Assembly (NCBI GenBank): GCA_017962365.1 | Contig: JAGCVL010000002.1 | Span: forward strand, 62,001-126,000 | Direction: 5' to 3' | Length of the DNA: 64,000 nucleotides | From: Candidatus Saccharimonadota bacterium | GTDB lineage: Bacteria > Patescibacteriota > Saccharimonadia > Saccharimonadales > Saccharimonadaceae | In this document: positions 1-64,000 of the stretch, piece by piece | Layout: the number at the start of each line of letters is the position of its first letter | How positions within the stretch are numbered: position 1 is the stretch's first letter | Notes under the pieces: model-generated | What the model saw: the letters and a program-made list of their open reading frames with translations, nothing else | What the model was told of the DNA's origin: nothing | Databases searched by the model: none | Position numbers and translations under genes: made by a program

Positions 1-338
1 TCCACCTCTACGGCTTCAACTTCCTTTTCTTCCTCGTGCTGATTTTGGCGCTTTTCATCACGGTGCGATTCGTGAGATGATTCGCCGTCCTCATCAGTGT
101 TTACGATCTTCAAATTGTACCGCGCATCTTGCTTGGTCCCAAGCGCCCGAAGCAACATCCGAATCGACTGTGCTGTCACCCCACGCTTACCAATCACGCG
201 CCCGACATCCTCTGGGTCCACCGTCAAAGATAGTAGCACGCCTTTCTCATCAATTTTGCGTTCCACCGATACTTTATCTGGATTATTGACTAAGGTTTTT
301 ACGATATATTCTACGAATTGTTGGTCGATAGTAGCCAT
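1..338 (-). CDS. khpA: KH-domain RNA-binding protein, KhpA-like (C-terminus beyond window)
   Basis: Small RNA-binding protein of the KhpA family, which in other bacteria binds small RNAs and mRNAs, often with KhpB. The frame starts with ATG at 336-338, preceded by GGAG 5 nt upstream, and stays open to base 1, so the C-terminus is missing. Residues 1-78 form one KH domain with the diagnostic GxxG loop, here GKRG at residues 50-53. A charged Glu/His/Lys-rich tail of more than 30 residues follows, which ordinary KhpA proteins of about 75 residues lack. It lies just downstream of rpsP, a common neighbour, but has its own promoter and is separated by a terminator. Confidence 0.85.
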   Translation of the reverse strand, partial: MATIDQQFVEYIVKTLVNNPDKVSVERKIDEKGVLLSLTVDPEDVGRVIGKRGVTAQSIRMLLRALGTKQDARYNLKIVNTDEDGESSHESHRDEKRQNQHEEEKEVEAVEV

Positions 339-368
339 ATTTTCTCCATTTTAAGTTATATAATATAT

Positions 369-374
369 ATTATA
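369..374 (-). promoter_or_regulatory. Promoter -10 of the khpA-like gene
   Basis: A TATAAT box with TGT directly upstream (extended -10) on the minus strand, 30 bp before the KH-gene start. It begins right after the tail of the rpsP terminator. No good -35 is visible. Confidence 0.55.
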
Positions 375-376
375 AC

Positions 377-408
377 AAAAATAACCCTTTTTAAAAGGGT
401 TATTTTTT
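377..408 (-). terminator. Intrinsic terminator after rpsP
   Basis: A perfect 14-bp inverted repeat (AAAATAACCCTTTT) with an adjoining T run lies 10 bp past the rpsP stop. It is symmetric enough to work in both directions. Confidence 0.8.
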
Positions 409-417
409 GAATTTTGC

Positions 418-789
418 TTAAGCTTCTGCTGGAGCCTCAGCTGGTTCGACTGGGGCTTCTGCTGGAGCCTCTTCCTTTGGCTGATTCTTCCTCAGCTTAT
501 CAGCGTGCTTAGCCTTAGCTGACTTTACCGACGCCTTCTTTACCCAATCTGGGAGCTTGACGTCATTTTTCGCCAAGATGTAAGCTACTCGGCTCGACGG
601 CTGCGCACCATTCTTTAGATATTTTTCCACCGCTGCCTTATCAAGCGTCAAAGCTTTGGTAGCTGGGTTATAATTGCCGACCTCAGCTACAACGCGCCCA
701 GACAAAGGGTGGCGCTGCGCTTCTTGGACGACTATCCGGTACGTAGGATAATGCGCCCGGCCATTACGTTGCATACGAATCGCAAGCAT
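418..789 (-). CDS. rpsP: 30S ribosomal protein bS16
   Basis: Component of the small subunit body that aids 16S rRNA folding. The first 80 residues match bS16, with the typical start MLAIRMQRNGR and the YRIVVQEAQ segment. At 123 residues it is longer than the usual 80-90 because of a Lys-rich stretch and a Glu/Pro/Ala tail (repeated APAEAP-type units). AAGGAG precedes the ATG by 8 nt. It has its own promoter and terminator, so it is probably monocistronic. Confidence 0.96.
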   Translation of the reverse strand: MLAIRMQRNGRAHYPTYRIVVQEAQRHPLSGRVVAEVGNYNPATKALTLDKAAVEKYLKNGAQPSSRVAYILAKNDVKLPDWVKKASVKSAKAKHADKLRKNQPKEEAPAEAPVEPAEAPAEA

Positions 790-819
790 GTTTTCTCCTT
801 AAAAATTATTAACCACCCT

Positions 820-848
820 ATTATATCACAATTTTTAAAAAAGATAAA
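820..848 (-). promoter_or_regulatory. Promoter of rpsP
   Basis: TTTATC-17-TATAAT on the minus strand with TGA in the extended -10 position. It overlaps the space just downstream of rnc and gives a leader of about 20 nt carrying the AAGGAG site. Confidence 0.65.
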
Positions 849-857
849 CCCTAAAAG

Positions 858-1568
858 CTATTTACCAGCTTCTAATTTACGGTACATTTTCACCCCCACA
901 CGAGCCGCTTCCGTCTGCGCCTCCTGTTTCGAGTGGCCGACACCAGTCGCCTTAAGCTGATCCCCTACGTAAAGTCCAACTTTAAATGTCTTATCGTGAT
1001 CTGGACCTTCCTCACTCAGCGTATGGTAAACCGGCGTCATCCCGTCAATCTTCTGTGCTAATTCCTGCACGTACGATTTCGGATCGCGCCAGCTCCCCTC
1101 ATCAAGAATCGTATCCATCTTCACCAAAATATGCTTCGCGATAAATTCCCTCGCCGCATCGTAACCCTGATCAAGATAAATCGCCCCAATCACCGCCTCG
1201 AAACAATCCGCCAAAATCACATCCCGCGCCCGTTCCGAACCATTTTTCTCGCCATGCGACAATCTCACTAAAGGCTCATACCCAAGCTCTTTTCCAGCGT
1301 CACCTATCGACTCAGTCCGAACCAAAGCTGCCCGAAGCGCCGTCATAATTCCCTCAGGTTCGTTGTAGTTCCGATACAAAAAATCCGAAGAAACTAACTC
1401 TAGCACCGCATCACCCAAAAATTCCAACCTCTCATTGTGCTCTTTTACACTACCCTTATGCTCATTTACGTAACTCCGATGCGTGAGAGCTGTCACCAGA
1501 AGCGAAATATCATTAAAAGAAAACCCCAGCTTCTCTTTTGCAAACTCTTTGTAAGGTGTTAAATCCAT
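858..1568 (-). CDS. rnc: Ribonuclease III
   Basis: Double-strand-specific endoribonuclease that processes rRNA precursors and structured mRNAs. The RNase III signature ERLEFLGDAVLEL is at about residues 46-58, with a second acidic active-site cluster (ADCFEAVIGAIYLD) near 120. A C-terminal dsRNA-binding domain covers about 160-236. I place the start at the ATG at 1566-1568 because GGAGG sits 5 nt upstream; the ATG four codons earlier overlaps that Shine-Dalgarno site. The length of 236 residues is normal. The gene has its own strong promoter. Confidence 0.97.
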   Translation of the reverse strand: MDLTPYKEFAKEKLGFSFNDISLLVTALTHRSYVNEHKGSVKEHNERLEFLGDAVLELVSSDFLYRNYNEPEGIMTALRAALVRTESIGDAGKELGYEPLVRLSHGEKNGSERARDVILADCFEAVIGAIYLDQGYDAAREFIAKHILVKMDTILDEGSWRDPKSYVQELAQKIDGMTPVYHTLSEEGPDHDKTFKVGLYVGDQLKATGVGHSKQEAQTEAARVGVKMYRKLEAGK

Positions 1569-1588
1569 TTTTTCCTCCATATCCCCCC

Positions 1589-1617
1589 ATTATATCACAT
1601 TTTGCATAAAAAGTCAA
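1589..1617 (-). promoter_or_regulatory. Promoter of rnc
   Basis: TTGACT-17-TATAAT with an extended TGA on the minus strand, giving a very short leader that begins just before the GGAGG site. Confidence 0.8.
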
Positions 1618-1625
1618 GGTGAAAC

Positions 1626-2291
1626 CTAAATTTCCCCTGATCGAATCTTTCTTTTCGCAATTAGCATTAGCTTTTCGATATCTTCATATTCAATCAAATC
1701 CAGCGCCTCCGCAAACGGAAACCACCGAATCCCCCGCATCCATTTTTCACCCAAAAGTTCTTCCCTAGCATCTAGCGCTTGCACCAGATAAATCTGGGTG
1801 GTCATCAAGACCAATTTGTCAGCCCTGCGATATTTAAAATGAATCTTGCCAAGCCATGCAAGAACATTAAAATTCTTTAGACCCGTCTCTTCTTCAATCT
1901 CTCGTCTTGCCGTCATCTTGGCCGTCTCGCCAGGCTCAATATGCCCTTTCGGAATCGTCCACCGCCCCTTAGAATCCTGAATCAAAAGCACTTCGATATC
2001 CTTTTTATCAGCAGTCAAACGAAAAACAATCCCACCAGAAGTCGGCTCGCGCACAATTTCCTGAATTGTAACTTTTTTCCGAAAAACAGCAGACGTAAAT
2101 TTCTTCAGAGGCGATTCTTTTACCCGTTGTTCTACAGGTAAGGCCTCTGGGACCTTCAGCGCTGATCGACGCCCAGTCGGCTCCGCGTTAGCTACGCTCT
2201 GCGGTTTCCGACTCGCCGCCTGTCTCTGTCTGACTATCCCCGTCCGCGCCGCTAGGCTCTTTTCGGGATTCTTTTTTATCATTTGATCCAT
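1626..2291 (-). CDS. Nudix hydrolase with basic N-terminal extension
   Basis: Hydrolase of nucleoside-diphosphate-X substrates; the exact substrate cannot be read from sequence. The Nudix box GHIEPGETAKMTARRE with following IEEETGL fits Gx5Ex7REUxEExGU, near residues 120-142. The first 85 or so residues are basic and low in complexity. The start is uncertain: the first in-frame ATG after a weak GAAGAAG is at 2289-2291, which makes the gene overlap the nusB 3' end by about 104 nt in another frame. A start further downstream is possible. It probably shares the rpmF-nusB transcript. Confidence 0.8.
   Translation of the reverse strand: MDQMIKKNPEKSLAARTGIVRQRQAASRKPQSVANAEPTGRRSALKVPEALPVEQRVKESPLKKFTSAVFRKKVTIQEIVREPTSGGIVFRLTADKKDIEVLLIQDSKGRWTIPKGHIEPGETAKMTARREIEEETGLKNFNVLAWLGKIHFKYRRADKLVLMTTQIYLVQALDAREELLGEKWMRGIRWFPFAEALDLIEYEDIEKLMLIAKRKIRSGEI
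2175..2213. repeat. Imperfect hairpin spanning the nusB stop codon
   Basis: AGTCGG (2175-2180) pairs with CCGACT (2208-2213) and CCGC (2183-2186) with GCGG (2201-2204). The nusB stop (2188-2190) lies in the loop, inside the region where nusB and the Nudix gene overlap in different frames. Confidence 0.5.
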
Positions 2292-2736
2292 GATTTTCTT
2301 CTTCGCTAATGCCAAGCTGTTTGTAAGCCGTGCCAAGCACCCCATTCACAAAACGTGACGAGTTGTCTGATCCAAAGGCTTTCGCCAGCTCCACCGCTTC
2401 GTTAATCGCTACCTTTGGTGGGACCTTATCCCGACACTCTGATAGCTCATATAAGCCCATCCTAAGGACATTACGATCGATTGCCGAAATCGAACTAATC
2501 GGCCACTCCGGCGCCATTGGCTGGAGTACCGTATCAAGCGATTCAAAATTTTCTTTCACACCACGAGCAAGACTATAAACAAACTCAGTATCACCAAGCG
2601 TCTTCTCGTAAGGCTCAATATTTTTGGCAACGATAATGTCTAGATCGACTTCCGGGTCATTTGAAAGTGCCCTTAGCTCGTACTCATATAAGCTCTGAAG
2701 CACAATAACTCTACCTAAATGTCGATTGCTGGCCAT
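2188..2736 (-). CDS. nusB: Transcription antitermination protein NusB
   Basis: RNA-binding factor that joins the rRNA antitermination complex with NusE (S10). The all-helical NusB fold covers residues 1-145: ATG SNRHLGRVIVLQSLYEYE start, the ISAIDRNVLRMGLYEL helix and the VAINEAVELAKAFGSDNSSRFVNGVLG block are all present. The last 35 residues form a charged Ser/Glu/Lys tail not usual for the family and overlap the Nudix gene. The ATG follows the rpmF stop by one base, so the two are one operon. Confidence 0.93.
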   Translation of the reverse strand: MASNRHLGRVIVLQSLYEYELRALSNDPEVDLDIIVAKNIEPYEKTLGDTEFVYSLARGVKENFESLDTVLQPMAPEWPISSISAIDRNVLRMGLYELSECRDKVPPKVAINEAVELAKAFGSDNSSRFVNGVLGTAYKQLGISEEENHGSNDKKESRKEPSGADGDSQTETGGESETAERS

Positions 2737-2737
2737 C

Positions 2738-2908
2738 TTATGATTCTTTTTTCTTAACGGTTTTTACTTTAAGATTCGGTGTTTTCTTCTTTGTTTCGAA
2801 AACCTTCACCGGGGAGGTTTTATTCACTCTACGAGCTAGCTCAAGGCGAATATGGCTTCTGCGAAGACCAGTCTTCCTTGGGCTGCTTTGCTTTTTAGGT
2901 TCAGGCAT
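2738..2908 (-). CDS. rpmF: 50S ribosomal protein bL32
   Basis: Short 56-residue protein starting MPEPKKQSSPRKTGLRRSH, which fits the bL32 N-terminus (PKxxTSxSRxxxRRSHxxL pattern). It lacks the zinc-binding Cys pairs, like many Cys-free bL32 forms. A TAA stop at 2738-2740 is followed directly by the nusB start. TAAGGAG precedes the ATG by about 4 nt. It is the first gene of the rpmF-nusB-Nudix operon. Confidence 0.85.
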   Translation of the reverse strand: MPEPKKQSSPRKTGLRRSHIRLELARRVNKTSPVKVFETKKKTPNLKVKTVKKKES

Positions 2909-2940
2909 TTTGCTCCTTAATTTAATAGATAATTTTATTC

Positions 2941-2969
2941 ATTATATCACAAAGCTACAAGTTCTGCAA
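2941..2969 (-). promoter_or_regulatory. Promoter of rpmF-nusB
   Basis: TTGCAG-17-TATAAT with TGA extended -10. The -35 box lies inside the 3' end of the glutaredoxin gene. Confidence 0.75.
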
Positions 2970-3161
2970 GGCTCTCTTTATCGCCGGACGATCAAATCCC
3001 ACGATTCTCTCACCATTAATTTCCGTCACCGGCACCGCTGCAATATTCGGTTCCTTTGTGGCATCTTTCTCTTCATATTCTACCCCCATTTCATCCAACC
3101 AGTTCATTAGCGCGTGGCAATACGCACAAGTTGGCGTAGTATAAACTTTTATTGTACTCAT
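2955..3161 (-). CDS. Glutaredoxin-like thiol protein
   Basis: Small 68-residue thioredoxin-fold protein for thiol-disulfide exchange in the cytoplasm. The active site is CAYC near residues 12-15, after a beta strand (KVYTTPT); the cis-Pro loop AAVPVTEING and the following ERIVGFDRPAI match NrdH/Grx-type proteins. The start codon overlaps the upstream methyltransferase stop as ATGA, pointing to translational coupling. A TATAAT 6 nt before the ATG could also make a leaderless transcript, but it lies in coding sequence and may be chance. Confidence 0.85.
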   Translation of the reverse strand: MSTIKVYTTPTCAYCHALMNWLDEMGVEYEEKDATKEPNIAAVPVTEINGERIVGFDRPAIKRALQNL

Positions 3162-3655
3162 GAAGTCATTATACCATACATTGCAATTCCCGCCGCCACC
3201 GACACATTGAAAGACTCTTTCTTCCCGCACATCGGAATTTCCACAAACAGGTCAATTATATCATACAGTGAATTATCAATCCCGCAAACTTCTTCACCCA
3301 AAACCAATACCACCTTATCGCCAAGCACCGATTTTAATTCATCGCTCCCCAGTTGATACAACTTCTTATCGATATTATTCTCTAGACCCACGATCTGCCA
3401 GCCCTGTTCATGCAGCTTCTTAAGCTCAGAAAATATATCACCACATGCATAAATATCCAGCATTTCTTCCGCCCCGAGCGCTGTTTTGTGAATTTCGTGA
3501 TCTAATTTTTCCCGAAGATGTGGGAGTAAATTCTTGTCCCCCACCCTTGGAGTATAGCCGGACAAAATCACCTTCTCTACCCCAAAACCCTCACAAGTCC
3601 TCAGAATCGCCCCCACGTTATAACACGACCGAATATTATGCAGTACTACTATCAT
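3158..3655 (-). CDS. SpoU/TrmH-family RNA 2'-O-ribose methyltransferase
   Basis: SAM-dependent methyltransferase of the knotted SPOUT class acting on tRNA or rRNA. The three SpoU motifs are visible in 165 residues: NIRSCYNVGAILRT near 8-21, VVLVLGEEVCGID near 122-134, and IPMCGKKESFNVSVAAGI near 144-161. No N-terminal substrate-binding domain is present, so the target could be the tRNA wobble base or position 18. The ATG at 3653-3655 has AAAGGA upstream and overlaps the preceding methyltransferase gene by 20 bp. Confidence 0.88.
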   Translation of the reverse strand: MIVVLHNIRSCYNVGAILRTCEGFGVEKVILSGYTPRVGDKNLLPHLREKLDHEIHKTALGAEEMLDIYACGDIFSELKKLHEQGWQIVGLENNIDKKLYQLGSDELKSVLGDKVVLVLGEEVCGIDNSLYDIIDLFVEIPMCGKKESFNVSVAAGIAMYGIMTS

Positions 3656-4208
3656 TTTTAATCCTTTTCGCTTCAAAAAATACACATGGCACGGCCGGTG
3701 GCGGCGTAAAATCTGTCGGTTTCAAAGGCAAACGAATTTTCGTCTGATACTCCTGTATCAACTTTAGACCTAGCTGTGACGTATAATGCCTGTCCGTATT
3801 TAAAAGCTTCAGCGCAAACTGCTTCTGCAAAATCAAATAAAACGCCTCCGGCGGATTCTCCACCTCAATCAGTTTGTGCACGATTGCCGAACTTAAATGA
3901 AATGGCGGGTTCGAAAACACCTCGTACGGCTCACGCGGAAGTTCCATCTCGAGAAAATCCTGCTCCACCACCCTCACATTTGTAATCCCGCGCCGTACTA
4001 GATTCTCTCTCAGCTTCGCTGCTGTCACAGCATCCGGCTCCACCGCAATCACTTCTCTCACCCGATGCGCCAAAGCCGAAGTAATTACGCCCGACCCAGC
4101 CCCAATCTCCACCACAAGGTCACGCTTTTTTAAATTTGAATGTCCAATCAATATCAGCGCCAGTCGTGGACTACGTAAGAAATGTTGCGACAGTAAATGA
4201 TTACGCAT
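3636..4208 (-). CDS. Short KsgA/Erm-like rRNA adenine methyltransferase
   Basis: Rossmann-fold protein of the rRNA adenine dimethylase family. It has the QHFL N-terminal motif (residues 8-11), the SAM-binding segment EIGAGSGVIT near 34-43, acidic EVIAVEPD, and the catalytic NPPF motif near 99-102. At 190 residues it lacks most of the C-terminal helical domain that guides KsgA to helix 45, and a full KsgA is encoded at 52.6-53.4 kb. It may be an Erm-like 23S enzyme or another paralog. I prefer the ATG at 4206-4208, preceded by GGAG, over the in-frame GTG at 4232. Confidence 0.78.
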   Translation of the reverse strand: MRNHLLSQHFLRSPRLALILIGHSNLKKRDLVVEIGAGSGVITSALAHRVREVIAVEPDAVTAAKLRENLVRRGITNVRVVEQDFLEMELPREPYEVFSNPPFHLSSAIVHKLIEVENPPEAFYLILQKQFALKLLNTDRHYTSQLGLKLIQEYQTKIRLPLKPTDFTPPPAVPCVFFEAKRIKNDSSTA

Positions 4209-4240
4209 TTTTCCACTCCACCAACATCTCACGATATCCC

Positions 4241-4246
4241 ATTATA
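4241..4246 (-). promoter_or_regulatory. Probable -10 of the methyltransferase-SpoU-glutaredoxin operon
   Basis: TATAAT on the minus strand directly after the leuS stop codon, about 33 bp upstream of the chosen ATG. No clear -35 is visible. Confidence 0.45.
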
Positions 4247-4248
4247 AC

Positions 4249-6666
4249 CTACACCACCAAATTCAAAAGTTTTGCCTTCGGTACAAAGATAGCCTTCCTC
4301 ACTCCACTCTCAACATATTTTTGCACCCGCTCATCTGCCAAGGCTAATTCTTTCACTTTTTCCTCATCCGTAGCATCATCAGCCGACATGCTCAATTTTG
4401 CACGTAACTTACCATTTATCTGTACCACCACCTCGACAACATCTTGCACGAGATACTTTTCGTCCCACTTTGGCCACTCGTCATCTGCACCTAATTTTTC
4501 CAACATTTCCGACGCAAGATGTGGCGCAAAAGGTTTCAAAAGTTTCGCTAATACCGCTAAATCTTCTTCCGTCACGCCAACTTTATAAAGCTCATTTACA
4601 TACTCCATCAACCCCGCCACCGCAGTATTAAACTGACACTTATAAATATCCGTCGTCACTTTCTTAATGGTTTTATTACGTATGATAGTATTTTTCTCCC
4701 GAGATGTAACCACCTCACCGAGTGGTATCCGCGACGATGTAAGCGTGTCGGTAGTGGCATTTTCGTCTTGGCGAAGGGGGGTACGGAGCGCGGCAGCGCG
4801 AGTATTAGCGCCGGCCGCCCGTGGCTTTCGTACGGCCGGACGCGCCCCCGAGCAAGATGAAAATGCCAGAGTCCAACATCTATTAAGGAATCTGTAGACG
4901 CCACCTACGCTTCGTGGGTCCCACGCTGCATCCATATCATACGGCCCAATAAACATTTCATAAGTCCTTAGAGTATCAGCCCCATAACCATCATTTATCA
5001 CATCTAGCGGGTCAATCACATTCCCCTTAGATTTACTCATCTTCTTGCCATCTGGCGCATTAATATAACCATTATAAAGCAACTTCTTCACCGGCTCCCT
5101 AAATGGCAAATATCCGAGATCCGCAAAGAATTTGCACCAAAATCTCACATAGAGTAAGTGCGCCACTGCATGATCGCCACCACAGTAAAAGTCCACCGGC
5201 TCCCAATATGAAACCGCCTCTGGGTCCCACGCCGCATCGACATCATGTGGCGAAGCGTATCGCCAAAGATACCACGACGAGCAAGCATACCCATCAAGCG
5301 TGTCAGTCTCCCGCGTCATCATTTCCATCTTGCCGGTCTTTTCGTTAAATACTTCAACTTTGAGCCAATCTTTTGCCTTCGCAAGCGCCGAACGCCCCGT
5401 CGAATCTGGTTGATAATCCTTCACCTCCGGAATCATCACCGGTAACTGATCCTCCGGAATCGGATGTGGGTCGCCCTCTGAATCATAGGCAATCGGAATT
5501 GGACAACCCCAATACCGCTGCCTAGAAATCAGCCAGTCACGCATCTTATACATCACCTTTGGTGTGCCATAAAGATCTCTATCAATCAGCTCCGCTTCCA
5601 CCACTGGCAAATCAAATTTCTCCGCAAATTCCCGGTCGCGCTCATCATATGCTGGCACCGCCATAATCGCCCCAGTACCGTAACCAGCAAGCACATAATC
5701 CGCTACATAAATCGGGATCTTCTCTTTTGTCGCTGGATTAATCGCATACACACCGGTAAATACGCCCGTTTTTTCCTTATTTTCTTGCCTTTCAATCTCA
5801 GACTTCTTCAATGCATCAGCCTTATATTTCATCACAGCATCTCTAGCGTCGTCGCTCACGATAAATTCAAGCCCAACATACTCTGGCGCCACTACTAAGA
5901 ACGTCGCGCCCATAATCGTATCCGGCCGAGTTGTGAAGACCGTAATCTTTCCACCTTGAGCAAGCGCAAAGTCAATCTCCGCCCCCACACTCCGTCCAAT
6001 CCAATTTCTTTGCATGGTTTTAATTTTCTCAGGCCATTCCAAACCATCAATGTCAGCAAGTAACTCATCTGCATATTCTGTAATCTTAAAGAACCACTGC
6101 TTCATTTTTTTCTTTTCAACTTCATGTCCACACCGCCAGCAGCAGCCATTTTCCACCTGCTCATTTGCGAGCACCGTCTGGTCCACTGGGCACCACCACT
6201 GGTAAGACTCTTTCTGATACGCTAAACCTTTTTTATAAAGTTGCAAAAAGCACCACTGCGTCCACCGATAATACTCAGGATCAGAAGTATTGATCTCACG
6301 CGACCAGTCAACCGCATAGCCTAGTCGCTTTGCCTGTTTCCGGAAATTCGCAATGTTTACCTTCGTCACCTCTTGTGGTGCCTGTCCGGTCTTGATAGCA
6401 TAATTTTCCGCAGGAAGTCCAAAAGTATCATAGCCAAACGGCCGCATTACATTAAAACCCTGCTGTCGATAAAATCGCGCCAGCACATCCACAATCGTGA
6501 AGTTTCTCACATGACCCACGTGAAGCCCCGCCCCAGATGGATACGGAAACATCTCAGCAAGCATCATCTTTGGCACGCCAGGCTCCTCAGTCGCCCGAAA
6601 CGCCCCAGTCTCATCCCATATTTTTTGCCATTTTGCTTCAATTTTCAGTGGTTCATATCTATCCAT
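4249..6666 (-). CDS. leuS: Leucyl-tRNA synthetase with in-frame palindromic insert
   Basis: Class I synthetase charging tRNA-Leu. The HIGH equivalent HVGH is near residue 49; the zinc-like CWRCGH region, the CP1 editing domain (TTRPDTIMGATF near 245; GTGAIMAVPAYDERD near 330) and KKMSKSKGN near 570 are all present. After RFLNRCWT, at about residues 600-637, there is a stretch rich in Arg/Ala/Pro (PRAAGA, RAAALR) encoded by a GC-rich palindrome also found in pheT. It falls between the catalytic core and the anticodon-binding helices, where a surface loop could tolerate it. The rest of the frame is intact, so the enzyme is probably functional. Confidence 0.96.
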   Translation of the reverse strand: MDRYEPLKIEAKWQKIWDETGAFRATEEPGVPKMMLAEMFPYPSGAGLHVGHVRNFTIVDVLARFYRQQGFNVMRPFGYDTFGLPAENYAIKTGQAPQEVTKVNIANFRKQAKRLGYAVDWSREINTSDPEYYRWTQWCFLQLYKKGLAYQKESYQWWCPVDQTVLANEQVENGCCWRCGHEVEKKKMKQWFFKITEYADELLADIDGLEWPEKIKTMQRNWIGRSVGAEIDFALAQGGKITVFTTRPDTIMGATFLVVAPEYVGLEFIVSDDARDAVMKYKADALKKSEIERQENKEKTGVFTGVYAINPATKEKIPIYVADYVLAGYGTGAIMAVPAYDERDREFAEKFDLPVVEAELIDRDLYGTPKVMYKMRDWLISRQRYWGCPIPIAYDSEGDPHPIPEDQLPVMIPEVKDYQPDSTGRSALAKAKDWLKVEVFNEKTGKMEMMTRETDTLDGYACSSWYLWRYASPHDVDAAWDPEAVSYWEPVDFYCGGDHAVAHLLYVRFWCKFFADLGYLPFREPVKKLLYNGYINAPDGKKMSKSKGNVIDPLDVINDGYGADTLRTYEMFIGPYDMDAAWDPRSVGGVYRFLNRCWTLAFSSCSGARPAVRKPRAAGANTRAAALRTPLRQDENATTDTLTSSRIPLGEVVTSREKNTIIRNKTIKKVTTDIYKCQFNTAVAGLMEYVNELYKVGVTEEDLAVLAKLLKPFAPHLASEMLEKLGADDEWPKWDEKYLVQDVVEVVVQINGKLRAKLSMSADDATDEEKVKELALADERVQKYVESGVRKAIFVPKAKLLNLVV
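4755..4868. repeat. In-frame palindromic element, core type A, in leuS
   Basis: GC-rich nested inverted repeat of about 114 bp inside leuS. Outer arms pair as TGGCATTTTCGTCTTG (4755-4770) with the complement at 4853-4868, one mismatch. The core, 4783 to about 4851, is about 85% identical to that in pheT and holds an inner hairpin (GCGCCGGCCG against CGGCCGGACGC). Translation adds roughly 38 residues in the same frame as the pheT copy. Rickettsia palindromic elements are the closest known analogy. Confidence 0.85.
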
Positions 6667-6676
6667 AATAGATATT

Positions 6677-6682
6677 ATTATA
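6677..6682 (-). promoter_or_regulatory. Probable -10 of leuS
   Basis: TATAAT with TGG extended -10, ten nt before the leuS ATG and overlapping the stop of the upstream glycosyltransferase gene; a nearly leaderless mRNA would result. Confidence 0.5.
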
Positions 6683-7910
6683 CCACTTTTGATGCCACCT
6701 GTCGATTGCTTTGCCCGGCTACTTTCTTATAGATATTTTCAAATTTATCCAAAGTTTTTTCAAAATCATGCTCACGAGCTAGTTCTACAGATTTTTCCGC
6801 AAATTTAGCCCTTAACTCCCTATCGCTCAAAATTTTTCTTAGTGCCTCAGCCATCTCGTCTATGTTCCCAGGCTGACATAAAAACCCATTCTCATCATTC
6901 ACGCAGATTTCACTCACCGCTCCAGCATCCACCGCAATCAAAGGCAGCCCAGTCGCCGCCGCCTCGATTAGCACAATTCCCTGCGTCTCGACCTCCGAAG
7001 CCGTCGCAAACACATCGCCCATTCTATAAACTTTATAAAGCTCTGGCGGCACTATCCGGCCTAGGAAATGTATATTATTATACTCACCATACTTTTTTCT
7101 TAACCTCGCAAGATCCACTCCATCCCCCACCACTACTAGCTGAGAACATGGCAAATCAACTTTAAGAAACGCTTTCACTACCGCGCCTACGTTTTTCTCC
7201 GGATCCACTCGCCCAACATATAACACGGTAGAGAACTCAGCATTAAGACCATATTCTTGATAAAGTTTTTCTTCCGCTCGCCCTGGTTTAAAGCACCCAA
7301 GATCCACCCCATTTGACACTGCCGCCACCGGCACCTTAAAATCTCGCCCATCAAGTAGCTTCATGATGGCCTTCTTTGTCGGCATCGTCACGAAGTCACT
7401 CTTGCTCTGACGATTCGCAAAATAAGCCGCAAGCAGAGCATCAATAGGTTTCTTAATAAACCCAGGGACACCAAGCGGCTCCGTAATTACCTCCGGCTGA
7501 TTGTGCTCCGTCGTCACCACCGGTATTCCATGTTTCCTAGCGTATGATACCACTGACAAGCCAATCGGGTCCGACACCTGCACATGTACTACGTCTGGCT
7601 GAAATTCCGCCAAAATTTGCTTTACTTCTTTCTGTGGGAACACCGACACCCTAAACCCGTGCTTGTAAAACAACTTCTTTTTCTTTGGTACTGCATGAAT
7701 CTGATCTGGATACACTTTTGCCTGCACCGATCTAAGATAACAAGTCTTCACACCATCCACCATCCGAGTGTATGATTTCCCAGTCTGAGACGGACAAATC
7801 ACTACCACTTCGTTCCCCCTGCCCGCAAGCCCACGTGCTAAATTATAGGAAAAAACTGCCACTCCGTTTATCATCGGATGATATACCGCCGTGGCAATTA
7901 CAATTCGCAT
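6678..7910 (-). CDS. GT4-family glycosyltransferase
   Basis: GT-B fold, retaining glycosyltransferase, probably transferring sugar from a nucleotide-sugar to a lipid or envelope glycan. The N-terminal domain has the glycine-rich acceptor loop (HPMINGVAVFSYNLARGL near 11-28). The C-terminal domain has the nucleotide-binding YVGRVDPEKN segment near 227 and the E-x7-E motif (SEVETQGIVLIEA near 304-316). The 410 residues are normal for diacylglycerol glucosyltransferase or mannosyltransferase relatives, but the acceptor cannot be told. Its ATG overlaps the ctpA stop as TAATG, so translation is coupled to that protease gene. Confidence 0.88.
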   Translation of the reverse strand: MRIVIATAVYHPMINGVAVFSYNLARGLAGRGNEVVVICPSQTGKSYTRMVDGVKTCYLRSVQAKVYPDQIHAVPKKKKLFYKHGFRVSVFPQKEVKQILAEFQPDVVHVQVSDPIGLSVVSYARKHGIPVVTTEHNQPEVITEPLGVPGFIKKPIDALLAAYFANRQSKSDFVTMPTKKAIMKLLDGRDFKVPVAAVSNGVDLGCFKPGRAEEKLYQEYGLNAEFSTVLYVGRVDPEKNVGAVVKAFLKVDLPCSQLVVVGDGVDLARLRKKYGEYNNIHFLGRIVPPELYKVYRMGDVFATASEVETQGIVLIEAAATGLPLIAVDAGAVSEICVNDENGFLCQPGNIDEMAEALRKILSDRELRAKFAEKSVELAREHDFEKTLDKFENIYKKVAGQSNRQVASKVV

Positions 7911-9097
7911 TACATCTCCTTTGCTTTATCGAGCTGCGGATCACGCATCGCGTTGATATCGTCATACGAACGTTCCACCTCAACATCCGGAGTAATGCCT
8001 TCGCCATTAATTGATCGATCATTTGGCGTATACCACGCCGCAGTTGTCACTTTAAGTGTCGCCCCATCCGATAAATTGAGCAGAGTTTGCACTACGCCTT
8101 TACCGTAAGTTTTCTCACCTACGACAGTCGCCTTACCATAATCTTGCAATGCTCCTGCCACAATCTCCGACGCTGACGCCGTCGAACCATTTACAAGCAC
8201 GATTGTCTTCATATCGGACAGAATGTCCCTACCAGACGCTGCCGAAGTGGTTGTGTTGCCATAATGCACCGATTTCTGTACTAAAACCTTTTTGCCATCG
8301 ATCCAAAGACTAAGTAAATCTTGTGCCGCACTCACATATCCACCGCCATTACCTCTAAGATCCAAAATTACTTTCTTAATGCCTTTATCGGCAAACTTGG
8401 CCGCTTCTTTCTGGACCAACTTGCCAGTATCATCGTCAAATCTTGTCACCGTAATAATTGCCGTCGAACCATCATACTCTACATACTCGGAAACATTATT
8501 GATGGTTTCCCGTTTCATCCTGAAGTCCAGTTCCTTACCATCGCGTACCACCGTTACCGTTACCTCGGAACCACTCTCGCCACGTATCTTTTTTGCAACC
8601 TCATCCGATGGCAAATCCCAAATCTCTTCCCCGTCAACTTTGTAAAGAATATCACCTGCAAGAATACCAGCTTTCCTAGCTGGATTATCTGGTAATGTCC
8701 TAAGCACTCTAACATACCCGTCACGAAGCCCCATCTCCACACCAATCCCAGACCCGACATTACCATGCAAATCATCATAAAAATCCGCCGTCTTCTCCGC
8801 ATTCATATATACAGTATATATATCCCCCAAGGCGTCAACCATTCCAGACTTAGCCCCATCAATAAGTTTATCGATATCTACTTCGCCGTTATAAGTCGTC
8901 ACAATTTTATCGTAAACTTCATCGAGCGCCGACCAGTTAACCGAATTTGTCGTGCTAAAACCAAAATATGGCGAATATCTGCCAATTAACGTATTCCAAT
9001 TTGCGCCAATCACTATACCGGCTATAGCAAGCACCGCACCGATAGCAATCGACGTGCCAAGATTAACTTTTCTTTCTTTCCACTCCAACTTTTTCAT
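7910..9097 (-). CDS. ctpA: S41 C-terminal processing peptidase (CtpA-type)
   Basis: Envelope serine protease that trims or degrades exported proteins. One N-terminal membrane segment (about 13-31) is followed by an S41 N-terminal region, a PDZ domain (about 110-195; GSGIGVEMGLRDGYVRV), and the S41 core. The catalytic serine lies in GSTASASEIV and the lysine in GEKTYGKGVV, giving the Ser-Lys dyad. In several bacteria CtpA controls peptidoglycan hydrolase levels, which fits its place beside a CHAP hydrolase and ftsEX. A TATAAT ends 6 nt before the ATG, predicting a leaderless message. Confidence 0.92.
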   Translation of the reverse strand: MKKLEWKERKVNLGTSIAIGAVLAIAGIVIGANWNTLIGRYSPYFGFSTTNSVNWSALDEVYDKIVTTYNGEVDIDKLIDGAKSGMVDALGDIYTVYMNAEKTADFYDDLHGNVGSGIGVEMGLRDGYVRVLRTLPDNPARKAGILAGDILYKVDGEEIWDLPSDEVAKKIRGESGSEVTVTVVRDGKELDFRMKRETINNVSEYVEYDGSTAIITVTRFDDDTGKLVQKEAAKFADKGIKKVILDLRGNGGGYVSAAQDLLSLWIDGKKVLVQKSVHYGNTTTSAASGRDILSDMKTIVLVNGSTASASEIVAGALQDYGKATVVGEKTYGKGVVQTLLNLSDGATLKVTTAAWYTPNDRSINGEGITPDVEVERSYDDINAMRDPQLDKAKEM

Positions 9098-9103
9098 TAT
9101 TTA

Positions 9104-9109
9104 ATTATA
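9104..9109 (-). promoter_or_regulatory. Leaderless-type promoter of ctpA
   Basis: TGT-TATAAT followed by 6 nt and the ATG, so the predicted transcription start falls on or next to the start codon. Confidence 0.65.
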
Positions 9110-9118
9110 ACATAAAAG

Positions 9119-10306
9119 TTATCGTAAATGTATAAAATTATACTGCCAAACCTCGCCCGCCGAGATTCGTCGCGAACCGAAGCTCCCCGGCCTAGACACA
9201 CCAGAATATAGATATGTAGCGTATGAATTATTATATTCTGTCACGTTAATCGAGCCGTCTGCATTTACACTTTCTACCCAAAATACATGTCCATAAGGAT
9301 AACCATCGACCTGTCCAATCGAATCCGCTTCCGGAGTATGGTCCACTCTGTAGCCAGCCGCCCTCGCCCCATCATCCCAGCTATAAGCATTGCCCCATCC
9401 AAGCGCTAAACCATAAGCTTCATATGCTTTCCATCCAGCATAACTTACGCATTCGCATACATACCCACCAATTTTATGTACACCATAAGCGTCCTCGATG
9501 TACGTTATATAATAATCCTGTTTAGCCGGACAATCTGCTTGCCATGGATAGGTATCATCACCAGTATAACTACTACCCTGAAATAGCTCAGGATGCGCTT
9601 CTTGGTAAGCTCGCTCCGCCTCACGTTGCGCCGCCCTAGCTGCTTCCGCCTCCGCTGCATATGCCGCGGCGTCATTTTCATATTTAATTACTAATCTTTG
9701 CTGCTCAGCTCTCTTATTTTCAAGCTCAGCTTTCGCAATCTTTTGTTGTTCAAGCAACTCCTCCACTCTTGCCTTATCGGATTCAAGCTGTAATTTCATT
9801 TCCTTTATTTCTTTTGCAGTATTAGAAATCTGCTGCTTTACTACCTCACTTCGTGCCTGCTTCTCCGCCAAATCCGAAATCGACTGCGAACCCGCCAGTA
9901 TCGTAATAGGCTCCGAATCCGCCTCAAAATGCATACTTACCAGTAGCTCAACCAAAGCATTTTGTTGCGCGCTAAGCTTTGCCTCAGCGGCTTCAATCTG
10001 ACGTGTCAATTCTTCAACTTCTGCCTCAGTCTCAGCAATCTCCAGCTCCTTTGTGGCAATTTCGCTATTTAATTCGTAAACTTTATTCTGAAACCATCCA
10101 GCATTTGCCGCCGCCGAAGCCGCATTTTGCTTTGCCTGCTGTTCTCTTTCTACTGCTTCTAGACATTCTGGTGAGTTTCGACAGGCCTTAGACAAACCCT
10201 TTGCTTCACCAACCATTGCGATATCCACCAACACTGGAACCATCGCCAACACAATAACCAATAATCCCACCAAGCATTTCCGAATTTTTGTTTTTTGTGT
10301 TTTCAT
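9119..10306 (-). CDS. Secreted coiled-coil CHAP-domain peptidoglycan hydrolase (PcsB-like)
   Basis: Exported cell-wall hydrolase. Basic N-terminus and a hydrophobic segment (about 12-32) form a signal peptide or anchor. Residues about 60-245 are Glu/Lys/Ala/Gln-rich coiled coil, as in PcsB and EnvC, which bind FtsX. Residues about 265-395 are a CHAP amidase/endopeptidase domain with Cys in YVCECVSYAGW and His in YGHVFWVE; the motif before the C-terminus is VTEYNNSY. It follows ftsE-ftsX immediately, so FtsEX probably controls it during septation. It also has its own leaderless-type promoter. Confidence 0.88.
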   Translation of the reverse strand: MKTQKTKIRKCLVGLLVIVLAMVPVLVDIAMVGEAKGLSKACRNSPECLEAVEREQQAKQNAASAAANAGWFQNKVYELNSEIATKELEIAETEAEVEELTRQIEAAEAKLSAQQNALVELLVSMHFEADSEPITILAGSQSISDLAEKQARSEVVKQQISNTAKEIKEMKLQLESDKARVEELLEQQKIAKAELENKRAEQQRLVIKYENDAAAYAAEAEAARAAQREAERAYQEAHPELFQGSSYTGDDTYPWQADCPAKQDYYITYIEDAYGVHKIGGYVCECVSYAGWKAYEAYGLALGWGNAYSWDDGARAAGYRVDHTPEADSIGQVDGYPYGHVFWVESVNADGSINVTEYNNSYATYLYSGVSRPGSFGSRRISAGEVWQYNFIHLR

Positions 10307-10312
10307 ACTTTA

Positions 10313-10318
10313 ATTATA
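10313..10318 (-). promoter_or_regulatory. Leaderless-type promoter of the CHAP hydrolase gene
   Basis: TGC-TATAAT ends 6 nt before the ATG in the 21-bp gap after ftsX. Confidence 0.65.
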
Positions 10319-10327
10319 GCATAAGCG

Positions 10328-11350
10328 TCAAGTCTTGTGTAGATACTTGGATATCGCTAGCCACGCGGACCCGCGGCCAATGACCACGCCCACCGCAATA
10401 AATATCAAATATACCAAAATCAGCTGGTTCGACTCTAGTACCGACTTTATTGTGTCAATATTAATACCGTAGCTACTTAATCTTGGAGCTATAGCCATAA
10501 ATCCAAAGTAGCTCGCCGTCGCCGCCACCACACCAGCAATTATCCCGCAAATCTCCGCTTCCACCAAGAATGGACCACGAATGAATCTTTTATCCGCCCC
10601 CACCAATTTCATCATATAGATTTCTTCTCGTCGCGAGAAAATCGCCATTCGTATCGTCGAGAAAATTATTAGTACCGATATCACCAAAAACACTATTGCA
10701 AGAATCATCCCGCCAGTTCGTGCCAATTTCGCCCAAGACGTAATCGTTGCAATTTCTACCTGATTTACATCATACGTTGGCGACATTTCTGCGTCTAGGT
10801 TCTTTTGGAAAACTTCATTTTCCTCCACCACTTTCTTTAAGCTATCCAAATTGTCTACATTGTATACTTTTATCCTCATCGTCGCCTGCATTTTAGCAAG
10901 CATCAATACCTTCATCTCATCATCAAGCACATTTAGGATTTCGTCACTCTCCGCATTTTCGGCGATGAACTTATCATACTCTTCTTCTGAAGTCGACGTC
11001 ACCACCGACTTTACGTTTTTATCTTCACTTATAATCTCAGATAAATTCTTTAAGGTCTTTTCGCTCGTACCAGGCTTCAGGTAAATCGTAATATCGATTT
11101 TGTCGCGCATCACTTCTGCCGTATTTGTCAGAATCACACTTGCTACAACCGTCACGAACAAAATTATCATCGTAATAGCCATCACGGCAGTGGCCGCTAT
11201 AGATAGCCAAATATTCCGCGCCCACCCCTTAGTGCCGTACTTCAAAATCCGTCCCTCTTCACGCAAAGGGTGCTTAGCACGAGTTTGACGCATCACACGC
11301 AAACTCTTCTTTGAAGTTTTTTTCAAATTATTTTCTTCACCGTCCGCCAT
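10328..11350 (-). CDS. ftsX: Cell division protein FtsX (permease-like)
   Basis: Membrane partner of the FtsE ATPase; transmits ATP hydrolysis to a wall hydrolase outside the cell. Four membrane segments are visible (about 50-75, 213-235, 262-285, 307-330). Between the first two lies an extracellular domain of about 135 residues, the part that contacts coiled-coil hydrolases such as PcsB or EnvC. The cytosolic loop RREEIYMMKLVGADKRFIRGPF is typical of the family. Its ATG directly follows the ftsE TAA stop, so both are co-translated. Confidence 0.95.
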   Translation of the reverse strand: MADGEENNLKKTSKKSLRVMRQTRAKHPLREEGRILKYGTKGWARNIWLSIAATAVMAITMIILFVTVVASVILTNTAEVMRDKIDITIYLKPGTSEKTLKNLSEIISEDKNVKSVVTSTSEEEYDKFIAENAESDEILNVLDDEMKVLMLAKMQATMRIKVYNVDNLDSLKKVVEENEVFQKNLDAEMSPTYDVNQVEIATITSWAKLARTGGMILAIVFLVISVLIIFSTIRMAIFSRREEIYMMKLVGADKRFIRGPFLVEAEICGIIAGVVAATASYFGFMAIAPRLSSYGINIDTIKSVLESNQLILVYLIFIAVGVVIGRGSAWLAISKYLHKT

Positions 11351-12106
11351 TTAAATTACCTTCCTTTTTATTGCCGAACCTGGAGCCTGCACTGTACGCT
11401 TAGGCGACGCCTTCGTCTCATCCAGCTTATAAATACCATTATTCTTCTGGTCACTTACAACTTTTCCACCCTTCAAAGTCACCACCCGCTTTTGCAAATT
11501 ATTCACCACATCCTCGTCATGCGTCGACACCAAAATTGTAGTCCCAAAATCATTAATTTTCTTTAGAAGCGCAATAATCTCCGCCGTAGTCAACTTATCA
11601 AGATTTGCCGTCGGCTCATCAGCAATCAAAATCTTCGGCTGTCTCGCCACTGAACGTGCAATCGATACCCGCTGCTGCTGTCCACCAGACAATTGATCTG
11701 GGAATTTTTTTGCCTGGTCTAATAGGTCCACTAGCTCCAACACTTTTGGAACCGTCCGTCTAATTTCCTTGCCGCTCATCCCGGCAATTTCAAGCGCAAA
11801 CGCAACGTTTTCATATACAGTCCGGCGCGGCAACAATTTAAAATCCTGAAACACCACCCCAAGTCGTCGTCGATATCCGGGAATGTGCCGTTTCTTCACA
11901 TAATCAAGGTCAATCCCACCCACTACAATCTTACCAGAATCCGGGATCTCCTCCTTTGTGATCATTTTTATCAAAGTAGATTTTCCAGCACCCGATTTGC
12001 CAACTATAAAAACAAATTCATTGGGTTCAATATGAAGTGACACCGAATCCAGCGCCGGCTCCTTATCACCCGCATAAGTTTTTGTTACATTGTCGAGCAA
12101 TATCAT
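11351..12106 (-). CDS. ftsE: Cell division ATP-binding protein FtsE
   Basis: ABC ATPase of the FtsEX complex at the division site. Walker A GKSGAGKSTL (about 37-46), signature LSGGQQQRVSIA (about 140-151) and Walker B ILIADEPTANLD (about 160-171) are intact. At 251 residues it has a C-terminal extension of about 30 residues, basic and Pro-rich, beyond ordinary FtsE. It starts with ATG preceded by TATAAT with a 7-nt gap, in the last codons of pheT. Confidence 0.95.
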   Translation of the reverse strand: MILLDNVTKTYAGDKEPALDSVSLHIEPNEFVFIVGKSGAGKSTLIKMITKEEIPDSGKIVVGGIDLDYVKKRHIPGYRRRLGVVFQDFKLLPRRTVYENVAFALEIAGMSGKEIRRTVPKVLELVDLLDQAKKFPDQLSGGQQQRVSIARSVARQPKILIADEPTANLDKLTTAEIIALLKKINDFGTTILVSTHDEDVVNNLQKRVVTLKGGKVVSDQKNNGIYKLDETKASPKRTVQAPGSAIKRKVI

Positions 12107-12113
12107 AGTTATG

Positions 12114-12119
12114 ATTATA
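12114..12119 (-). promoter_or_regulatory. Leaderless-type promoter of ftsEX
   Basis: TGT-TATAAT with 7 nt to the ftsE ATG. The box overlaps the pheT stop codon. Confidence 0.55.
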
Positions 12120-14571
12120 ACATAACCATTTCAACATGGAAAGTTATATTCTTCTCGTGCACCCCATCCGCTTGATAAATCGAAACTGGCGTAATTTTTG
12201 CATTTGGGTATTTTAGCCTCATTTCAGCTAGCACTTCTGCGTAATCCTTATCGGTCGTCACGGTTTCATCGAGCCTTGACGGTGTCTCGAAAGCACCGCT
12301 CACCTTCTTCGCACCGCGAAGCTCTAGTACTGACTCCATGTCAATTTCAAACCCAGCCAAATACTCAGCCAGCTTAAAATTCCGTCGCACTGAATTTTTA
12401 AATTCACCAACCACACCGATTCGAGTTTCACCTACCCAAATTTCCGCCGCACGCTTTTTCTCAAACGGAAGCGACATTGCATCGTCTGTCTTAATCGGCA
12501 AAAACCTAGGCGCTATATTAAAATACTCCAACATCTTTTCCGCGTAAAACTTAGCCTTGTAGTATGCCGCACCCACGCCTTTTCGTTCTACCACCACAAA
12601 ACCCATTCGCATTTTCTCAGTCGGCACATCCTCATCATTCATCCCCCATTCTTTCTGGTAAACTTTGTTCATTTCATAAAGCGCAAACTTATCAAAAGGA
12701 ATCTTTTGATTCATGTAAGCCTTTTCAAGCAAACTTGGCACAATCGACTGTCTTACGTATTGCAACTCTGGCGAAATTGAATTCACAATCTTGTACGAAT
12801 TGCTAGACTCAAGCCCCGCCTTCTTCAAAAGCCTCTCGCTCACGAAGCTATAGGTAAGGATCTCATTTGCACCAAATGTTTTCATCAAGTTACGGATATC
12901 GGTCTTTAACCCAAACATTGCATTCGGAGTTGCTGTCGCATGTCGCGGCAAAACTGGTTCGATATTATCGTAGCCAAGTAGTCTCCCAATCTCCTCAACG
13001 ATATCTTCTTTGATATGAATATCCGTCCGCCACGCCGGTGCCGCCACGATGATTTCTTCACATTTGCACTTTGATCGCTTTCCGCAGTCACAGGAAATTT
13101 CAAACCCTACATTTTCAAGCGTCCTCGCAATCTCCTCATAACTATATTCAGTGCCAAGAAGCGTATTGATATAGTCTGCACTTATCCTCACCGTGTTTAA
13201 TTTCTCTGGTTGCGGATATTCATCAACCACCGCCACCACTTGGAATCCATCATCGAGCATCCCAGCACATTCTTCCGCTACAGTTAGCGTCTGATATGGC
13301 GGTTGCCCCTTAGTAAATCTCGTAATCGCTTCCGAGAAAATTCCATGCGCCATCTGTGTCTTCCTGAGATTATACAAAGAAAATGTCGCCGACTCGATAA
13401 TAATATTCCGAGTGTTTTCATCAATTGCCGTCGAAGCTCCACCCATCGCACCAGCCAGCGCTACTGGCACTTCGCCACTACAAATTACAATATCATTTTC
13501 ATTTAGCTCAATTTCTTTACCATCGAGCAATACCAGCTTCTCACCTACTCGCGCCAATCTCACTATAATCTCTGGTTTTTCTTCGCCACCAACCGCCACA
13601 AATTTATCATAATCAAATGCATGTAGTGGCTGCCCGGTTAAGAGCATCAAATAATTCGTCGCATCCACAATCGGATCTACCGGTCGCATTCCAGATTTTG
13701 AAAGCATCGTATCCATCCAGGTGAGATATTTTTTCTTCATCTCCCCATGCTTTTCCATCACCACCGCCGTATATCGCTTGCAGATATCGGGTTTAAGAAT
13801 GTTAATATTCATTGAAGACGGGGTGGCCGAAAAAGGCCTTTCGAAGGGCCTCCGGAGCGCGGCAGCGCGAGGATAAGCGCCGGCCGCCCGTGGCGACGGG
13901 CCGGCCGGACGCAGCCCGAGAAAAGCCTTTTCGGACAGGACCCCATCTTCGACGAATCCCTCTCCGAGTATTCCTGCCACCTCACGTGCAAATCCAATTA
14001 GCCCAAAACAATCCGGCCGATGAGTAAGTGACTTATTTTCAATCTCAAGAATCAAATCGTTTAAATCAAACACATCCGCCAGTAAATCTCCGGCCACGGC
14101 CTCATCCGGATTAATTTCCACAATCCCCGAATGATCATCACCAAAATCCAGCTCATCCGCACCAGCAAGCATACCGTTCGACTCATACTTACCAAGCATT
14201 TTGCGCTTGCCAATTACAAACGGCGCATCTTCATGCACAGAAGCTGGCACTATAGCACCTGGCGCAATCCAAACCGCAAACATCCCCTCTCGTACATTTG
14301 GTGCCCCACATACTACTTGCACTAATCCATTTTCATTTTTCTCGACTTTAGGTACCTCTACATTACCAACATCAATCTGGCACAAAGTCAGATGTGTGTC
14401 CGGGATCTTCTCCGCCATCACTACTTTTACTACATAAATCTTGTCATACTTATGCGTTTCATCAATTACCCCCTCGACTTCTACCAGCCGTGCACCAATA
14501 AGCCGGATCAGCTCCTCATCAGAAACCGGAATCTCAACATATTTTTTAAGCCAATTTAATGATATTTTCAT
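12115..14571 (-). CDS. pheT: Phenylalanyl-tRNA synthetase beta subunit with in-frame palindromic insert
   Basis: Beta chain of the heterotetrameric PheRS. In order: the N-terminal and EMAP-like tRNA-binding domain (about 1-150; VVCGAPNVREGM), B3/B4 editing region (about 205-420), B5 domain, catalytic-like core, and the C-terminal ferredoxin-like anticodon domain (last 90 residues, ending near FHVEMVML). Residues about 207-253, between the EMAP region and B3, come from a GC-rich palindrome related to the one in leuS (shared PRAAGA and RAAALR). The stretch GKRSKCKCEE is a local Cys-rich insert near 500. pheT starts 1 bp after the pheS stop, so they form one operon. Confidence 0.96.
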   Translation of the reverse strand: MKISLNWLKKYVEIPVSDEELIRLIGARLVEVEGVIDETHKYDKIYVVKVVMAEKIPDTHLTLCQIDVGNVEVPKVEKNENGLVQVVCGAPNVREGMFAVWIAPGAIVPASVHEDAPFVIGKRKMLGKYESNGMLAGADELDFGDDHSGIVEINPDEAVAGDLLADVFDLNDLILEIENKSLTHRPDCFGLIGFAREVAGILGEGFVEDGVLSEKAFLGLRPAGPSPRAAGAYPRAAALRRPFERPFSATPSSMNINILKPDICKRYTAVVMEKHGEMKKKYLTWMDTMLSKSGMRPVDPIVDATNYLMLLTGQPLHAFDYDKFVAVGGEEKPEIIVRLARVGEKLVLLDGKEIELNENDIVICSGEVPVALAGAMGGASTAIDENTRNIIIESATFSLYNLRKTQMAHGIFSEAITRFTKGQPPYQTLTVAEECAGMLDDGFQVVAVVDEYPQPEKLNTVRISADYINTLLGTEYSYEEIARTLENVGFEISCDCGKRSKCKCEEIIVAAPAWRTDIHIKEDIVEEIGRLLGYDNIEPVLPRHATATPNAMFGLKTDIRNLMKTFGANEILTYSFVSERLLKKAGLESSNSYKIVNSISPELQYVRQSIVPSLLEKAYMNQKIPFDKFALYEMNKVYQKEWGMNDEDVPTEKMRMGFVVVERKGVGAAYYKAKFYAEKMLEYFNIAPRFLPIKTDDAMSLPFEKKRAAEIWVGETRIGVVGEFKNSVRRNFKLAEYLAGFEIDMESVLELRGAKKVSGAFETPSRLDETVTTDKDYAEVLAEMRLKYPNAKITPVSIYQADGVHEKNITFHVEMVML
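13814..13950. repeat. In-frame palindromic element, core type A, in pheT
   Basis: Nested inverted repeat of about 137 bp. Outer arms pair GAAGACGGGG (13814-13823) onward with the complement ending at 13950, over about 38 bp with mismatches. The core (about 13852-13920) closely matches leuS 4783-4851 and has the same inner hairpin (GCGCCGGCC/GGCCGGACGC). It adds about 46 residues in frame. The outer arms do not resemble the leuS arms. Confidence 0.85.
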
Positions 14572-14572
14572 A

Positions 14573-15529
14573 TTAAAACTCCTTCAAGAAATTAAGATTT
14601 CCGCTTTCAAGATATCGTATATCGTTCAAACCATATTTTAGCATCACGAGTCGGTCAATCCCGCCACCCCACGCAAAACCATGATATTCATTCGGATCAA
14701 TCCCGGCCATTTTAAGCACATTTGGATGAATCATCCCACAGCCAAGCATTTCTAAGAAGTCACCTTTCTTACCACCTAGTGTCTTTGGCTTTTCAATCAA
14801 AAACTCAAGGCTCGGCTCGGTAAATGGGAAATACCCAGGCTGCGTCCGAATGTTCAATTTTTGCTTATAATATTTCTCGAAAAATTCTCGGAGGATTCCA
14901 AGCATCTGCCCCATCGTGCAATCTCGCGACACATACACGCCTTCACATTGATAAAAAGTATGCTCGTGTGTCGCATCTACATCTTCATTTCGGTACACCC
15001 GTCCTGGCACCACCACAGCAATCTCCTCGCCATTCTGCAGCTTATCGCGATATGCCTTTAGTACTCGATGCTGCATAGTCGAAGTATGTGCCGGCGGGAT
15101 CAAACCTTCCTCAGTCCGGAAAGTATCGTAGCCATCTCGCGCCGGATGCTCCTTTGCGAAATTTAAAGAATCAAACATATGGAATTCATCATCAAGCTGA
15201 CGGCTCTCTACCACATCAAAACCCATTAATTGGTAAATCGATATTACGCGGTCAAGTTCTGTCATAAGTGGATGCGCCGAACCTTGAAAAGCTGAGTAAG
15301 TCGTCGGCAATTCTTCATTTACACCACAAGGTGCCGTAATATCAATCGGCTCAACCTCTACGTCGAGGGCCGACTCTTCCGCAAGCCGCATCGCCTCAAG
15401 AATCGCGTTTTTCTTTGCGTTAAGCTCTCGCCCAAATTCCCCGCGCTTCTCTGGCGCCACTTCGCGAATTTTCGCATATTCTGCATTTAATCTCTTTAAT
15501 TCAGCTTTTAGTTTCTCTAATTCATCCAT
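14573..15529 (-). CDS. pheS: Phenylalanyl-tRNA synthetase alpha subunit
   Basis: Catalytic chain of PheRS, class II fold. A short N-terminal coiled coil (about 1-55), motif 2 region (HTSTMQHRVLKAY near 147-160; VYRNEDVDATHEHTFYQCEG near 179) and motif 3 (GIDRLVMLKYG near 295) are present, as is YFPFTEPSLEF. At 318 residues it is slightly short because the N-terminal tRNA-binding arm is reduced. TATAAT lies 11 nt before the ATG. Confidence 0.96.
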   Translation of the reverse strand: MDELEKLKAELKRLNAEYAKIREVAPEKRGEFGRELNAKKNAILEAMRLAEESALDVEVEPIDITAPCGVNEELPTTYSAFQGSAHPLMTELDRVISIYQLMGFDVVESRQLDDEFHMFDSLNFAKEHPARDGYDTFRTEEGLIPPAHTSTMQHRVLKAYRDKLQNGEEIAVVVPGRVYRNEDVDATHEHTFYQCEGVYVSRDCTMGQMLGILREFFEKYYKQKLNIRTQPGYFPFTEPSLEFLIEKPKTLGGKKGDFLEMLGCGMIHPNVLKMAGIDPNEYHGFAWGGGIDRLVMLKYGLNDIRYLESGNLNFLKEF

Positions 15530-15540
15530 ATATAATATAT

Positions 15541-15546
15541 ATTATA
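15541..15546 (-). promoter_or_regulatory. Probable -10 of pheST
   Basis: TGG-TATAAT on the minus strand, 11 nt before the pheS start, in a short AT-rich gap. Confidence 0.5.
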
Positions 15547-15584
15547 CCACCACTCACCCCAAATCTCACTACATATTATATATA

Positions 15585-18500
15585 CTATACCAGAGCAACA
15601 CGATTTCGTACATCGGCGTAAACAATGTTATTTATCAAGATATACTCACCAGCCATCACATCTTCACTTTCAAACATTATATTATTGTCCATTTCCACCA
15701 CTGGCGCGCCAAATGCATATCTCTCACTCGCGTCATACTGAGCGATGTAGTTATAGTAGTCAACGAAATCCAATACCGCCACTACGGTATCTTTTTGAAG
15801 CCCAGAGTATCTCGCCAAAATCCCCTCATATGAATTATCTAGTGGATTTTCTTCGTAATATTCATCTAGAAATACCGCCACGGCCGATTTGCCGTTCTCG
15901 CCAAATAGCCCAATCGTCTCAGCGAGCGACTGATCCTCAATAAACCTCTGGTAGTATTTAGCCTTGTCCCAATTTGGAGACTCCGACCTATCAACGTTAT
16001 TCCCAGCCACACAAGACTCACCGGTAATATATCCAAGATTATTAAGCGCATCTTTACTATCAACCACATCAATCACGTCGCCAATTATTGGTATAGCTCC
16101 TATCGCTGAGTTCAATGCATTATTGGCAAAAGAATTACCAACATTTACATTTCCCCAATCAGACACATTGCTTATGATATTTTGATCAGCTATACCAAAC
16201 AATGATGTCCTATTATCACAATACACTATATATTTAGCTAAATCGGATTTCGGATTAATTTTTACATTGCCGTCACTGGTATCATCAACCAAGAAAGCTT
16301 CACTGTCAAACTCACTAATTTTATCTACCACGTCCAAAGGATCCTTATTAATTGTCGACATATCCGTTATAGAATACGGATTACAATAAGCATCGCCCAC
16401 TGCACCAATCGAAGCCAAATACGGGCAAGTCTCTTCGTATTCCTCTGGTGTCGGCAAGGATTCAACGACATTATACGCCGTAGCTGTAGGGCTAAGCGCC
16501 ACAATTGACGATGACACCGTCGAGCCTATAGATGTAATTGCGTTCATCACTGAATTCGCAGAAGCTAACCTCATCATATTATTGGCAAGTAGCCCAAAGA
16601 AAGTATTCTTCGACGTTGCATCAAACGGATTCCTGGTTTGCCTCTCGTATTTAGCATCATCCGCAATTACTTCTTGATGTTCTATCAAATATGCAGTATA
16701 CGTCTCAACATTAGCAAGTGAGCCACCATTGGCGCGATGAGTATTCCCCATATACATATTTGCTCCCGAAGTCAATGCATTGCCCAAATCTTCCCCGCCA
16801 ATATCCGATATCAAATCTCGCGTCAACATGCTTGCTACGGTTGGAGTAATAGCTGAAATTACACCAGCTACCGCCACCCCAATCGCTACAGAAAGCGCTA
16901 CACCTTTTACTATACCCGCCACTAATGGCCCGCATGCCGCCGCGGTAGCGCCAAAAGTAAAAATGGCACCTATCGCCCCCGCAATACAGGAAGCAACCGA
17001 CACGGCATCACCGATCGCACTCACGGTATTCGATGCAATTTTCGCAATTGCGCAAGCTTCAAATGCACCAACACTAGTCCCCAAACCACCAAGTATTCGT
17101 TTGATACTACTGGTAAAGTTAAAACTTTGCACACTTGGATCTTTAGGATTCACCGCTCCGCCACCATACAGGGCAGTGATTCCACTTGCTTCCATTGCAG
17201 ATTTATTACTAGACACATCCTCGTGTGACAAAGTGGAAATACCATTTTCGGTAACAATTTGTGCCTGTCTATTGTCGTCCCAAGTATCTGGACCATTAGT
17301 TATTACTGTATGGGTAGTACTTTTTTTCTCATTGAGCGCGCTCGCTAGTTCATTAATCGGAGAATCATTACTTCCCGCCTTTACTTTATCAATTGCCTCA
17401 AGGTAGCTCGTCACCAAATTAATTATTTGCAAAGCTTCACTTGCGGTCACCAGTAAACTGACGGCCCCCACAACATTAAATACCGTACATGCAATATTGG
17501 CGCCCTTCTGGACGCTTCCAGCTATACTGCTAAGCTTAGTCCGTACTCCAGCCTCAGTATTTAGCTCACTACGATTAGTTTTACCACTACCAACAGTATT
17601 CAATTCATTATCACCCTTGTAACGACCGTTGTTTGATTCGCTCATGTTTATTTCATCAACATTACTAACTTCATAACTTTGATATACTGGTCTAGTTACT
17701 GGTTCACCATTTTCCCCAATCACCGGTTTGCCATCATCCCCCATTACCGGCTCCTGTACCACTTCTCCTTCCCCTTTTTCAACCCCGGTCATTTTGTATC
17801 CCCCTTCAGTTATTTCATCTGACCCTTTTGCTATCAGCTCAAGCGCCGCCGCCTTCGTATTACCATCATTCCTCGCTTTCGCCTCTTCCTGAAAATTCTT
17901 AAACAAATTTCGTGTAATCTTATTACTCTGCAAAAATTTTACCGTAACCGTACCAAACCAATTCGAAATCGCACCTCGCCAAGTCATCGAACCCTTATTG
18001 TAACCATTATAAAAATCCGGATTAGACTCGTATATTTCATCAAATGACATTGCGTTGCCACCAATTTTTTTGGCCGTATCGACATCCGCCGTTACGATTT
18101 TAATATCTCCACTACCATCATCAAATTTAAGCACCCTAGTGCCATTACCATCATAATCATCATCATACTCAATGCCCTGCGCCGCCAACCTTTTCGCCTG
18201 CCTATTTGTAATTTTAAACGTATCGCCGCCAAAAATTTTAGCTTTTATCGGATCTGCCACTCTACCACTATTTTTCATTTGATATCTCAAAAAGCTATTT
18301 GACCTTAGCTTTGTCGAAGTATGCATCGAATTAAATGTCTCTTGAAACTGCGCCACCAGACTAAATGGCTGCAAGAGTTGCATCCCGCCCATCATCCCCC
18401 CAGCCCCCAAGACCAACGCCAAAATCAAACCCATCGGACCTTTGCGTTTTAAGAATCCTTTTTTCTTCTTACCTTTCTTGTCCTTCCTGTCACGCCCAGC

Positions 18501-18779
18501 GCCAGTAAATAGCCCGTCAGCTCTCTCTTCGCTTGAGGCTACATTATATAATCCACCCTCCCGGCTAGCTCCAAATTCGTCATCAGCGCCAGCAGTAGCA
18601 TTATCTTCTGCCCCCCTAAGGTCAGCAGCAGCCTCATTGCGCTCCGCGGTCTTCTCATCACCGTTCGAAAAACCTAAGCCACCGCGCCTCGCCCCCTCAG
18701 CCTCGCGTTCTTTCTGAGCCCACGAAGCCCCACCCCTTTCGGCCTCATATTCTTTTTTAGCCCACGGCAAATTAACCAT
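15585..18779 (-). CDS. Large multi-pass membrane protein of unknown function
   Basis: I do not recognise the family. The 1064 residues begin with an acidic/basic cytosolic region of about 100 residues that repeats WA[KQ]KE-EAE twice, then a poly-basic stretch (KDKKGKKKKGFLKRKG, about 99-114) and a first membrane helix (about 115-137), a positive-inside pattern. Further long hydrophobic stretches lie at about 425-465 and 573-645, rich in Ala/Gly/Ile. The region after 650 is polar with several Cys (CPYLAS, YCNPYS, VYCDN, ESCVAG), suggesting an extracytoplasmic domain with disulfides. The gene stands alone between pheST and a small membrane protein gene. A role in secretion or surface assembly is only a guess. 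Confidence 0.7.
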   Translation of the reverse strand: MVNLPWAKKEYEAERGGASWAQKEREAEGARRGGLGFSNGDEKTAERNEAAADLRGAEDNATAGADDEFGASREGGLYNVASSEERADGLFTGAGRDRKDKKGKKKKGFLKRKGPMGLILALVLGAGGMMGGMQLLQPFSLVAQFQETFNSMHTSTKLRSNSFLRYQMKNSGRVADPIKAKIFGGDTFKITNRQAKRLAAQGIEYDDDYDGNGTRVLKFDDGSGDIKIVTADVDTAKKIGGNAMSFDEIYESNPDFYNGYNKGSMTWRGAISNWFGTVTVKFLQSNKITRNLFKNFQEEAKARNDGNTKAAALELIAKGSDEITEGGYKMTGVEKGEGEVVQEPVMGDDGKPVIGENGEPVTRPVYQSYEVSNVDEINMSESNNGRYKGDNELNTVGSGKTNRSELNTEAGVRTKLSSIAGSVQKGANIACTVFNVVGAVSLLVTASEALQIINLVTSYLEAIDKVKAGSNDSPINELASALNEKKSTTHTVITNGPDTWDDNRQAQIVTENGISTLSHEDVSSNKSAMEASGITALYGGGAVNPKDPSVQSFNFTSSIKRILGGLGTSVGAFEACAIAKIASNTVSAIGDAVSVASCIAGAIGAIFTFGATAAACGPLVAGIVKGVALSVAIGVAVAGVISAITPTVASMLTRDLISDIGGEDLGNALTSGANMYMGNTHRANGGSLANVETYTAYLIEHQEVIADDAKYERQTRNPFDATSKNTFFGLLANNMMRLASANSVMNAITSIGSTVSSSIVALSPTATAYNVVESLPTPEEYEETCPYLASIGAVGDAYCNPYSITDMSTINKDPLDVVDKISEFDSEAFLVDDTSDGNVKINPKSDLAKYIVYCDNRTSLFGIADQNIISNVSDWGNVNVGNSFANNALNSAIGAIPIIGDVIDVVDSKDALNNLGYITGESCVAGNNVDRSESPNWDKAKYYQRFIEDQSLAETIGLFGENGKSAVAVFLDEYYEENPLDNSYEGILARYSGLQKDTVVAVLDFVDYYNYIAQYDASERYAFGAPVVEMDNNIMFESEDVMAGEYILINNIVYADVRNRVALV

Positions 18780-18788
18780 ATGCTATAT

Positions 18789-18794
18789 ATTATA
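18789..18794 (-). promoter_or_regulatory. Probable -10 of the 1064-residue protein gene
   Basis: TATAAT 9 nt before the ATG, overlapping the stop codon of the upstream small gene. Confidence 0.5.
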
Positions 18795-19029
18795 CACCAC
18801 GACCTACGCCAATTGCAATAAGCACAGCCAATGTTATCACACCAATCACAACCCAGACCCAAGCATAGCTTCCAGTTTTCTTAAAATCCTTTACATACTC
18901 CGAGTCGCCTACAAAGCCCACATCCTCATCCACGTCTTTGACAGCCTGCGTCTTTGCACGCAAATCCGCATTAATCCTCCGCGTGAGTTCTTCATTTTTA
19001 TCATCTTCATGATTCATCATTATTGCCAT
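18790..19029 (-). CDS. Small single-pass membrane protein, unknown function
   Basis: 79 residues: a charged, soluble N-terminal part (NHEDDKNEELTRRINADLR) and one C-terminal membrane helix (about 55-77; WVWVVIGVITLAVLIAIGV), so probably tail-anchored. I choose the ATG at 19027-19029 because the TATAAT at 19037-19042 ends 7 nt before it; the ATG at 19038 overlaps that box. It is divergent from the MIP channel gene and upstream of the 1064-residue gene. Confidence 0.6.
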   Translation of the reverse strand: MAIMMNHEDDKNEELTRRINADLRAKTQAVKDVDEDVGFVGDSEYVKDFKKTGSYAWVWVVIGVITLAVLIAIGVGRGV

Positions 19030-19036
19030 ATTTTTC

Positions 19037-19065
19037 ATTATACCATAGAAAAAATATGCTATAAT
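19037..19065. promoter_or_regulatory. Divergent promoters: small membrane protein (-) and MIP channel (+)
   Basis: Minus-strand TGG-TATAAT at 19037-19042 and plus-strand TGC-TATAAT at 19060-19065 lie 17 bp apart. The minus one is leaderless-type; the plus one gives a leader with AGGAGG at 19084-19089. Confidence 0.65.
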
Positions 19066-19093
19066 AAAGCTAATATCAAATAAAGGAGGAATA

Positions 19094-20035
19094 ATGGCAA
19101 CAAAGAAGCCAAAGTCGTCTACCAAGACTACTAAGTCTGCTACAAAGACGACTAAACCAAAGACTACTGCCGCGAAGACTGTCGAGAAACCAGTATCCGA
19201 GGCTCCAAAAACCAACACGGTGGAAAAGAAGACCACCGCAAAAAGCGAGAAACCAAAGTCTTGCTTTAGTGGATTCTTCAGCAAAAAATATGAAGAAAAA
19301 GAAAGCATCTTGACGGTATTTAAGAGCCACAAGTTCTACGGTTCGTTGCTCGGTGAGGCCGTTGGTACATGTCTTCTCGCTATCTTCATGCTCTCACTTG
19401 CCTTCACCGGCATTGCAAGTGCTTCGACATTTAGCTGGGCCCTCATTGCCATTCTGATTGCAGTTTATGCATTCTCTGGCGCCTGCCTCAACCCACTCAT
19501 TACAGTTGGTATGATGGCATCTCGCCGCATGTCAGTGATTCGTGGTGTCATGTACATCATCGCCGAAATCATCGGCGCCTGGCTCGGTTGGCTCGTCTAT
19601 AATTCGTTCCATCTAGCAGGTGGCGAAATGGCCGCTGATATACCGACCATGACCGCAGTTGGCGAAAACCAATTCTGGATTTTTGCCATGGTTGAGCTCA
19701 TGGGCGCAATCATCATTGCGTTCTTCTTCGCCCGCGCCCTAAAATACAAGCGCAGTGTATTTACCTTTGGCGCAACCGTTGCTGGTGGTATCATCTTAGC
19801 GATTATATCTTCATACATCATCTCATACGCTTTCGCTGGTGCTCAAGGCAACTTCGTATTCAACCCAGCTATCGCGTTGATGTATCAAATCTTCCCAACC
19901 GCTGGTGAAAACTTTGGCGAAATCATGAGTGGCGTAGCGCAAGCCCTTACCATCTACGTGCTCTTCCCAGCCGTTGGTGGCGTCTGTGGCTTCTACCTAT
20001 CAGACTTCATGGGCAAACTCTCTGCCGAAGACTAA
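19094..20035 (+). CDS. Aquaporin/glycerol-facilitator family (MIP) channel with altered pore motifs
   Basis: Six-helix channel for water or small neutral solutes. The first 62 residues are a Lys/Thr/Ala-rich cytosolic tail, absent in ordinary MIPs. Helices span about 78-310. The loop B motif is SGACLNPLITVG (NPL instead of NPA, near 136) and the loop E motif is FNPAIALM (near 255): NPA is kept but the conserved Arg after it is Ile. Loss of that selectivity-filter Arg suggests a wider or different pore, so substrate is unclear. AGGAGG 4 nt before the ATG marks the start. It is one of few plus-strand genes in this half. Confidence 0.85.
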   Translation: MATKKPKSSTKTTKSATKTTKPKTTAAKTVEKPVSEAPKTNTVEKKTTAKSEKPKSCFSGFFSKKYEEKESILTVFKSHKFYGSLLGEAVGTCLLAIFMLSLAFTGIASASTFSWALIAILIAVYAFSGACLNPLITVGMMASRRMSVIRGVMYIIAEIIGAWLGWLVYNSFHLAGGEMAADIPTMTAVGENQFWIFAMVELMGAIIIAFFFARALKYKRSVFTFGATVAGGIILAIISSYIISYAFAGAQGNFVFNPAIALMYQIFPTAGENFGEIMSGVAQALTIYVLFPAVGGVCGFYLSDFMGKLSAED

Positions 20036-20043
20036 CCTGTGAT

Positions 20044-20076
20044 AAAAAACTCCCCCTTTAAAGGGGAGTTTTTTAT
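20044..20076. terminator. Bidirectional intrinsic terminator
   Basis: AAAAAACTCCCC-ctttaaa-GGGGAGTTTTTT type hairpin between the convergent MIP channel and metG genes; the metG stop falls in its right flank. Confidence 0.85.
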
Positions 20077-21488
20077 TGCTTTGGAAATAGTGGCGTTTCT
20101 GGCGGAACGATCGGGTCCGCAAAAATTGCTTTTATCTTTTCACACGCAGTCGGCAAAAACGGCATCAGCATTTCATTCGCATCGAGTAGGTCGCAAATCA
20201 AACCCGTCATACATTCTTGCAATTTTTCTACCTCACCTTTTTTTGCCAAACTCCACGGCTTTGCCTCATCAATATCGCGATTTATCTTTTGTACTTTATC
20301 CCATGCAAAATCAAAAGCCCTCGCATACTCGTATGCATCCATCAACTCACGATATTCTATCGGCAATTCGCTAGGCGCTCTTTTATCGAGTTTAATATCA
20401 TTTTTAGACGCTAAAGTTGCAAGTCTCTGTACTAAATTTCCAAGATCATTTGCAAGTTCATTCGCGTACGCAGTGTCATACTTTTCCCACGTAAAATCAC
20501 CATCACTAAAGGTATCAACATGTCTCAAGAAATAATACCGAAACGCGTCGAGTCCATACTTGTCTAGCACCTCCACTGGGTCAACCACATTGCCAACTGA
20601 CTTTGACATCTTCTGCCCATTTGCCAAAATAAAACCATGCGACACCAAAGTTCGCGGAAGCGGCAATGAGAGACCAAGTAGCATTGCTGGCCAAATAATT
20701 GCATGAAATCTCAAAATATCTTTTCCGACAAACTCCGCACTCGCTGGCCACCAATCGGAAATATCAGAATCCGGGTAGCCAAGCACTGTAATATAATTCG
20801 CTAGAGCATCTAGCCACACATACATCACTTGTGATTCATCACCCGGCACCGGCACACCCCATTTGAGCTGTGACACTGGGCGCGAAATCGATACGTCCGG
20901 AGACTCATCGAGAAGTTTCAACATCTCAATACGCCGATAATCCGGCAAAATCAACATCTCGTTAGACAAAATTGCTTCCCGTATTTTCTCCTTAAAATCT
21001 GCAATTCTAAAATAATAGTTTTCTTCAGACAATCTTTCGTACGGCTTTTGATGATCCGGACATACACCGTGGTTTTCCTCACATTCTTTTTCCGTCACAT
21101 AACGTTCGCAACCAGTACAATACCATCCCTCATAACTCGCTTTGTAAATATGCCCTGAAAGTTTTTGCCAAATTTCTTGCACACGGCGCACATGCGCATC
21201 GTCCGTCGTCCGCACAAAATCTGTATATTCTACACCGAGCTTATCTATAAACTCCTGAAATTTCTTGGCGTTATTATCTACATATTCTTGCACCGATATG
21301 CCAAGCTCTCGTGCTTTTAAATCTATCTTATTACCATGCTCATCCGTACCAGCTTGAAATCGCACATTGTCACCAAGCATTCTATGGTATCTTGCGCACA
21401 CATCGGCAAGACAATAATCCATCGCATGACCAATATGCGGCATGCCATTTACATAAGGGATAGCAGTAGTAATATAAATATTTTTCAT
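20073..21488 (-). CDS. metG: Methionyl-tRNA synthetase
   Basis: Class I enzyme charging initiator and elongator tRNA-Met. HIGH box HIGH at about 18-21, zinc-type Cys/His insert (CTGCERYVTEKECEEN...CPDH, about 123-145), and GQKMSKSVGN near 292. Helical anticodon domain follows. The 471 residues lack the C-terminal tRNA-binding/dimerisation domain, as in short monomeric MetRS. TAAAAT ends 6 nt before the ATG, so a leaderless mRNA is likely. Confidence 0.96.
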   Translation of the reverse strand: MKNIYITTAIPYVNGMPHIGHAMDYCLADVCARYHRMLGDNVRFQAGTDEHGNKIDLKARELGISVQEYVDNNAKKFQEFIDKLGVEYTDFVRTTDDAHVRRVQEIWQKLSGHIYKASYEGWYCTGCERYVTEKECEENHGVCPDHQKPYERLSEENYYFRIADFKEKIREAILSNEMLILPDYRRIEMLKLLDESPDVSISRPVSQLKWGVPVPGDESQVMYVWLDALANYITVLGYPDSDISDWWPASAEFVGKDILRFHAIIWPAMLLGLSLPLPRTLVSHGFILANGQKMSKSVGNVVDPVEVLDKYGLDAFRYYFLRHVDTFSDGDFTWEKYDTAYANELANDLGNLVQRLATLASKNDIKLDKRAPSELPIEYRELMDAYEYARAFDFAWDKVQKINRDIDEAKPWSLAKKGEVEKLQECMTGLICDLLDANEMLMPFLPTACEKIKAIFADPIVPPETPLFPKQ

Positions 21489-21494
21489 ATCTAT

Positions 21495-21500
21495 ATTTTA
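21495..21500 (-). promoter_or_regulatory. Leaderless-type promoter of metG
   Basis: TAAAAT on the minus strand with 6 nt to the ATG; the preceding TTGTTG lacks a perfect TGN. Confidence 0.5.
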
Positions 21501-21519
21501 CAACAAATACCTATTTTTA

Positions 21520-22143
21520 TCAAATCATACCATTCATAACCATCACGAGCACGATCGCCAATGCCACCACCACAACACCGGCTAGAATACACAACGTGAT
21601 TAAAGTCTTCTGATCCTTCTTCTTTGGCGCTGGTACAGCAGAAGCTGCCGGTGTACTAGCCTGCGCCATTGCCGGATCATTAAAGGCAACATTGTTTGGA
21701 GCCTGAACTTCCGATGCTGGCACCGAAATCGCACTACCGATTGATCCAGGCACCGGTGCCGCCGCCGTCATCGGAGCATTAAGTTCCTCTTCTACTGGAT
21801 CTGGAGCTTTTGGTAAATTCGGCATTGTAATTGGGTCAGTCGCTCCCACCATAATATTATTTTCCGCAATGTCCGCAGCTACCGGCGCCACTGGTGCAAC
21901 TGGAGCACCAGGATTAATCACTGGATTCACTGGCGTCGGCATCGCTGGATCCGCTGGGCTTACCGGGGACACTGGCATCACCGGATTAACTGGGCTGGCA
22001 GGAGCCACTGGTGCAACAGGCGCGGCTGGAGCCGCAGGGTTGATCACCGGATTTACTGGTGTCGGCATCGCTGGCATTTCAGGCGCATTTACTGCACCCG
22101 GATTCACTGGCGCTGGATTTTGATTTGTGTCTGTTGGATTCAT
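21520..22143 (-). CDS. Pro/Ala-rich tail-anchored protein
   Basis: Family not recognised. The 207 residues are dominated by Pro, Ala, Val and Asn, with a repeated segment ([11 protein letters not shown] followed by AP-VAP units, twice between about 25 and 95). One hydrophobic helix near the C-terminus (about 180-204; [21 protein letters not shown]) is preceded by KKKDQK, so the Pro-rich part is probably cytosolic and tail-anchored, although reverse topology cannot be excluded. AAAGGA precedes the ATG at 22141-22143. It starts 10 bp after ldh and is probably co-transcribed. Confidence 0.72.
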
Positions 22144-22153
22144 TCTATTCCTT

Positions 22154-23074
22154 TCAATCTTTAAATTTAATTTTACTTTGTGCATTCTTAAGTACATTTA
22201 TTGATTTTTGCAAATCAATCCCCTCTTTTTCGGAAAGCTTAACGTCTAGCCTTCTGATTACACCCTCTCGCCCCACCACACTCGGCCAACCAAAACATGT
22301 CCCAGAAAATCCATCATAAGACGACACTGGGAGCACTCGCATCTCATCATTAAGTATCGAGTTTATAATCTGCACCACGCAACTCGCAATCCCATAATAC
22401 GTTGCACCTTTACGCTCAATAATCTCATAGGCTTTAGCTCGCACAAACTCCGAAATATCTTCCCGCATGCCCGAGTCTAGTAGGTCCTCAACTTTTTGTC
22501 CACCAACATCCGCAAGCGACCACAAAGTCACTTCCGAATCACCATGTTCACCCACCTGATACGCATGGACCGACTTAGGATTTACGTTGAGGTACGAAGC
22601 AGTCCGCTGCTGCAACCTCGCCGAATCTAGCACGGTGCCAGACCCAATCACTCGCTCTGCCGGCAAACCAGAAAACTTCAAAGCAAAATATGTCAAAACA
22701 TCCATTGGGTTTGTCACAACTAGGAAAATCCCATCAAAACCAGAATCCATAATTTGCTGAATCATGCCCTTCAAGATGTTTACATTCTTCTTAAGAAGTT
22801 GCAATCTGGTCTCATTAGATCTTTGCGCCGCACCGGCCGTAATCACCACGATATCACAATCTTTTGCATCTTTATACGTCCCATTTGATATTTTTACATA
22901 ACTAGGTGAGACCGCGAGCGCATCCACAAGATCCATCGCCTCACCCTCAGCATCTTTCGCGACGATATCAGTTAATACTATTTCATTCACCGCCGTTCGC
23001 TGCTGCGTAATCGCAAACGCAATCGACGCCCCCACATTCCCCGTCCCCACGATCATCACTTTGTTATTATCCAT
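22154..23074 (-). CDS. ldh: L-lactate dehydrogenase
   Basis: NAD-dependent reduction of pyruvate to lactate, regenerating NAD+ in a fermentative cell. N-terminal Rossmann motif VGTGNVGASIA (residues 8-18), the specificity loop AGAAQRSNETR with Gln at the lactate position (malate dehydrogenases have Arg), NPMDVLTY, and the catalytic His in GEHGDSE. The start chosen is MDNNK, because TATAAT ends 6 nt upstream. The malate dehydrogenase alternative is less likely because of the Gln. Confidence 0.9.
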   Translation of the reverse strand: MDNNKVMIVGTGNVGASIAFAITQQRTAVNEIVLTDIVAKDAEGEAMDLVDALAVSPSYVKISNGTYKDAKDCDIVVITAGAAQRSNETRLQLLKKNVNILKGMIQQIMDSGFDGIFLVVTNPMDVLTYFALKFSGLPAERVIGSGTVLDSARLQQRTASYLNVNPKSVHAYQVGEHGDSEVTLWSLADVGGQKVEDLLDSGMREDISEFVRAKAYEIIERKGATYYGIASCVVQIINSILNDEMRVLPVSSYDGFSGTCFGWPSVVGREGVIRRLDVKLSEKEGIDLQKSINVLKNAQSKIKFKD

Positions 23075-23080
23075 GATATC

Positions 23081-23086
23081 ATTATA
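23081..23086 (-). promoter_or_regulatory. Leaderless-type promoter of ldh
   Basis: TGG-TATAAT with 6 nt to the ATG, in the 20-bp gap after sbcB. Confidence 0.65.
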
Positions 23087-23094
23087 CCACAAGC

Positions 23095-24438
23095 TTAATA
23101 GTCTAAAGCAAAAACATTTTCAAAATAAAGCTTTAATTCTTCTGCGACAAACTCGTCTTGTGTATAAATCTTTTTTAAACTTTCCAAAAACTTTGGCGCC
23201 ATTCTTTCGAGTCTAGCTCGGCGATATTCCTCCCACTTCTTAGACTCTATTTCACTGAGAGATTCCGGAAAATTCCGCCCCTTGTAATGCAACAATAAAT
23301 CCGGCAATCTCGGATCGTGAAAATCCGGATGAAAATCTGCCAATTTATTACCATCAGCATTACGTACTGCTGCCACTTTTATCCGATCGGTATTATCTAA
23401 AAATCCATCGTAAAGCGCCGCTTCCGGCTCAATCGCCGGCGGAAATTCCGGACGATTTTCGTATTCACTACGCATTTGCTCCGCAAACTCCGGATGTTTT
23501 AGCAAAATCTCTAAATTTTTCTGCACAGTCTCTCGTGACAAGCCAATTTTATCCCAACCGTCATTATTATCAAGCACCACCATCGGCGCCACCGCCGGAC
23601 ACTTGTTGTAACATAGTTCCTTCACGACTGGAAAAATAGAAACATCAGTCACCCGTTCCAAATTATGCCTCAAGTCATAAACCAGTATATTTCCATTCCG
23701 CGACGTCGTTAACGGAAACGCAACCGTAGTTTTGTTGAACTCGCTCGAGTACCTACCCGAAACGTAAACAAACGGCTTTTTATCCTCTAAGTTCACCAAC
23801 TTTTTTACCTCATTTTTTCCACGCATCTTGAAAAGATATTCAAACATCTTTGGTTGCTTCTCGCGAATCATCTTAGCCACCGCAATTGTCGCATAAACAT
23901 CCGACAGGGCATCGTGTGCATGCGCATGCTCTAAGCTATTTAGTTTTGTAAGTAATTCTAGACGATTCGTCGCTTTACCGTCCTCGGTAAACGGCCAATT
24001 AATTCCCTCTGGACGAAGCGCCCTCACCATCCGCACCACATCTAGCATATCCCACCGACTCCGGCCATCCTTCCATTGCCATTCGTACGGATCGTAAAAA
24101 TTTCGCCAAAAAAGCGCCCGCATAAATTCATCATCAAACCTCACCGTATTATATCCCACCGCCACCGTCTCGGGCGTAAAAATCTCTTCGACGGCGTACC
24201 GACAAAACTCCGCCTCGCTCACCCCATCGGCCAGAGTCATCTGCGGCGTAATCTTCGTCACCATAATTGCTTCCGGACTTGGCAACGCATCCTCACTCAT
24301 CTTTATCAAAATATTTACCGGCTCCCCTATAGGCCTAAGCTCCGCATCAGTTCTTTGCCCCGCAAATTGCATCAATCTATCTTCTCTAGCATTCAGCCCC
24401 GAAGTCTCAAGATCATAAAAGAAGAATGTTTTATTCAT
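23095..24438 (-). CDS. sbcB: Exodeoxyribonuclease I
   Basis: 3'-5' single-strand DNA exonuclease for repair and recombination. The DEDDh nuclease core starts at once: FYDLETSGL (D9, E11), then the NTVRFDDEFM block near 97-106 and AHDALSDVYAT near 170 for His and final Asp. The C-terminal half has the ExoI SH3-like and helical regions, ending in KLYFENVFALDY. The 447 residues are close to the E. coli 475. TACAAT ends 7 nt before the ATG. Confidence 0.93.
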   Translation of the reverse strand: MNKTFFFYDLETSGLNAREDRLMQFAGQRTDAELRPIGEPVNILIKMSEDALPSPEAIMVTKITPQMTLADGVSEAEFCRYAVEEIFTPETVAVGYNTVRFDDEFMRALFWRNFYDPYEWQWKDGRSRWDMLDVVRMVRALRPEGINWPFTEDGKATNRLELLTKLNSLEHAHAHDALSDVYATIAVAKMIREKQPKMFEYLFKMRGKNEVKKLVNLEDKKPFVYVSGRYSSEFNKTTVAFPLTTSRNGNILVYDLRHNLERVTDVSIFPVVKELCYNKCPAVAPMVVLDNNDGWDKIGLSRETVQKNLEILLKHPEFAEQMRSEYENRPEFPPAIEPEAALYDGFLDNTDRIKVAAVRNADGNKLADFHPDFHDPRLPDLLLHYKGRNFPESLSEIESKKWEEYRRARLERMAPKFLESLKKIYTQDEFVAEELKLYFENVFALDY

Positions 24439-24445
24439 ACTTTAT

Positions 24446-24451
24446 ATTGTA
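24446..24451 (-). promoter_or_regulatory. Leaderless-type promoter of sbcB
   Basis: TGA-TACAAT with 7 nt to the ATG. Confidence 0.55.
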
Positions 24452-24491
24452 TCACGAAAAACAGATCTATTCCTTATTCTCTTAATCGGCA

Positions 24492-26705
24492 CTACAACGA
24501 AATGATGCCACCACCTGGATCAGGGTCTATAGGCACAAAACCACCGCCATCATCATATACCATCATACACCGCACAAAATTACCGTAAGAGCGATCGCCG
24601 CCAGGATAAGCCCAGGCTTCATCTAACGCCGTACTAAAAACATCCATTTCTGAATCAGCAGGGTAGTTGCTAGTATTATCACTAGACCATGCCCTCGCAC
24701 CCTGCCTAAACATAGTTACACCATTGCGAAACCCGCCAGACAATATAGCGGTAATCTCATATTGCAACGATGTGGTCAAACTCCACCAATTATCATAATA
24801 ACCGGCAACTTCGTTATAGTTATTACTGGATGGCATAAACCATCCAACTGGACAAATATCTTGCGACGTATAAAAATCAGGCCCAGCATAATCACTATCA
24901 TAACAATAACTCCCCGCCGAAGCCGCACAGTAATTGTAGAAAGTACCCAATTTACCGCTACCGTAACCATATGACATCATAACTTCGTCTTTATTATCCG
25001 CATTAGCCTTAGCTACATTAAAAGAATCACTCGGGTTAGAAGAATTCCAGCTAGAGAATCCTGAAACCGCATACCGATCGCCATTGGCGCGATTCCCACT
25101 CTTTAAACTTGCAAGAGATTCACTAGTCGCATTTGTATTATATTCAGATAATGTATTTCTTACCGTAGAATCCGTCAAATCCAACCTCAAATTATCCAAC
25201 ATCCAGCAATTACCATCCGCCAACCTCTTTATATGATAGATTTCATTATCACGGCTGTCATAGACGTTAATACCGGAAGTGCTACAAGTATTGAAATTAT
25301 AGTTTAAATATTGCATTTCAATCTCAGCATGTTCATATACCGCATACAACGTCACTGGAAGATCGCCATTTCCCGCCTCTAATTTAGCGGCAACATCATA
25401 TTCGCTCACATAATCTGGCACCCTAGCATACGGATCCTCACTCCAACCTATGAAATTTGTTACACCGTAATTGTGGCCAGGCGCAGAATAAGCCCCAACC
25501 AACCCAATCTTATTATAACCATTCACCTCCATTTCATCACCGTTTGCATCCAGCCCAGTAACTACAGCATAATAACCATATCCACTCATGATGCCCTCCT
25601 CATCCGACATAAAACCAAAAGTCACAGTATTGCCAGTTATCGTACATTGAACCGTATTTATAAGATTAAATTCATCATCATAGTAATCATCGTATCCGCT
25701 ATCAGCATATTTTCCGCCCACGTTACCACTATTGCCACAGCTCTGCACACCGCTCACGTAATCATCATAGGCATTGTAATCAGGATGATTCCCCTCCCAA
25801 AAGCTAACATAATCATTATAATATCCATCAATCACCTCGCCACCATAAGTTAAATTAATGCGTAAAGCACTAGCGCCAGGTATGGTGACAACGTCATTAT
25901 AGTCTTCTTCATCAGCATATGAACCACTACGTATGCCACTATCATTAATATTTGGAGTATGAGAATATTTGCTATACCCGGTGACGGTGGTCGTCGTAGC
26001 ATCATAAGTCACAGTATTGGTGGACCTACTCGGGTCGCCACCAAAATACAGCCCATTCCCATCATATATAATCATCAAACTATCGCCGGTATCCACATTC
26101 GCCACGGCAGTAAAAGTCACAATATTGGAATAATATCCCATCGTCTGCTCCGCATCCGCACTTGCCCCAATCGTAAAATTAGTCAAATTACCACCAGCAT
26201 ACCCCTCCACAGCCACACCGCTATGATTTCTCGTTGCATTAAGTATAGTATCGGTATTATAAAGCAACCCTGAGTAGGTCGTAGTCGCATCATTGATTGT
26301 CGAAGCCGTCGTATATCCCCACTTATTACTATCAAAATTAGCTAGCGTCAAATGATCACTATTCGCAAGACTCGTAAACGTCGCATTAGAAGAATTACTC
26401 ACGAGGTCACTACTGTCATCCGTCTCGCCAACCCCACCAACCTTAGCCGACAGAGTATAACCATAGACAGCATTCGTATCCACATTTACCGCAATCGTGT
26501 TGCTATGTGCGGCGTTACCCGGCATAAGATTATTAACTAAGGCCACGTTGGAAGATAATGTTATCACAATCGATGAATCAAATGTAAACTCCACGTCTAC
26601 CGTATCAGACTGTGCATATGCCCCCTGCGCCGAAATTACACTACCAAAGATAAAGGCACCGCCAACTATTAGCCCCATACCAAGCAATGTCTTCACTACC
26701 TTCAT
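24492..26705 (-). CDS. Secreted surface protein with FISUMP-type C-terminal domain
   Basis: 737-residue exported protein. Signal peptide about 1-31 ending AYA. Residues about 32-200 are Thr/Ser/Asn-rich with beta character (VDVEFTFDSSIVITLSSNV), likely a cell-surface or fibre module. The middle is Tyr/Asp/Gly-rich. Residues about 475-725 match the Fibrobacter succinogenes major paralogous domain: ADGNCWMLDNLRLDL and CPVGWFMPS are its hallmark segments. There is no LPxTG or C-terminal helix. A paralog lies at 50.9-52.5 kb. TGC-TAAACT ends 6 nt before the ATG, predicting leaderless translation. The role is probably adhesion or host contact. Confidence 0.82.
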   Translation of the reverse strand: MKVVKTLLGMGLIVGGAFIFGSVISAQGAYAQSDTVDVEFTFDSSIVITLSSNVALVNNLMPGNAAHSNTIAVNVDTNAVYGYTLSAKVGGVGETDDSSDLVSNSSNATFTSLANSDHLTLANFDSNKWGYTTASTINDATTTYSGLLYNTDTILNATRNHSGVAVEGYAGGNLTNFTIGASADAEQTMGYYSNIVTFTAVANVDTGDSLMIIYDGNGLYFGGDPSRSTNTVTYDATTTTVTGYSKYSHTPNINDSGIRSGSYADEEDYNDVVTIPGASALRINLTYGGEVIDGYYNDYVSFWEGNHPDYNAYDDYVSGVQSCGNSGNVGGKYADSGYDDYYDDEFNLINTVQCTITGNTVTFGFMSDEEGIMSGYGYYAVVTGLDANGDEMEVNGYNKIGLVGAYSAPGHNYGVTNFIGWSEDPYARVPDYVSEYDVAAKLEAGNGDLPVTLYAVYEHAEIEMQYLNYNFNTCSTSGINVYDSRDNEIYHIKRLADGNCWMLDNLRLDLTDSTVRNTLSEYNTNATSESLASLKSGNRANGDRYAVSGFSSWNSSNPSDSFNVAKANADNKDEVMMSYGYGSGKLGTFYNYCAASAGSYCYDSDYAGPDFYTSQDICPVGWFMPSSNNYNEVAGYYDNWWSLTTSLQYEITAILSGGFRNGVTMFRQGARAWSSDNTSNYPADSEMDVFSTALDEAWAYPGGDRSYGNFVRCMMVYDDGGGFVPIDPDPGGGIISL

Positions 26706-26760
26706 GCCTCTAGTTTAGCATAACATTTTTCATTTTACAATAACCTTTTTATCACCAAGA

Positions 26761-26789
26761 AAAATCCCCGGGATATACCCGGGGAATTT
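26761..26789 (-). terminator. Intrinsic terminator downstream of the 139-residue membrane protein gene
   Basis: TCCCCGGG-atata-CCCGGGGA hairpin followed on the minus strand by ATTTTTC. Confidence 0.8.
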
Positions 26790-26791
26790 CA

Positions 26792-27211
26792 TTACTGTAT
26801 GCTGCGCCTCGACGGAGGCAGCATTTCTACGGCTTTAACGGCCGTAGGCTGCCGCCGCTTTTGTCCGCAGTGACGTTTCTTTAGTAGCCGCCTTTGCCGC
26901 TCACCACCCTCCAAGCTGGCAAACAAGCAAACTATGCCGTAAATGGCTGACAAGCCAAGGATATATAGTGCCATATCCAGACCGGGACTCTCTGAACCAT
27001 TGTCCAGAATCGCCTGTAATATGCCGTCATGGCTCTCAATGAATAAACCAAGGGCAAACATGGCCCCCAGCACCCCTGAGAGAACGACATACGTGTATTC
27101 CGCCACATACTGGCGGATCCCATTACGCCAACAATACTTTCTTCTGCCAAGGAAATACATCGCGATTAGTGCCACCAGCGCCCAAACATAATACCAATTA
27201 AAAGTATGCAT
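26792..27211 (-). CDS. Three-helix membrane protein, unknown function
   Basis: 139 residues with membrane helices at about 5-20, 39-59 and 78-100, and a basic Arg/Lys-rich C-terminal tail of about 35 residues. No family is recognised. AAGGAGGG precedes the ATG by about 7 nt, and a perfect consensus promoter lies about 75 bp upstream, so this gene is probably well expressed. The 3' end encodes a hairpin-rich segment (26804-26865 region), so the tail may be a recent addition. Confidence 0.7.
   Translation of the reverse strand: MHTFNWYYVWALVALIAMYFLGRRKYCWRNGIRQYVAEYTYVVLSGVLGAMFALGLFIESHDGILQAILDNGSESPGLDMALYILGLSAIYGIVCLFASLEGGERQRRLLKKRHCGQKRRQPTAVKAVEMLPPSRRSIQ
26809..26861. repeat. Nested hairpin in the 3' end of the 139-residue protein gene
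   Basis: GGCAGC (about 26815) pairs with GCTGCC (about 26848) and TACGGC with GCCGTA within it, and a small GCCTC-gac-GGAGGC hairpin precedes. It is coding, for the Pro/Arg-rich C-terminal tail. No similarity to the leuS/pheT core is seen. Confidence 0.4.
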
Positions 27212-27285
27212 TATATTTTCCCTCCTTGACGCAGCAGGTACAAGGCCTTTTTCGCCTCACCCACATTCAAAAAGCCTACATTCCC

Positions 27286-27314
27286 ATTATATCACACTTA
27301 AGCTATTCTGTCAA
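27286..27314 (-). promoter_or_regulatory. Consensus promoter of the 139-residue membrane protein gene
   Basis: TTGACA-17-TATAAT with TGA extended -10 on the minus strand: every element matches consensus. The leader is about 65-70 nt. Confidence 0.85.
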
Positions 27315-27347
27315 GACCAAGGCTGGGCCGAGACCAAAGTCAAAGCC

Positions 27348-28070
27348 CTAAGATCCCATCTCGGCATCATAATCAATGCCATAATACGCATACATCAACT
27401 TCATATATGCAAGATCTACCTCGCTCGCCGCCGCCTTCAAAGCTCCCTCATTTGCCACCGCCATCACCAGAAACCGAAGTGGTTTATTATATCCGCCACA
27501 AATCTCCGTCGTGTTGCCATATGCTAGGTCACCAGACATCGTAATCCTCCGTATCCCGCCAAGTCGCATTCCGACCACCCCAGCATTCCACCCCTCAATC
27601 ATACCCTGAGAAGCATTAATTGCCGACTTAAATGCTGTCGGATTTTTATCGTCGTCAAACGATGAGTCAAAAATCGTCTCGTCCGCACACCATCCAATAT
27701 AATACGCCAAATAATCCGTATCACCATCAGCGAGCTCCCGACCGTCCCCTATCAGCAAATCTTTAGTCTGCAAAACTCCTTCATTTGCCGCCGTTTCATT
27801 ATAGGCTTTCACCTCAGACCGATATTGGATAAATTTATCAAAATCACCTTTCGATACCTCTTTAAAGGCTGCCTTTTTCTCATCGTACGCCGCCTCATAT
27901 GCTGCAATTTTGTCGTTACCAATGCCGGCCGTATCATCTAAAGCCGCCGTCTTGCCACCATTTAACACAATCGCCACATATCCAGCAATCATCGACCCTA
28001 GCATCGCTATTGCAATTATTGTTATCGCCACCCGTTGCCCCACACTCGTTTTCAACTCTTTTTCTTCCAT
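27348..28070 (-). CDS. Membrane-anchored FKBP-type peptidyl-prolyl isomerase
   Basis: Prolyl isomerase or chaperone acting on exported proteins. One N-terminal membrane helix (about 14-36) is followed by a helical linker rich in Ala/Lys/Glu (about 45-105). The FKBP domain covers about 120-215: YYIGWCADETIFDSSF, GMIEGWNAGVVGMRLGGIRR and AYGN are the usual substrate-pocket segments. The start at MEEKEL is chosen because TGG-TATAAT lies 9 nt upstream. It follows the spc operon terminator. Confidence 0.86.
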   Translation of the reverse strand: MEEKELKTSVGQRVAITIIAIAMLGSMIAGYVAIVLNGGKTAALDDTAGIGNDKIAAYEAAYDEKKAAFKEVSKGDFDKFIQYRSEVKAYNETAANEGVLQTKDLLIGDGRELADGDTDYLAYYIGWCADETIFDSSFDDDKNPTAFKSAINASQGMIEGWNAGVVGMRLGGIRRITMSGDLAYGNTTEICGGYNKPLRFLVMAVANEGALKAAASEVDLAYMKLMYAYYGIDYDAEMGS

Positions 28071-28079
28071 AATACCAAA

Positions 28080-28085
28080 ATTATA
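28080..28085 (-). promoter_or_regulatory. -10 of the FKBP gene, abutting the rplO terminator
   Basis: TGG-TATAAT starts directly after the U-tract of the rplO terminator and lies 9 nt before the ATG. Confidence 0.55.
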
Positions 28086-28087
28086 CC

Positions 28088-28118
28088 ACAAAAATAACTC
28101 CCCGAAAGGAGTTATTTT
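28088..28118 (-). terminator. Intrinsic terminator after rplO
   Basis: AAAATAACTCC-tttcgg-GGAGTTATTTTT type hairpin with a T run on the minus strand, ending the rplF-rplR-rpsE-rplO transcript. secY and adk do not follow here. Confidence 0.85.
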
Positions 28119-28132
28119 AGAGCCATTAAGAA

Positions 28133-28600
28133 CTATTTTTCGGCTTCAAGCTTTGGGCACTTTAAGATTTCTACTTTCTTAAATGACCCGCCAGCCTTCT
28201 TGATAGCCTCAATTGCCGACTTTGATGCGAACTGAGTCTCAAGCTCGATCTTCGCTGAAAGTTCACCGCGGGTGATAACTTTCACCTTGACATACGGGCT
28301 AGAAATCAAGCTATTCTCTGCCAGCGTGATATTATCAACCTTACCTTTAAGATCATTCAGTCTATCGGTGTAAACCACCTCAGCTTTTGGATGGAATGAC
28401 TTAAAGCCTTTTAGCTTTGGCACTGCCTGCATAATCGCACGCTGACCGCCCATGAAGCCTGCTGGCATCTTAGAATGACCAGTACGAGCCTTCTGACCCT
28501 TAGTACCACGACCAGCGGTTTTACCCTGGCCAGCCGAGATACCACGACCCTTGCGGGATGGGCGAGTATTTTTTACTACTGTCAAATCATTGTATTTCAT
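28133..28600 (-). CDS. rplO: 50S ribosomal protein uL15
   Basis: Late-assembly protein of the large subunit. The Gly/Arg/Lys-rich N-terminal extension (SRKGRGISAGQGKTAGRGTKGQ) and the globular C-terminal domain are complete in 155 residues. The start ATG overlaps the rpsE stop (TAATG), and MKYNDLT is the expected N-terminus. It is the last gene of the transcript; rpmD, which should lie between rpsE and rplO, is absent. Confidence 0.97.
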   Translation of the reverse strand: MKYNDLTVVKNTRPSRKGRGISAGQGKTAGRGTKGQKARTGHSKMPAGFMGGQRAIMQAVPKLKGFKSFHPKAEVVYTDRLNDLKGKVDNITLAENSLISSPYVKVKVITRGELSAKIELETQFASKSAIEAIKKAGGSFKKVEILKCPKLEAEK

Positions 28601-29217
28601 TACTTGCTCTCCTTCTTGCCGGTCCAATCCTTGCGCGGAACCTGAGCCCTTAGACCCTCGATTACTGCGTAAGCGATATTAACCTTGTTGGTCGAACCAA
28701 GTGACTTTGAAATCAAGTTTTTCACGCCAGTGAGGCCCATGATCGAACGCACTGTGCCACCAGCAATAATACCGGTACCAGGAGCAGCTGGTTTCATCAA
28801 CACATCTGCACCAGTCACTTTCGTGCGAGTCTCATGGCAAATCGTCTCACCGTCCATATTGAAGGTAATCATCGACTTCTTGGCCTTGCGAGTAGCCTTA
28901 GCTACGGCTGAAGTCACATCGCCACCTTTTGCGACACCTACGCCGACCTTATTTTTGTGATTGCCTACCGCTACGATAGCCTTAAAGCGCATACGGCGAC
29001 CACCGGCTACAGTGTGAGACACGCGGTCCACTGCGATGGTAATCTCGTCAAATTCTTTTGGCGCTACGTCCGCTTTGACGCGGTCGCGGCGGTTCTTCCG
29101 GTCCATCTTACGACCAGCGATGTCGCGAGTTTGCTTTGTCGCCGCCGTCTTGTCATCCATTTTGAGAGTGCCGGATTTATTAATCACTCTCGGAGCTTTT
29201 TTGTCTGATTCTGGCAT
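28600..29217 (-). CDS. rpsE: 30S ribosomal protein uS5
   Basis: Small-subunit protein near the mRNA entry and decoding site. The dsRBD-like N-terminal domain begins near residue 54 (FDEITIAVDRVSHTVAGGRRMRFKAIVAVG) and the S5 C-terminal domain near 120. A Lys-rich extension of about 45 residues precedes the family start, making 205 residues. It ends by TAATG overlap with rplO. Confidence 0.97.
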   Translation of the reverse strand: MPESDKKAPRVINKSGTLKMDDKTAATKQTRDIAGRKMDRKNRRDRVKADVAPKEFDEITIAVDRVSHTVAGGRRMRFKAIVAVGNHKNKVGVGVAKGGDVTSAVAKATRKAKKSMITFNMDGETICHETRTKVTGADVLMKPAAPGTGIIAGGTVRSIMGLTGVKNLISKSLGSTNKVNIAYAVIEGLRAQVPRKDWTGKKESK

Positions 29218-29219
29218 AA

Positions 29220-29549
29220 TTAAAACTCCAATCCTTCCTTGCGAGCAGCGTCAGCGAGTGCTTTCATGCGCCCAGCATATAATTTAGACCCCCGGTCAAA
29301 TACGACCTTCTTCACCTTTGCAGCTTTAGCCTTCTTGGCAATTTCCTCACCAATTTTTGCGGCTTTTTCGGTCTTAGTACCAGTCATCTTATTGCCAACC
29401 GTAGTTGCATAAGCGATAGTCACCTTCTTGTCGTCATCAATTACCTGCGCGGTAATATGAAGATTCGAAAAATGCACTGAAAGGCGCGGACGATCTGCGG
29501 TACCATGAATCTTAGCCCGTGTTCTCTTTGCTCTAAACACACTTTTCAT
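29220..29549 (-). CDS. rplR: 50S ribosomal protein uL18
   Basis: Binds 5S rRNA in the central protuberance. The 109 residues carry the expected RLSVHFSNLHITAQVIDD strand and the C-terminal VFDRGSKLYAGRMKALADAAR segment. It overlaps rplF by one base. Confidence 0.97.
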   Translation of the reverse strand: MKSVFRAKRTRAKIHGTADRPRLSVHFSNLHITAQVIDDDKKVTIAYATTVGNKMTGTKTEKAAKIGEEIAKKAKAAKVKKVVFDRGSKLYAGRMKALADAARKEGLEF

Positions 29550-30085
29550 TATTTCTTACCTGCCTTTCCAGCCTTGCGAATAATCACTTCGTCCGCGTAC
29601 TTGATACCTTTACCCTTGTATGGCTCTGGTTTCTTTAGTGCGCGAATTTCAGCTGCTACCTGCCCGACTTTCTGCTTGTCGATACCACTTACAGTGATTT
29701 CCATTTTATTGGTGGTAAGTTGGACACCTTCTGGAGCCTTGTATTTCACAGGATGTGAAAAACCAAGCGCCATCTCGATCTCCTGGCCACCACCTGAAAG
29801 GCGGAAGCCTACACCGTTAATTTCTAGTTTTTTCTCGTAACCTTTGGTGACTCCGTTGACGGCATTGTTTAGTAATGCTCTCTGGAGACCGTGCCAAGCC
29901 CGAGATTTTGGTTCGTCGTCACTACGCGTGACTACGATCTGAGTGCCTTCAACCTTTGTAGTGGTCTTTGGCTGCACCGGGACTAAGAGCTGACCCTTTG
30001 GGCCTGCGACAGTAATCTCTTTGTCGCCGACCGTGATTGTCACTCCCGCCGGAATATCGATGGGTTGTTTTCCGATACGACTCAT
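29549..30085 (-). CDS. rplF: 50S ribosomal protein uL6
   Basis: Located near the factor-binding stalk base. Two tandem L6 domains fill 178 residues; the signature PEPYKGKGIKY is near the C-terminus. It starts with ATG SRIGKQPI, preceded by GGAAG. It is the first gene of a separate rplF-rplR-rpsE-rplO transcript because the adhesin gene cuts it off from rpsH. Confidence 0.97.
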   Translation of the reverse strand: MSRIGKQPIDIPAGVTITVGDKEITVAGPKGQLLVPVQPKTTTKVEGTQIVVTRSDDEPKSRAWHGLQRALLNNAVNGVTKGYEKKLEINGVGFRLSGGGQEIEMALGFSHPVKYKAPEGVQLTTNKMEITVSGIDKQKVGQVAAEIRALKKPEPYKGKGIKYADEVIIRKAGKAGKK

Positions 30086-30112
30086 ATCTTCCTTTACTTT
30101 AATATCTCCACC

Positions 30113-30141
30113 ATTATATCACATTTTGCCAGTAGATACAA
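30113..30141 (-). promoter_or_regulatory. Promoter of rplF-rplR-rpsE-rplO
   Basis: TTGTAT-17-TATAAT with TGA extended -10, between the adhesin stop and rplF. Confidence 0.75.
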
Positions 30142-30164
30142 GCCTAAACCCACCAAAACCTTCC

Positions 30165-33098
30165 CTAGGCCTTCTTAGCCGTAACCTCTTTACTCTTCAC
30201 TACTACCGCAGAAAAGAACACAATCACCGCCATAAATACAACTGCCGCCAACATTACTATACTATTTTCAACTGCAGCTTCACCACTTTTGGCGATTTTT
30301 ACACCTGTGTTTGGAGACAATATCTGATTATTGTCTAAACCGCCTTTACCGCCCTCATCATCCGCTATTGGGGCAATAGGATCATCGTCAGCAGCAGTCT
30401 CTGGATCCTCTGGCTCTTCCGGCTCTTCTGGTTCTTCCGGTTCTTCTGGCTCTTCCGGCCCCTCTGGCTCCTCTGGGGTATCAGAAGTATGACGATATGT
30501 AATCACAAAACCATTTTCCATATTGCCACTGATGGTTCTCGAATACTCAGCGGGTACCACATCTTGTGTAACTCCATAAATGATCTCGCTACCAGATTGA
30601 TTAACAAACAAATCTTCGAACATTACGCACCATGCACCACAAGCCCCGTCACCATTTTCATCAACGACTAGTTTCTTACCAGATTTGGCGCCATTTTCGG
30701 TCAACTCAGCCTCAATATCGGCTGGACGATGCCCATCGCTATTGTCATCATCATCCCAAACAATCCTCACCTCAATATCGCGAACATCTGGCGTATGTGT
30801 ATTTTCTACATCCAAATTACTACTATTGTTAGTAATCGTAAGATATCCTTCTGGAATGATACTTGTATATTTATCATAAAATAGGCTCATATCTTCCCGT
30901 ACTTCATATTGGATTTCCACACCCTTATTGGCATACTTTGGTAAATCATTAAACTCAATCAAAGCACTATCCCGAAGCCCAATCAAAGTCCCAAGACCAA
31001 TACCAAATTCATCATTGCATCTTTCCAGAATCGTATCACCATTCACCGATCCCTTCACGCAAAATCTCACCGTAGTATTAACATTTCTCAAACCATCTCT
31101 ATTATTATCGTCGTTCCACGTTTTGTTAATCGCAATGTTAATGGTCTCTGGGGTATGAGTATTGATGAAAACATTACCTTCTCTACTCATTGTATATTTG
31201 CTCGCTTCATTGCTTGCCAATGCTTCGCAAGTATTAACACCACCAACAGTCTGGCAGTTAATCATTTCTTCAACCGCATATTGAATTTCCGCATTGTTGA
31301 ACCATCTTGGGAAGCTAAAATGATATTCTTTTCTATCAACTTCCTTATCAATCAGCTGGAACCCAACAATTGTACCGTCATCATTTTTAACAGCAAAATA
31401 GAAATCCTCTCGTACTCCATCTTGGTCGCCCGCATCATCCCAAACTTTCACCACGTCAAGATTTACCACATCATAAGTATTTGTCACCACGATGTTAATA
31501 TCGCTGGTTTGACCCTGAGCAATACTAAATCTACCGGCACCATCCGCACCATTGATCTCATACTCTTTCAAATAATTAGCAATCGCCACATCGTTGTTAA
31601 TTGTTCCAACCTCCGAAATAGCATAATTGCCAGCCGGAAATGCTTTTACAATATTTTTAGTCTCCCCATCCTTAATGGCGATAGTTTCTCTAAAATCATC
31701 CGGCCCAGTCAAAACCATATTAAACTTTGCATCTGCATTGGTTGCGCCTACTAATTTCTTCCCAACCTTAATCGCTATTAGCTTTGATACTGCCGGAGTT
31801 GGAAATGTCCCGGTCTCAGTTTTACCGTCGTAGATATAGGTTAGCGTAGCTTCTTTATTCAATAGAAAATTGCCATATGAATCTAAAGTATTGGATACAT
31901 CGGAACTTGCTTCAACAATATAAGTTTCCTCCCAATAATAGCCTCCCCTACCGCCATACAGCGTTTCGTCTTCTGTGAAAGTAAGATTATTTATATTAAT
32001 TTCGGTAGCGTTGGTGCCAGAAACAACAATCGCATCACCCATGATGTCTTTAATCGAGGCAGAATTAATAGCGTTTTTGATTTCCCCTGCAATATCATTG
32101 AAGATTGTAGTCAAATTTACAGATGTGGCGGTATAATTCTTGCCAGGCGAGGCCATTTGATTCAAAACCTTGTTACCAACCGAATCTGAATCCATATCTA
32201 ATGCGATAGTATAAATGTTACCGCACGCTGAATTTTTCTTACAAAATCCAGCCTCAGCAATGGCTGAATTGCCATGATTATAATATTTTGGATTAATGGT
32301 GCCTCCGTATCTCCACCACATAATCTCTGCTGGATTCCAAAATCCAATACCCTGTTCGCCACCATCTCCTACACGCCTATTACTACCAGAATAAATATAC
32401 GCCGACTGTGGCACATTCGTGCTGGTTTCTCTTTCATTTCCGCTAAATAATCCAGATAAGAAAGTCTCTGGGCCGCCATTCACTAAGTAGTTATCTGGAT
32501 TATTAATCCTAAAACTGTACGATGGTTCACCATCAGAGAGAATTACGATATTCTTAATATTCGCATCAGATGCTATTAATAGATTAGCGGCCACATGCAT
32601 TGCATCTTGGGTAAACGTACCGCCATTTGCACGTATCCCGTTAATCTTTGTTTGAATTTTCCCATATTCAGTTTCCCACGTCACATTATTGTCTGCATAA
32701 TCTGAGAATGAAACTATCGCAACCCTATTTGTTGGATTGGCTGAATCATTGGCATCGAGCAATTGTCTAGCTAATTGGCTTGCAGCATTTTTCGCATTCG
32801 TCATACGAGAACCGGTGGTCATACTGCCGGATCTATCCAATACAATCACCGTATCGGAAGACAAAAGCGCCTTTGGAGCCTCAACTCGAAGCTTGATTCT
32901 CCATTGATTTATCATACCAGCCACCACCTCAGCAGTTTTGTACAGCCTCACATCCCCAGGCGCAACCGTCGCCTCAGTCGGATTGATAATCTGCTGACTA
33001 GCAGCACTTGCATTACGTACTACTCCCAGAGGCACAGTCGCCACCATCACTAAAACGGCCGCAAACACCATTTTATATCGATTGAATTTATTTTTCAT
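30165..33098 (-). CDS. Large surface adhesin: VWA domain, Cna-B repeats, LPxTG-like anchor
   Basis: 977-residue exported adhesin. Signal peptide about 1-33. The VWA domain (about 70-330) has the MIDAS start DRSGSM and a later DGEPS motif. A SpaA/prealbumin-like domain follows at about 440-545, then three Cna-B-like repeats starting near 553, 653 and 771, each with VWDD or TWND plus DG.R. A Pro-Glu-Glu repeat tract (about 870-897) forms a wall spanner. LSPNTG near 923, a membrane helix (about 938-962) and a Lys tail resemble a sortase signal. It sits between rpsH and rplF, inside what is normally the spc operon, with its own promoter. AAGGAAGG precedes the ATG. Confidence 0.88.
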   Translation of the reverse strand: MKNKFNRYKMVFAAVLVMVATVPLGVVRNASAASQQIINPTEATVAPGDVRLYKTAEVVAGMINQWRIKLRVEAPKALLSSDTVIVLDRSGSMTTGSRMTNAKNAASQLARQLLDANDSANPTNRVAIVSFSDYADNNVTWETEYGKIQTKINGIRANGGTFTQDAMHVAANLLIASDANIKNIVILSDGEPSYSFRINNPDNYLVNGGPETFLSGLFSGNERETSTNVPQSAYIYSGSNRRVGDGGEQGIGFWNPAEIMWWRYGGTINPKYYNHGNSAIAEAGFCKKNSACGNIYTIALDMDSDSVGNKVLNQMASPGKNYTATSVNLTTIFNDIAGEIKNAINSASIKDIMGDAIVVSGTNATEININNLTFTEDETLYGGRGGYYWEETYIVEASSDVSNTLDSYGNFLLNKEATLTYIYDGKTETGTFPTPAVSKLIAIKVGKKLVGATNADAKFNMVLTGPDDFRETIAIKDGETKNIVKAFPAGNYAISEVGTINNDVAIANYLKEYEINGADGAGRFSIAQGQTSDINIVVTNTYDVVNLDVVKVWDDAGDQDGVREDFYFAVKNDDGTIVGFQLIDKEVDRKEYHFSFPRWFNNAEIQYAVEEMINCQTVGGVNTCEALASNEASKYTMSREGNVFINTHTPETINIAINKTWNDDNNRDGLRNVNTTVRFCVKGSVNGDTILERCNDEFGIGLGTLIGLRDSALIEFNDLPKYANKGVEIQYEVREDMSLFYDKYTSIIPEGYLTITNNSSNLDVENTHTPDVRDIEVRIVWDDDDNSDGHRPADIEAELTENGAKSGKKLVVDENGDGACGAWCVMFEDLFVNQSGSEIIYGVTQDVVPAEYSRTISGNMENGFVITYRHTSDTPEEPEGPEEPEEPEEPEEPEEPEDPETAADDDPIAPIADDEGGKGGLDNNQILSPNTGVKIAKSGEAAVENSIVMLAAVVFMAVIVFFSAVVVKSKEVTAKKA
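30408..30478 (-). repeat. Short tandem repeat encoding Pro-Glu-Glu
   Basis: Degenerate 9-bp repeat (GAAGAACCA type on the coding strand) encoding the wall-spanning PEE tract of the adhesin; repeat number may vary between strains. Confidence 0.75.
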
Positions 33099-33158
33099 TT
33101 ATCCTTCCTTCTGTTTGCCCGCCAAACAGACCGGAAGTCTGTTGCCCACACTAGCCAT
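33099..33158 (-). CDS. Possible 19-residue leader peptide upstream of the adhesin
   Basis: ATG at 33156-33158 opens a 19-codon frame (MASVGNRLPVCLAGKQKEG) whose TAA stop directly abuts the adhesin ATG. Two hairpins that share one arm lie within it: AACAGAC with GTCTGTT, or CTGTTTG with CAAACAG, and both cannot form together. The second leaves the AAGGAAGG site just 3' of it. No strong Shine-Dalgarno precedes the small frame. Translation-coupled control of the adhesin is an inference. Confidence 0.4.
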   Translation of the reverse strand: MASVGNRLPVCLAGKQKEG

Positions 33159-33185
33159 CAAACTTTCATTTTAACAACACTGCCA

Positions 33186-33214
33186 ATGTTATCAGACCTT
33201 ACCAACGATTGCAA
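33186..33214 (-). promoter_or_regulatory. Probable promoter of the adhesin gene
   Basis: TTGCAA-17-TAACAT with TGA extended -10 on the minus strand; predicts a leader of about 80 nt. Confidence 0.6.
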
Positions 33215-33251
33215 GCATAAGTACGTATAAAATAAAAATCCATACAAAAAA

Positions 33252-33275
33252 GAAAAATAACCCGTCAAAGGGTTA
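33252..33275 (-). terminator. Intrinsic terminator after rpsH
   Basis: ATAACCC-tttga-GGGTTAT type hairpin followed by TTTTTCTTTTTT on the minus strand; ends the S10/spc transcript that begins at rplC. Confidence 0.8.
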
Positions 33276-33282
33276 TCTTTCC

Positions 33283-33311
33283 ATTATATCACAGATTTAA
33301 TAATCTGTCAA
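33283..33311 (-). promoter_or_regulatory. Consensus promoter directly upstream of a terminator
   Basis: TTGACA-17-TATAAT with TGA extended -10 immediately after the rpsH stop. Its predicted start lies at the 5' edge of the terminator hairpin at 33257-33275, so most transcripts from it should stop within about 30 nt. Confidence 0.65.
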
Positions 33312-33322
33312 ATTCGCCTCTG

Positions 33323-33724
33323 TTACCAAACGCGTACCAAGACTTCACCACCAAGGCGATTTTTCTTCGCCTCGCGACCAGTCATGAGACCACGAGAAGT
33401 AGATACAATCACCATGCCGCGACCAGATTTAACAGCTTTAAGCTCATCAGCCCCAGCATAAACCCGGCGACCTGGCTTTGAAACTTTCTCAATTTCGTTG
33501 ATTTTGGCAACCATGCCAGGCTCGTTAATCACAACACGGAGAATTCCACGCGGTGAACCTTCTAGTACTTCGTATGAAGATAGGTATCCACCATTCTTCA
33601 ATACTTCCACCACTGCTACTTTGAGCTTTGAGGTAGGTACTAGAATCTCGTTTTTACCAACCTGAATCGCATTGCGGATGCGGGTAATGAGGTCGGCGAT
33701 TTGATCTGTAGATTGAATAGACAT
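33323..33724 (-). CDS. rpsH: 30S ribosomal protein uS8
   Basis: Primary binder of the 16S central domain; in E. coli also represses the spc operon. The family C-terminal signature GMVIVSTSRGLMTGREAKKNRLGGEVLVRVW is complete. The 133 residues start MSIQSTDQIADLITRIRNA. It is the last gene before the terminator. Confidence 0.97.
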   Translation of the reverse strand: MSIQSTDQIADLITRIRNAIQVGKNEILVPTSKLKVAVVEVLKNGGYLSSYEVLEGSPRGILRVVINEPGMVAKINEIEKVSKPGRRVYAGADELKAVKSGRGMVIVSTSRGLMTGREAKKNRLGGEVLVRVW

Positions 33725-33739
33725 ATTTCTCCTTTCTCC

Positions 33740-34009
33740 TTACCAGCTACTCTTAGTCACACCAGGAATTTCGCCCTTCGACGCCTTCTCCCGGAAATTA
33801 ATACGTGAAAGTCCAAACCGGCGCATGTATCCACGTGGACGACCGTCGAGAAGATCGCGGTTTTTAAGCCGTGTCACCGATGCGTTGCGTGGAAGCTTCT
33901 GCAAACCTTCGAGGTCCCCAGCCGCTTTTAGCTCTGCGCGCTTGGCTTTATATTTTTCGTACATTTTGCGCCGCTTTTCGTCGCGTAATACTGCAGATTT
34001 CTTTGCCAT
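33740..34009 (-). CDS. rpsN: 30S ribosomal protein uS14 (zinc-free long form)
   Basis: Head-domain protein. The 89 residues [20 protein letters not shown]... to [11 protein letters not shown] lack the CxxC-CxxC zinc site, so this is the C-minus form, with the conserved [18 protein letters not shown] block. The ATG at 34007-34009 matches the family N-terminus; upstream in-frame codons overlap rplE. Confidence 0.96.
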
Positions 34010-34010
34010 A

Positions 34011-34619
34011 TTACTTGTTCTCCTTCTCAAACGGCATTCCAAAGAGTTCTAGCAATTTATAGCTTCCTTCCTTCGAACCATTTTTAATAATAAATGTTAT
34101 CTCAAGACCGTGAAGCACCGCTGCATCCTCGAAAGTAATCTCTGGGAACACAGTCTGCTCTTTAAGCCCCAAGTTGTAATTTCCTTGCTTGTCAAAAGCT
34201 GTGCGACTTACGCCGTGGAAATCTCGCACGTGCGGCAAAGTCACGTTAATCAAACGATCAACAAATTCGTACATCTTGTCGTTGCGAAGAGTCACGAGGT
34301 AACCAACTGGCGCACCCATGCCTTTTCGAATCTTAAATGTTGCGATCGACTTCTTAGCAAGCCTAGAAGTTGCCTTCTGACCAGTAATCTTCGCAAGTGT
34401 CATTTCTACCGTCTCGGTATACTTTTTATCCTCACGCTTCTTACCCACACCAGCTGACACAACAACTTTCTTGAGTTCTGGAACCTGATTGATGTTATTT
34501 AGGCTCAACTCCTTTGCAAGTTTTGCTTTTAGCTCAGTGTTGTAAAGAGCCTTGAGGCGTGGTTGTGCGATTGCTGCTTTCTTAGCAGTCGTCTTCGCAG
34601 CCGTTTTCTTTTCCGCCAT
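34011..34619 (-). CDS. rplE: 50S ribosomal protein uL5
   Basis: Binds 5S rRNA and contacts the P-site tRNA. The 202 residues hold the L5 fold ([48 protein letters not shown]) plus an Ala/Lys-rich N-terminal extension of about 22 residues. It overlaps rplX by one base. Confidence 0.97.
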
Positions 34620-34885
34620 TACTTAGCTCCTTTCTTTGCCTTTTTGTCGGCTTTCTTTTCAGCGGTCTTTCCGCCTTCAACCAATTTCAAATTTGAAAGA
34701 TTGATACCCTGATGAATAGTCTTTTTACCACCAGCTGGATTGTACTGAGTCTTTTTAAGCTTCCGCTCAATTAGACCAATACCCTCTAAGCAAGCGAGGC
34801 CTTTCTTTCGGTCAACTTTCACGATTTTAGCTTCTACGCCCTTGTTGTCGCCACTAATTACGCGTACTTTGTCACCAACTTTCAT
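34619..34885 (-). CDS. rplX: 50S ribosomal protein uL24
   Basis: Assembly-initiator protein of the 50S subunit. The KOW motif [23 protein letters not shown] starts the 88-residue protein; the C-terminus is Lys-rich. It overlaps rplN by one base. Confidence 0.96.
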   Translation of the reverse strand: MKVGDKVRVISGDNKGVEAKIVKVDRKKGLACLEGIGLIERKLKKTQYNPAGGKKTIHQGINLSNLKLVEGGKTAEKKADKKAKKGAK

Positions 34886-35253
34886 TATAGTACCTCCGGC
34901 GCTAAGCTAATAATTTTGTTAAAACCAAGGTCGCGGAGTTCCCGTGGAATTGGGCCAAACACACGCGTACCCTTAGGAGTTTTGTCCTCATTTACGAGCA
35001 CAGCTGCATTTTCGTCGAAACGAATGGTTGAACCATCTGGACGGCGAATTGGCATCACGGTGCGGACAATTACTGCTTTCACTACAGCCTTTTTCTTTAC
35101 GTTGCCAGTCGGCGAAGCATCCTTCACTGAGCAGGTGACAATATCACCAACCCGTGCATACCTCGCACGAGTACCGCCAAGCACACGGATCACACCGAGC
35201 TCTTTCGCGCCAGAGTTATCCGCTACTTTTAGTCTAGTTTCTTGCTGTATCAT
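34885..35253 (-). CDS. rplN: 50S ribosomal protein uL14
   Basis: Subunit-interface protein, site of RsfS binding in other bacteria. Its 122 residues are typical in length and contain [18 protein letters not shown] and the [28 protein letters not shown] end. It overlaps rpsQ by one base. Confidence 0.97.
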
Positions 35254-35597
35254 TATTCTTCCTCCCCTTCAGTCTTTTTTGCTCGTGCAATTTTATCTGC
35301 ACCGACCTTTTCCTCGTGTACCACTTCCGTGACACCTTCTTTGAGCTCGACCTGACCATGTGATCTCTCAAGCACTTTCACCAAAGTATAAGCCTTGGTT
35401 TTTGAAAGTGGTCGGCATTCCGCGATTTGTACGCGGTCACCCATTTTTGCCTCGTTCTTCTCATCATGTGCCGTATAATTGCGAGTCTTTGTGTACTGCT
35501 TGCGGTATAGTGGATGAGTTTCACGAGAAACGATGGAGACGGTAATGGTCTTATCGCGCTTGTCCGAAGTGACAACTCCAATCAAAGTGTGCGCCAT
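35253..35597 (-). CDS. rpsQ: 30S ribosomal protein uS17
   Basis: Early-assembly 16S-binding OB-fold protein. Family core [20 protein letters not shown] to the [19 protein letters not shown] segment covers about 80 residues; a charged extension of about 30 residues follows, making 114. It is separated from rplP by 1 bp, with no rpmC (uL29) gene in the usual place between them. Confidence 0.97.
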
Positions 35598-35598
35598 C

Positions 35599-36018
35599 TT
35601 AAAACTCCTCTTTCTTTATAATTTTACATTTCACTGGCAACTTGTGTGATGCGAGACGCAAAGCCTCCTTTGCCTGCTCCGGCGTCACGTCGGCGATTTC
35701 AAACATCACTGTACCAGCTTTCACCTTTGCTACAAAGAACTGCGGCTCACCTTTACCAGAACCCATTTTCACATCAAGCGGTTTCTTGGTTACTGGAGTA
35801 TGTGGGAAAATCCGAATCCAGATTTTACCACCACGCTTAATGTAACGCGTGATAGCTTGACGAGCAGCCTCGATTTGCTTCGAGTTGATGCGCTCATTGT
35901 CGAGCGACATTAGGCCATAATCACCAAATGCTACGGTATTGCAGCGAGTGGCTATGCCTTCGTTTTTACCTTTGCGAACCTTGCGGTGCGCGGTTTTTCT
36001 TGGAAGTAAAATCGCCAT
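35599..36018 (-). CDS. rplP: 50S ribosomal protein uL16
   Basis: Late-assembly protein near the A-site and 5S rRNA. Motifs: MAILLPRKTAHRKVRKG start, RIFPHTPVTKKPLDVKMGSGKG and LPVKCKIIKKEEF end in 139 residues. It starts 1 bp after the rpsC stop. Confidence 0.97.
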   Translation of the reverse strand: MAILLPRKTAHRKVRKGKNEGIATRCNTVAFGDYGLMSLDNERINSKQIEAARQAITRYIKRGGKIWIRIFPHTPVTKKPLDVKMGSGKGEPQFFVAKVKAGTVMFEIADVTPEQAKEALRLASHKLPVKCKIIKKEEF

Positions 36019-36019
36019 A

Positions 36020-36646
36020 TTATTTCTCTCCCTTGTAAATCCAAACCTTCACGCCGACGATACCAGCAATTGTTGGTGCGTGATGGCAATAGAAATCGAT
36101 ATCCGCTCTCAAGGTATGTAGAGGTACTGAACCCTCAATAAACTTCTCGCGGCGAGACATCTCGGCACCGTTTAGACGCCCAGACACCTCGATACGTACA
36201 CCCTTAGCACCAGCATTCATAGTAGACTGTAAAGCCATCTTGACTGCACGGCGGAAGTTCATACGCTTGCCAAGCTGAAAACCGATATTCTCAGCAACGA
36301 GTTTAGCATTAAGTTCTGGTTTCTTTACCTCCTCGACGTTAATCCGAATTGGACCTTCGACGATTTTCTCGAGCTGCTTCTTGAGCTCATTGATACCCGC
36401 ACCTTGCTTACCGATCACTGCGCCAGCCTTAGCTGTCAAAATCGTGATAGTAGTAAGATTTGCGGAGCGTTCGATATTGATTCTGGCGATCGTTGGACGA
36501 GTTTTAAACCTGTCCTCGATCAGATGCCGAATCTTGTCGTCTTCCACTAACCAATGACGAAAATCGCTCTTGCGGGTAAACCACTTTGACGACCAGTCCT
36601 TGGAAATCTGGAGACGGTAAGAGATGGGATTAACCTTCTGACCCAT
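36020..36646 (-). CDS. rpsC: 30S ribosomal protein uS3
   Basis: KH-type protein at the mRNA entrance. The start MGQKVNPISYRLQISKDW, a KH loop (VIGKQGAGINELKK near 77) and the C-terminal domain (GRLNGAEMSRREKFIEGSVPLHTLRADIDF) are present. 208 residues; the acidic tail common in S3 is absent. Confidence 0.97.
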   Translation of the reverse strand: MGQKVNPISYRLQISKDWSSKWFTRKSDFRHWLVEDDKIRHLIEDRFKTRPTIARINIERSANLTTITILTAKAGAVIGKQGAGINELKKQLEKIVEGPIRINVEEVKKPELNAKLVAENIGFQLGKRMNFRRAVKMALQSTMNAGAKGVRIEVSGRLNGAEMSRREKFIEGSVPLHTLRADIDFYCHHAPTIAGIVGVKVWIYKGEK

Positions 36647-36647
36647 A

Positions 36648-37103
36648 TTACTTTTTCTCCTTTTCTACCTTAGCAGCTGGCTTCTTCGACTTTGTAGACT
36701 CTTCGGTCTTCTTAGCCTTAGCCTCAGCTGGTTTTTCGGCAGCTTTCTTTACTTTTTCTTCGCCAGCAACTTCGACAAATATATTGCTGCTAATCTTCTC
36801 ATAAGGGAGCGCGCGACCACGAGACGCTGGTACATACCGGCGCATTCTGGTTCCGCTCGTTACGAAAATTCGTGCAATTCGAATCGACTTTGGATCGATT
36901 GAAACTTTCGAGTTATTTACCAAATTTGCAGCAGCAGACTCTACAGCTTTAAGCACTGCCCGAGCTGCTCTTCGTGGGGTATTTTCAAGAATCACCACCG
37001 CGTCAGCTACATATCGATCGCGTACTAGAGACGCTACGATTGTAGTCTTGCGTGGCAAAGAGTCGATACCCTTTTCATATGCGTGTGCAAAATGAGTAGT
37101 CAT
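36648..37103 (-). CDS. rplV: 50S ribosomal protein uL22
   Basis: Lines the exit tunnel through a long beta-hairpin (ARIFVTSGTRMRRYVPASRGRA). The core spans about 110 residues; a Glu/Lys/Ala tail of about 40 extends it to 151. It overlaps rpsS by one base. Confidence 0.97.
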   Translation of the reverse strand: MTTHFAHAYEKGIDSLPRKTTIVASLVRDRYVADAVVILENTPRRAARAVLKAVESAAANLVNNSKVSIDPKSIRIARIFVTSGTRMRRYVPASRGRALPYEKISSNIFVEVAGEEKVKKAAEKPAEAKAKKTEESTKSKKPAAKVEKEKK

Positions 37104-37396
37104 TACTTAGCTCCTTTCGCAGCTGCAGCCTCAGCAGCCTTCTTGCCGCCATGGCGCTTAAATTTACGTGTTGGTGCAAACTCACCGAGCTTGTGGCCAA
37201 CCATATTTTCTGAAACAAACACTGGAACGTGTACTTTGCCATTATGAACAGCGATCGTTCGCCCCACCATTTCTGGTGAAATCGTAGATTGGCGTGCCCA
37301 AGTCTTGATCACGGTGCGATCTTCCTGAGACAAAGCGGCAATCTTTTTCGCGAGCTTCGCGTCCACGAATGGACCTTTCTTAAGACTCCGAGACAT
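37103..37396 (-). CDS. rpsS: 30S ribosomal protein uS19
   Basis: Head protein near the A and P sites. The 97 residues begin [15 protein letters not shown] and hold [32 protein letters not shown]. It overlaps rplB by one base. Confidence 0.97.
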
Positions 37397-38232
37397 TATT
37401 TCCTCTTTCCTTCGTGGCGACTGCGCACGATCATCTTATTAGTTTTCTTATTATGACGAGTACGGTAACCAAGCGTGAGCTGACCCCATGGAGTCCTCGG
37501 CGCTTTACCAGTACCGTGACGACCACCGTCACCACCACCGTGTGGGTGATCGGTTGCGTTCATTACGACACCACGTACCGTTGGTCGGATACCCTTGCGG
37601 CGGCGGCGACCCGCAGCACCAATCTTTACGTTCTGATGTTGCAAGTTCGATACTGTACCAATTGAAGCCTCGCAAGCTGCAAGTACTTTGCGTACTTCAC
37701 CAGATGGCATCTTGAGGGTAGCATAGCCATCTTCTTTTGCCATTAGCTGTGCTTGTGCACCAGCCGCTCGCACCATCTGTGCGCCACGGCCCGGAGTGAG
37801 CTCGATTGCATACACAAAGGTACCAACTGGGATATTCTCAAGTTTCAAACGGTTAGAGCTTTCAACTTCTGCAGACTCACCAGTCTTAAAAGTCGTACCC
37901 TTAGTCATTTTAGTGTCAGCGAGTACGTAGTAATATGTACCATTCTGATCCTTCACCCGTGCAATACGTGCTGAGCGATTTGGGTCGTACTCAATTTCCT
38001 CCACCGTAAGAGTCAAATCTTTTGGTAGGTTGTAGGTCATGATGCGATAATGTCGCTTCACGCCACCACCGCGATGCCGCACAGTGATGCGACCCTGGTT
38101 GTTTTTACCAGCTTGCTGCTTTTTTGCACGAAGCAAAGACTTCATCGGCTTATTAGTCGTAATCTGATCATAATCCTCAGTCGTCTTCTGTCTTTGTGCA
38201 GCAGTCACTGGACGATATGCCTTAATTGCCAT
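37396..38232 (-). CDS. rplB: 50S ribosomal protein uL2
   Basis: Needed for subunit association and peptidyl-transferase activity. Intact 278-residue protein: RNA-binding [12 protein letters not shown] near 53, and the C-terminal [22 protein letters not shown] loop with the conserved His near 230. It overlaps rplW by one base. Confidence 0.98.
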
Positions 38233-38648
38233 TATTTATTCTCCTTACCTGCATTCTTGTCTGCCTTGGCGGTCTTTTTCTCGACCTTTTTTTCAGCCTT
38301 AGCATCCTTTGCGCTGGTTTTCTTATCTTCTTTTTCCGGCTCTTCGAAAACTTTAATCGAATTACCTTCCGCAAGCGTCACATACGCGTACTTTTTATCC
38401 TGACGGTGTGTAATCCCAGGATAAGCGTGCTTACCCTTGCTGAATTTCGTCTTTTTACCATCACGAATCAAAGTCCGGACATCCGTAACTTTCACGTTAA
38501 ATTCTTTTTCTACGAGTTTTGCAATCTCTTGCTTACCCATTCCGCATTTCACTGGAAAAACATACGTGCGCTTAGTCTGCTCTATGTAAGTTTTTTCAGT
38601 TGCACGTGGCTCCATCATGTGGAGTACGATTTTCTTTGCGTCCGCCAT
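38232..38648 (-). CDS. rplW: 50S ribosomal protein uL23
   Basis: Exit-port protein where trigger factor and SRP dock. The core (about 10-100) is standard (EPRATEKTYIEQTKRTYVFPV). A Lys/Glu/Ala-rich tail of about 35 residues extends it to 138. It overlaps rplD by one base. Confidence 0.95.
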   Translation of the reverse strand: MADAKKIVLHMMEPRATEKTYIEQTKRTYVFPVKCGMGKQEIAKLVEKEFNVKVTDVRTLIRDGKKTKFSKGKHAYPGITHRQDKKYAYVTLAEGNSIKVFEEPEKEDKKTSAKDAKAEKKVEKKTAKADKNAGKENK

Positions 38649-39244
38649 TACTTATCTCCTTTCAACCACTCAGTCGTAGCCTTAAGGCCAGCCTCTGAGA
38701 ATACAATTGCATCCGCATTCATGATGTCAAATACATTAAGATAAGTTGCGCGTACCAACTTTACGTTAGCAAGATTATTTGTCGAACGTAGAACTTCTGG
38801 AGTCTTTTCGGCTGCCACAGCAAGCACGTTCTTGCCATCGAGCTTCAAATCCTTCAAAATCTTTGCTGCAGTCTTTGTCTTACCATCAAGCTTTGCATCA
38901 GCTGGCAAAACCACTACTGCCTTGTCTGCATTCTTCATTGAAAGCGCCTGGCGTACAGCCTGCTGTTTTGCGCTTCTAGAAATCTTTTTAGTGAAATTTT
39001 CTTCACCGGTGCGACCAAACGCCACACCACCATGGCGCCAAATCGGGTTGCGGGTACTACCAAAACGAGCACGTCCCGTACCTTTTTGCTTCCATGGCTT
39101 CTTGCCACCACCAGAAACTTCACCACGCTTCAAAGTTTTTGCGTGCGATGAACGTGAATTGGCAAGATATGCATCATAAGCGAGTTTCACGAGTTCGTGA
39201 TTCTCAACTGAGAGACCGAAAATGTCTTTATCTAAAGTAGCCAT
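38648..39244 (-). CDS. rplD: 50S ribosomal protein uL4
   Basis: Its loop reaches into the exit tunnel (GGGKKPWKQKGTGRARFGSTRNPIWRHGGVAFG, about 45-77). In gammaproteobacteria it also represses the S10 operon through the leader RNA, relevant to the structured leader found upstream of rplC here. 198 residues, normal. Confidence 0.97.
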   Translation of the reverse strand: MATLDKDIFGLSVENHELVKLAYDAYLANSRSSHAKTLKRGEVSGGGKKPWKQKGTGRARFGSTRNPIWRHGGVAFGRTGEENFTKKISRSAKQQAVRQALSMKNADKAVVVLPADAKLDGKTKTAAKILKDLKLDGKNVLAVAAEKTPEVLRSTNNLANVKLVRATYLNVFDIMNADAIVFSEAGLKATTEWLKGDK

Positions 39245-39245
39245 A

Positions 39246-39866
39246 TTACTCCTCTCCCTCCACGCTTACGATACCTTTCTTCGGACCTGGCACAGCGCCT
39301 TTAAGACCAATCAAATTATTCGCCGCGTCGATATACGCCACTACGAGATTTTTGACCGTTACCGTGTCGTGCCCCATGCGACCAGGCATCCGCTTGCCTT
39401 TCCAGACTTTCTGCGGATACATCGAACCGATCGAACCGACCTTTCTAATGTCGCCCTTAAAGCCGTGCGTATTACGAGACTCTTGGAAGTTCCACCGCTT
39501 CACTGTACCGGCAAAACCTTTACCTTTGCTCGTACCTGTCACAGCTACCTTGTCGCCAAGCTTAAAGCTCTCAACCGTAAGAGCATCGCCAAGCTTCATA
39601 CCCTCAGGAATCACCTCAACGCGAAATTCCTTTAGGACCTTAGGATTTATATTTTCTCCGGCCTTCTTTACGTGGCCAGAAACCGACTTGCTCAGATTCT
39701 TACCCTGACCATAGCCCACTTGCACAGCATTATAACCATCGGTGTCGACAGTCTTTATCTGAGTCACCGTGCATGGACCGGCTTGAAGGATAGTTACTGG
39801 TGTAACTTCACCCGTCTCACCGATAATCTGGGTCATACCAATCTTGGTGCCGAGAATGACTTGCAT
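39246..39866 (-). CDS. rplC: 50S ribosomal protein uL3
   Basis: Assembly initiator close to the peptidyl-transferase centre. 206 residues, start MQVILGTKIGMTQI, with the central KGKGFAGTVKRWNF and GSIGSMYPQKVWKGKRMPGRMG segments. It is the first gene of the block; rpsJ, which usually precedes it, is not here. A leader of about 180 nt precedes it. Confidence 0.97.
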   Translation of the reverse strand: MQVILGTKIGMTQIIGETGEVTPVTILQAGPCTVTQIKTVDTDGYNAVQVGYGQGKNLSKSVSGHVKKAGENINPKVLKEFRVEVIPEGMKLGDALTVESFKLGDKVAVTGTSKGKGFAGTVKRWNFQESRNTHGFKGDIRKVGSIGSMYPQKVWKGKRMPGRMGHDTVTVKNLVVAYIDAANNLIGLKGAVPGPKKGIVSVEGEE

Positions 39867-40047
39867 TCTATTCCTTTCCTTTATATTTAACTCCTACCAC
39901 TAGATTTTCTAGTGACCTTACGCCCCTATAAGGCGCTCGTACCGTTTTGTCTCTGTACAACAGACAAAACGACACTATTAAAACTAGACTTTTAGGCTGG
40001 TTTCCGCCCGTGAAATAGCAGACCCGTCCTGATGTCTAGAACTAACC
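39867..40047 (-). promoter_or_regulatory. Structured 5' leader of the S10-like ribosomal operon
   Basis: The region between the consensus-like promoter and rplC holds several inverted repeats on the transcribed strand: TTCTAGAC (near 40035) with GTCTAGTT (near 39985), the hairpin CGTTTTGTCT/AGACAAAACG (39943-39971), GCGCCTTATAGGGGCGT, and CACTAGA/TCTAGTG just before the AAAGGAAAGG ribosome site. Such structure is expected for an autoregulated ribosomal leader, with uL4 or uL3 as candidate ligand by analogy to E. coli; no known Rfam class is recognised. Confidence 0.65.
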
Positions 40048-40052
40048 TTTCC

Positions 40053-40081
40053 ATTATATCACGAAAAACGTTTTTTTGCAA
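40053..40081 (-). promoter_or_regulatory. Promoter of the rplC-rpsH ribosomal operon
   Basis: TTGCAA-17-TATAAT with TGA extended -10 on the minus strand, just downstream of prfB. Confidence 0.8.
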
Positions 40082-40084
40082 TAC

Positions 40085-41176
40085 CTAACGCTCTAAATAC
40101 GCATCAATAAATTCGCCAATTTTACCATCCAGTACTGCACTCACGTCTGAAGTCTCGTGCCCGGTGCGCGTGTCTTTTACTAATTGGTATGGCTGCATCA
40201 CATAATTCCGAATTTGCTGTCCCCAACCAGCCGATTCGCCAGCCCTAAGTTCAGACAAACTCGCCGCGTGCTGTTCTATCTGCATCTGCGCCAATTTTCC
40301 ACGCAAAATTTCCATCGCTTTTTCTTTGTTTTGGTGCTGGCTCCGCTCATTTTGAATCGCCACCACCGTATTGGTCGGAAGATGCGTAATCCGCACCGCC
40401 GAATCCGTCGTATTCACACCTTGCCCGCCGTGTCCGCCACTGTGATATACGTCAATCCGAAGGTCTTTTTCGTCAATCTGCACATCTGTATCCGCTTTAA
40501 TCACTGGCAAAACCTCAATTAATGCAAAAGAAGTCTGCCTCAAATTATTTGCATTGAATGGTGACAACCGCACCAGGCGATGCACGCCATGCTCGGACTT
40601 TAACACCCCATATGCTCCCGCCCCAGTATAGCCCTCAGCCACCCCACTTAGCTCATACACCGCGGTTTTAATCCCAGCCTCTTCGCCTTCTACTCTTTCA
40701 ATCAAAGCCATCTTGAGCCCTTGTCGCTCCGCAAATCTCCGATACATGCGCTCTAGCATCCCCGCCCAGTCCATCGCTTCCGTCCCCCCCGCACCAGAAG
40801 TAATCCGAAGAATCGCATCGCTACCATCATACGGTCCGGTAAACCTTAGTGCCTTCTTTAGTCCATCCAGTTCACTCTCCATTGCCGTAAGTTGCCCATC
40901 CATCTCTGTCGTTAGGCTATCATCCGCCATCGCGATGAGCTCCCCCATGTCATTAATCTGCGTTTCCAGCATCACCCATGGTTGCACCTCGTCGCTAAGA
41001 CTCGCTAGCTCCTGATTTTTCTCAGTCGCCACCTTCACGTCCCGCCAAATCTCCGGCTCCGCCACTTCTTCTTCTAGCTTCTTCAGCCTCTGCACTTTCT
41101 CGGCAATTTTCAGTCGCTCATAAACTTTGGCAAATTCCGCTTTCAAACTTTCCAGTCTTTTTTCAATCTCTTGCAT
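40085..41176 (-). CDS. prfB: Peptide chain release factor 2
   Basis: Recognises UGA and UAA and triggers peptide release. Domain 2 has the SPF stop-codon motif (RLSPFNANN) and domain 3 the GGQ motif in GGHGGQGVNTTDSAVR. The start chosen, MQEIEKRLE, has TATAAT ending 7 nt upstream and gives 363 residues, full length for RF2. No in-frame UGA or frameshift site is needed, so the E. coli-type programmed frameshift is absent. UGA termination is thus expected in this organism. Confidence 0.95.
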   Translation of the reverse strand: MQEIEKRLESLKAEFAKVYERLKIAEKVQRLKKLEEEVAEPEIWRDVKVATEKNQELASLSDEVQPWVMLETQINDMGELIAMADDSLTTEMDGQLTAMESELDGLKKALRFTGPYDGSDAILRITSGAGGTEAMDWAGMLERMYRRFAERQGLKMALIERVEGEEAGIKTAVYELSGVAEGYTGAGAYGVLKSEHGVHRLVRLSPFNANNLRQTSFALIEVLPVIKADTDVQIDEKDLRIDVYHSGGHGGQGVNTTDSAVRITHLPTNTVVAIQNERSQHQNKEKAMEILRGKLAQMQIEQHAASLSELRAGESAGWGQQIRNYVMQPYQLVKDTRTGHETSDVSAVLDGKIGEFIDAYLER

Positions 41177-41183
41177 ACCATCC

Positions 41184-41189
41184 ATTATA
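41184..41189 (-). promoter_or_regulatory. Leaderless-type promoter of prfB
   Basis: TATAAT with 7 nt to the chosen ATG; a first ATG only 2 nt downstream of the box would lie upstream of the predicted transcript start. Confidence 0.6.
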
Positions 41190-41226
41190 CAACAAATCCA
41201 ATAAAAATAGCCCCGAAGGGCCATTT

Positions 41227-41478
41227 TTATTGTGTGAGGTACCAGGATAAATCGCGCGAGTTGAACTCGAGGCGGAATTTTTCCCGGCCGACTAATACGT
41301 CGAAGATATGAAGAGCCACCTCGCCCACGAATCTAATCTGGGTTTGGAGGAGTTCGGTGATTTCGGTTTCCGACTCACCCTGCCGCCGAAAATTAAGCGG
41401 TTGGCAGGGGGTCATTTCGTAACCGAAAAGCGCCATTACTTCGACCCTCTCTATTTTGTTTTTGTTAAAGTTTTTCAT
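41227..41478 (-). CDS. Small hypothetical protein (83 residues)
   Basis: Not recognised. The protein is soluble, with mixed charge and two Trp/Tyr residues near the end (DLSWYLTQ); no membrane helix. AAGGAG lies 7 nt before the ATG, supporting a real gene. The leader (about 41480-41600) contains two hairpins, GTTGCGGG/CCCGTAAC and GAGCC/GGCTC, and a TGC-TATACT promoter element at about 41592-41597. It ends 3 bp after the CTATTTTT stretch upstream of prfB. Confidence 0.55.
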   Translation of the reverse strand: MKNFNKNKIERVEVMALFGYEMTPCQPLNFRRQGESETEITELLQTQIRFVGEVALHIFDVLVGREKFRLEFNSRDLSWYLTQ

Positions 41479-41600
41479 AACTGACTCCTTAAATTAAATT
41501 ATTAGAGCCATTTATGTGAGCCGCTATTTTATTGGCTCATAGTTACGGGTATAAATGACAATGCCCGCAACCTTTAACTTTTCTCTTTGCCAGTGACCGA
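41479..41600 (-). promoter_or_regulatory. Leader of the 83-residue gene with two hairpins
   Basis: Two inverted repeats (GTTGCGGG with CCCGTAAC around 41550-41577; GAGCC with GGCTC around 41517-41541) lie between the TATACT box and the Shine-Dalgarno site. A role in control is possible but unproven. Confidence 0.4.
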
Positions 41601-41654
41601 AGTATAGCAAGAGACGCTTCCATTTTAACATAAAAATAACCAAAAAGGTAAAAA

Positions 41655-41683
41655 TTGCCCTCACCCCAGCTTCGTGTTATAAT
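41655..41683 (+). promoter_or_regulatory. Promoter of dusB
   Basis: TTGCCC-17-TATAAT with TGT extended -10 on the plus strand, ending 8 nt before the ATG, so the mRNA should be leaderless or nearly so. Confidence 0.75.
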
Positions 41684-41691
41684 ATTTAAAT

Positions 41692-42738
41692 ATGATTTGG
41701 GACGAGCTCAAAAAACCATTTCTTTGTCTTGCGCCGATGGAGGGCGTGACGGATATTATGTTCCGCCAGGTTGTCGCGCGTGCCGGCCGACCGGATTTAT
41801 TTTTCACGGAATTTACCAATGTATCGTCATACGCATCCGAAAAAGGCCGCGCAAACGCCCTCGAGCGCCTCGAAATCGCCCCGACCGACTCGCCTATCAT
41901 CGCCCAAATTTGGGGTAAAGACCCAGCCCACTTCGCAGAATGCGCCGCGGCGCTTGAGTCGCTCGGCTTTTCCGGCATAGATCTAAACTTTGGTTGCCCA
42001 GATAAAAATGTCAACAAAACCGGCGGTGGCGCCGCCATGATTAAAACCCCAGAGCTAGCTATAGAATGTTATCGTAACGCCCGCGCACATACTAACTTAC
42101 CAGTCTCTATCAAGACCCGCCTCGGCTGGTCAAAACCAGAAGAGTTTCGTACCTGGCTACCAGTTTTGCTTGCCGAGCATCCCGCAGCCCTCACCGTGCA
42201 TCTTCGCACCAAAAAAGAAATGAGCAAAGTCCCCGCCCACTACGAGTTAATCCCTGAAATCGTAAAAATGCGTGCCGAAATCTCACCAGAGACCAAGCTC
42301 ATCATTAATGGCGACATCAAAGACCGCACCCACGCTCTAGAATTGCACGCTGAATACCCAGAGGTCGACGGTTTTATGATCGGCCGCGGAGTTTTTGGAA
42401 ACCCATACTGCTTCACCGACCACACCCCAACCCAAGATGAGCTTATGGAACTTTTAAAGATGCACCTGAGGTTGTTTGAAGAATATGTGAATGGGTCTTT
42501 GAGGAACGTTTGCGACAACGGGAGCAATTTAGCGAGCGAACCCCGTGACGACGGGTGTGAGCGAAGCGGTTCCGAAAAGACCCGTTCATATATTCGTTCA
42601 TATGAGCCTCTGAAACATTTCTTTAAAATTTACGTCAACAATTTCCCTGGCGCCTCTTCTTTACGCGCCGCCTTGATGGAGACTCACTCCGTCAAAGAAG
42701 CTAGAGAGACTATACAAAACTTCCAAAAAATGTTATAA
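41692..42738 (+). CDS. dusB: tRNA-dihydrouridine synthase with palindromic insert
   Basis: FMN-dependent enzyme reducing uridine in tRNA D-loops. The TIM-barrel domain has the start CLAPMEGVTD (PMEGVTD), DLNFGCPDKNVNKTGGGAAM with the catalytic Cys, VSIKTRLGW, TVHLRTK and GDIKD/IGRGVFGNPY. The helical C-terminal domain is interrupted at about residues 262-303 by a palindrome-derived stretch rich in Asn/Ser/Arg (NGSNLASEPRDDG). The frame stays open on both sides. Assignment to the B subgroup is by general likeness only. Confidence 0.9.
   Translation: MIWDELKKPFLCLAPMEGVTDIMFRQVVARAGRPDLFFTEFTNVSSYASEKGRANALERLEIAPTDSPIIAQIWGKDPAHFAECAAALESLGFSGIDLNFGCPDKNVNKTGGGAAMIKTPELAIECYRNARAHTNLPVSIKTRLGWSKPEEFRTWLPVLLAEHPAALTVHLRTKKEMSKVPAHYELIPEIVKMRAEISPETKLIINGDIKDRTHALELHAEYPEVDGFMIGRGVFGNPYCFTDHTPTQDELMELLKMHLRLFEEYVNGSLRNVCDNGSNLASEPRDDGCERSGSEKTRSYIRSYEPLKHFFKIYVNNFPGASSLRAALMETHSVKEARETIQNFQKML
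42478..42599. repeat. In-frame palindromic element, core type B, in dusB
   Basis: Outer arms of about 30 bp pair: GAATATGTGAATGGGTCTTT (42481-42500) against the complement at about 42575-42595, with few mismatches. The core (about 42509-42566) with an inner ACGGG/CCCCGT hairpin differs from the leuS/pheT core. It adds about 41 residues in frame. Confidence 0.75.
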
Positions 42739-42783
42739 TCTGTAGCACACAATCGCGCACATTACATGAAAGGGGTATACAAA

Positions 42784-43107
42784 ATGGAAGATTCCTCAGT
42801 TGATTTAGTCGAGCTGTCCGAAATAGGTAAAATGAGGGACGAACTCTGCGATTTCAAGATTTCGAACTTTCTTTACAAAGTCGGGAGAGATGATGGAGAT
42901 TGGTGGATCGAGCAAATCCGACAAGCAGCCTCCCAAAATAACCCCAGACAGGTCGTCGATGAAATGCTCCAAAAAATGCTGATTAATGCGTGTCCCTACC
43001 GGAAACGCAGCAAGATTAAGCATTTCTTAGGAAGCAAAAAAGGTCGAAAAGAATTTAAAGCCATCCGGCTTTTTATGATTAAACACCATTTCATCCCGGC
43101 CATCTAA
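42784..43107 (+). CDS. Hypothetical soluble protein (107 residues)
   Basis: Family not recognised. Mostly helical and basic in its C-terminal half (CPYRKRSKIKHFLGSKKGRKEFKAIRLFMIKHH). The ATG at 42784 is preceded by AAGGGG at 8 nt, better than the ATG at 42766. It sits between dusB and a strong terminator, so it may share the dusB transcript; a TATAAT at 42731-42736 may be its own promoter. Confidence 0.6.
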   Translation: MEDSSVDLVELSEIGKMRDELCDFKISNFLYKVGRDDGDWWIEQIRQAASQNNPRQVVDEMLQKMLINACPYRKRSKIKHFLGSKKGRKEFKAIRLFMIKHHFIPAI

Positions 43108-43114
43108 TCCCCCT

Positions 43115-43145
43115 TCCCTCCGGCTTTCGAGTCGGAGGGATTTTT
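43115..43145 (+). terminator. Intrinsic terminator after the 107-residue gene
   Basis: TCCCTCCG with CGGAGGGA (8-bp stem, 10-nt loop) followed by TTTTT. Confidence 0.85.
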
Positions 43146-43149
43146 GTGC

Positions 43150-43155
43150 TATAAT
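43150..43155 (+). promoter_or_regulatory. Leaderless-type promoter of murD
   Basis: TGC-TATAAT with 6 nt to the ATG, starting within the tail of the preceding terminator. Confidence 0.65.
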
Positions 43156-43161
43156 ATTTTT

Positions 43162-44391
43162 ATGAAAATTTTATTACTAGGCTACGGCGTCGAGGGAAAA
43201 TCCGCCGAAAATTATATCAAAAACCACTTTAAAGATGCCACCATCGACATCTTGGAGAATTTTACACCCGCAGAAATCAAACAGGGCGATTATTCATCCT
43301 ATGATATAATTTTTCGCAGTCCATCCGTCCCACCACTTCATCTAAAAACCGAGACTAGTGTTACTAAATATTTCTTCGACCGCTGTCCTTGCCCCATCAT
43401 CGGTGTTACCGCCACCAAGGGCAAAGGTACCACCTGCTCATTTATTAAGTCCCTCCTCGACGCTCACCACGAAGACGCCTATCTTGTCGGCAACATCGGC
43501 GTGCCGGCCCTCGATATCCTAGACAATCTTACCGCTAACTCCGTTGTTGTCTATGAAATGTCCAGCTTCCAGCTTTGGGATCTCGAAAAATCCCCTCATA
43601 TCGCCATCGTTGGCCATTTGGAACCCGACCATCTTAACGTTCATGACGGTTACGACGATTACATCGCCGCCAAGTCCAATATCTGTCGCCATCAATCCGC
43701 CGGTGATTACTGCATTTATTATGCCAAAAACCCTGAGTCTACTAAGCTTGCCAATCTATCTAAAGCTCACAAAATCCCTTATCCTTTCGAAATTCCAGAC
43801 GATGTCCGTTCGAGCGTCAATCTACCAGGCGAGCACAATATAAATAACGCCATCGCCGCTATCGCCGCCGTAGCTAGCTACAAAAATATATCACCAGATG
43901 AATATTTAAAAGAATATAAAGTCGAAATCACAGAAGGCCTAAAAAATTTCCATGGCCTTCCGCATCGTCTTGAATTCCTCCGCGAGCTAAATGGTGTCAG
44001 ATATTACGACGACAACTTTTCGACCAACCCGTCATCTACCCGTGTTGCTATAGAGGCTTTCCCAGATAACAATGTTGTTGCCATTATCGGCGGTCGCGAC
44101 AAAACCGACTATAAAGACATCCCTGAGCTCTACGAAATTTTGCAAGCTCCCCAGGCCAAAAAAATCATCCTCATCGGCGAATCCGGCCATGAGCTTGCCG
44201 CCCGTTACGACGACCCCCGCTTTGTCGTCTCCGAGTCTCTCGAATCTGCCATCAACACCGCCCGAGAAATTGCCGAGACTATGGATAAATCCATCGTCGT
44301 CATGTCCCCCGCCGCCGCCTCTTTCGACATGTTCAAAAACGTCTACGACCGCGGCGCTCAGTTTAAAAATTTAATTTCGTCTCTAAGCTAG
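43162..44391 (+). CDS. murD: UDP-N-acetylmuramoyl-alanine-D-glutamate ligase
   Basis: Adds D-Glu to UDP-MurNAc-L-Ala in cytoplasmic peptidoglycan synthesis. N-terminal substrate domain (KILLLGYGVEGKSA), ATP site GVTATKGKGTTCSFIK near 94, central VVYEMSSFQLWDL and HLEPDHLNVH, and C-terminal YYDDNFSTNPSSTRVAI with the GGRDKTDY segment. The 409 residues are slightly short. The start at 43162 fits a TATAAT 6 nt upstream. It overlaps the convergent M16 gene by 29 bp at its 3' end. Confidence 0.94.
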   Translation: MKILLLGYGVEGKSAENYIKNHFKDATIDILENFTPAEIKQGDYSSYDIIFRSPSVPPLHLKTETSVTKYFFDRCPCPIIGVTATKGKGTTCSFIKSLLDAHHEDAYLVGNIGVPALDILDNLTANSVVVYEMSSFQLWDLEKSPHIAIVGHLEPDHLNVHDGYDDYIAAKSNICRHQSAGDYCIYYAKNPESTKLANLSKAHKIPYPFEIPDDVRSSVNLPGEHNINNAIAAIAAVASYKNISPDEYLKEYKVEITEGLKNFHGLPHRLEFLRELNGVRYYDDNFSTNPSSTRVAIEAFPDNNVVAIIGGRDKTDYKDIPELYEILQAPQAKKIILIGESGHELAARYDDPRFVVSESLESAINTAREIAETMDKSIVVMSPAAASFDMFKNVYDRGAQFKNLISSLS

Positions 44392-45634
44392 AGATAAACG
44401 CCTTTTCGACGCTCGACACCGCGGCAAAGCCCTTGATTCCACTTCCCGCAAACTCTCGCGCGAGCTCAATCATCCGTGTCTTATCTATCCCACGAATCAA
44501 GCTCGGCAATTCGTCATACCTCGGCGTCGTCTCGTCTACAAAATAATTTTCCGCATAATAATCCGCCACCTGCGATGGCGTCTGCGCACCCATCTGGAAA
44601 CGACCTAGCGCATACGACTTTGCCGCTTCAAAATCCGCATCCGATATTTCACCATTCAGCGCTCGCATCATTTCCTCTTGGATTAGAGCAAACAGCTCTT
44701 CTGCATTTTCTACATTTACCTCACCATCAAAATCCCAATACGCATTCCGCATATTATTTGCAAGCGAACTACCCATCCCGTACACTAGTCCCCGCTTCCT
44801 CGCTTGTCCAAAAATCCGCGAATTCGTCGTACCGTTCAAAATATGATTAAGGCAGTTCATCGCAAATGCCTCCTCAGGCGCCAAATGTCGCGGCGTCACC
44901 AACGAAAAACCAAACGTAATATTTGACGCATCCTTCCGCCTTATCGACACCGCCTCACTCGCGTGCAAATCAGTAAACGGTATCTCAAACTTCTCTCCCT
45001 CTTTGAGTGGCCAGCTTTCAAGCTCCCTAATAATCTTGCGTCGTCGCCCCTTAAGCCTACCAGCAATTACAAAAAGCATATTTTTAGCCGTATGTGTCCT
45101 GCGATAATGTTCTCTGATATCCTTTAATTCGATATTCGAAATCGTTTCTCTCCGCTGTGGCAAATCCAGCACATCTTCCCCCACCGCCTGCTGTACACGC
45201 GGCCACAAAAGTCTATAATAATCATTCATGTATCCAGTCAGCTCCGAGCGCACGTTTGCTTTCTCACTTTTCAGCTCCTCATCGTTAAACTTTGGCTCAC
45301 AAATCGACACTCGCTGCAACTCCATTATTCTATCCCACTCAAAATCCGCACACTCTGTCTCATAACACACCGACACGTCTGAGGTCCATGCATTATGATA
45401 AGCTCCATTCTTGGTAAACTCCGCCTCAAACTCTTGCTCGTCCTTATACTTCGCATTCGCACCAAAAGCCAAATGTTCCACTAGATGTGGCAACTCGTAA
45501 ATCTCATGATTTTTCGCAAAAATCATCCCAGCGCGAAATTCAATCCGCGTCGCCATCACCGTAGCCCCAGGGATATCTATCAGTAGCCCCTTGGCCCCGT
45601 TTTTTAGTTGCACTTCCTCGACTGAATGCTTCAT
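44363..45634 (-). CDS. M16-family zinc peptidase (insulinase-like)
   Basis: Processing-peptidase fold with N-terminal active-site half and C-terminal half, 423 residues. The inverted zinc motif HLVEH (about 49-53) is intact and a downstream Glu (ELKSEKANVRSEL near 120) can complete the site. No signal peptide, so it is probably cytosolic; targets unknown. Bacterial members often occur in pairs, but only one is in this window. Downstream of secA, with no obvious own promoter. Confidence 0.87.
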   Translation of the reverse strand: MKHSVEEVQLKNGAKGLLIDIPGATVMATRIEFRAGMIFAKNHEIYELPHLVEHLAFGANAKYKDEQEFEAEFTKNGAYHNAWTSDVSVCYETECADFEWDRIMELQRVSICEPKFNDEELKSEKANVRSELTGYMNDYYRLLWPRVQQAVGEDVLDLPQRRETISNIELKDIREHYRRTHTAKNMLFVIAGRLKGRRRKIIRELESWPLKEGEKFEIPFTDLHASEAVSIRRKDASNITFGFSLVTPRHLAPEEAFAMNCLNHILNGTTNSRIFGQARKRGLVYGMGSSLANNMRNAYWDFDGEVNVENAEELFALIQEEMMRALNGEISDADFEAAKSYALGRFQMGAQTPSQVADYYAENYFVDETTPRYDELPSLIRGIDKTRMIELAREFAGSGIKGFAAVSSVEKAFISSLETKLNF

Positions 45635-45638
45635 ACTC

Positions 45639-45735
45639 TTGACAAATCTTAATACTTATGCTATAATGGAATTATGCGGTTTATTTCCGCTTGGATTTCT
45701 TATTTTTCTTCTTTGACTTCTTAGAAGTCTTTTTT
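45639..45735 (+). ncRNA. Candidate antisense micro-transcript at the secA 3' end
   Basis: On the strand opposite secA: TTGACA (45639-45644), 17 bp, TGC-TATAAT (45662-45667), then 6 nt to an ATG (45674) that opens a 16-codon frame ending in TAG at 45722-45724, then a hairpin GACTTC-tta-GAAGTC (45715-45729) with TTTTTT. The stop lies in the terminator loop. It would be a transcript of about 60 nt, either a micro-protein mRNA (MRFISAWISYFSSLTS) or a regulator of secA/M16 expression. The hairpin also encodes the SecA Lys-rich tail on the other strand, so chance cannot be excluded. Confidence 0.5.
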
Positions 45736-48332
45736 GTTGGCGCCTTAGCGAGTTTCTTGCCACCCTTCTTAAACTCATCATCCAGATTTTTCTCGCCCTT
45801 AGAAATCTCATTTACTCCCCGCTCGGTCTGAGACCCCGCCATCTTGGTAAGCTCAGATTCATATTCCTCACCATCCATTACGTCCTCAGCCGCTGCTTCA
45901 CTTGGCGTGATGGTGAGCAAAATCTTCAGCACCTCTTCGCGCAAATTCCTCTGTAGGCCATCAAACAGCTTCTGCGACTCCGAACGGTATTCTACTAGTG
46001 GATCTCTCTGACCCACCGAACGCCAATGAATCCCCTCACGCAAGTGCTGCATATTTTCAAGATGCTGCATCCACAAAGTATCAAGTACCTTAAGATAGAC
46101 TTCTCGCTCAATCTTTCGCATCGTCTCAGCGCCAAATTTCTCTTCTTGCGCAGCATACGCCTCTTTGACTGCCTCTAGCGCCAACTTTGCACGCTCTTTT
46201 TCTTTGCGCTTCAGACCAATCCCGTGAATCAAATCGTCGTCAAAGCCAAACACCGCTTTAAATTGTGCATCAAAATCTTTATTGACCCGCGATGAAAACT
46301 CAGTTAGTGCCTTCGTCTCATCACGCATCAACCGCTCAATCTCAGAATGGATGTCATCGCCCATCAAAATCTTCCGACGCATCATGTATACTACCTTGCG
46401 GTGACGATTAATCACGTTGTCGTACTGCACCACATTTTTGCGTGAATCAAAGTTAAAGCCTTCGATGCGCTTCTGTGCTGATTCAAGCGTCCTCGAAATC
46501 GATCGCGTCTGAATCGGCATATCATCCTCTACCCCAAGCCGCGTCATCAGCATCTTCACTCTATCACCCTGGAAAATCCGCATCAAATCGTCTTCGCACG
46601 ATACAAAGAATTGTGTCGTACCAGGATCGCCTTGGCGTCCACCACGACCACGAAGCTGATTATCTACCCGCCTCGAATCATGTCTTGCTGAGCCTATCAC
46701 TACTAGACCACCAAGCTCTTTCACACCTTCACCGAGTTTAATATCGGTACCACGCCCAGCCATGTTGGTTGCGAGCGTGATCGCACCTTTTTCGCCAGCT
46801 TTTGCGATGATTGCCGCCTCACGCTCATTGTTTTTAGCGTTCAAAATCTCATACGGCAAGCCAAACTGCTCCAGATATCTTGCAATTTCTTCGTTGTTTG
46901 CAATCGAATCTGACCCTACGAGCACCGGCTGACCCTTTTCGTGATATTCTTTTACTGCCTCGGCAATCGCTTTGAGCTTTGCCGCTTTAGTCTTGTAAAT
47001 CAAATCGTCCTTGTCTACGCGAATAATCGGCTTATTTGGTGGTATCTGAATCACATCTAGCGCGTAAATCTGCTGAAACTCCTCCGCCTCGGTAAATGCC
47101 GTACCAGTCATACCAGACAGCTTCTTGTATAGTCGGAAAAAGTTTTGGAATGAAATCGTCGCCAGCGTCATGGATTCTTGCTTTACCACTACACCTTCTT
47201 TTGCCTCAATCGCCTGATGCAGCCCCTCATTATACCGCCTACCCTGCATCAACCGACCGGTATGCTCGTCTACGATAATCACTTCGCCAGAATTCGTCAC
47301 CACATAATCTTTATCACGCTTAAACAAGATCTCCGCTCTCAGCGCCTGCTCCATATGATATACTAGTGGGGTATTTTTGACGGAATATAGATTATCTACA
47401 CCAAGAATCTGCTGGATTTTCTCAATCCCCTTATCGGTCAAAGTCACGCTACGCCGCTTTTCGTCCAAGACATAATCCTCTGGCACTAAGCGACTCGCTA
47501 CCTTTGCAAATTGATAATATTGCTCTGGATTCTCACCTGCCGGTGCACTAATAATAAGTGGCGTCCTCGCCTCATCAATCAAAATCGAATCCACCTCATC
47601 CACGATGGCAAAATTAAGTTCTCTCTGACGCAAATACTGCACTTCGCTCGTCATATTGTCGCGCAAATAGTCAAACCCAAATTCATTATTCGTACCATAG
47701 GTGATGTCGGCATTATAAGCCTCTTTCCTTGTCGCTGGGCGAAGATGCCTAAATCTCTCGTCTGCATGATCTTCATTTTCGTACTCTGCATCATATATAA
47801 ATGAAGCCTCGTTGATAATCACACCGACCGACACGCCAAGAAAATCATAAACTGGCCCGTTCCATCCAGCATCACGCTGCGCCAGGTAATCATTTACCGT
47901 CACCACATGGACACCCTTACCAGTCAAAGCGTTAAGATATGCCGGGAGCATCGCGACCAAAGTCTTACCTTCACCAGTCTTCATCTCGGCCACCGCGCCC
48001 ATATTAAGTACCATGCCACCAATCAGCTGCACATCATAAGGCCGCATCCCGAGCACGCGTTTTGAAGCCTCTCTTGCCACCGCAAACGCCTCTGGCAAAA
48101 TCTCGTCTACACTCTTTTTCTTGAGCTGCTCTTTAAACTTCTCTGTCTGAGCCTTGAGTTCCTCATCAGACATCTTCTCGTACTTTGGCTCTAGCTTATT
48201 GATGTCCTGCGCCTTCTTCCAAAGTCGCTTCAAAACCTTTTTCTGAGCATCACCAAACACACCTTGCAAAAATTTCGTAAGCGCTGTCTTATCTGCCAAC
48301 TTGTCAGTCGGTTTCTTCTCTTTTTTCACCAT
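45681..48332 (-). CDS. secA: Protein translocase ATPase SecA
   Basis: Motor of the general secretion pathway; drives export of the signal-peptide proteins encoded here. DEAD motor with Walker A MKTGEGKTLVA (about 115) and Walker B VDEVDSILID, pre-protein cross-linking region, second motor domain (TNMAGRGTDIKLG; GRGGRQGDPG), helical scaffold and wing. The 883 residues end in a Lys/Ser-rich tail (KKTSKKSKKKNKKSKRK) instead of the zinc-binding CxCx8CH motif. AGGAG lies about 7 nt before the ATG. Confidence 0.97.
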   Translation of the reverse strand: MVKKEKKPTDKLADKTALTKFLQGVFGDAQKKVLKRLWKKAQDINKLEPKYEKMSDEELKAQTEKFKEQLKKKSVDEILPEAFAVAREASKRVLGMRPYDVQLIGGMVLNMGAVAEMKTGEGKTLVAMLPAYLNALTGKGVHVVTVNDYLAQRDAGWNGPVYDFLGVSVGVIINEASFIYDAEYENEDHADERFRHLRPATRKEAYNADITYGTNNEFGFDYLRDNMTSEVQYLRQRELNFAIVDEVDSILIDEARTPLIISAPAGENPEQYYQFAKVASRLVPEDYVLDEKRRSVTLTDKGIEKIQQILGVDNLYSVKNTPLVYHMEQALRAEILFKRDKDYVVTNSGEVIIVDEHTGRLMQGRRYNEGLHQAIEAKEGVVVKQESMTLATISFQNFFRLYKKLSGMTGTAFTEAEEFQQIYALDVIQIPPNKPIIRVDKDDLIYKTKAAKLKAIAEAVKEYHEKGQPVLVGSDSIANNEEIARYLEQFGLPYEILNAKNNEREAAIIAKAGEKGAITLATNMAGRGTDIKLGEGVKELGGLVVIGSARHDSRRVDNQLRGRGGRQGDPGTTQFFVSCEDDLMRIFQGDRVKMLMTRLGVEDDMPIQTRSISRTLESAQKRIEGFNFDSRKNVVQYDNVINRHRKVVYMMRRKILMGDDIHSEIERLMRDETKALTEFSSRVNKDFDAQFKAVFGFDDDLIHGIGLKRKEKERAKLALEAVKEAYAAQEEKFGAETMRKIEREVYLKVLDTLWMQHLENMQHLREGIHWRSVGQRDPLVEYRSESQKLFDGLQRNLREEVLKILLTITPSEAAAEDVMDGEEYESELTKMAGSQTERGVNEISKGEKNLDDEFKKGGKKLAKAPTKKTSKKSKKKNKKSKRK

Positions 48333-48354
48333 AAATAACTCCTAATTACCCCCA

Positions 48355-48360
48355 ATTGTA
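48355..48360 (-). promoter_or_regulatory. Probable -10 of secA
   Basis: TGG-TACAAT on the minus strand about 22 bp before the ATG, in the gap after hpf. Confidence 0.45.
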
Positions 48361-48365
48361 CCATA

Positions 48366-48728
48366 TTATCCCCTGCGAATAAAGAGGTTTTTCAAGCTCT
48401 TTTTTTGACGATGTGGCTGGACTTCCAGCTTATATCTTCGAATTTGTCCGGTCAATTTTGCCTCCACAAGGTCCACCCCGGCAAACACGTTTGAGCATTC
48501 ATCTTTTGCCGCAATCACCTTGCCGCCAGGAATCTCCATGGCCACCGAAATCTCGTACTTATTCGCCATGCTTTTGCCAATTTCCGCCACTACGACCTTA
48601 GCTACAATATCCTTTTTTGAACCTTTCGGTAGGTAGCGGTCTAGCTTACCAATCCGCTTGTCTACATATTTGCGAAGCCCATCTTCTACCTTGTAATTAT
48701 TTCCGCTAATTTCAATTTTTTCTATCAT
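48366..48728 (-). CDS. hpf: Ribosome hibernation promoting factor / RaiA-type
   Basis: Binds the decoding centre of idle ribosomes. The 120 residues form one S30AE fold (MIEKIEISGNNYKVEDGLRKYVDKRIGKLDRYLP). No C-terminal dimerisation domain, so it is the short type. AAAGGAG precedes the ATG by 6 nt. It lies directly between secA and serS on the same strand. Confidence 0.88.
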   Translation of the reverse strand: MIEKIEISGNNYKVEDGLRKYVDKRIGKLDRYLPKGSKKDIVAKVVVAEIGKSMANKYEISVAMEIPGGKVIAAKDECSNVFAGVDLVEAKLTGQIRRYKLEVQPHRQKKSLKNLFIRRG

Positions 48729-48743
48729 ATTGTCTCCTTTATA

Positions 48744-49988
48744 TTAAATTTCTGCTTTGCCGCCAAGGTATGGTCTCAAAACTTCTGGTACTTTGAGCTT
48801 ACCGCCCTCTACTGCATAATTTTCAATCAATACCACGAGTGCCCGCGCCAGAGAAATCGCCGTACCGTTTAAGGTATGCACAAATTCCACCGTGCCATCT
48901 TTACGACGCACGCGCACATTGCATGATCTCGCCTGATAATCGGTACAGTTTGAGCATGAATTTATTTCCTGGTACTTCTGATTGACTGGTGACCAATACT
49001 CCATGTCATATTTTTTCGCCGCCGGCGCACCAAGATCGCCCGCCGCAATATTTATGACGTGATATGGTATACCAAGTCCTTGCCAAATCTCTTCTTCAAT
49101 CGCCAAAATCTTCTCATGTATCTCTTTGCTTTGCTCCGGAAGACAAAATACATACATCTCCAGCTTATTAAACTGATGTACTCGGAACAAACCGCGTGTA
49201 TATTTGCCGTAAGTCCCAGCCTCTTTTCTAAAACACGCCGAATATCCGGCATAGCATAGTGGCAACCGGTCTTCGTCGATAATCTCGTCCATGTGATATC
49301 CGGTAAGTGGCATCTCTGCCGTCGCAATCATCGCAAGGTCTTCACCCTCAATATAATATTCATCAGACTGCTCAGACGTCCGTGGGTTAAAACCACACCC
49401 CTCTAACACCCGAGACGACACCATATCTGGCACTGTCATATAAGTAAAGCCATGCTCAATCACCTTAGCCATACCATATTGTAGTAAAGCATTTTCGAGC
49501 AAAGCTAGGCCGTCTTTTAGATAGTAAAACTTCGCACCAGCCACCTTTGCACCACGCTCAAAATCTACCCAATCGCGAGACACGGCATAATCCAGATGAT
49601 CTACGCCAGTCGCATGATTTTCACCCCATTTTTTAATCTCGACCGAGCATTCCTCGCCACCTAGCGGCACGTCATCAAAAATCACATTTGGGACTTGCTT
49701 CAGCTTCCCATTTAGCTCCGACTCTATCGGGCCTAGGGCCTCTTCTTTCGCAGCCAACTCTTCCTTAATCGCTTTACCTTCTCTGATCAACTCCTCTGAT
49801 GGCTTCCCGCCCTTCATCATCCCGGAAATTTCATTGCGCTTCGCCCTCAAAGCCTCCACTTCGACAAGTACCGCCTTGCGCTTGTCGTCAAGCTCTAGTA
49901 TTTCTTTAATATTTACTTTGTAACCCTTTTCACGTGCAGACTTCTCTGTAAGCTCTAAGTTTTCTCTAATAAACTTCACATCTAACAT
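48744..49988 (-). CDS. serS: Seryl-tRNA synthetase
   Basis: Class II enzyme; N-terminal antiparallel coiled coil (about 28-105) for tRNA-Ser, then motif 2 (CFRKEAGTYGKYTRGLFRVHQFNKLEMYVF) and motif 3 (LNGTAISLARALVVLIENY). The start MLDVKFIRENLE is chosen because TATAAT ends 6 nt upstream and this is the family N-terminus. 414 residues, normal. Confidence 0.97.
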   Translation of the reverse strand: MLDVKFIRENLELTEKSAREKGYKVNIKEILELDDKRKAVLVEVEALRAKRNEISGMMKGGKPSEELIREGKAIKEELAAKEEALGPIESELNGKLKQVPNVIFDDVPLGGEECSVEIKKWGENHATGVDHLDYAVSRDWVDFERGAKVAGAKFYYLKDGLALLENALLQYGMAKVIEHGFTYMTVPDMVSSRVLEGCGFNPRTSEQSDEYYIEGEDLAMIATAEMPLTGYHMDEIIDEDRLPLCYAGYSACFRKEAGTYGKYTRGLFRVHQFNKLEMYVFCLPEQSKEIHEKILAIEEEIWQGLGIPYHVINIAAGDLGAPAAKKYDMEYWSPVNQKYQEINSCSNCTDYQARSCNVRVRRKDGTVEFVHTLNGTAISLARALVVLIENYAVEGGKLKVPEVLRPYLGGKAEI

Positions 49989-49994
49989 ACCCTT

Positions 49995-50012
49995 ATTATA
50001 CCATGTTATAAT
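49995..50012. promoter_or_regulatory. Divergent leaderless promoters of serS (-) and the WxL-like gene (+)
   Basis: Minus TGG-TATAAT at 49995-50000 and plus TGT-TATAAT at 50007-50012, each exactly 6 nt from its ATG. The two start codons are 30 bp apart, so each -35 region must lie in the other gene. Confidence 0.7.
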
Positions 50013-50018
50013 ATAATT

Positions 50019-50882
50019 ATGGAACAAAAACTTTTCTCAGTTCTTCCGATGAGTCAGCGTTTTTCCTTGGAGGCCGGACATACCTATCAGGGCAGTATTA
50101 TTATTAGTAATTCCGTCAACGCTACCGAAGATTTCGCCTACATCGTCAAAATTGCACCCTATAGCATCATCGGCGACGGTTATACCACCGATTTTGCCAC
50201 CACCGGCCCATACACAGTCATCACCGACTGGATTACCATCGAAAATCCCACTGGCATTTTGAAGCCCAACGAGCACCACACCGTCAATTTCACCATCATC
50301 GTACCAGAAAACGCTCCAGCCGGCGGTCAATACGCCGCCATCGTCGTATCCGAAGATGAAAACGCCACCACCACTAGCGACAACGTCACCGTAAAAAATA
50401 TTCTCGAACTCGCCAGCGTCATCTATGCCGACGTCACCGGCATTACTACCAGAAGTGGAGAAATTTTAGACAACGAAATCCCTGGATTTTCCTTTACTAA
50501 TAGCGCCACAGTCGCCACCACCATCAAAAATACCGGCAATGTCCACCAAAGCGCCTTCATCTCCATCAAAGTTACCAATCTTATCACTGGCGAGACTATT
50601 TTCCCGGTCGCAGACGAAAGAGATAAATTTGAAGAAATCGTCATGCCAGAAAGCACCCGCACCCTCGCTCGCACTGTCGACAACTTACCACCGCTCGGCG
50701 CTGTCAAAATCAGCCAAACCGTCTATTTCGATGACCAGATATCCGAAAATGAGTCAGTCCTCCTCATCTGTCCACTCTGGTTCATCGCCCTGGTCGCTTT
50801 CACGATTATGTCTATCATTCTCGCATTCATCATCCGTCAAAAACGTCGCCACCGCGTTGCAAGAATCAAATACCATTTTTGA
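50019..50882 (+). CDS. WxL-interacting/DUF916-like membrane protein
   Basis: 287 residues: two beta-rich Ig-like domains (about 10-125 and 140-245; NPTGILKPNEHHTVNFTIIVPENAPAGGQYAAIV resembles DUF916-type domains) and one C-terminal membrane helix (about 252-272) followed by a basic tail QKRRHRVARIKYH. There is no recognisable N-terminal signal peptide with this start, although the domain seems extracytoplasmic; an upstream start is blocked by the serS start and the promoter. It ends 5 bp from the convergent FISUMP gene. Confidence 0.65.
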   Translation: MEQKLFSVLPMSQRFSLEAGHTYQGSIIISNSVNATEDFAYIVKIAPYSIIGDGYTTDFATTGPYTVITDWITIENPTGILKPNEHHTVNFTIIVPENAPAGGQYAAIVVSEDENATTTSDNVTVKNILELASVIYADVTGITTRSGEILDNEIPGFSFTNSATVATTIKNTGNVHQSAFISIKVTNLITGETIFPVADERDKFEEIVMPESTRTLARTVDNLPPLGAVKISQTVYFDDQISENESVLLICPLWFIALVAFTIMSIILAFIIRQKRRHRVARIKYHF

Positions 50883-50887
50883 AATTC

Positions 50888-52531
50888 CTATCGCACTACG
50901 CAACGCACCGAGCGACCACGATGACGAAAGTTGTAATTTTCTGGATCGGCACCATCGGAATGAAGATATAAACTATATGCATAATTACTGTTATTAACAG
51001 TACTAGACCAATAGGACCCATAAGTACCGGGGCCACTTAATGTACCATTTAGAATGTAACCAGACCTAGAAAAATAAAGCGGTGAATTCATCAATCCAGT
51101 AGCTGAACTAGCAGAATTATCGTTATATATTACGTTTAGCCTTCTGAATTCATTTGGAGACCCCGCGACTGTGCCTGGGAAATTAGTGTTATTAGCGATG
51201 GTGGGCAGTCTCCAACCCTTCGGGCAGATCGAGTTCTGGGGATTATTGGCTACATTATTTAATGTACTAGACGTAAATGCGCCAGAATTATTCGAAGCAA
51301 TAGCCGCTGTCCAATTATAGTAATTACCAACATACTTGTGACCATCATAAGAATCATCGCCATCCACCACTGCAACGCCCGAATCATAAGAATATGGATT
51401 AGAATTGTCATTAGGCCAAATTGTATTATTTAAGTTATTGCCCATAATCGTACCCCGCTCCGGTATCCAAGTGATAACTTCATTGACTGCAGTACAATTG
51501 GTGGTGGTAGACGGATTAGAACAAGCATAGCCATTTGATGTGTCATAATTTTTTGAGCCATAAGTCGTAAGGTCAGTATTTTCGGATGTGAGAGCGGCGA
51601 CATTTGTCGGAGTGGCCTCAAGATCTAGACTTAGATTTTGCGTCATCCAGCAATGCCCATCTTCCAGCTTTGCCACCCAATATATATTATTATCACGCTT
51701 ATCTATCAACTTTATCTGTGAAGCCTCACCAATGATGGTTGTTGCATTACATATTGCACTTGTCATACTCTGCATAGTGTAGTATTGCACACCATCTTTC
51801 GTGATAGTCTCCGTGCCCTGCGCCTCATCAAGTGCCATTTTGATTGACTTTAACGTGTCACTAGAATATGGGTGCATCATGGCGTATTTTACTTTACCAC
51901 TATATGTTCCAGCTGGCTGCGCTCCATTTGCATAGACCTGGTAAGTCGTTGTAAGGTAAGACCCGCTAGCTGTAATATCGGCATTCATATCCGTCTGCGA
52001 CTGGCGATATGCCACCATGGTGTAAGTATTTGGTACTACATGGTAGCTCGCATACGAACCGTTACTATCACTTGCAATCGTCGGCGGCGTCGCATTGATA
52101 CCATCTGTCGCATTAGTCACCGTACCAGCCGTCAGCTTCATCGCCCACGCCGATGTTGCTCCACTCGTCGCCGTACCAGTATGGATGTTGTAATTTGTAT
52201 TGAAAGCGCTAATAAGATCAGTCTGACCATCTATGCCACCACTTACACCAATTGCAAATATTATATATCCGCCAGAATCATTACAAAAAGCCTTAATGGT
52301 GGTCTGGCCAATACTTTGCTTGTATTCACCGCTCAGTATCGTCGCATTGTGCGCCGAATCCACCACGCCACCAAGTGTGCAAGATGATGGCACTGTAATC
52401 GCCACCACGTCCACCGCCGAGTTATCCGCATGTGTCGTATAATTCTGCGAAAAAAGCATCGTACCAGCTAGCACCGTAATTCCAGTCACAGCATAAATAT
52501 AAGCATTAAGCCCACGATATGCTTTTCCCAT
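50888..52531 (-). CDS. Secreted FISUMP-domain surface protein (paralog)
   Basis: 547-residue exported protein. A signal peptide or anchor (about 8-28; YIYAVTGITVLAGTMLF) is followed by a Ser/Thr-rich beta region (about 35-230) with three Cys. The C-terminal half (about 270-547) has the FISUMP hallmarks LEDGHCWMTQNLSLDL and SICPKGWRLPTI, and the ending RGRSVRCVVR. The layout matches the 737-residue protein at 24.5-26.7 kb. AGGAA precedes the ATG at 52529-52531. Confidence 0.83.
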   Translation of the reverse strand: MGKAYRGLNAYIYAVTGITVLAGTMLFSQNYTTHADNSAVDVVAITVPSSCTLGGVVDSAHNATILSGEYKQSIGQTTIKAFCNDSGGYIIFAIGVSGGIDGQTDLISAFNTNYNIHTGTATSGATSAWAMKLTAGTVTNATDGINATPPTIASDSNGSYASYHVVPNTYTMVAYRQSQTDMNADITASGSYLTTTYQVYANGAQPAGTYSGKVKYAMMHPYSSDTLKSIKMALDEAQGTETITKDGVQYYTMQSMTSAICNATTIIGEASQIKLIDKRDNNIYWVAKLEDGHCWMTQNLSLDLEATPTNVAALTSENTDLTTYGSKNYDTSNGYACSNPSTTTNCTAVNEVITWIPERGTIMGNNLNNTIWPNDNSNPYSYDSGVAVVDGDDSYDGHKYVGNYYNWTAAIASNNSGAFTSSTLNNVANNPQNSICPKGWRLPTIANNTNFPGTVAGSPNEFRRLNVIYNDNSASSATGLMNSPLYFSRSGYILNGTLSGPGTYGSYWSSTVNNSNYAYSLYLHSDGADPENYNFRHRGRSVRCVVR

Positions 52532-52629
52532 ATTCCTATCTGTTCTCGCAATTTTTTTCACACAGTACGTCGTCCACACTTACATACTATTTATGTTTAT
52601 TGTACTGTATTTGAAGTTAGAAGTCAACG

Positions 52630-53370
52630 CTATTTTTCTTGCATCGAGAGATAGATTTTATGCCAATCGTCTAGGTGCAAGTCGCCAGGTCTTGCATCGA
52701 TATTAAGATTTAATTTCTCGAAGATTTCCTTTATTTTGTCGCGCGACATAAGCGTGGATAAGTTGCGCGTCACCTTTTTCCTTGGCGCTATGAAGCCTAC
52801 TTCTATCACCTTAAATACTTCGTCTGGCACCATCGGCGCATGCGGCTTTAAGATTAGCACCTGCGAATCCACCTTCGGCGGTGGAGTAAATTCCTCAGCC
52901 ACCACTATAGGTCCCAGCACCGCATCCGCCCGATTTTTCACCCTGAGTGACAGCAGGCTCTCACGCTCATCTACGATCCGCTCCGCCACTTCTTTTTGCA
53001 TCAAGAGTACCACTCTGCCAGGCATATTGTCCGTCGCTAGTATATGCTCAATAATCGGACTCGTGATGTAGTATGGTATATTTCCCGCCACCACGTACGG
53101 CTGTGGTAAGCTTTCAAGATTATATTTTAGAAAATCTTCATTTGCTACTTCCAGATTTTTGCCTGGAAACGACCCTGGCAATTTGCGCGCCAAATCTGCA
53201 TCATATTCTACCGCAATCACTTTTTCAAACCGCCGAAGGAGCGACGACGTGAGGGTCCCGAGCCCAGGCCCAATTTCTAGGCATAATGGCCCATCGCCAG
53301 CGAGTTCCGCAATCTCATCTAATATCATGCGATTCTTAAGCCAATGTTGTCCAAGTGATTTATTTACCAT
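52630..53370 (-). CDS. ksgA: 16S rRNA dimethyladenosine transferase
   Basis: Methylates the two adenines of helix 45 in 16S rRNA. QHWLKN N-terminal motif, SAM site CLEIGPGLGTLT (about 32-43), catalytic NIPYYI (about 98-103), and the C-terminal helical domain (LDDWHKIYLSM end). The start MVNKSLGQHW gives 246 residues and overlaps the upstream 3D-domain gene by 11 bp. Confidence 0.94.
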   Translation of the reverse strand: MVNKSLGQHWLKNRMILDEIAELAGDGPLCLEIGPGLGTLTSSLLRRFEKVIAVEYDADLARKLPGSFPGKNLEVANEDFLKYNLESLPQPYVVAGNIPYYITSPIIEHILATDNMPGRVVLLMQKEVAERIVDERESLLSLRVKNRADAVLGPIVVAEEFTPPPKVDSQVLILKPHAPMVPDEVFKVIEVGFIAPRKKVTRNLSTLMSRDKIKEIFEKLNLNIDARPGDLHLDDWHKIYLSMQEK

Positions 53371-54247
53371 TGCGATTTGTCCAATCTGTCGCGAGGTCAA
53401 ATTGCTCTGGGTTTGACAGCGCAAACGACCCCGTATCATAAACTTTACCAAGCCCTAGCGATGTCTCCACCACCGTGCATCTAGGATAACGATTAAGATC
53501 TGCCGCGACGAGCACATAACCTTCCGCATCTACTTTTACTCCATCGTCGCGTACTTCGTAATACGGCTGAACATGACATTCCCTAGCCGCAATCGCCATT
53601 ACGCCACTCATCGATAAATCATAGTATGTCTCTTTTCTCTGCACCATCTTCCCATTTACTGATACCGAGTATTGATTTACTCCCCTCCTAGCCGTAAGTG
53701 GCGCCACGCCTAACTTGCTACTAAGGTCAAGCTCCGGCTCAGGTTCCGGCTCCACATGATTTCTAGTCACCTCATATATATAAGCTGGACCAGTCGCCAG
53801 AAAATTATACGCTAGGCTCTCCGCCACCCCATCTTCCTCATAGATTTCTTTACCATACTTCACCACAATCTCCCGCGCATCGACCTCGGTCGTCATCAAA
53901 TATTGCTCCCTCACTCCGTCACGAATCACTACCGGTCGCGCTCTCCAGATGCTTACCGTAAAATCACCATCAATCTCGGTGTCGAGGCTCGGATTTACGA
54001 TATCAGCCTCCGCTATAACAATTTTGGCCCTTTTAAGTAGCTCTCCCACCGTCCGCGCGCTCGTTCTCACCATTATTGACATATCTCCATCCTCCAACGT
54101 TACAAAATGCTCCTCTGCCGAAGATGCGTCACCGTTGTTGCGCGCAAAAGTATCGCTGCCGTGCCCTATCAACATAACCGCCCCAAAGGTAATCACAAAA
54201 ACCGCAGCTACTAATAAAACTTTGTCCATCTTACGATGAAGTCTCAT
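53360..54247 (-). CDS. YabE-like wall protein with DUF348 and 3D domain
   Basis: Probable peptidoglycan-cleaving enzyme. N-terminal membrane anchor or signal (about 9-30), DUF348 ubiquitin-like repeat (about 48-140; VRTSARTVGELLKRAKIV), a Glu/Pro linker (EPEPEPE), and a C-terminal 3D domain of the MltA/Rpf type whose three Asp lie in AADLNRYP, VYDTG and DLATDW. G5 domains found in Bacillus YabE are absent. TGA-TACAAT ends 7 nt before the ATG. Confidence 0.82.
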   Translation of the reverse strand: MRLHRKMDKVLLVAAVFVITFGAVMLIGHGSDTFARNNGDASSAEEHFVTLEDGDMSIMVRTSARTVGELLKRAKIVIAEADIVNPSLDTEIDGDFTVSIWRARPVVIRDGVREQYLMTTEVDAREIVVKYGKEIYEEDGVAESLAYNFLATGPAYIYEVTRNHVEPEPEPELDLSSKLGVAPLTARRGVNQYSVSVNGKMVQRKETYYDLSMSGVMAIAARECHVQPYYEVRDDGVKVDAEGYVLVAADLNRYPRCTVVETSLGLGKVYDTGSFALSNPEQFDLATDWTNRNGK

Positions 54248-54254
54248 ATTATAT

Positions 54255-54260
54255 ATTGTA
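54255..54260 (-). promoter_or_regulatory. Leaderless-type promoter of the 3D-domain gene
   Basis: TGA-TACAAT with 7 nt to the ATG, just downstream of the terminator of the RNA candidate. Confidence 0.5.
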
Positions 54261-54274
54261 TCACACTTACGCTA

Positions 54275-54309
54275 CAAAATAAAACCCTTCCGCGAGACTC
54301 AAGGGTTTT
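54275..54309 (-). terminator. Terminator of the RNA candidate
   Basis: Nine-base inverted repeat AAAACCCTT/AAGGGTTTT with ATTTT tail on the minus strand. Confidence 0.8.
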
Positions 54310-54424
54310 ACAACTTCTTCATTTCTAGGTGGTTGGACAAGACATTTAGCCAAAATAGCTCTACACTCTCCACCCTCTTCTCCTAAGTTCAGGCCCCTCT
54401 CAACGTGTGATTGGTCCGAACTTA
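54276..54424 (-). ncRNA. Candidate small non-coding RNA with own promoter and terminator
   Basis: A 304-bp gap without a gene. On the minus strand TTGACA (54452-54457), 16 bp and TGC-TAAAAT (54430-54435) predict a start near 54424. The RNA begins with a stem TAAGTTCGG/CCTGAACTTA enclosing about 22 nt, then a longer GGTGG/CCACC stem-loop, and ends in AAAACCCTT/AAGGGTTTT followed by ATTTT, a clear intrinsic terminator at 54275-54309. About 145 nt. It contains no long ORF. It does not match tmRNA, SRP, RNase P or T-box hallmarks; 6S-like folding is not obvious. The family is unknown. Confidence 0.6.
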
Positions 54425-54551
54425 ACTTTATTTTAGCATAGCCATTTAGTGTGTCAATATTGATTTTTAAGATTTTTGATGTTGTAATATAACTTGACAG
54501 AACAACAGTATATTATATATTAAGAATATCCCTGTTATTGTATTTATTTTG

Positions 54552-55247
54552 TTATGATTTCAGTCCACTATTGAAATACATCAACACGTATTCCCAGCCC
54601 CACGACAAATCAAACCCAGATTGCACTGAATCATTGAACTTAAAATATGGCATCCCATTGACTAGCTTTGCGCTCTTTTCTGCATTCTTTTTAATCTCTG
54701 CAACCGTCTCGTCATTTTCTACACAACTTACAAAAGTTTCCCCAAGACCAATCTCTTTGCCCATATCAATCCAGTAATCTTTACCGAGCTTATTAAACTC
54801 ACCAAATGCCGACTTGCCAAGCTTCGCATAATATTCATTCCATACTTTTGTAATTGCAAGATTATAATAATCCCAGAATCTACCCTCATTTCTCGCGCAA
54901 TAAATCGCCTCCGCCCCATATCGCGATTCAATCGACTTTGATTGACCATATTCATATAGAAAATCAGATACCCGTATTTCCACCAGCACATCATTCTGCT
55001 CTATATACCTCTTAAAGTCTTCCTCGTGCTCAATAATTGCATTTTCAAACGCCACACAATACGGACAAGCCACATCGGAGTAAATAATGAAGTAGTTTTT
55101 TGCCTCCATATTCCCCACCGTCATCTCTTTATCCCAGACCCTCTCCGCATTCGACGGCTTTTGACTCATACTTGCCACCATTGCGGCAAAAATCGCCACT
55201 ACGATTACCACGATGCCTATAATTCTGATAATTTTACCAGTTTTCAC
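54552..55247 (-). CDS. DsbA-family membrane-anchored thioredoxin-like oxidoreductase
   Basis: Catalyses disulfide formation or exchange on exported proteins. N-terminal membrane anchor (about 7-28), thioredoxin fold with the active site CPYC (about 60-63; YSDVACPYCVAFE), a helical insert (about 85-150) and cis-Pro in GMPYFKF. Two more Cys (YCARN, SCVEN) may form a second pair. 231 residues. Its start overlaps the stop of the CPTC membrane protein gene by 4 bp, so the two are translationally coupled. Confidence 0.87.
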   Translation of the reverse strand: MKTGKIIRIIGIVVIVVAIFAAMVASMSQKPSNAERVWDKEMTVGNMEAKNYFIIYSDVACPYCVAFENAIIEHEEDFKRYIEQNDVLVEIRVSDFLYEYGQSKSIESRYGAEAIYCARNEGRFWDYYNLAITKVWNEYYAKLGKSAFGEFNKLGKDYWIDMGKEIGLGETFVSCVENDETVAEIKKNAEKSAKLVNGMPYFKFNDSVQSGFDLSWGWEYVLMYFNSGLKS

Positions 55248-55894
55248 TTTTTCTCCCTTTCGGCTCGCCGCCTCATATATCTTTCATTTATTATTATAAC
55301 ATAGGCTTCCTCGCCAATGCGCCTTAATGCCAAAATCGCGATTATAATCGCCACGGCCGTCACTATTCCAGATATTACACCACTCGCCGCCAAGCCTCCG
55401 GTCGAAAAGATTGCCCCCATAAGCGGCGTGAGTAGCGTAGTGCCACAAGTCGGACACCCCGCGCCTAGTGCAATAAGTCCCGTGATAATCCCCGCCTTCT
55501 CTACATTCGCAGAATTTGTATTCGTCTCGTTATCGGTTGTTCCGGGTTGTTTTCGCTTTTTATCCCACAAAAACACGATCAAACCAATCAATATACCCTG
55601 AAGCACCGCAATCGTAAATACCGGCACCCACTCCATAAAAATCATATTTACCCCAAACACACCAATCAAAGCGTCGCCAATAATCTTCATCGTGCCACCT
55701 ATACCTACCGCCCCCATCAACTGAAATTTTGACATTCCACCAGCAAGCAAATTCATGAGCGTTCCAAAAAATAAAAAGGCCACAACAAACCCAATTTGGA
55801 ATTTTCTTTCTTTCGTGGCAAGTAAAATACCTTTCCCGGCCAAGGCAAAACCATCTAGCCACTTTCGCCAATTAAACTTGAGCTTCTTGCCCAC
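55244..55894 (-). CDS. Multi-pass membrane protein with CPTC motif, partner of the DsbA-like protein
   Basis: 216 residues with about five membrane helices (32-50, 60-80, 85-108, 136-158, 165-190). The motif GAGCPTCGTTLLTPL (about 143-157) puts a CxxC pair in a membrane segment. With a DsbA-like protein translated from the same mRNA by 4-bp overlap, it is a candidate to reoxidise DsbA in place of DsbB or VKOR; this is inference because it matches neither family clearly. The start is a GTG with GGAGG 6 nt upstream. Confidence 0.65.
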   Translation of the reverse strand: MGKKLKFNWRKWLDGFALAGKGILLATKERKFQIGFVVAFLFFGTLMNLLAGGMSKFQLMGAVGIGGTMKIIGDALIGVFGVNMIFMEWVPVFTIAVLQGILIGLIVFLWDKKRKQPGTTDNETNTNSANVEKAGIITGLIALGAGCPTCGTTLLTPLMGAIFSTGGLAASGVISGIVTAVAIIIAILALRRIGEEAYVIIINERYMRRRAEREKK

Positions 55895-55938
55895 TTTTAC
55901 CTCCGCACTCTACTATATATTATATATATTCTACCACA

Positions 55939-57210
55939 CTAATTGAATTCTTTAATTCGGTATTTGCCGCTTTCGGCTTCCGCCTCACCAAGTACGATGC
56001 CTTGTTTTGCAATCGCTGCTGCATATTTTAGCTTATCGCCCAACTTTTTATTGGATGCCACCACGGTCACCACTTTACCCTCAGATAATAACTGCCCAGC
56101 AACTTTTACGGCGTATGATAACTCATTATCAGTAATAGGCACCACTGCTACATCTACCACTTTATCAACTTGACTTTTCACCAAATTATTTTCAGCCAGA
56201 ACATAAAATAGCCTACTAAGTCCAATCGATGCTCCCACTCCAGGGAGTTTCAAGTCGGTGAAATACTCAGCCAGATTTTCATAACGTCCACCCCCACCAA
56301 TCGAACCAACCCCCATGTATTCCGGCAAACAAAACTCAAACACCGTACCAGTGTAATAATCAAGACCTCGCACAATCCGCATATCAGCTCGCACCATCTC
56401 GGAATAACCGGCTTTTTCGAGCATACCGACGACCGCATAAAGCTCACTTACACCATCCTCAAACATCTCACCACTTATACCAAGCTCGCGAAGCCCCTGT
56501 ACTACACTCTCCACGTCGCCACTAAGCTGCATCAAAGCCAAAACTTTATTGCGATTTTTCTCACCAATACCAAGCTCATCTAAGGCTTCTACCGTCTTCT
56601 CTGCTGGGACCTTTTCCGAATGGTCGATAATGCTATATATATCCGCCGCTTGATTTTGCAAATTAAGCGCCTCTATCATGCCAGTCACAATCTTGCGATT
56701 ACTCACCCGAGCTATAATTGGTGTGTTAAGCTCCATGCTTCTTAGGGCATCAAGTGCGGTCATTAGCACGTCTGCGTCATAATAAAGTGGCAACTCACCC
56801 CGCCCAATCACATCCACATCGCACTGATAAAACTCGCGGAATCTCCCCTTCTGTGCTCTTTCGCCACGAAAATTTCGCCCAATCTGCGATACCTTAAATG
56901 GGAACTTTAAATCATTTTCATGCTCTACCACGTACCTAGCTAGTGGTACGGTGTGGTCAAATCTGAGCGCCTGGTCGGCACCCTCAGATGCTTCCGCCGT
57001 CTTCACCACTTTATAAATCTGCTTTTCAGTGTCACCACCAGCTTTTGCAAGCAATATCTCACACCTATCAATAATCGGTGTCTCGATATTTAAGAAACCG
57101 TGCTTCCGATAGACACCCGCTATGCCATCTCTAATCTTACTAAATGTAGCTTGTGCCTCCGGCAACAATTCTTGCATGCCAGAAATCGGACTCGTATTTA
57201 CTTTTTTCAT
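55939..57210 (-). CDS. hisS: Histidyl-tRNA synthetase
   Basis: Class II enzyme. Motif 2 region (GRNFRGERAQKGRFREFYQCDVDVIG near 110), His-specific motif GLDYYTGTVFEF (about 270) and motif 3 (GGGGRYENL; GASIGLSRLF), then the anticodon-binding domain. The start MKKVNTSP is chosen because TATAAT ends 7 nt upstream. 423 residues, normal. Confidence 0.96.
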   Translation of the reverse strand: MKKVNTSPISGMQELLPEAQATFSKIRDGIAGVYRKHGFLNIETPIIDRCEILLAKAGGDTEKQIYKVVKTAEASEGADQALRFDHTVPLARYVVEHENDLKFPFKVSQIGRNFRGERAQKGRFREFYQCDVDVIGRGELPLYYDADVLMTALDALRSMELNTPIIARVSNRKIVTGMIEALNLQNQAADIYSIIDHSEKVPAEKTVEALDELGIGEKNRNKVLALMQLSGDVESVVQGLRELGISGEMFEDGVSELYAVVGMLEKAGYSEMVRADMRIVRGLDYYTGTVFEFCLPEYMGVGSIGGGGRYENLAEYFTDLKLPGVGASIGLSRLFYVLAENNLVKSQVDKVVDVAVVPITDNELSYAVKVAGQLLSEGKVVTVVASNKKLGDKLKYAAAIAKQGIVLGEAEAESGKYRIKEFN

Positions 57211-57217
57211 ATCTCTA

Positions 57218-57223
57218 ATTATA
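57218..57223 (-). promoter_or_regulatory. Leaderless-type promoter of hisS
   Basis: TGG-TATAAT with 7 nt to the ATG, just downstream of the tRNA-Lys remnant. Confidence 0.6.
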
Positions 57224-57247
57224 CCATATAATATATTATAATTTTGC

Positions 57248-57312
57248 ACAAAAAATGGTGAGTCGGGAGGGGCTCGATTCGCAAGAACGAGCCCCGCTCG
57301 TAAACTCCCAGA
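57248..57312 (-). repeat. Partial duplication of the tRNA-Lys 3' end with hairpin
   Basis: 22 bases at 57256-57277 are identical to the CCA-end and T-arm side of the tRNA-Lys gene (57321-57342), plus a shared A-rich flank. Beyond them an 8-bp hairpin GGGGCTCG/CGAGCCCC (57270-57294) replaces the rest of the tRNA. It may be an eroded fourth tRNA, an attachment-site scar or a terminator-like element for the tRNA transcript. Confidence 0.7.
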
Positions 57313-57320
57313 TACAAAAA

Positions 57321-57397
57321 TGGTGAGTCGGGAGGGGCTCGAACCCTCGACACCGGGCTTAAAAGGCCCGTGCTCTAACCTGCTGAGCTACCGACCC
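57321..57397 (-). tRNA. tRNA-Lys (anticodon TTT)
   Basis: 77-nt cloverleaf with encoded CCA: acceptor GGGTCGG, D-arm GCTC/GAGC, anticodon stem CGGGC/GCCCG around loop CTTTTAA, T-arm GAGGGTTCGAGCCCCTC. Last of a three-tRNA cluster on the minus strand. Confidence 0.96.
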
Positions 57398-57406
57398 ATC
57401 CTACGA

Positions 57407-57483
57407 TGGTGGACGATAGAGGAGTCGAACCTCTGACCTTGTCTACGTCAAAGACACGCTCTAGCCAACTGAGCTAATCGTCC
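57407..57483 (-). tRNA. tRNA-Val (anticodon GAC)
   Basis: 77-nt cloverleaf with encoded CCA: acceptor GGACGAT/ATCGTCC, anticodon stem TGTCT/AGACA around loop TTGACGT, T-arm AGAGGTTCGACTCCTCT. Confidence 0.96.
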
Positions 57484-57484
57484 A

Positions 57485-57560
57485 TGGTGGTTCCGGCTGG
57501 ACTTGAACCAGCGACACAAGGCTCTTCAGGCCTCTGCTCTACCAACTGAGCTACAGAACC
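57485..57560 (-). tRNA. tRNA-Phe (anticodon GAA)
   Basis: 76-nt cloverleaf with encoded CCA: anticodon stem GAGGC/GCCTT around loop CTGAAGA, T-arm GCTGGTTCAAGTCCAGC. First gene of the cluster; only 1 bp separates it from tRNA-Val. Confidence 0.96.
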
Positions 57561-57570
57561 AACTTTATTT

Positions 57571-57576
57571 ATTATA
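57571..57576 (-). promoter_or_regulatory. -10 of the tRNA cluster
   Basis: TGA-TATAAT on the minus strand about 10 bp before tRNA-Phe; the TGA is also the stop codon of the DUF167 gene. Confidence 0.6.
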
Positions 57577-57801
57577 TCACATTCCGATAATTTCCACCAC
57601 CTTTTTCCGTGATTTTGCGCCAGTTTTTATTAAGACGCAGCTTTTTGCTACGTCATAATACTCCGCAAGCAATTTCACAAGCCCATCATTTGCCTCACCG
57701 TCATGTGCTTTTTCATGTAAGTATACCACCAGACCATCAGGGGCCACCTCGACAAGCGGCCCCTTACGGCTACCAGGTTTTACTGTAACCTGTACTAGCA
57801 T
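57577..57801 (-). CDS. DUF167 (YggU-family) protein
   Basis: 74-residue protein of the UPF0235/DUF167 family, of unknown function. VKPGSRKGPLVEV and the later HDGEANDGLVKLLAEYYDV with KTGAKSRKKVVEI are the family hallmarks (NGxANxxLxxxLA; GxxSRxKxVxI). It overlaps the DUF4282 gene by one base. Confidence 0.88.
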   Translation of the reverse strand: MLVQVTVKPGSRKGPLVEVAPDGLVVYLHEKAHDGEANDGLVKLLAEYYDVAKSCVLIKTGAKSRKKVVEIIGM

Positions 57802-58205
57802 TATTTCTTCTTAGTGCTGTCAGCGATGGTCTGAGTGTTGTGCCAGATCATGATGAACATCATTGCACCTTCATAAATCAACCGAATTACGATTGGGCCA
57901 AGCACCAATGTCAAGATGAATGACAAGAAGCTAACGCTGATCAAAGAGAACGATGCCAAAACTACAAAGATGGTCCCAATGTAGTACAACACCTTCATGA
58001 TTGGCTCAATCCACATTGTCTTGAAAGCCAAGAAATCCTTTAGCCATACCAAGAACTTACCTTTTGGCTCTTGTTTTGCTTTCACAAATAGGAAGTGAAC
58101 TAGCACACCTCCGATAATCGCCAAAATGAGGGCGATGATTGTCCAAATCCCTGCTCCGGCGCTCACACCAGTAGTCACCGTAGGATAAGATGTTGTGTAA
58201 TACAT
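57801..58205 (-). CDS. DUF4282-like membrane protein
   Basis: 134 residues with three membrane helices (about 20-41, 69-90, 95-122). The C-terminal part (KVLYYIGTIFVVLASF... GPIVIRLIYEGAMMFIMIWHNTQTI) resembles DUF4282, function unknown. AAGGAG precedes the ATG. Confidence 0.7.
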   Translation of the reverse strand: MYYTTSYPTVTTGVSAGAGIWTIIALILAIIGGVLVHFLFVKAKQEPKGKFLVWLKDFLAFKTMWIEPIMKVLYYIGTIFVVLASFSLISVSFLSFILTLVLGPIVIRLIYEGAMMFIMIWHNTQTIADSTKKK

Positions 58206-58236
58206 ATATAACTCCTTATATTATTATATTAACTTT

Positions 58237-58266
58237 ATAATACCACAAAAAAAAATTTTTTGTAAA
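58237..58266 (-). promoter_or_regulatory. Promoter of the DUF4282-DUF167 genes
   Basis: TTTACA-18-TATTAT with TGG extended -10 on the minus strand; the spacer is an A/T run. Confidence 0.5.
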
Positions 58267-58308
58267 TACTTTTTTTCATAACCACTATAAAATAGTTACC
58301 TCGTATTA

Positions 58309-58314
58309 TATAAT
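58309..58314 (+). promoter_or_regulatory. Leaderless-type promoter of rarA
   Basis: TATAAT with 6 nt to the ATG; no TGN and no clear -35. Confidence 0.5.
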
Positions 58315-58320
58315 ATATAC

Positions 58321-59511
58321 ATGAATAGAGTCCCCCTTGCAGAGCGTATGCGCCCAACTAAGCTAGAAGATGTCTTAGGACAGGACGATGTTATTGGGGA
58401 TGGCAAAATCCTTACCGAAATCGTCAAGAAAAAAGAGCCCGTCAATTTAATCTTTTGGGGTCCTCCCGGCACTGGTAAGACCACCCTAGCTCGCATCTTG
58501 GCTCATGAATTTGATGCTGATTTTATCGAAATCTCAGCCGTCACTGCCGGCAAAAAAGATGTCGAAGAAGTCGTAAAGCGCGCTGAGCTCAACTGGAATT
58601 TAAAAGTCCGCACAGTTCTCTTCGTCGATGAAATCCACCGCTTTAATAAAGCCCAGCAAGACGCTTTTTTGCCTCATGTCGAATCCGGCCTTATCACTTT
58701 AATTGGTGCCACTACCGAAAACCCATCTTTTGAAGTCATTTCGCCGCTCCTTTCCCGCTCTCGCGTCGTCATCATTAAACCACTGAGTAAAGCCTCAGTC
58801 TTACAAATACTCACAAAAACCTGTAAATCTGAAAAAATCAAAATCACTAAAGACGCATTGGACTATTTGGCTGAATTATCTAGCGGCGATGCAAGAAGCG
58901 CGCTTGGAGACTTAGAGCTTGCAGCTTCGCTTTCAAGCAATGTAACTAAAAACGTCGTCATCGAAGCCGCTGGTAAAAAACTCCCCGGCTACGACAAAAA
59001 AGGTGACCGTCATTATGATACTATTTCAGCCTTTATCAAGTCTATGCGCGGCTCCGACGTCGACGCAGCGCTTTACTACCTCGCCCGCATGGTTAATTCT
59101 GGTGAAGACCCCAAGTTTATCGCTCGTCGCATGGTCATCTTTGCATCCGAAGACATCGGTCTCGCCGGAAACGGCGCCCTAAGTCTCGCCACCGCTTGTT
59201 TTCAGGCTATCGAACGTGTCGGTATGCCAGAATCCGGCCTTATCCTCGCCCATACCACAGTCGCCCTCGCTCTCTCTAAAAAATCCCGTGCCACCACCGA
59301 CGCCTGGTACACCGCCCTAGATCTTGCCAAAAAAACTATGAATGAACCCGTCCCTACTTGGCTTCGCAATGCACCAACCAAACTCATGAAGGATCTCGGT
59401 TTTGGCGAAGGCCAAAAGTGGGAAGCTGGTTTCCATTTGGACAAAAACTACCTCCCGGATTCCATCAAAGACACAAAAATTTACGCGTCTTCCAAAAACG
59501 CTCCGCTTTGA
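58321..59511 (+). CDS. rarA: Replication-associated recombination protein RarA (MgsA)
   Basis: AAA+ ATPase of the clamp-loader-like family acting at stalled forks. Walker A GPPGTGKTTLA (about 48-58), Walker B VLFVDEIHRFNKAQQD, sensor 1 IGATTENPSFEV, Arg finger LLSRSRV, then the tetramerisation domain (YDKKGDRHYDTISAFIKSMRGSD; FASEDIGLAG). 396 residues. It ends TGA and overlaps the convergent ABC gene by 31 bp. Confidence 0.95.
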   Translation: MNRVPLAERMRPTKLEDVLGQDDVIGDGKILTEIVKKKEPVNLIFWGPPGTGKTTLARILAHEFDADFIEISAVTAGKKDVEEVVKRAELNWNLKVRTVLFVDEIHRFNKAQQDAFLPHVESGLITLIGATTENPSFEVISPLLSRSRVVIIKPLSKASVLQILTKTCKSEKIKITKDALDYLAELSSGDARSALGDLELAASLSSNVTKNVVIEAAGKKLPGYDKKGDRHYDTISAFIKSMRGSDVDAALYYLARMVNSGEDPKFIARRMVIFASEDIGLAGNGALSLATACFQAIERVGMPESGLILAHTTVALALSKKSRATTDAWYTALDLAKKTMNEPVPTWLRNAPTKLMKDLGFGEGQKWEAGFHLDKNYLPDSIKDTKIYASSKNAPL

Positions 59512-61253
59512 CGCGACCAAAGTTTTGCATATTCACCACCAGCTTTAAGGAGCTCTTTATGTGAACCTTGCTCCACTATTTTCCCATCCCGAAGCACTAC
59601 GATTTTATCAAGCCCTGCAATCGTAGACAATCGATGTGCCACCACGATAGATGTACGCCCTTCCATCAAATTTGATAGCGCCTGCTGAATTGCCGCTTCC
59701 GACTCGGAATCAAGTGCCGAAGTCGCCTCGTCAAGCACCAATATTGGCGCGTCTTTCAAAATCGCCCGTGCAATCGCAATCCTCTGCCTTTGCCCACCAG
59801 ACAATTTTACTCCGCGCTCACCCACCATCGTATCATACCCGTCTGGCAAATCTGCAATAAATTCATCCGCATGCGCAAGACGCACCGCTTCAAATACTTC
59901 TTCGTCAGTCGCACCCGGCTTACCATAGGCAACATTTTCAAATATGCTCCGATGAAACAGCGAAGATTCTTGCGGGACATACGCAATCGCCTCCCGCAAA
60001 GTTTTCTGGGTCACATCACGGATATCTTGCTCATCAATATAAATCGCCCCTGCTTTCACATCGTCAAACCTAAGCAATAATTTTGTCAAAGTCGACTTGC
60101 CAGAACCAGACACACCCACTAGCCCCACACTTTCGCCTGGCTTGATCTCCAAACTAAAATCTTCAAATAATTTATCTTTTTGCTTTTCATGGCTAAAAGT
60201 CACGTGACGAAAATCAATTTTTGCATCGCCTACTTTGAGCGGCTTATCGGTTTTATCATCAATAATATATGGCAAGTCTAATATCTCCACCATTTCCTTT
60301 GCATCACCTAGCGACCGATTAATATTTCTAAGTATATGATTAATCGTCCACATATTTGAAAGCAAAGAATTTGATAATGAGTATAAGAACACAATGTTTG
60401 CAATTGAAAGCCCAAATAAATCATGACTCATCACAATCAAAATCAAAAGTGCCACAAAAGTAATCATGTTTACAACGTTCATCGACATGTTTCGCCAAAG
60501 TGAAACTTTTGCTACATTTATCGTCGCATCGTGCGTCCGCTTCGTCGCTCGTTCAAATCTCGTCTTCTCGAATTTTTCTCGCGCATAGGATTTTATCGAT
60601 AATTCATTTGTGATCGCATCCGCTAGTTGTCCAGTCTGTTTATTTTCCGCTGTTGCCAAAGCCGCATCTACGTGCCTAGTCTTATAAAAAGTCGTAATCG
60701 CCACCGCAAGATATGTCGCTGTATAGATTATCAAAATTATCGCAAATGGCGGACACACAAAAGCCGCTACCCCGATTGAAAACAAAATCGTAAGCGCTAA
60801 AGGATAAATATCCCACAAAAATCCTGACTTCAAATTAATAAACGCATTTGGCAATTTATTCGCTGCACTAGTAAGCGAACCTGAAAACCTATTCGAGTGA
60901 AAAGTCATCGACTGATTGACCACCGCCTCAAAAGCCAAGTGTGATAAATATTCACCGCCCTTCGCATCGAGTGACCAATCCAGCCAATCAAGCGCTCGAA
61001 TCACCGCCAGATTATTTACCGCTGCCGGAATGATCGTAAGCATCAATATCCCCACATAATTTGCAAGCTCAAAATCCCCGCTTGAAAGTTTACCAATAAT
61101 TCCCGAAGTACCATACGGCACCACCACATTCGAAATAAAAATCCATACTGGCACGAGCAGAAGCACCAAAATCGTCCGCACTTTATATTGCATCAGTGCT
61201 TTCCAAAAATAATACAACGTTCTCTTTATGTTACTGGACTTTTCTCGTTTCAT
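59481..61253 (-). CDS. ABC exporter, fused permease and ATPase
   Basis: 590-residue half-transporter. Six membrane helices lie in about 20-310; the ATPase domain (about 345-585) has Walker A GVSGSGKSTL, Q-loop YVPQESSLF, signature LSGGQRQRIAIA and Walker B ILVLDEATSALD, H-loop VAHRLST. Substrate not predictable; lipid or drug exporters look alike. TATAAT ends 6 nt before the ATG. Confidence 0.93.
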   Translation of the reverse strand: MKREKSSNIKRTLYYFWKALMQYKVRTILVLLLVPVWIFISNVVVPYGTSGIIGKLSSGDFELANYVGILMLTIIPAAVNNLAVIRALDWLDWSLDAKGGEYLSHLAFEAVVNQSMTFHSNRFSGSLTSAANKLPNAFINLKSGFLWDIYPLALTILFSIGVAAFVCPPFAIILIIYTATYLAVAITTFYKTRHVDAALATAENKQTGQLADAITNELSIKSYAREKFEKTRFERATKRTHDATINVAKVSLWRNMSMNVVNMITFVALLILIVMSHDLFGLSIANIVFLYSLSNSLLSNMWTINHILRNINRSLGDAKEMVEILDLPYIIDDKTDKPLKVGDAKIDFRHVTFSHEKQKDKLFEDFSLEIKPGESVGLVGVSGSGKSTLTKLLLRFDDVKAGAIYIDEQDIRDVTQKTLREAIAYVPQESSLFHRSIFENVAYGKPGATDEEVFEAVRLAHADEFIADLPDGYDTMVGERGVKLSGGQRQRIAIARAILKDAPILVLDEATSALDSESEAAIQQALSNLMEGRTSIVVAHRLSTIAGLDKIVVLRDGKIVEQGSHKELLKAGGEYAKLWSRQSGAFLEDA

Positions 61254-61255
61254 GT

Positions 61256-61265
61256 TATAATTATA
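61256..61265. promoter_or_regulatory. Overlapping divergent promoters of glyS (+) and the ABC exporter (-)
   Basis: Plus TGT-TATAAT at 61256-61261 and minus TGA-TATAAT at 61260-61265 share two bases. Each is exactly 6 nt from its ATG, and the start codons are only 14 bp apart in a near-palindrome. The two promoters cannot be opened at once. Confidence 0.75.
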
Positions 61266-61267
61266 TC

Positions 61268-62611
61268 ATGAGTAAGTTAGAGGATATCGTAAGTTTATGC
61301 AAACGCCGCGGTTTTATTTTCCCTGGCAGTGATATTTATGGCGGCATGGCCGGCACTTGGGACTTTGGTCCGCTCGGTGTCATGCTGAAAAAAAATCTCA
61401 TGGATTCTTGGTGGCATTTCTTTGTCGAAAAACGCGACGACATGTACGGTGTCGACGCCGCCATCCTTATGAACCCTCGTACCTGGGAAGCATCCGGTCA
61501 TACCGCTACTTTTGCCGACCCGCTTGTTGAATGTAAAGAATGTAAATCTCGCTTCCGCGCCGACAAAATCGCTAACAATATTACTGAATCCGTCACTACC
61601 GAAGAATTTTTAAATACCCACACCAAATGTCCAGTCTGCGGCAAGGAAAACTGGGGCCCCATCCGCAAGTTCAACATGATGTTTGAAACCCACGTCGGAG
61701 CTGTTTTACCAGATGATAACGCAGAGCTCGCCGATAAAAACAAAGCTTACCTCCGCCCAGAGACAGCTCAAGGTATTTTTACGAACTACAAAAATATCGT
61801 CGACACCATTTACCCAGATCTTCCATTTGGTATCGCTCAACAAGGAAAATCTTTCAGAAATGAAATCAGCCCACGCGACTTCATTCTCCGCGACCGCGAA
61901 TGCTATCAAATGGAAATCGAATATTTTGTCAAACCCGACACTTGGGAAGAAAACTTTGAAAAAATGCGCGCCCTTCAACATGATTTCCTGGCCAATGTCG
62001 CCGGACTTAAATCTGAAGACATCCACGAGTACGAAGTTCCAGCAGAAGACCGCGCCCACTACTCCAAGCGCACCATTGATTTCATGTTTGATTATCCAAA
62101 CGGCGAAGAGGAACTCATGGGTCTTGCCTATCGCACCGATTTTGACCTTGCAAATATTGCAAGAGAATCCGGCAAATCCATGGAATATCGCGACAAAAAG
62201 ACTAATGAGACATTTGTCCCACATATCATCGAGCCATCCATTGGCGTCGAACGACTCTTCCTTGCCGTACTTTCAACTGCATACACAGAAGACGAAATCG
62301 ATGGCGAAAAACGCACCATTTTGAAACTTCCAACCCATCTCGCACCATACAAATTCTGCGTTTCACCATTGCTCAAAAACAAACCAGAGCTCGTCGAGAA
62401 GGCTCGCGAAGTATATAACCTCCTGAAAGAAAAATATACTTTCGTAACTTGGGACGATTCCGGCAACATCGGCAAACGCTATCGCAAACAAGACGAAATC
62501 GGCACACCAAAATGCATCGTCATTGATTTTGACACGTTGGAAGATGACACAGTTACTATCCGCGACCGCGACACCGCCACTCAAATTCGCAAAAAAATTG
62601 CCGAACTTTGA
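61268..62611 (+). CDS. glyS: Glycyl-tRNA synthetase (dimeric, class II)
   Basis: Alpha2-type GlyRS: motif 1 near the N-terminus (GFIFPGSDIYGGMAGTWDFGPLG), a zinc-like Cys set (CKECKSRF, CPVCGKENWG), motif 2 (GKSFRNEISPRDFILRDRECYQMEIEYF), motif 3 (PSIGVERLFLAVL), then the anticodon domain. 447 residues. The start MSKLEDIV is fixed by a TATAAT 6 nt upstream. Confidence 0.96.
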   Translation: MSKLEDIVSLCKRRGFIFPGSDIYGGMAGTWDFGPLGVMLKKNLMDSWWHFFVEKRDDMYGVDAAILMNPRTWEASGHTATFADPLVECKECKSRFRADKIANNITESVTTEEFLNTHTKCPVCGKENWGPIRKFNMMFETHVGAVLPDDNAELADKNKAYLRPETAQGIFTNYKNIVDTIYPDLPFGIAQQGKSFRNEISPRDFILRDRECYQMEIEYFVKPDTWEENFEKMRALQHDFLANVAGLKSEDIHEYEVPAEDRAHYSKRTIDFMFDYPNGEEELMGLAYRTDFDLANIARESGKSMEYRDKKTNETFVPHIIEPSIGVERLFLAVLSTAYTEDEIDGEKRTILKLPTHLAPYKFCVSPLLKNKPELVEKAREVYNLLKEKYTFVTWDDSGNIGKRYRKQDEIGTPKCIVIDFDTLEDDTVTIRDRDTATQIRKKIAEL

Positions 62612-62631
62612 TATTTTTAGCATAAGTATGA

Positions 62632-62637
62632 TATAAT
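62632..62637 (+). promoter_or_regulatory. -10 of the 172-residue membrane protein gene
   Basis: TGA-TATAAT on the plus strand, giving a short leader with AAAAGGAG. Confidence 0.6.
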
Positions 62638-62660
62638 TATCCTATAAAAGGAGTATAATC

Positions 62661-63179
62661 ATGGCTGAAAAAGCTAAAAAACCAACTAATACGAAAACTA
62701 TCAAAACTAATGGCGAAAAAGAAGCTGTAAAGTCAAACGCTAGCAAGTTCGCAATTTTCGGGATTGCCGTTGTCGCTATCATCGCAGTGGTTATTGCTGT
62801 AGTCGTAGCATTCAACGCTAGCCCAGCTATCAACGATGCATACTTTGTAAGCGATGGCTCAAAGTACGTCCTCAACATCGAAAATGAAGATGACGAAGAT
62901 GGTGCCGTAGCGGTTCACATTGTTTACTACTACAGTGGCAATACCGTCACCGACGCTAAGTCTTTCTATGAGTTCGCAGACGAAGCGACCGCCAAAGCCG
63001 CTTTTGAAGAACTCAAAGCTGCAAACGAGGAAGCTAGCTCATATGCTCTTAATGGCAAATATGTCGTCATCTCTGCAGACAAAGAAGACATCAAAGATAT
63101 GACCGCAGAAGACGTCAAGGCCCAAATCGAATTCTACGAATCTCTCAAGAATCTCAGCGATTCTGACGACGAAGAATAA
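62661..63179 (+). CDS. Single-pass membrane protein with acidic outer domain
   Basis: 172 residues of unknown function. A Lys-rich N-terminus (1-27), one membrane helix (about 30-52) and a soluble acidic C-terminal domain (about 55-172; two short beta segments then helices rich in Ala/Glu, ending SDSDDEE). Probably outside the membrane by the positive-inside rule. AAAAGGAG precedes the ATG by 9 nt; a terminator follows. Confidence 0.7.
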   Translation: MAEKAKKPTNTKTIKTNGEKEAVKSNASKFAIFGIAVVAIIAVVIAVVVAFNASPAINDAYFVSDGSKYVLNIENEDDEDGAVAVHIVYYYSGNTVTDAKSFYEFADEATAKAAFEELKAANEEASSYALNGKYVVISADKEDIKDMTAEDVKAQIEFYESLKNLSDSDDEE

Positions 63180-63191
63180 TTCTTCCAAACA

Positions 63192-63226
63192 AAATGTCAC
63201 CTAGCTCGCTAGGTGACATTTTTTAT
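63192..63226. terminator. Bidirectional intrinsic terminator
   Basis: ATGTCACCTAG-ctcg-CTAGGTGACAT (11-bp perfect stem) flanked by A and T runs, between convergent genes. Confidence 0.9.
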
Positions 63227-63233
63227 AGCTTAA

Positions 63234-63761
63234 TTACGCTTTATAGCGTTCAATCGCATCGGCAATAACTTTCTTAGCTGACTCGATACTCTCAAACGCC
63301 TTTACTTCAGTCGAACCAGGCTTCTTGAGGTCTTTGTAGTGATTAAAATGGAATCTAATCTGCTCCAAAGTTTGCTTTGGCAAATCTTCCAAAGTATTAT
63401 ATGCATCGCCGTTATTACGGTCGTCCGCTGGTACACAGATGATCTTATCGTCCACTTCGCCACCATCGACAAACTTCATCACACCGAGAATTTTCGCCTT
63501 CATCCAAATCCCAGTTGTGAGAGGCTGATCGGTGATCATTAATACATCAAGCTCATCACCATCTTCATCCAAAGTTTGCGGAATGAAACCATAGTTGCAT
63601 GGCTTTGCAAATGCTACTGGCTCTACGCGATCAAGCATAAAACACGCATGCTTTCTATCCCATTCAATCTTATGATTTGAGCCAGTTGGGATTTCGATCA
63701 CCACATTTAGCTCACCATTTTCATAATCCCCCGGGGTCAAAACTTTATTAAAGTCTGCCAT
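63234..63761 (-). CDS. ppa: Inorganic pyrophosphatase
   Basis: Hydrolyses pyrophosphate released by polymerases and synthetases. Soluble family I enzyme of 175 residues with IEIPTGSNHKIEWD near 22 and the metal-binding DEDGDELDVLMITDQPL (about 67-83). AAGGAG precedes the ATG by about 9 nt. Confidence 0.95.
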   Translation of the reverse strand: MADFNKVLTPGDYENGELNVVIEIPTGSNHKIEWDRKHACFMLDRVEPVAFAKPCNYGFIPQTLDEDGDELDVLMITDQPLTTGIWMKAKILGVMKFVDGGEVDDKIICVPADDRNNGDAYNTLEDLPKQTLEQIRFHFNHYKDLKKPGSTEVKAFESIESAKKVIADAIERYKA

Positions 63762-63786
63762 TAAAAAATCTCCTTTTCTATCCTAA

Positions 63787-64000
63787 TTATATCATCTTGC
63801 TCGCTACTCTGGCAAGTCGCAAAATACCAGGCGCCATTTCGTCTACGTTTTTTACTTTTGATACTATTTGCAACTTCGCGGAAACCATCAACCGCATCAA
63901 TTTTATTTCATCTACTCCAAATTCCCCTCCCATCTTTGGCATAAATGCCATTTCGTTTACATCATAATAATACTTTGCGTCTTCCCTCAATTTATCGCCT
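63787..64000 (-). CDS. Unidentified protein, C-terminal part (start beyond window)
   Basis: Open frame from the right edge to a stop at 63787; in-frame codons continue upstream of 63990 with no stop, so only the last 71 residues are visible. The part is helical, Met- and Lys-rich (MGGEFGVDEIKLMRLMVSAKLQIVSKV). No family can be named. Confidence 0.5.
   Translation of the reverse strand, partial: GDKLREDAKYYYDVNEMAFMPKMGGEFGVDEIKLMRLMVSAKLQIVSKVKNVDEMAPGILRLARVASKMI

Follow-up and report, generated by a model that had tools for sequence, protein, structure and literature searches.

A palindromic insert within dusB

The gene for a tRNA dihydrouridine synthase (dusB) in a Candidatus Saccharimonadota bacterium contains a long palindrome within its coding sequence, which raises the question of whether this sequence belongs to the native enzyme, how it could have come to be there and how it relates to the palindromes in the LeuRS and PheT genes nearby. 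All three genes lie in one window, by which we mean the whole stretch of 64,000 nucleotides that was analysed, itself part of a genome of 625 kb in 6 contigs. A preliminary description of the window, made from its letters alone, had proposed that the dusB palindrome is an in-frame insert, and this proved to be real. The gene is open in one frame throughout the element, and its product has a Dus domain. When the coding strand was folded as RNA, positions 42465-42620 reached -71.4 kcal/mol, far more stable than shuffles of the same sequence (-39.5 kcal/mol, sd 3.7; z = -8.7). In a long stem-loop scan of about 446 kb of the genome, the dusB stem-loop ranked fourth by score.

The coordinates of the features are collected in Table 1. 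The element does lie in the region first given for it (42478-42599), with a slightly narrower exact span. Its arms are inverted and locus-specific as described, but they extend over 20 bp on each side rather than 30 bp. An inner hairpin, originally given as ACGGG/CCCCGT, is present too, but the conserved pairing is CCCGT/ACGGG and does not involve the ACGGG near 42518.

Table 1 Features of the dusB element and of the related inserts in the window
Feature	Position	Strand	Remarks
dusB (tRNA dihydrouridine synthase), host gene	41692-42738	+	348 aa, insert included; Pfam PF01207, E 1.2e-51
Whole palindromic element of dusB	42481-42595	+	About residues 264-301; net gain ~31 aa relative to insert-free orthologs
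Left arm, 20 nt	42481-42500	+	Locus-specific; own-arm pairing 0.78-0.95 to pair 20, then 0.25
Core, 75 nt	42501-42575	+	B subtype; tandem G-A mismatches at its bounds (GA...GA)
Variable left hairpin of the core (TTGC...GCAA)	42510-42527	+	Subtype-dependent, from sequence and alignment of cores
Conserved hairpin CCCCGTGACGACGGG	42541-42555	+	Superfamily signature; stem CCCGT/ACGGG at 42542-42546 / 42551-42555
Right arm, 20 nt	42576-42595	+	Complementary to the left arm
LeuRS insert	4755-4868		A subtype; gene 4249-6666 (-); core partly degenerate; arms TGGCATTTTCGTCT/...GATGAAAATGCCA
PheT insert	13839-13931		A subtype; gene 12115-14571 (-); 61.8 bits

A dusB ortholog is present in 163 of 174 genomes of the same genus. 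Among 59 same-genus dusB loci that we read, 38 are without the insert and 21 (this one and those of 20 other species) carry one at the same loop. Most same-genus DusB orthologs match this protein only over residues 2-265 and ~296-343; in the alignment, the loop between these parts is short and variable in the empty orthologs and about 39 aa long here. The ortholog comparison thus yielded insert-free loops that are shorter by about 31 aa, rather than native loops of equal length, and this rules out the reading of the palindrome as a native DusB loop. AlphaFold2 gives residues 269-300 a pLDDT of ~35 and places them as a loop between two confident helices (pTM 0.81), which predicts that the insert is a disordered loop in an otherwise intact fold.

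The net gain in DusB corresponds roughly to the span of the element minus one arm. At the second insertion site of TsaD, the distance between the same motifs is 15 aa in the empty and 47 aa in the filled protein, a gain of 96 nt. Judged from these lengths, the balance in both proteins agrees with a 75-nt core to which a single new arm of 18-21 nt is added, a comparison that is limited to DusB and TsaD; supposed empty orthologs of the other families hold undetected inserts.

Across species, several kinds of core occupy the dusB loop. Those of G167 (L214:149-1258; core of 150 nt) and G061 (L217:147-1208; core of 108 nt) exceed the usual 75 nt, and their sequences look as if further segments, in multiples of 3, had been inserted within the core. 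In G175 (L233:125-1192) the same loop holds another long palindrome that is without the CCCGT/ACGGG hairpin. At L029, arms GAATATGAGAA/TTCTCATATTC flank a few bases; they are the arms found at L205, with no core between them, and the locus looks like the scar of a former insert.

The cores form one superfamily

The preliminary description had seen a common architecture in the dusB, LeuRS and PheT inserts, as we do, but had taken their cores to be unrelated. A covariance model built from 50 cores, all from other species, matches the dusB core at 42496-42586 (82.7 bits, E 9.8e-17) and the PheT core (61.8 bits), as well as that of TatD (41.8 bits) and, weakly, that of LeuRS (16.2 bits, E 0.3). 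Since a single model matches both dusB and PheT, unrelated cores are excluded, and the inserts are subtypes of one superfamily. This superfamily, with the pattern GCGAGCCCCGT-RRCG-ACGGG-MGCGAG, includes all three inserts of the window. The right hairpin is common to the subtypes and the left hairpin differs among them. Rfam models at gathering cut-offs matched three tRNAs only in the window and did not match the element.

The same design was found at many loci of this genome, using scans for long stems and for the core motif. The genome search for relatives that the preliminary description had proposed was carried out on stretches covering ~446 of the 625 kb, and gave 13 covariance matches with E < 1e-6; together with the degenerate LeuRS copy, which we accepted because it is near-identical to the TatD and TsaD copies, there are 14 clear copies. 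Elements occur in both orientations, and 163 were collected in total from all genomes, which are mostly metagenome assemblies. Of 15 genus genomes searched for the core motif with at most two mismatches, 14 contain it, at 2-29 copies each (reversed control, 0-4). When 84,980 species genomes were searched with a 23-base pattern, at least 119 stretches were found, and the matches listed are all from Candidatus Saccharibacteria, mostly of ruminant gut. Inverted repeats with exact seeds of 12 bases and long loops were also searched for, and none were listed.

Because detection needs the shared right hairpin, inserts with other cores are missed, as is the case for L233 and for the stems at L014 and L013. 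The latter two are long stems of the GGACGGGTGACGACC...GGTCGGCAGGACCCGTCC type with another core, at L014:5148-5348 (in a MurB-like gene) and at L013:19214-19347 (beside a MutM-like gene). They possibly represent a second, truly separate core family.

Cores change place while arms stay

The explanation that we consider likely is that these elements are multi-copy, clade-restricted palindromic DNA inserts of gut Saccharibacteria, in which a core of ~75 nt spreads and the arms, which belong to each locus, are kept matched by template switching. The structured core would spread among loci and would come to lie between inverted arms of ~12-20 bp particular to each of them.

Comparisons within and between genomes bear on the movement of the cores. 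In G000, the cores of LeuRS, TsaD and TatD are 88-92% identical and their arms are unrelated. The TsaD core of this genome is 92% identical to its TatD core and 89% to its LeuRS core, versus 66% to the TsaD core of G134, although the G134 and G000 TsaD elements occupy the same site and have similar arms. From these identities we conclude that cores move or are exchanged between loci while arms stay. A methyltransferase gene of G103 and G183 shows an inversion of the core in place: the flanks are colinear, and the core of one genome is 94% identical to the reverse complement of the other.

Alternatively, the distribution could be due mainly to flanks that recombine homologously between species. 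New loci would then arise very rarely, and cores would be swapped by gene conversion via the shared inner stem. Such transfer also happens: between G103 and G183, identity is complete for an MnmA-type insert with its close flanks and 83% in the sequence around them. The same sites are filled in many species, and a dusB region of ~1.7 kb is 96-97% identical between L210 (G103) and L209 (G183), where other compared regions are ~80-84% identical; its sequence suggests a recent transfer between these two species. Alone, however, flank recombination leaves near-identical cores at loci with unrelated arms unexplained. We consider it unlikely as the main process; it does not conflict with the explanation by a spreading core and template-switched arms, which partly includes it.

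We judge it rather more unlikely that the arms are part of a MITE- or REP-like unit mobilised by a transposase, whose old copies diverged with compensation and so only look locus-specific. Multi-copy palindromes in both orientations do resemble MITEs (PMC10969869), and the inner arms share a weak signature (TTY beside the core and many A at -10 to -13). However, the outer arms of the near-identical LeuRS, TsaD and TatD cores are unrelated within one genome, and copies this recent leave drift too little time to have made the arms diverge. REP/BIME sequences and MITEs resemble the present elements in being short palindromes that occur in many copies and carry no genes. REPs lie outside genes and depend on Y1 transposases, whereas the elements described here are nearly all intragenic and Y1 is nearly absent: a family search found the Y1 (HUH) transposase PF01797 in 3 of 100 genus genomes only, and none in G000. 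Reverse transcriptase (RVT_1) is more widespread (61 of 100 genus genomes) but was not found in the core-bearing genomes G003, G004, G018, G025 and G026. The counts in these 100 genomes thus support neither a Y1 transposase nor a reverse transcriptase (group II intron, retron, DGR) as the common mover. One such reverse transcriptase gene lies at G000:C1:47795-48382 (L269), with an open frame of 328 aa.

Arms are matched within each species

The arms of dusB elements from 20 species differ widely between species and are matched within each. Over pairs 5-18, the fraction of Watson-Crick pairs is 0.886 between own arms, compared with a mean of 46% for species-swapped arms and a best value of 0.646 in 5000 permutations. 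For single pairs (5-16) the values are 0.80-0.95 for own arms versus 0.34-0.59 for arms of mixed species, and the complementarity ends abruptly at pair 20. In 72 anchored elements the arm lengths have two peaks, at ~11-14 and 20-21 bp, with both classes found within several core subtypes.

Arms could be kept complementary by selection if the insert acted as a structured RNA at the mRNA level, for example as an attenuator, a regulatory hairpin or a feedback element of tRNA enzymes. The very stable fold is consistent with this, as are the mostly sense orientation of B cores, the strong bias of the hosts to tRNA enzymes and two-sided base-pair changes in core and arms, although the test on the CCCGT/ACGGG stem is biased by how loci were fetched. 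Selection on mRNA structure is expected to tolerate G-U more than A-C in the mRNA sense. Counted in the sense of the host mRNA, G-U and A-C number 10 versus 20 in dusB, 93 versus 102 in all elements and 31 versus 23 in a set with stricter arms, so that a G-U excess is not clear and the counts do not support selection on mRNA structure as what keeps the arms matched. Further, A cores face either way along the host gene, and opposite orientations are found at the same site; the dusB insert is missing in most species; and the elements are positioned deep within genes rather than in leaders. A regulatory or otherwise structured mRNA is thus improbable as an explanation. On the element's own strand there is an excess of G-T (37, versus 17 A-C), which leaves room for a favoured single-strand structure in that strand.

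Because the arms are matched per species and show no clear G-U excess when read as mRNA, template switching at the DNA level is a better fit than selection on mRNA structure. Template switching is known to homogenise the arms of inverted repeats and to flip the spacer between them (PMC8604942), and perfect stems are known to arise from it (PMC8794818). Both arm homogenisation and spacer inversion are seen here; the known cases of such quasipalindrome mutation differ in that they affect short inverted repeats that already exist (PMC8604942, PMC8794818), whereas here a dispersed core family is involved. Arms would arise when one flank is copied inverted, and the opposite arm would serve as template for correcting later mismatches; selection on mRNA structure would play no part. 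With one native arm and one inverted copy, such an origin would leave a length balance of about one arm, which the DusB and TsaD lengths fit. Empty and filled genes, including their flanks, are too diverged to tell a native arm from a copy (the closest empty/filled dusB pairs are ~79-80% identical), and no insertion was observed between near-identical strains.

A more specific form of this idea, which we offer tentatively, is a mobile element without a transposase. In it, the core alone would be copied, and the replication machinery would build the palindrome by inverted copying of ~12 or 20 bp of target DNA, giving locus-specific ends and a near-constant net addition of 93-96 nt, in frame.

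Hosts and translation of the inserts

The host genes in this genome encode LeuRS, PheT, DusB, ValRS, TsaD (with two inserts), ArgRS, RecX, TruB, a UPF0020 RNA-methyltransferase-like protein, GatA, a class-V aminotransferase (IscS-like), TatD and MnmA. Nine of these 13 are firm tRNA enzymes; the chance of at least nine is ~1e-5 under the assumption, which is unmeasured, that tRNA genes make up 15% of the coding length. Over all loci gathered, Val/IleRS, ArgRS and MnmA lead, with PolA, Der, UvrD and a cation ATPase also represented; we give no p-value for this tally, as the loci were collected by the core motif and orthologous copies were counted repeatedly. The bias of the hosts to tRNA enzymes is strong, and it is testable. 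The initial statement that all hosts are RNA-modifying or charging enzymes holds for the three hosts of the window, but not beyond it, as RecX, TatD, PolA, Der, UvrD and the cation ATPase show.

Most elements (148 of 163) lie within an open reading frame, with one open frame of at least 150 aa across the element. The frame used by the host tracks the core frames that are open; of the sense frames, the one open in just 26 of the 163 cores serves as host frame once. These open frames and the frame usage favour, indirectly, translation through the insert rather than its removal. The total span modulo 3 carried no information, the arm ends being fuzzy. The ribosome would read through the insert and add a disordered loop of ~31 aa that the enzyme would tolerate, so that copies may be kept where the loop is harmless. 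An intron-like or bypassed element, removed from the RNA or skipped by the ribosome with the arms joining its ends, would suit a stem that brings the insertion ends together and the choice of conserved enzymes as hosts, but it is highly improbable, as it has no need for the open in-frame sequence seen in 148 of 163 cases and the window holds no Rfam family at gathering cut-offs other than tRNAs.

Comparison with known palindromic inserts

To our knowledge, palindromic inserts that keep the frame of a protein gene have been described mainly in Rickettsia. Rickettsia palindromic elements (RPE) are palindromic repeats of ~100-150 nt that are inserted, within a reduced genome, into various unrelated protein genes without breaking the frame; the extra peptide is apparently tolerated, and they are described as encoding a conserved peptide (PMC10969869). 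The Saccharibacteria inserts are alike in being in-frame palindromes in unrelated protein genes. They differ from RPE, which we compared by description only, in their locus-specific arms, in their hosts, which are mainly tRNA enzymes, and in the phylum. A conserved peptide is not a feature of the Saccharibacteria inserts, whose peptides differ because several frames and both orientations are used. For this reason we do not class them as RPE; functionally, they resemble RPE.

The coding palindromes of Nematomorpha mitochondria are inverted repeats in translated conserved genes (PMC6649704). There, both arms encode conserved native protein, and the abstract describes no dispersed core (PMC6649704).

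Our literature search found no paper on such elements in Saccharibacteria, and the family is apparently undescribed. It offers many copies and species for comparison in a distant phylum. Its co-varying, locus-specific arms, without a G-U bias in the mRNA sense, offer a natural case in which to test how palindromes arise and persist when RNA is not under selection. They also caution that compensatory changes do not always prove an RNA to be functional.

Other repeats in the window

The motif CATTATATCACA (reverse complement TGTGATATAATG) recurs in intergenic spacers of the window, at 1584-1626, 27281-27323, 30108-30150, 33267-33311 and 40037-40081, and is probably an extended -10 promoter signal. 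A nine-base tandem repeat occupies positions 30391-30480, within a large gene on the minus strand (30165-33098).
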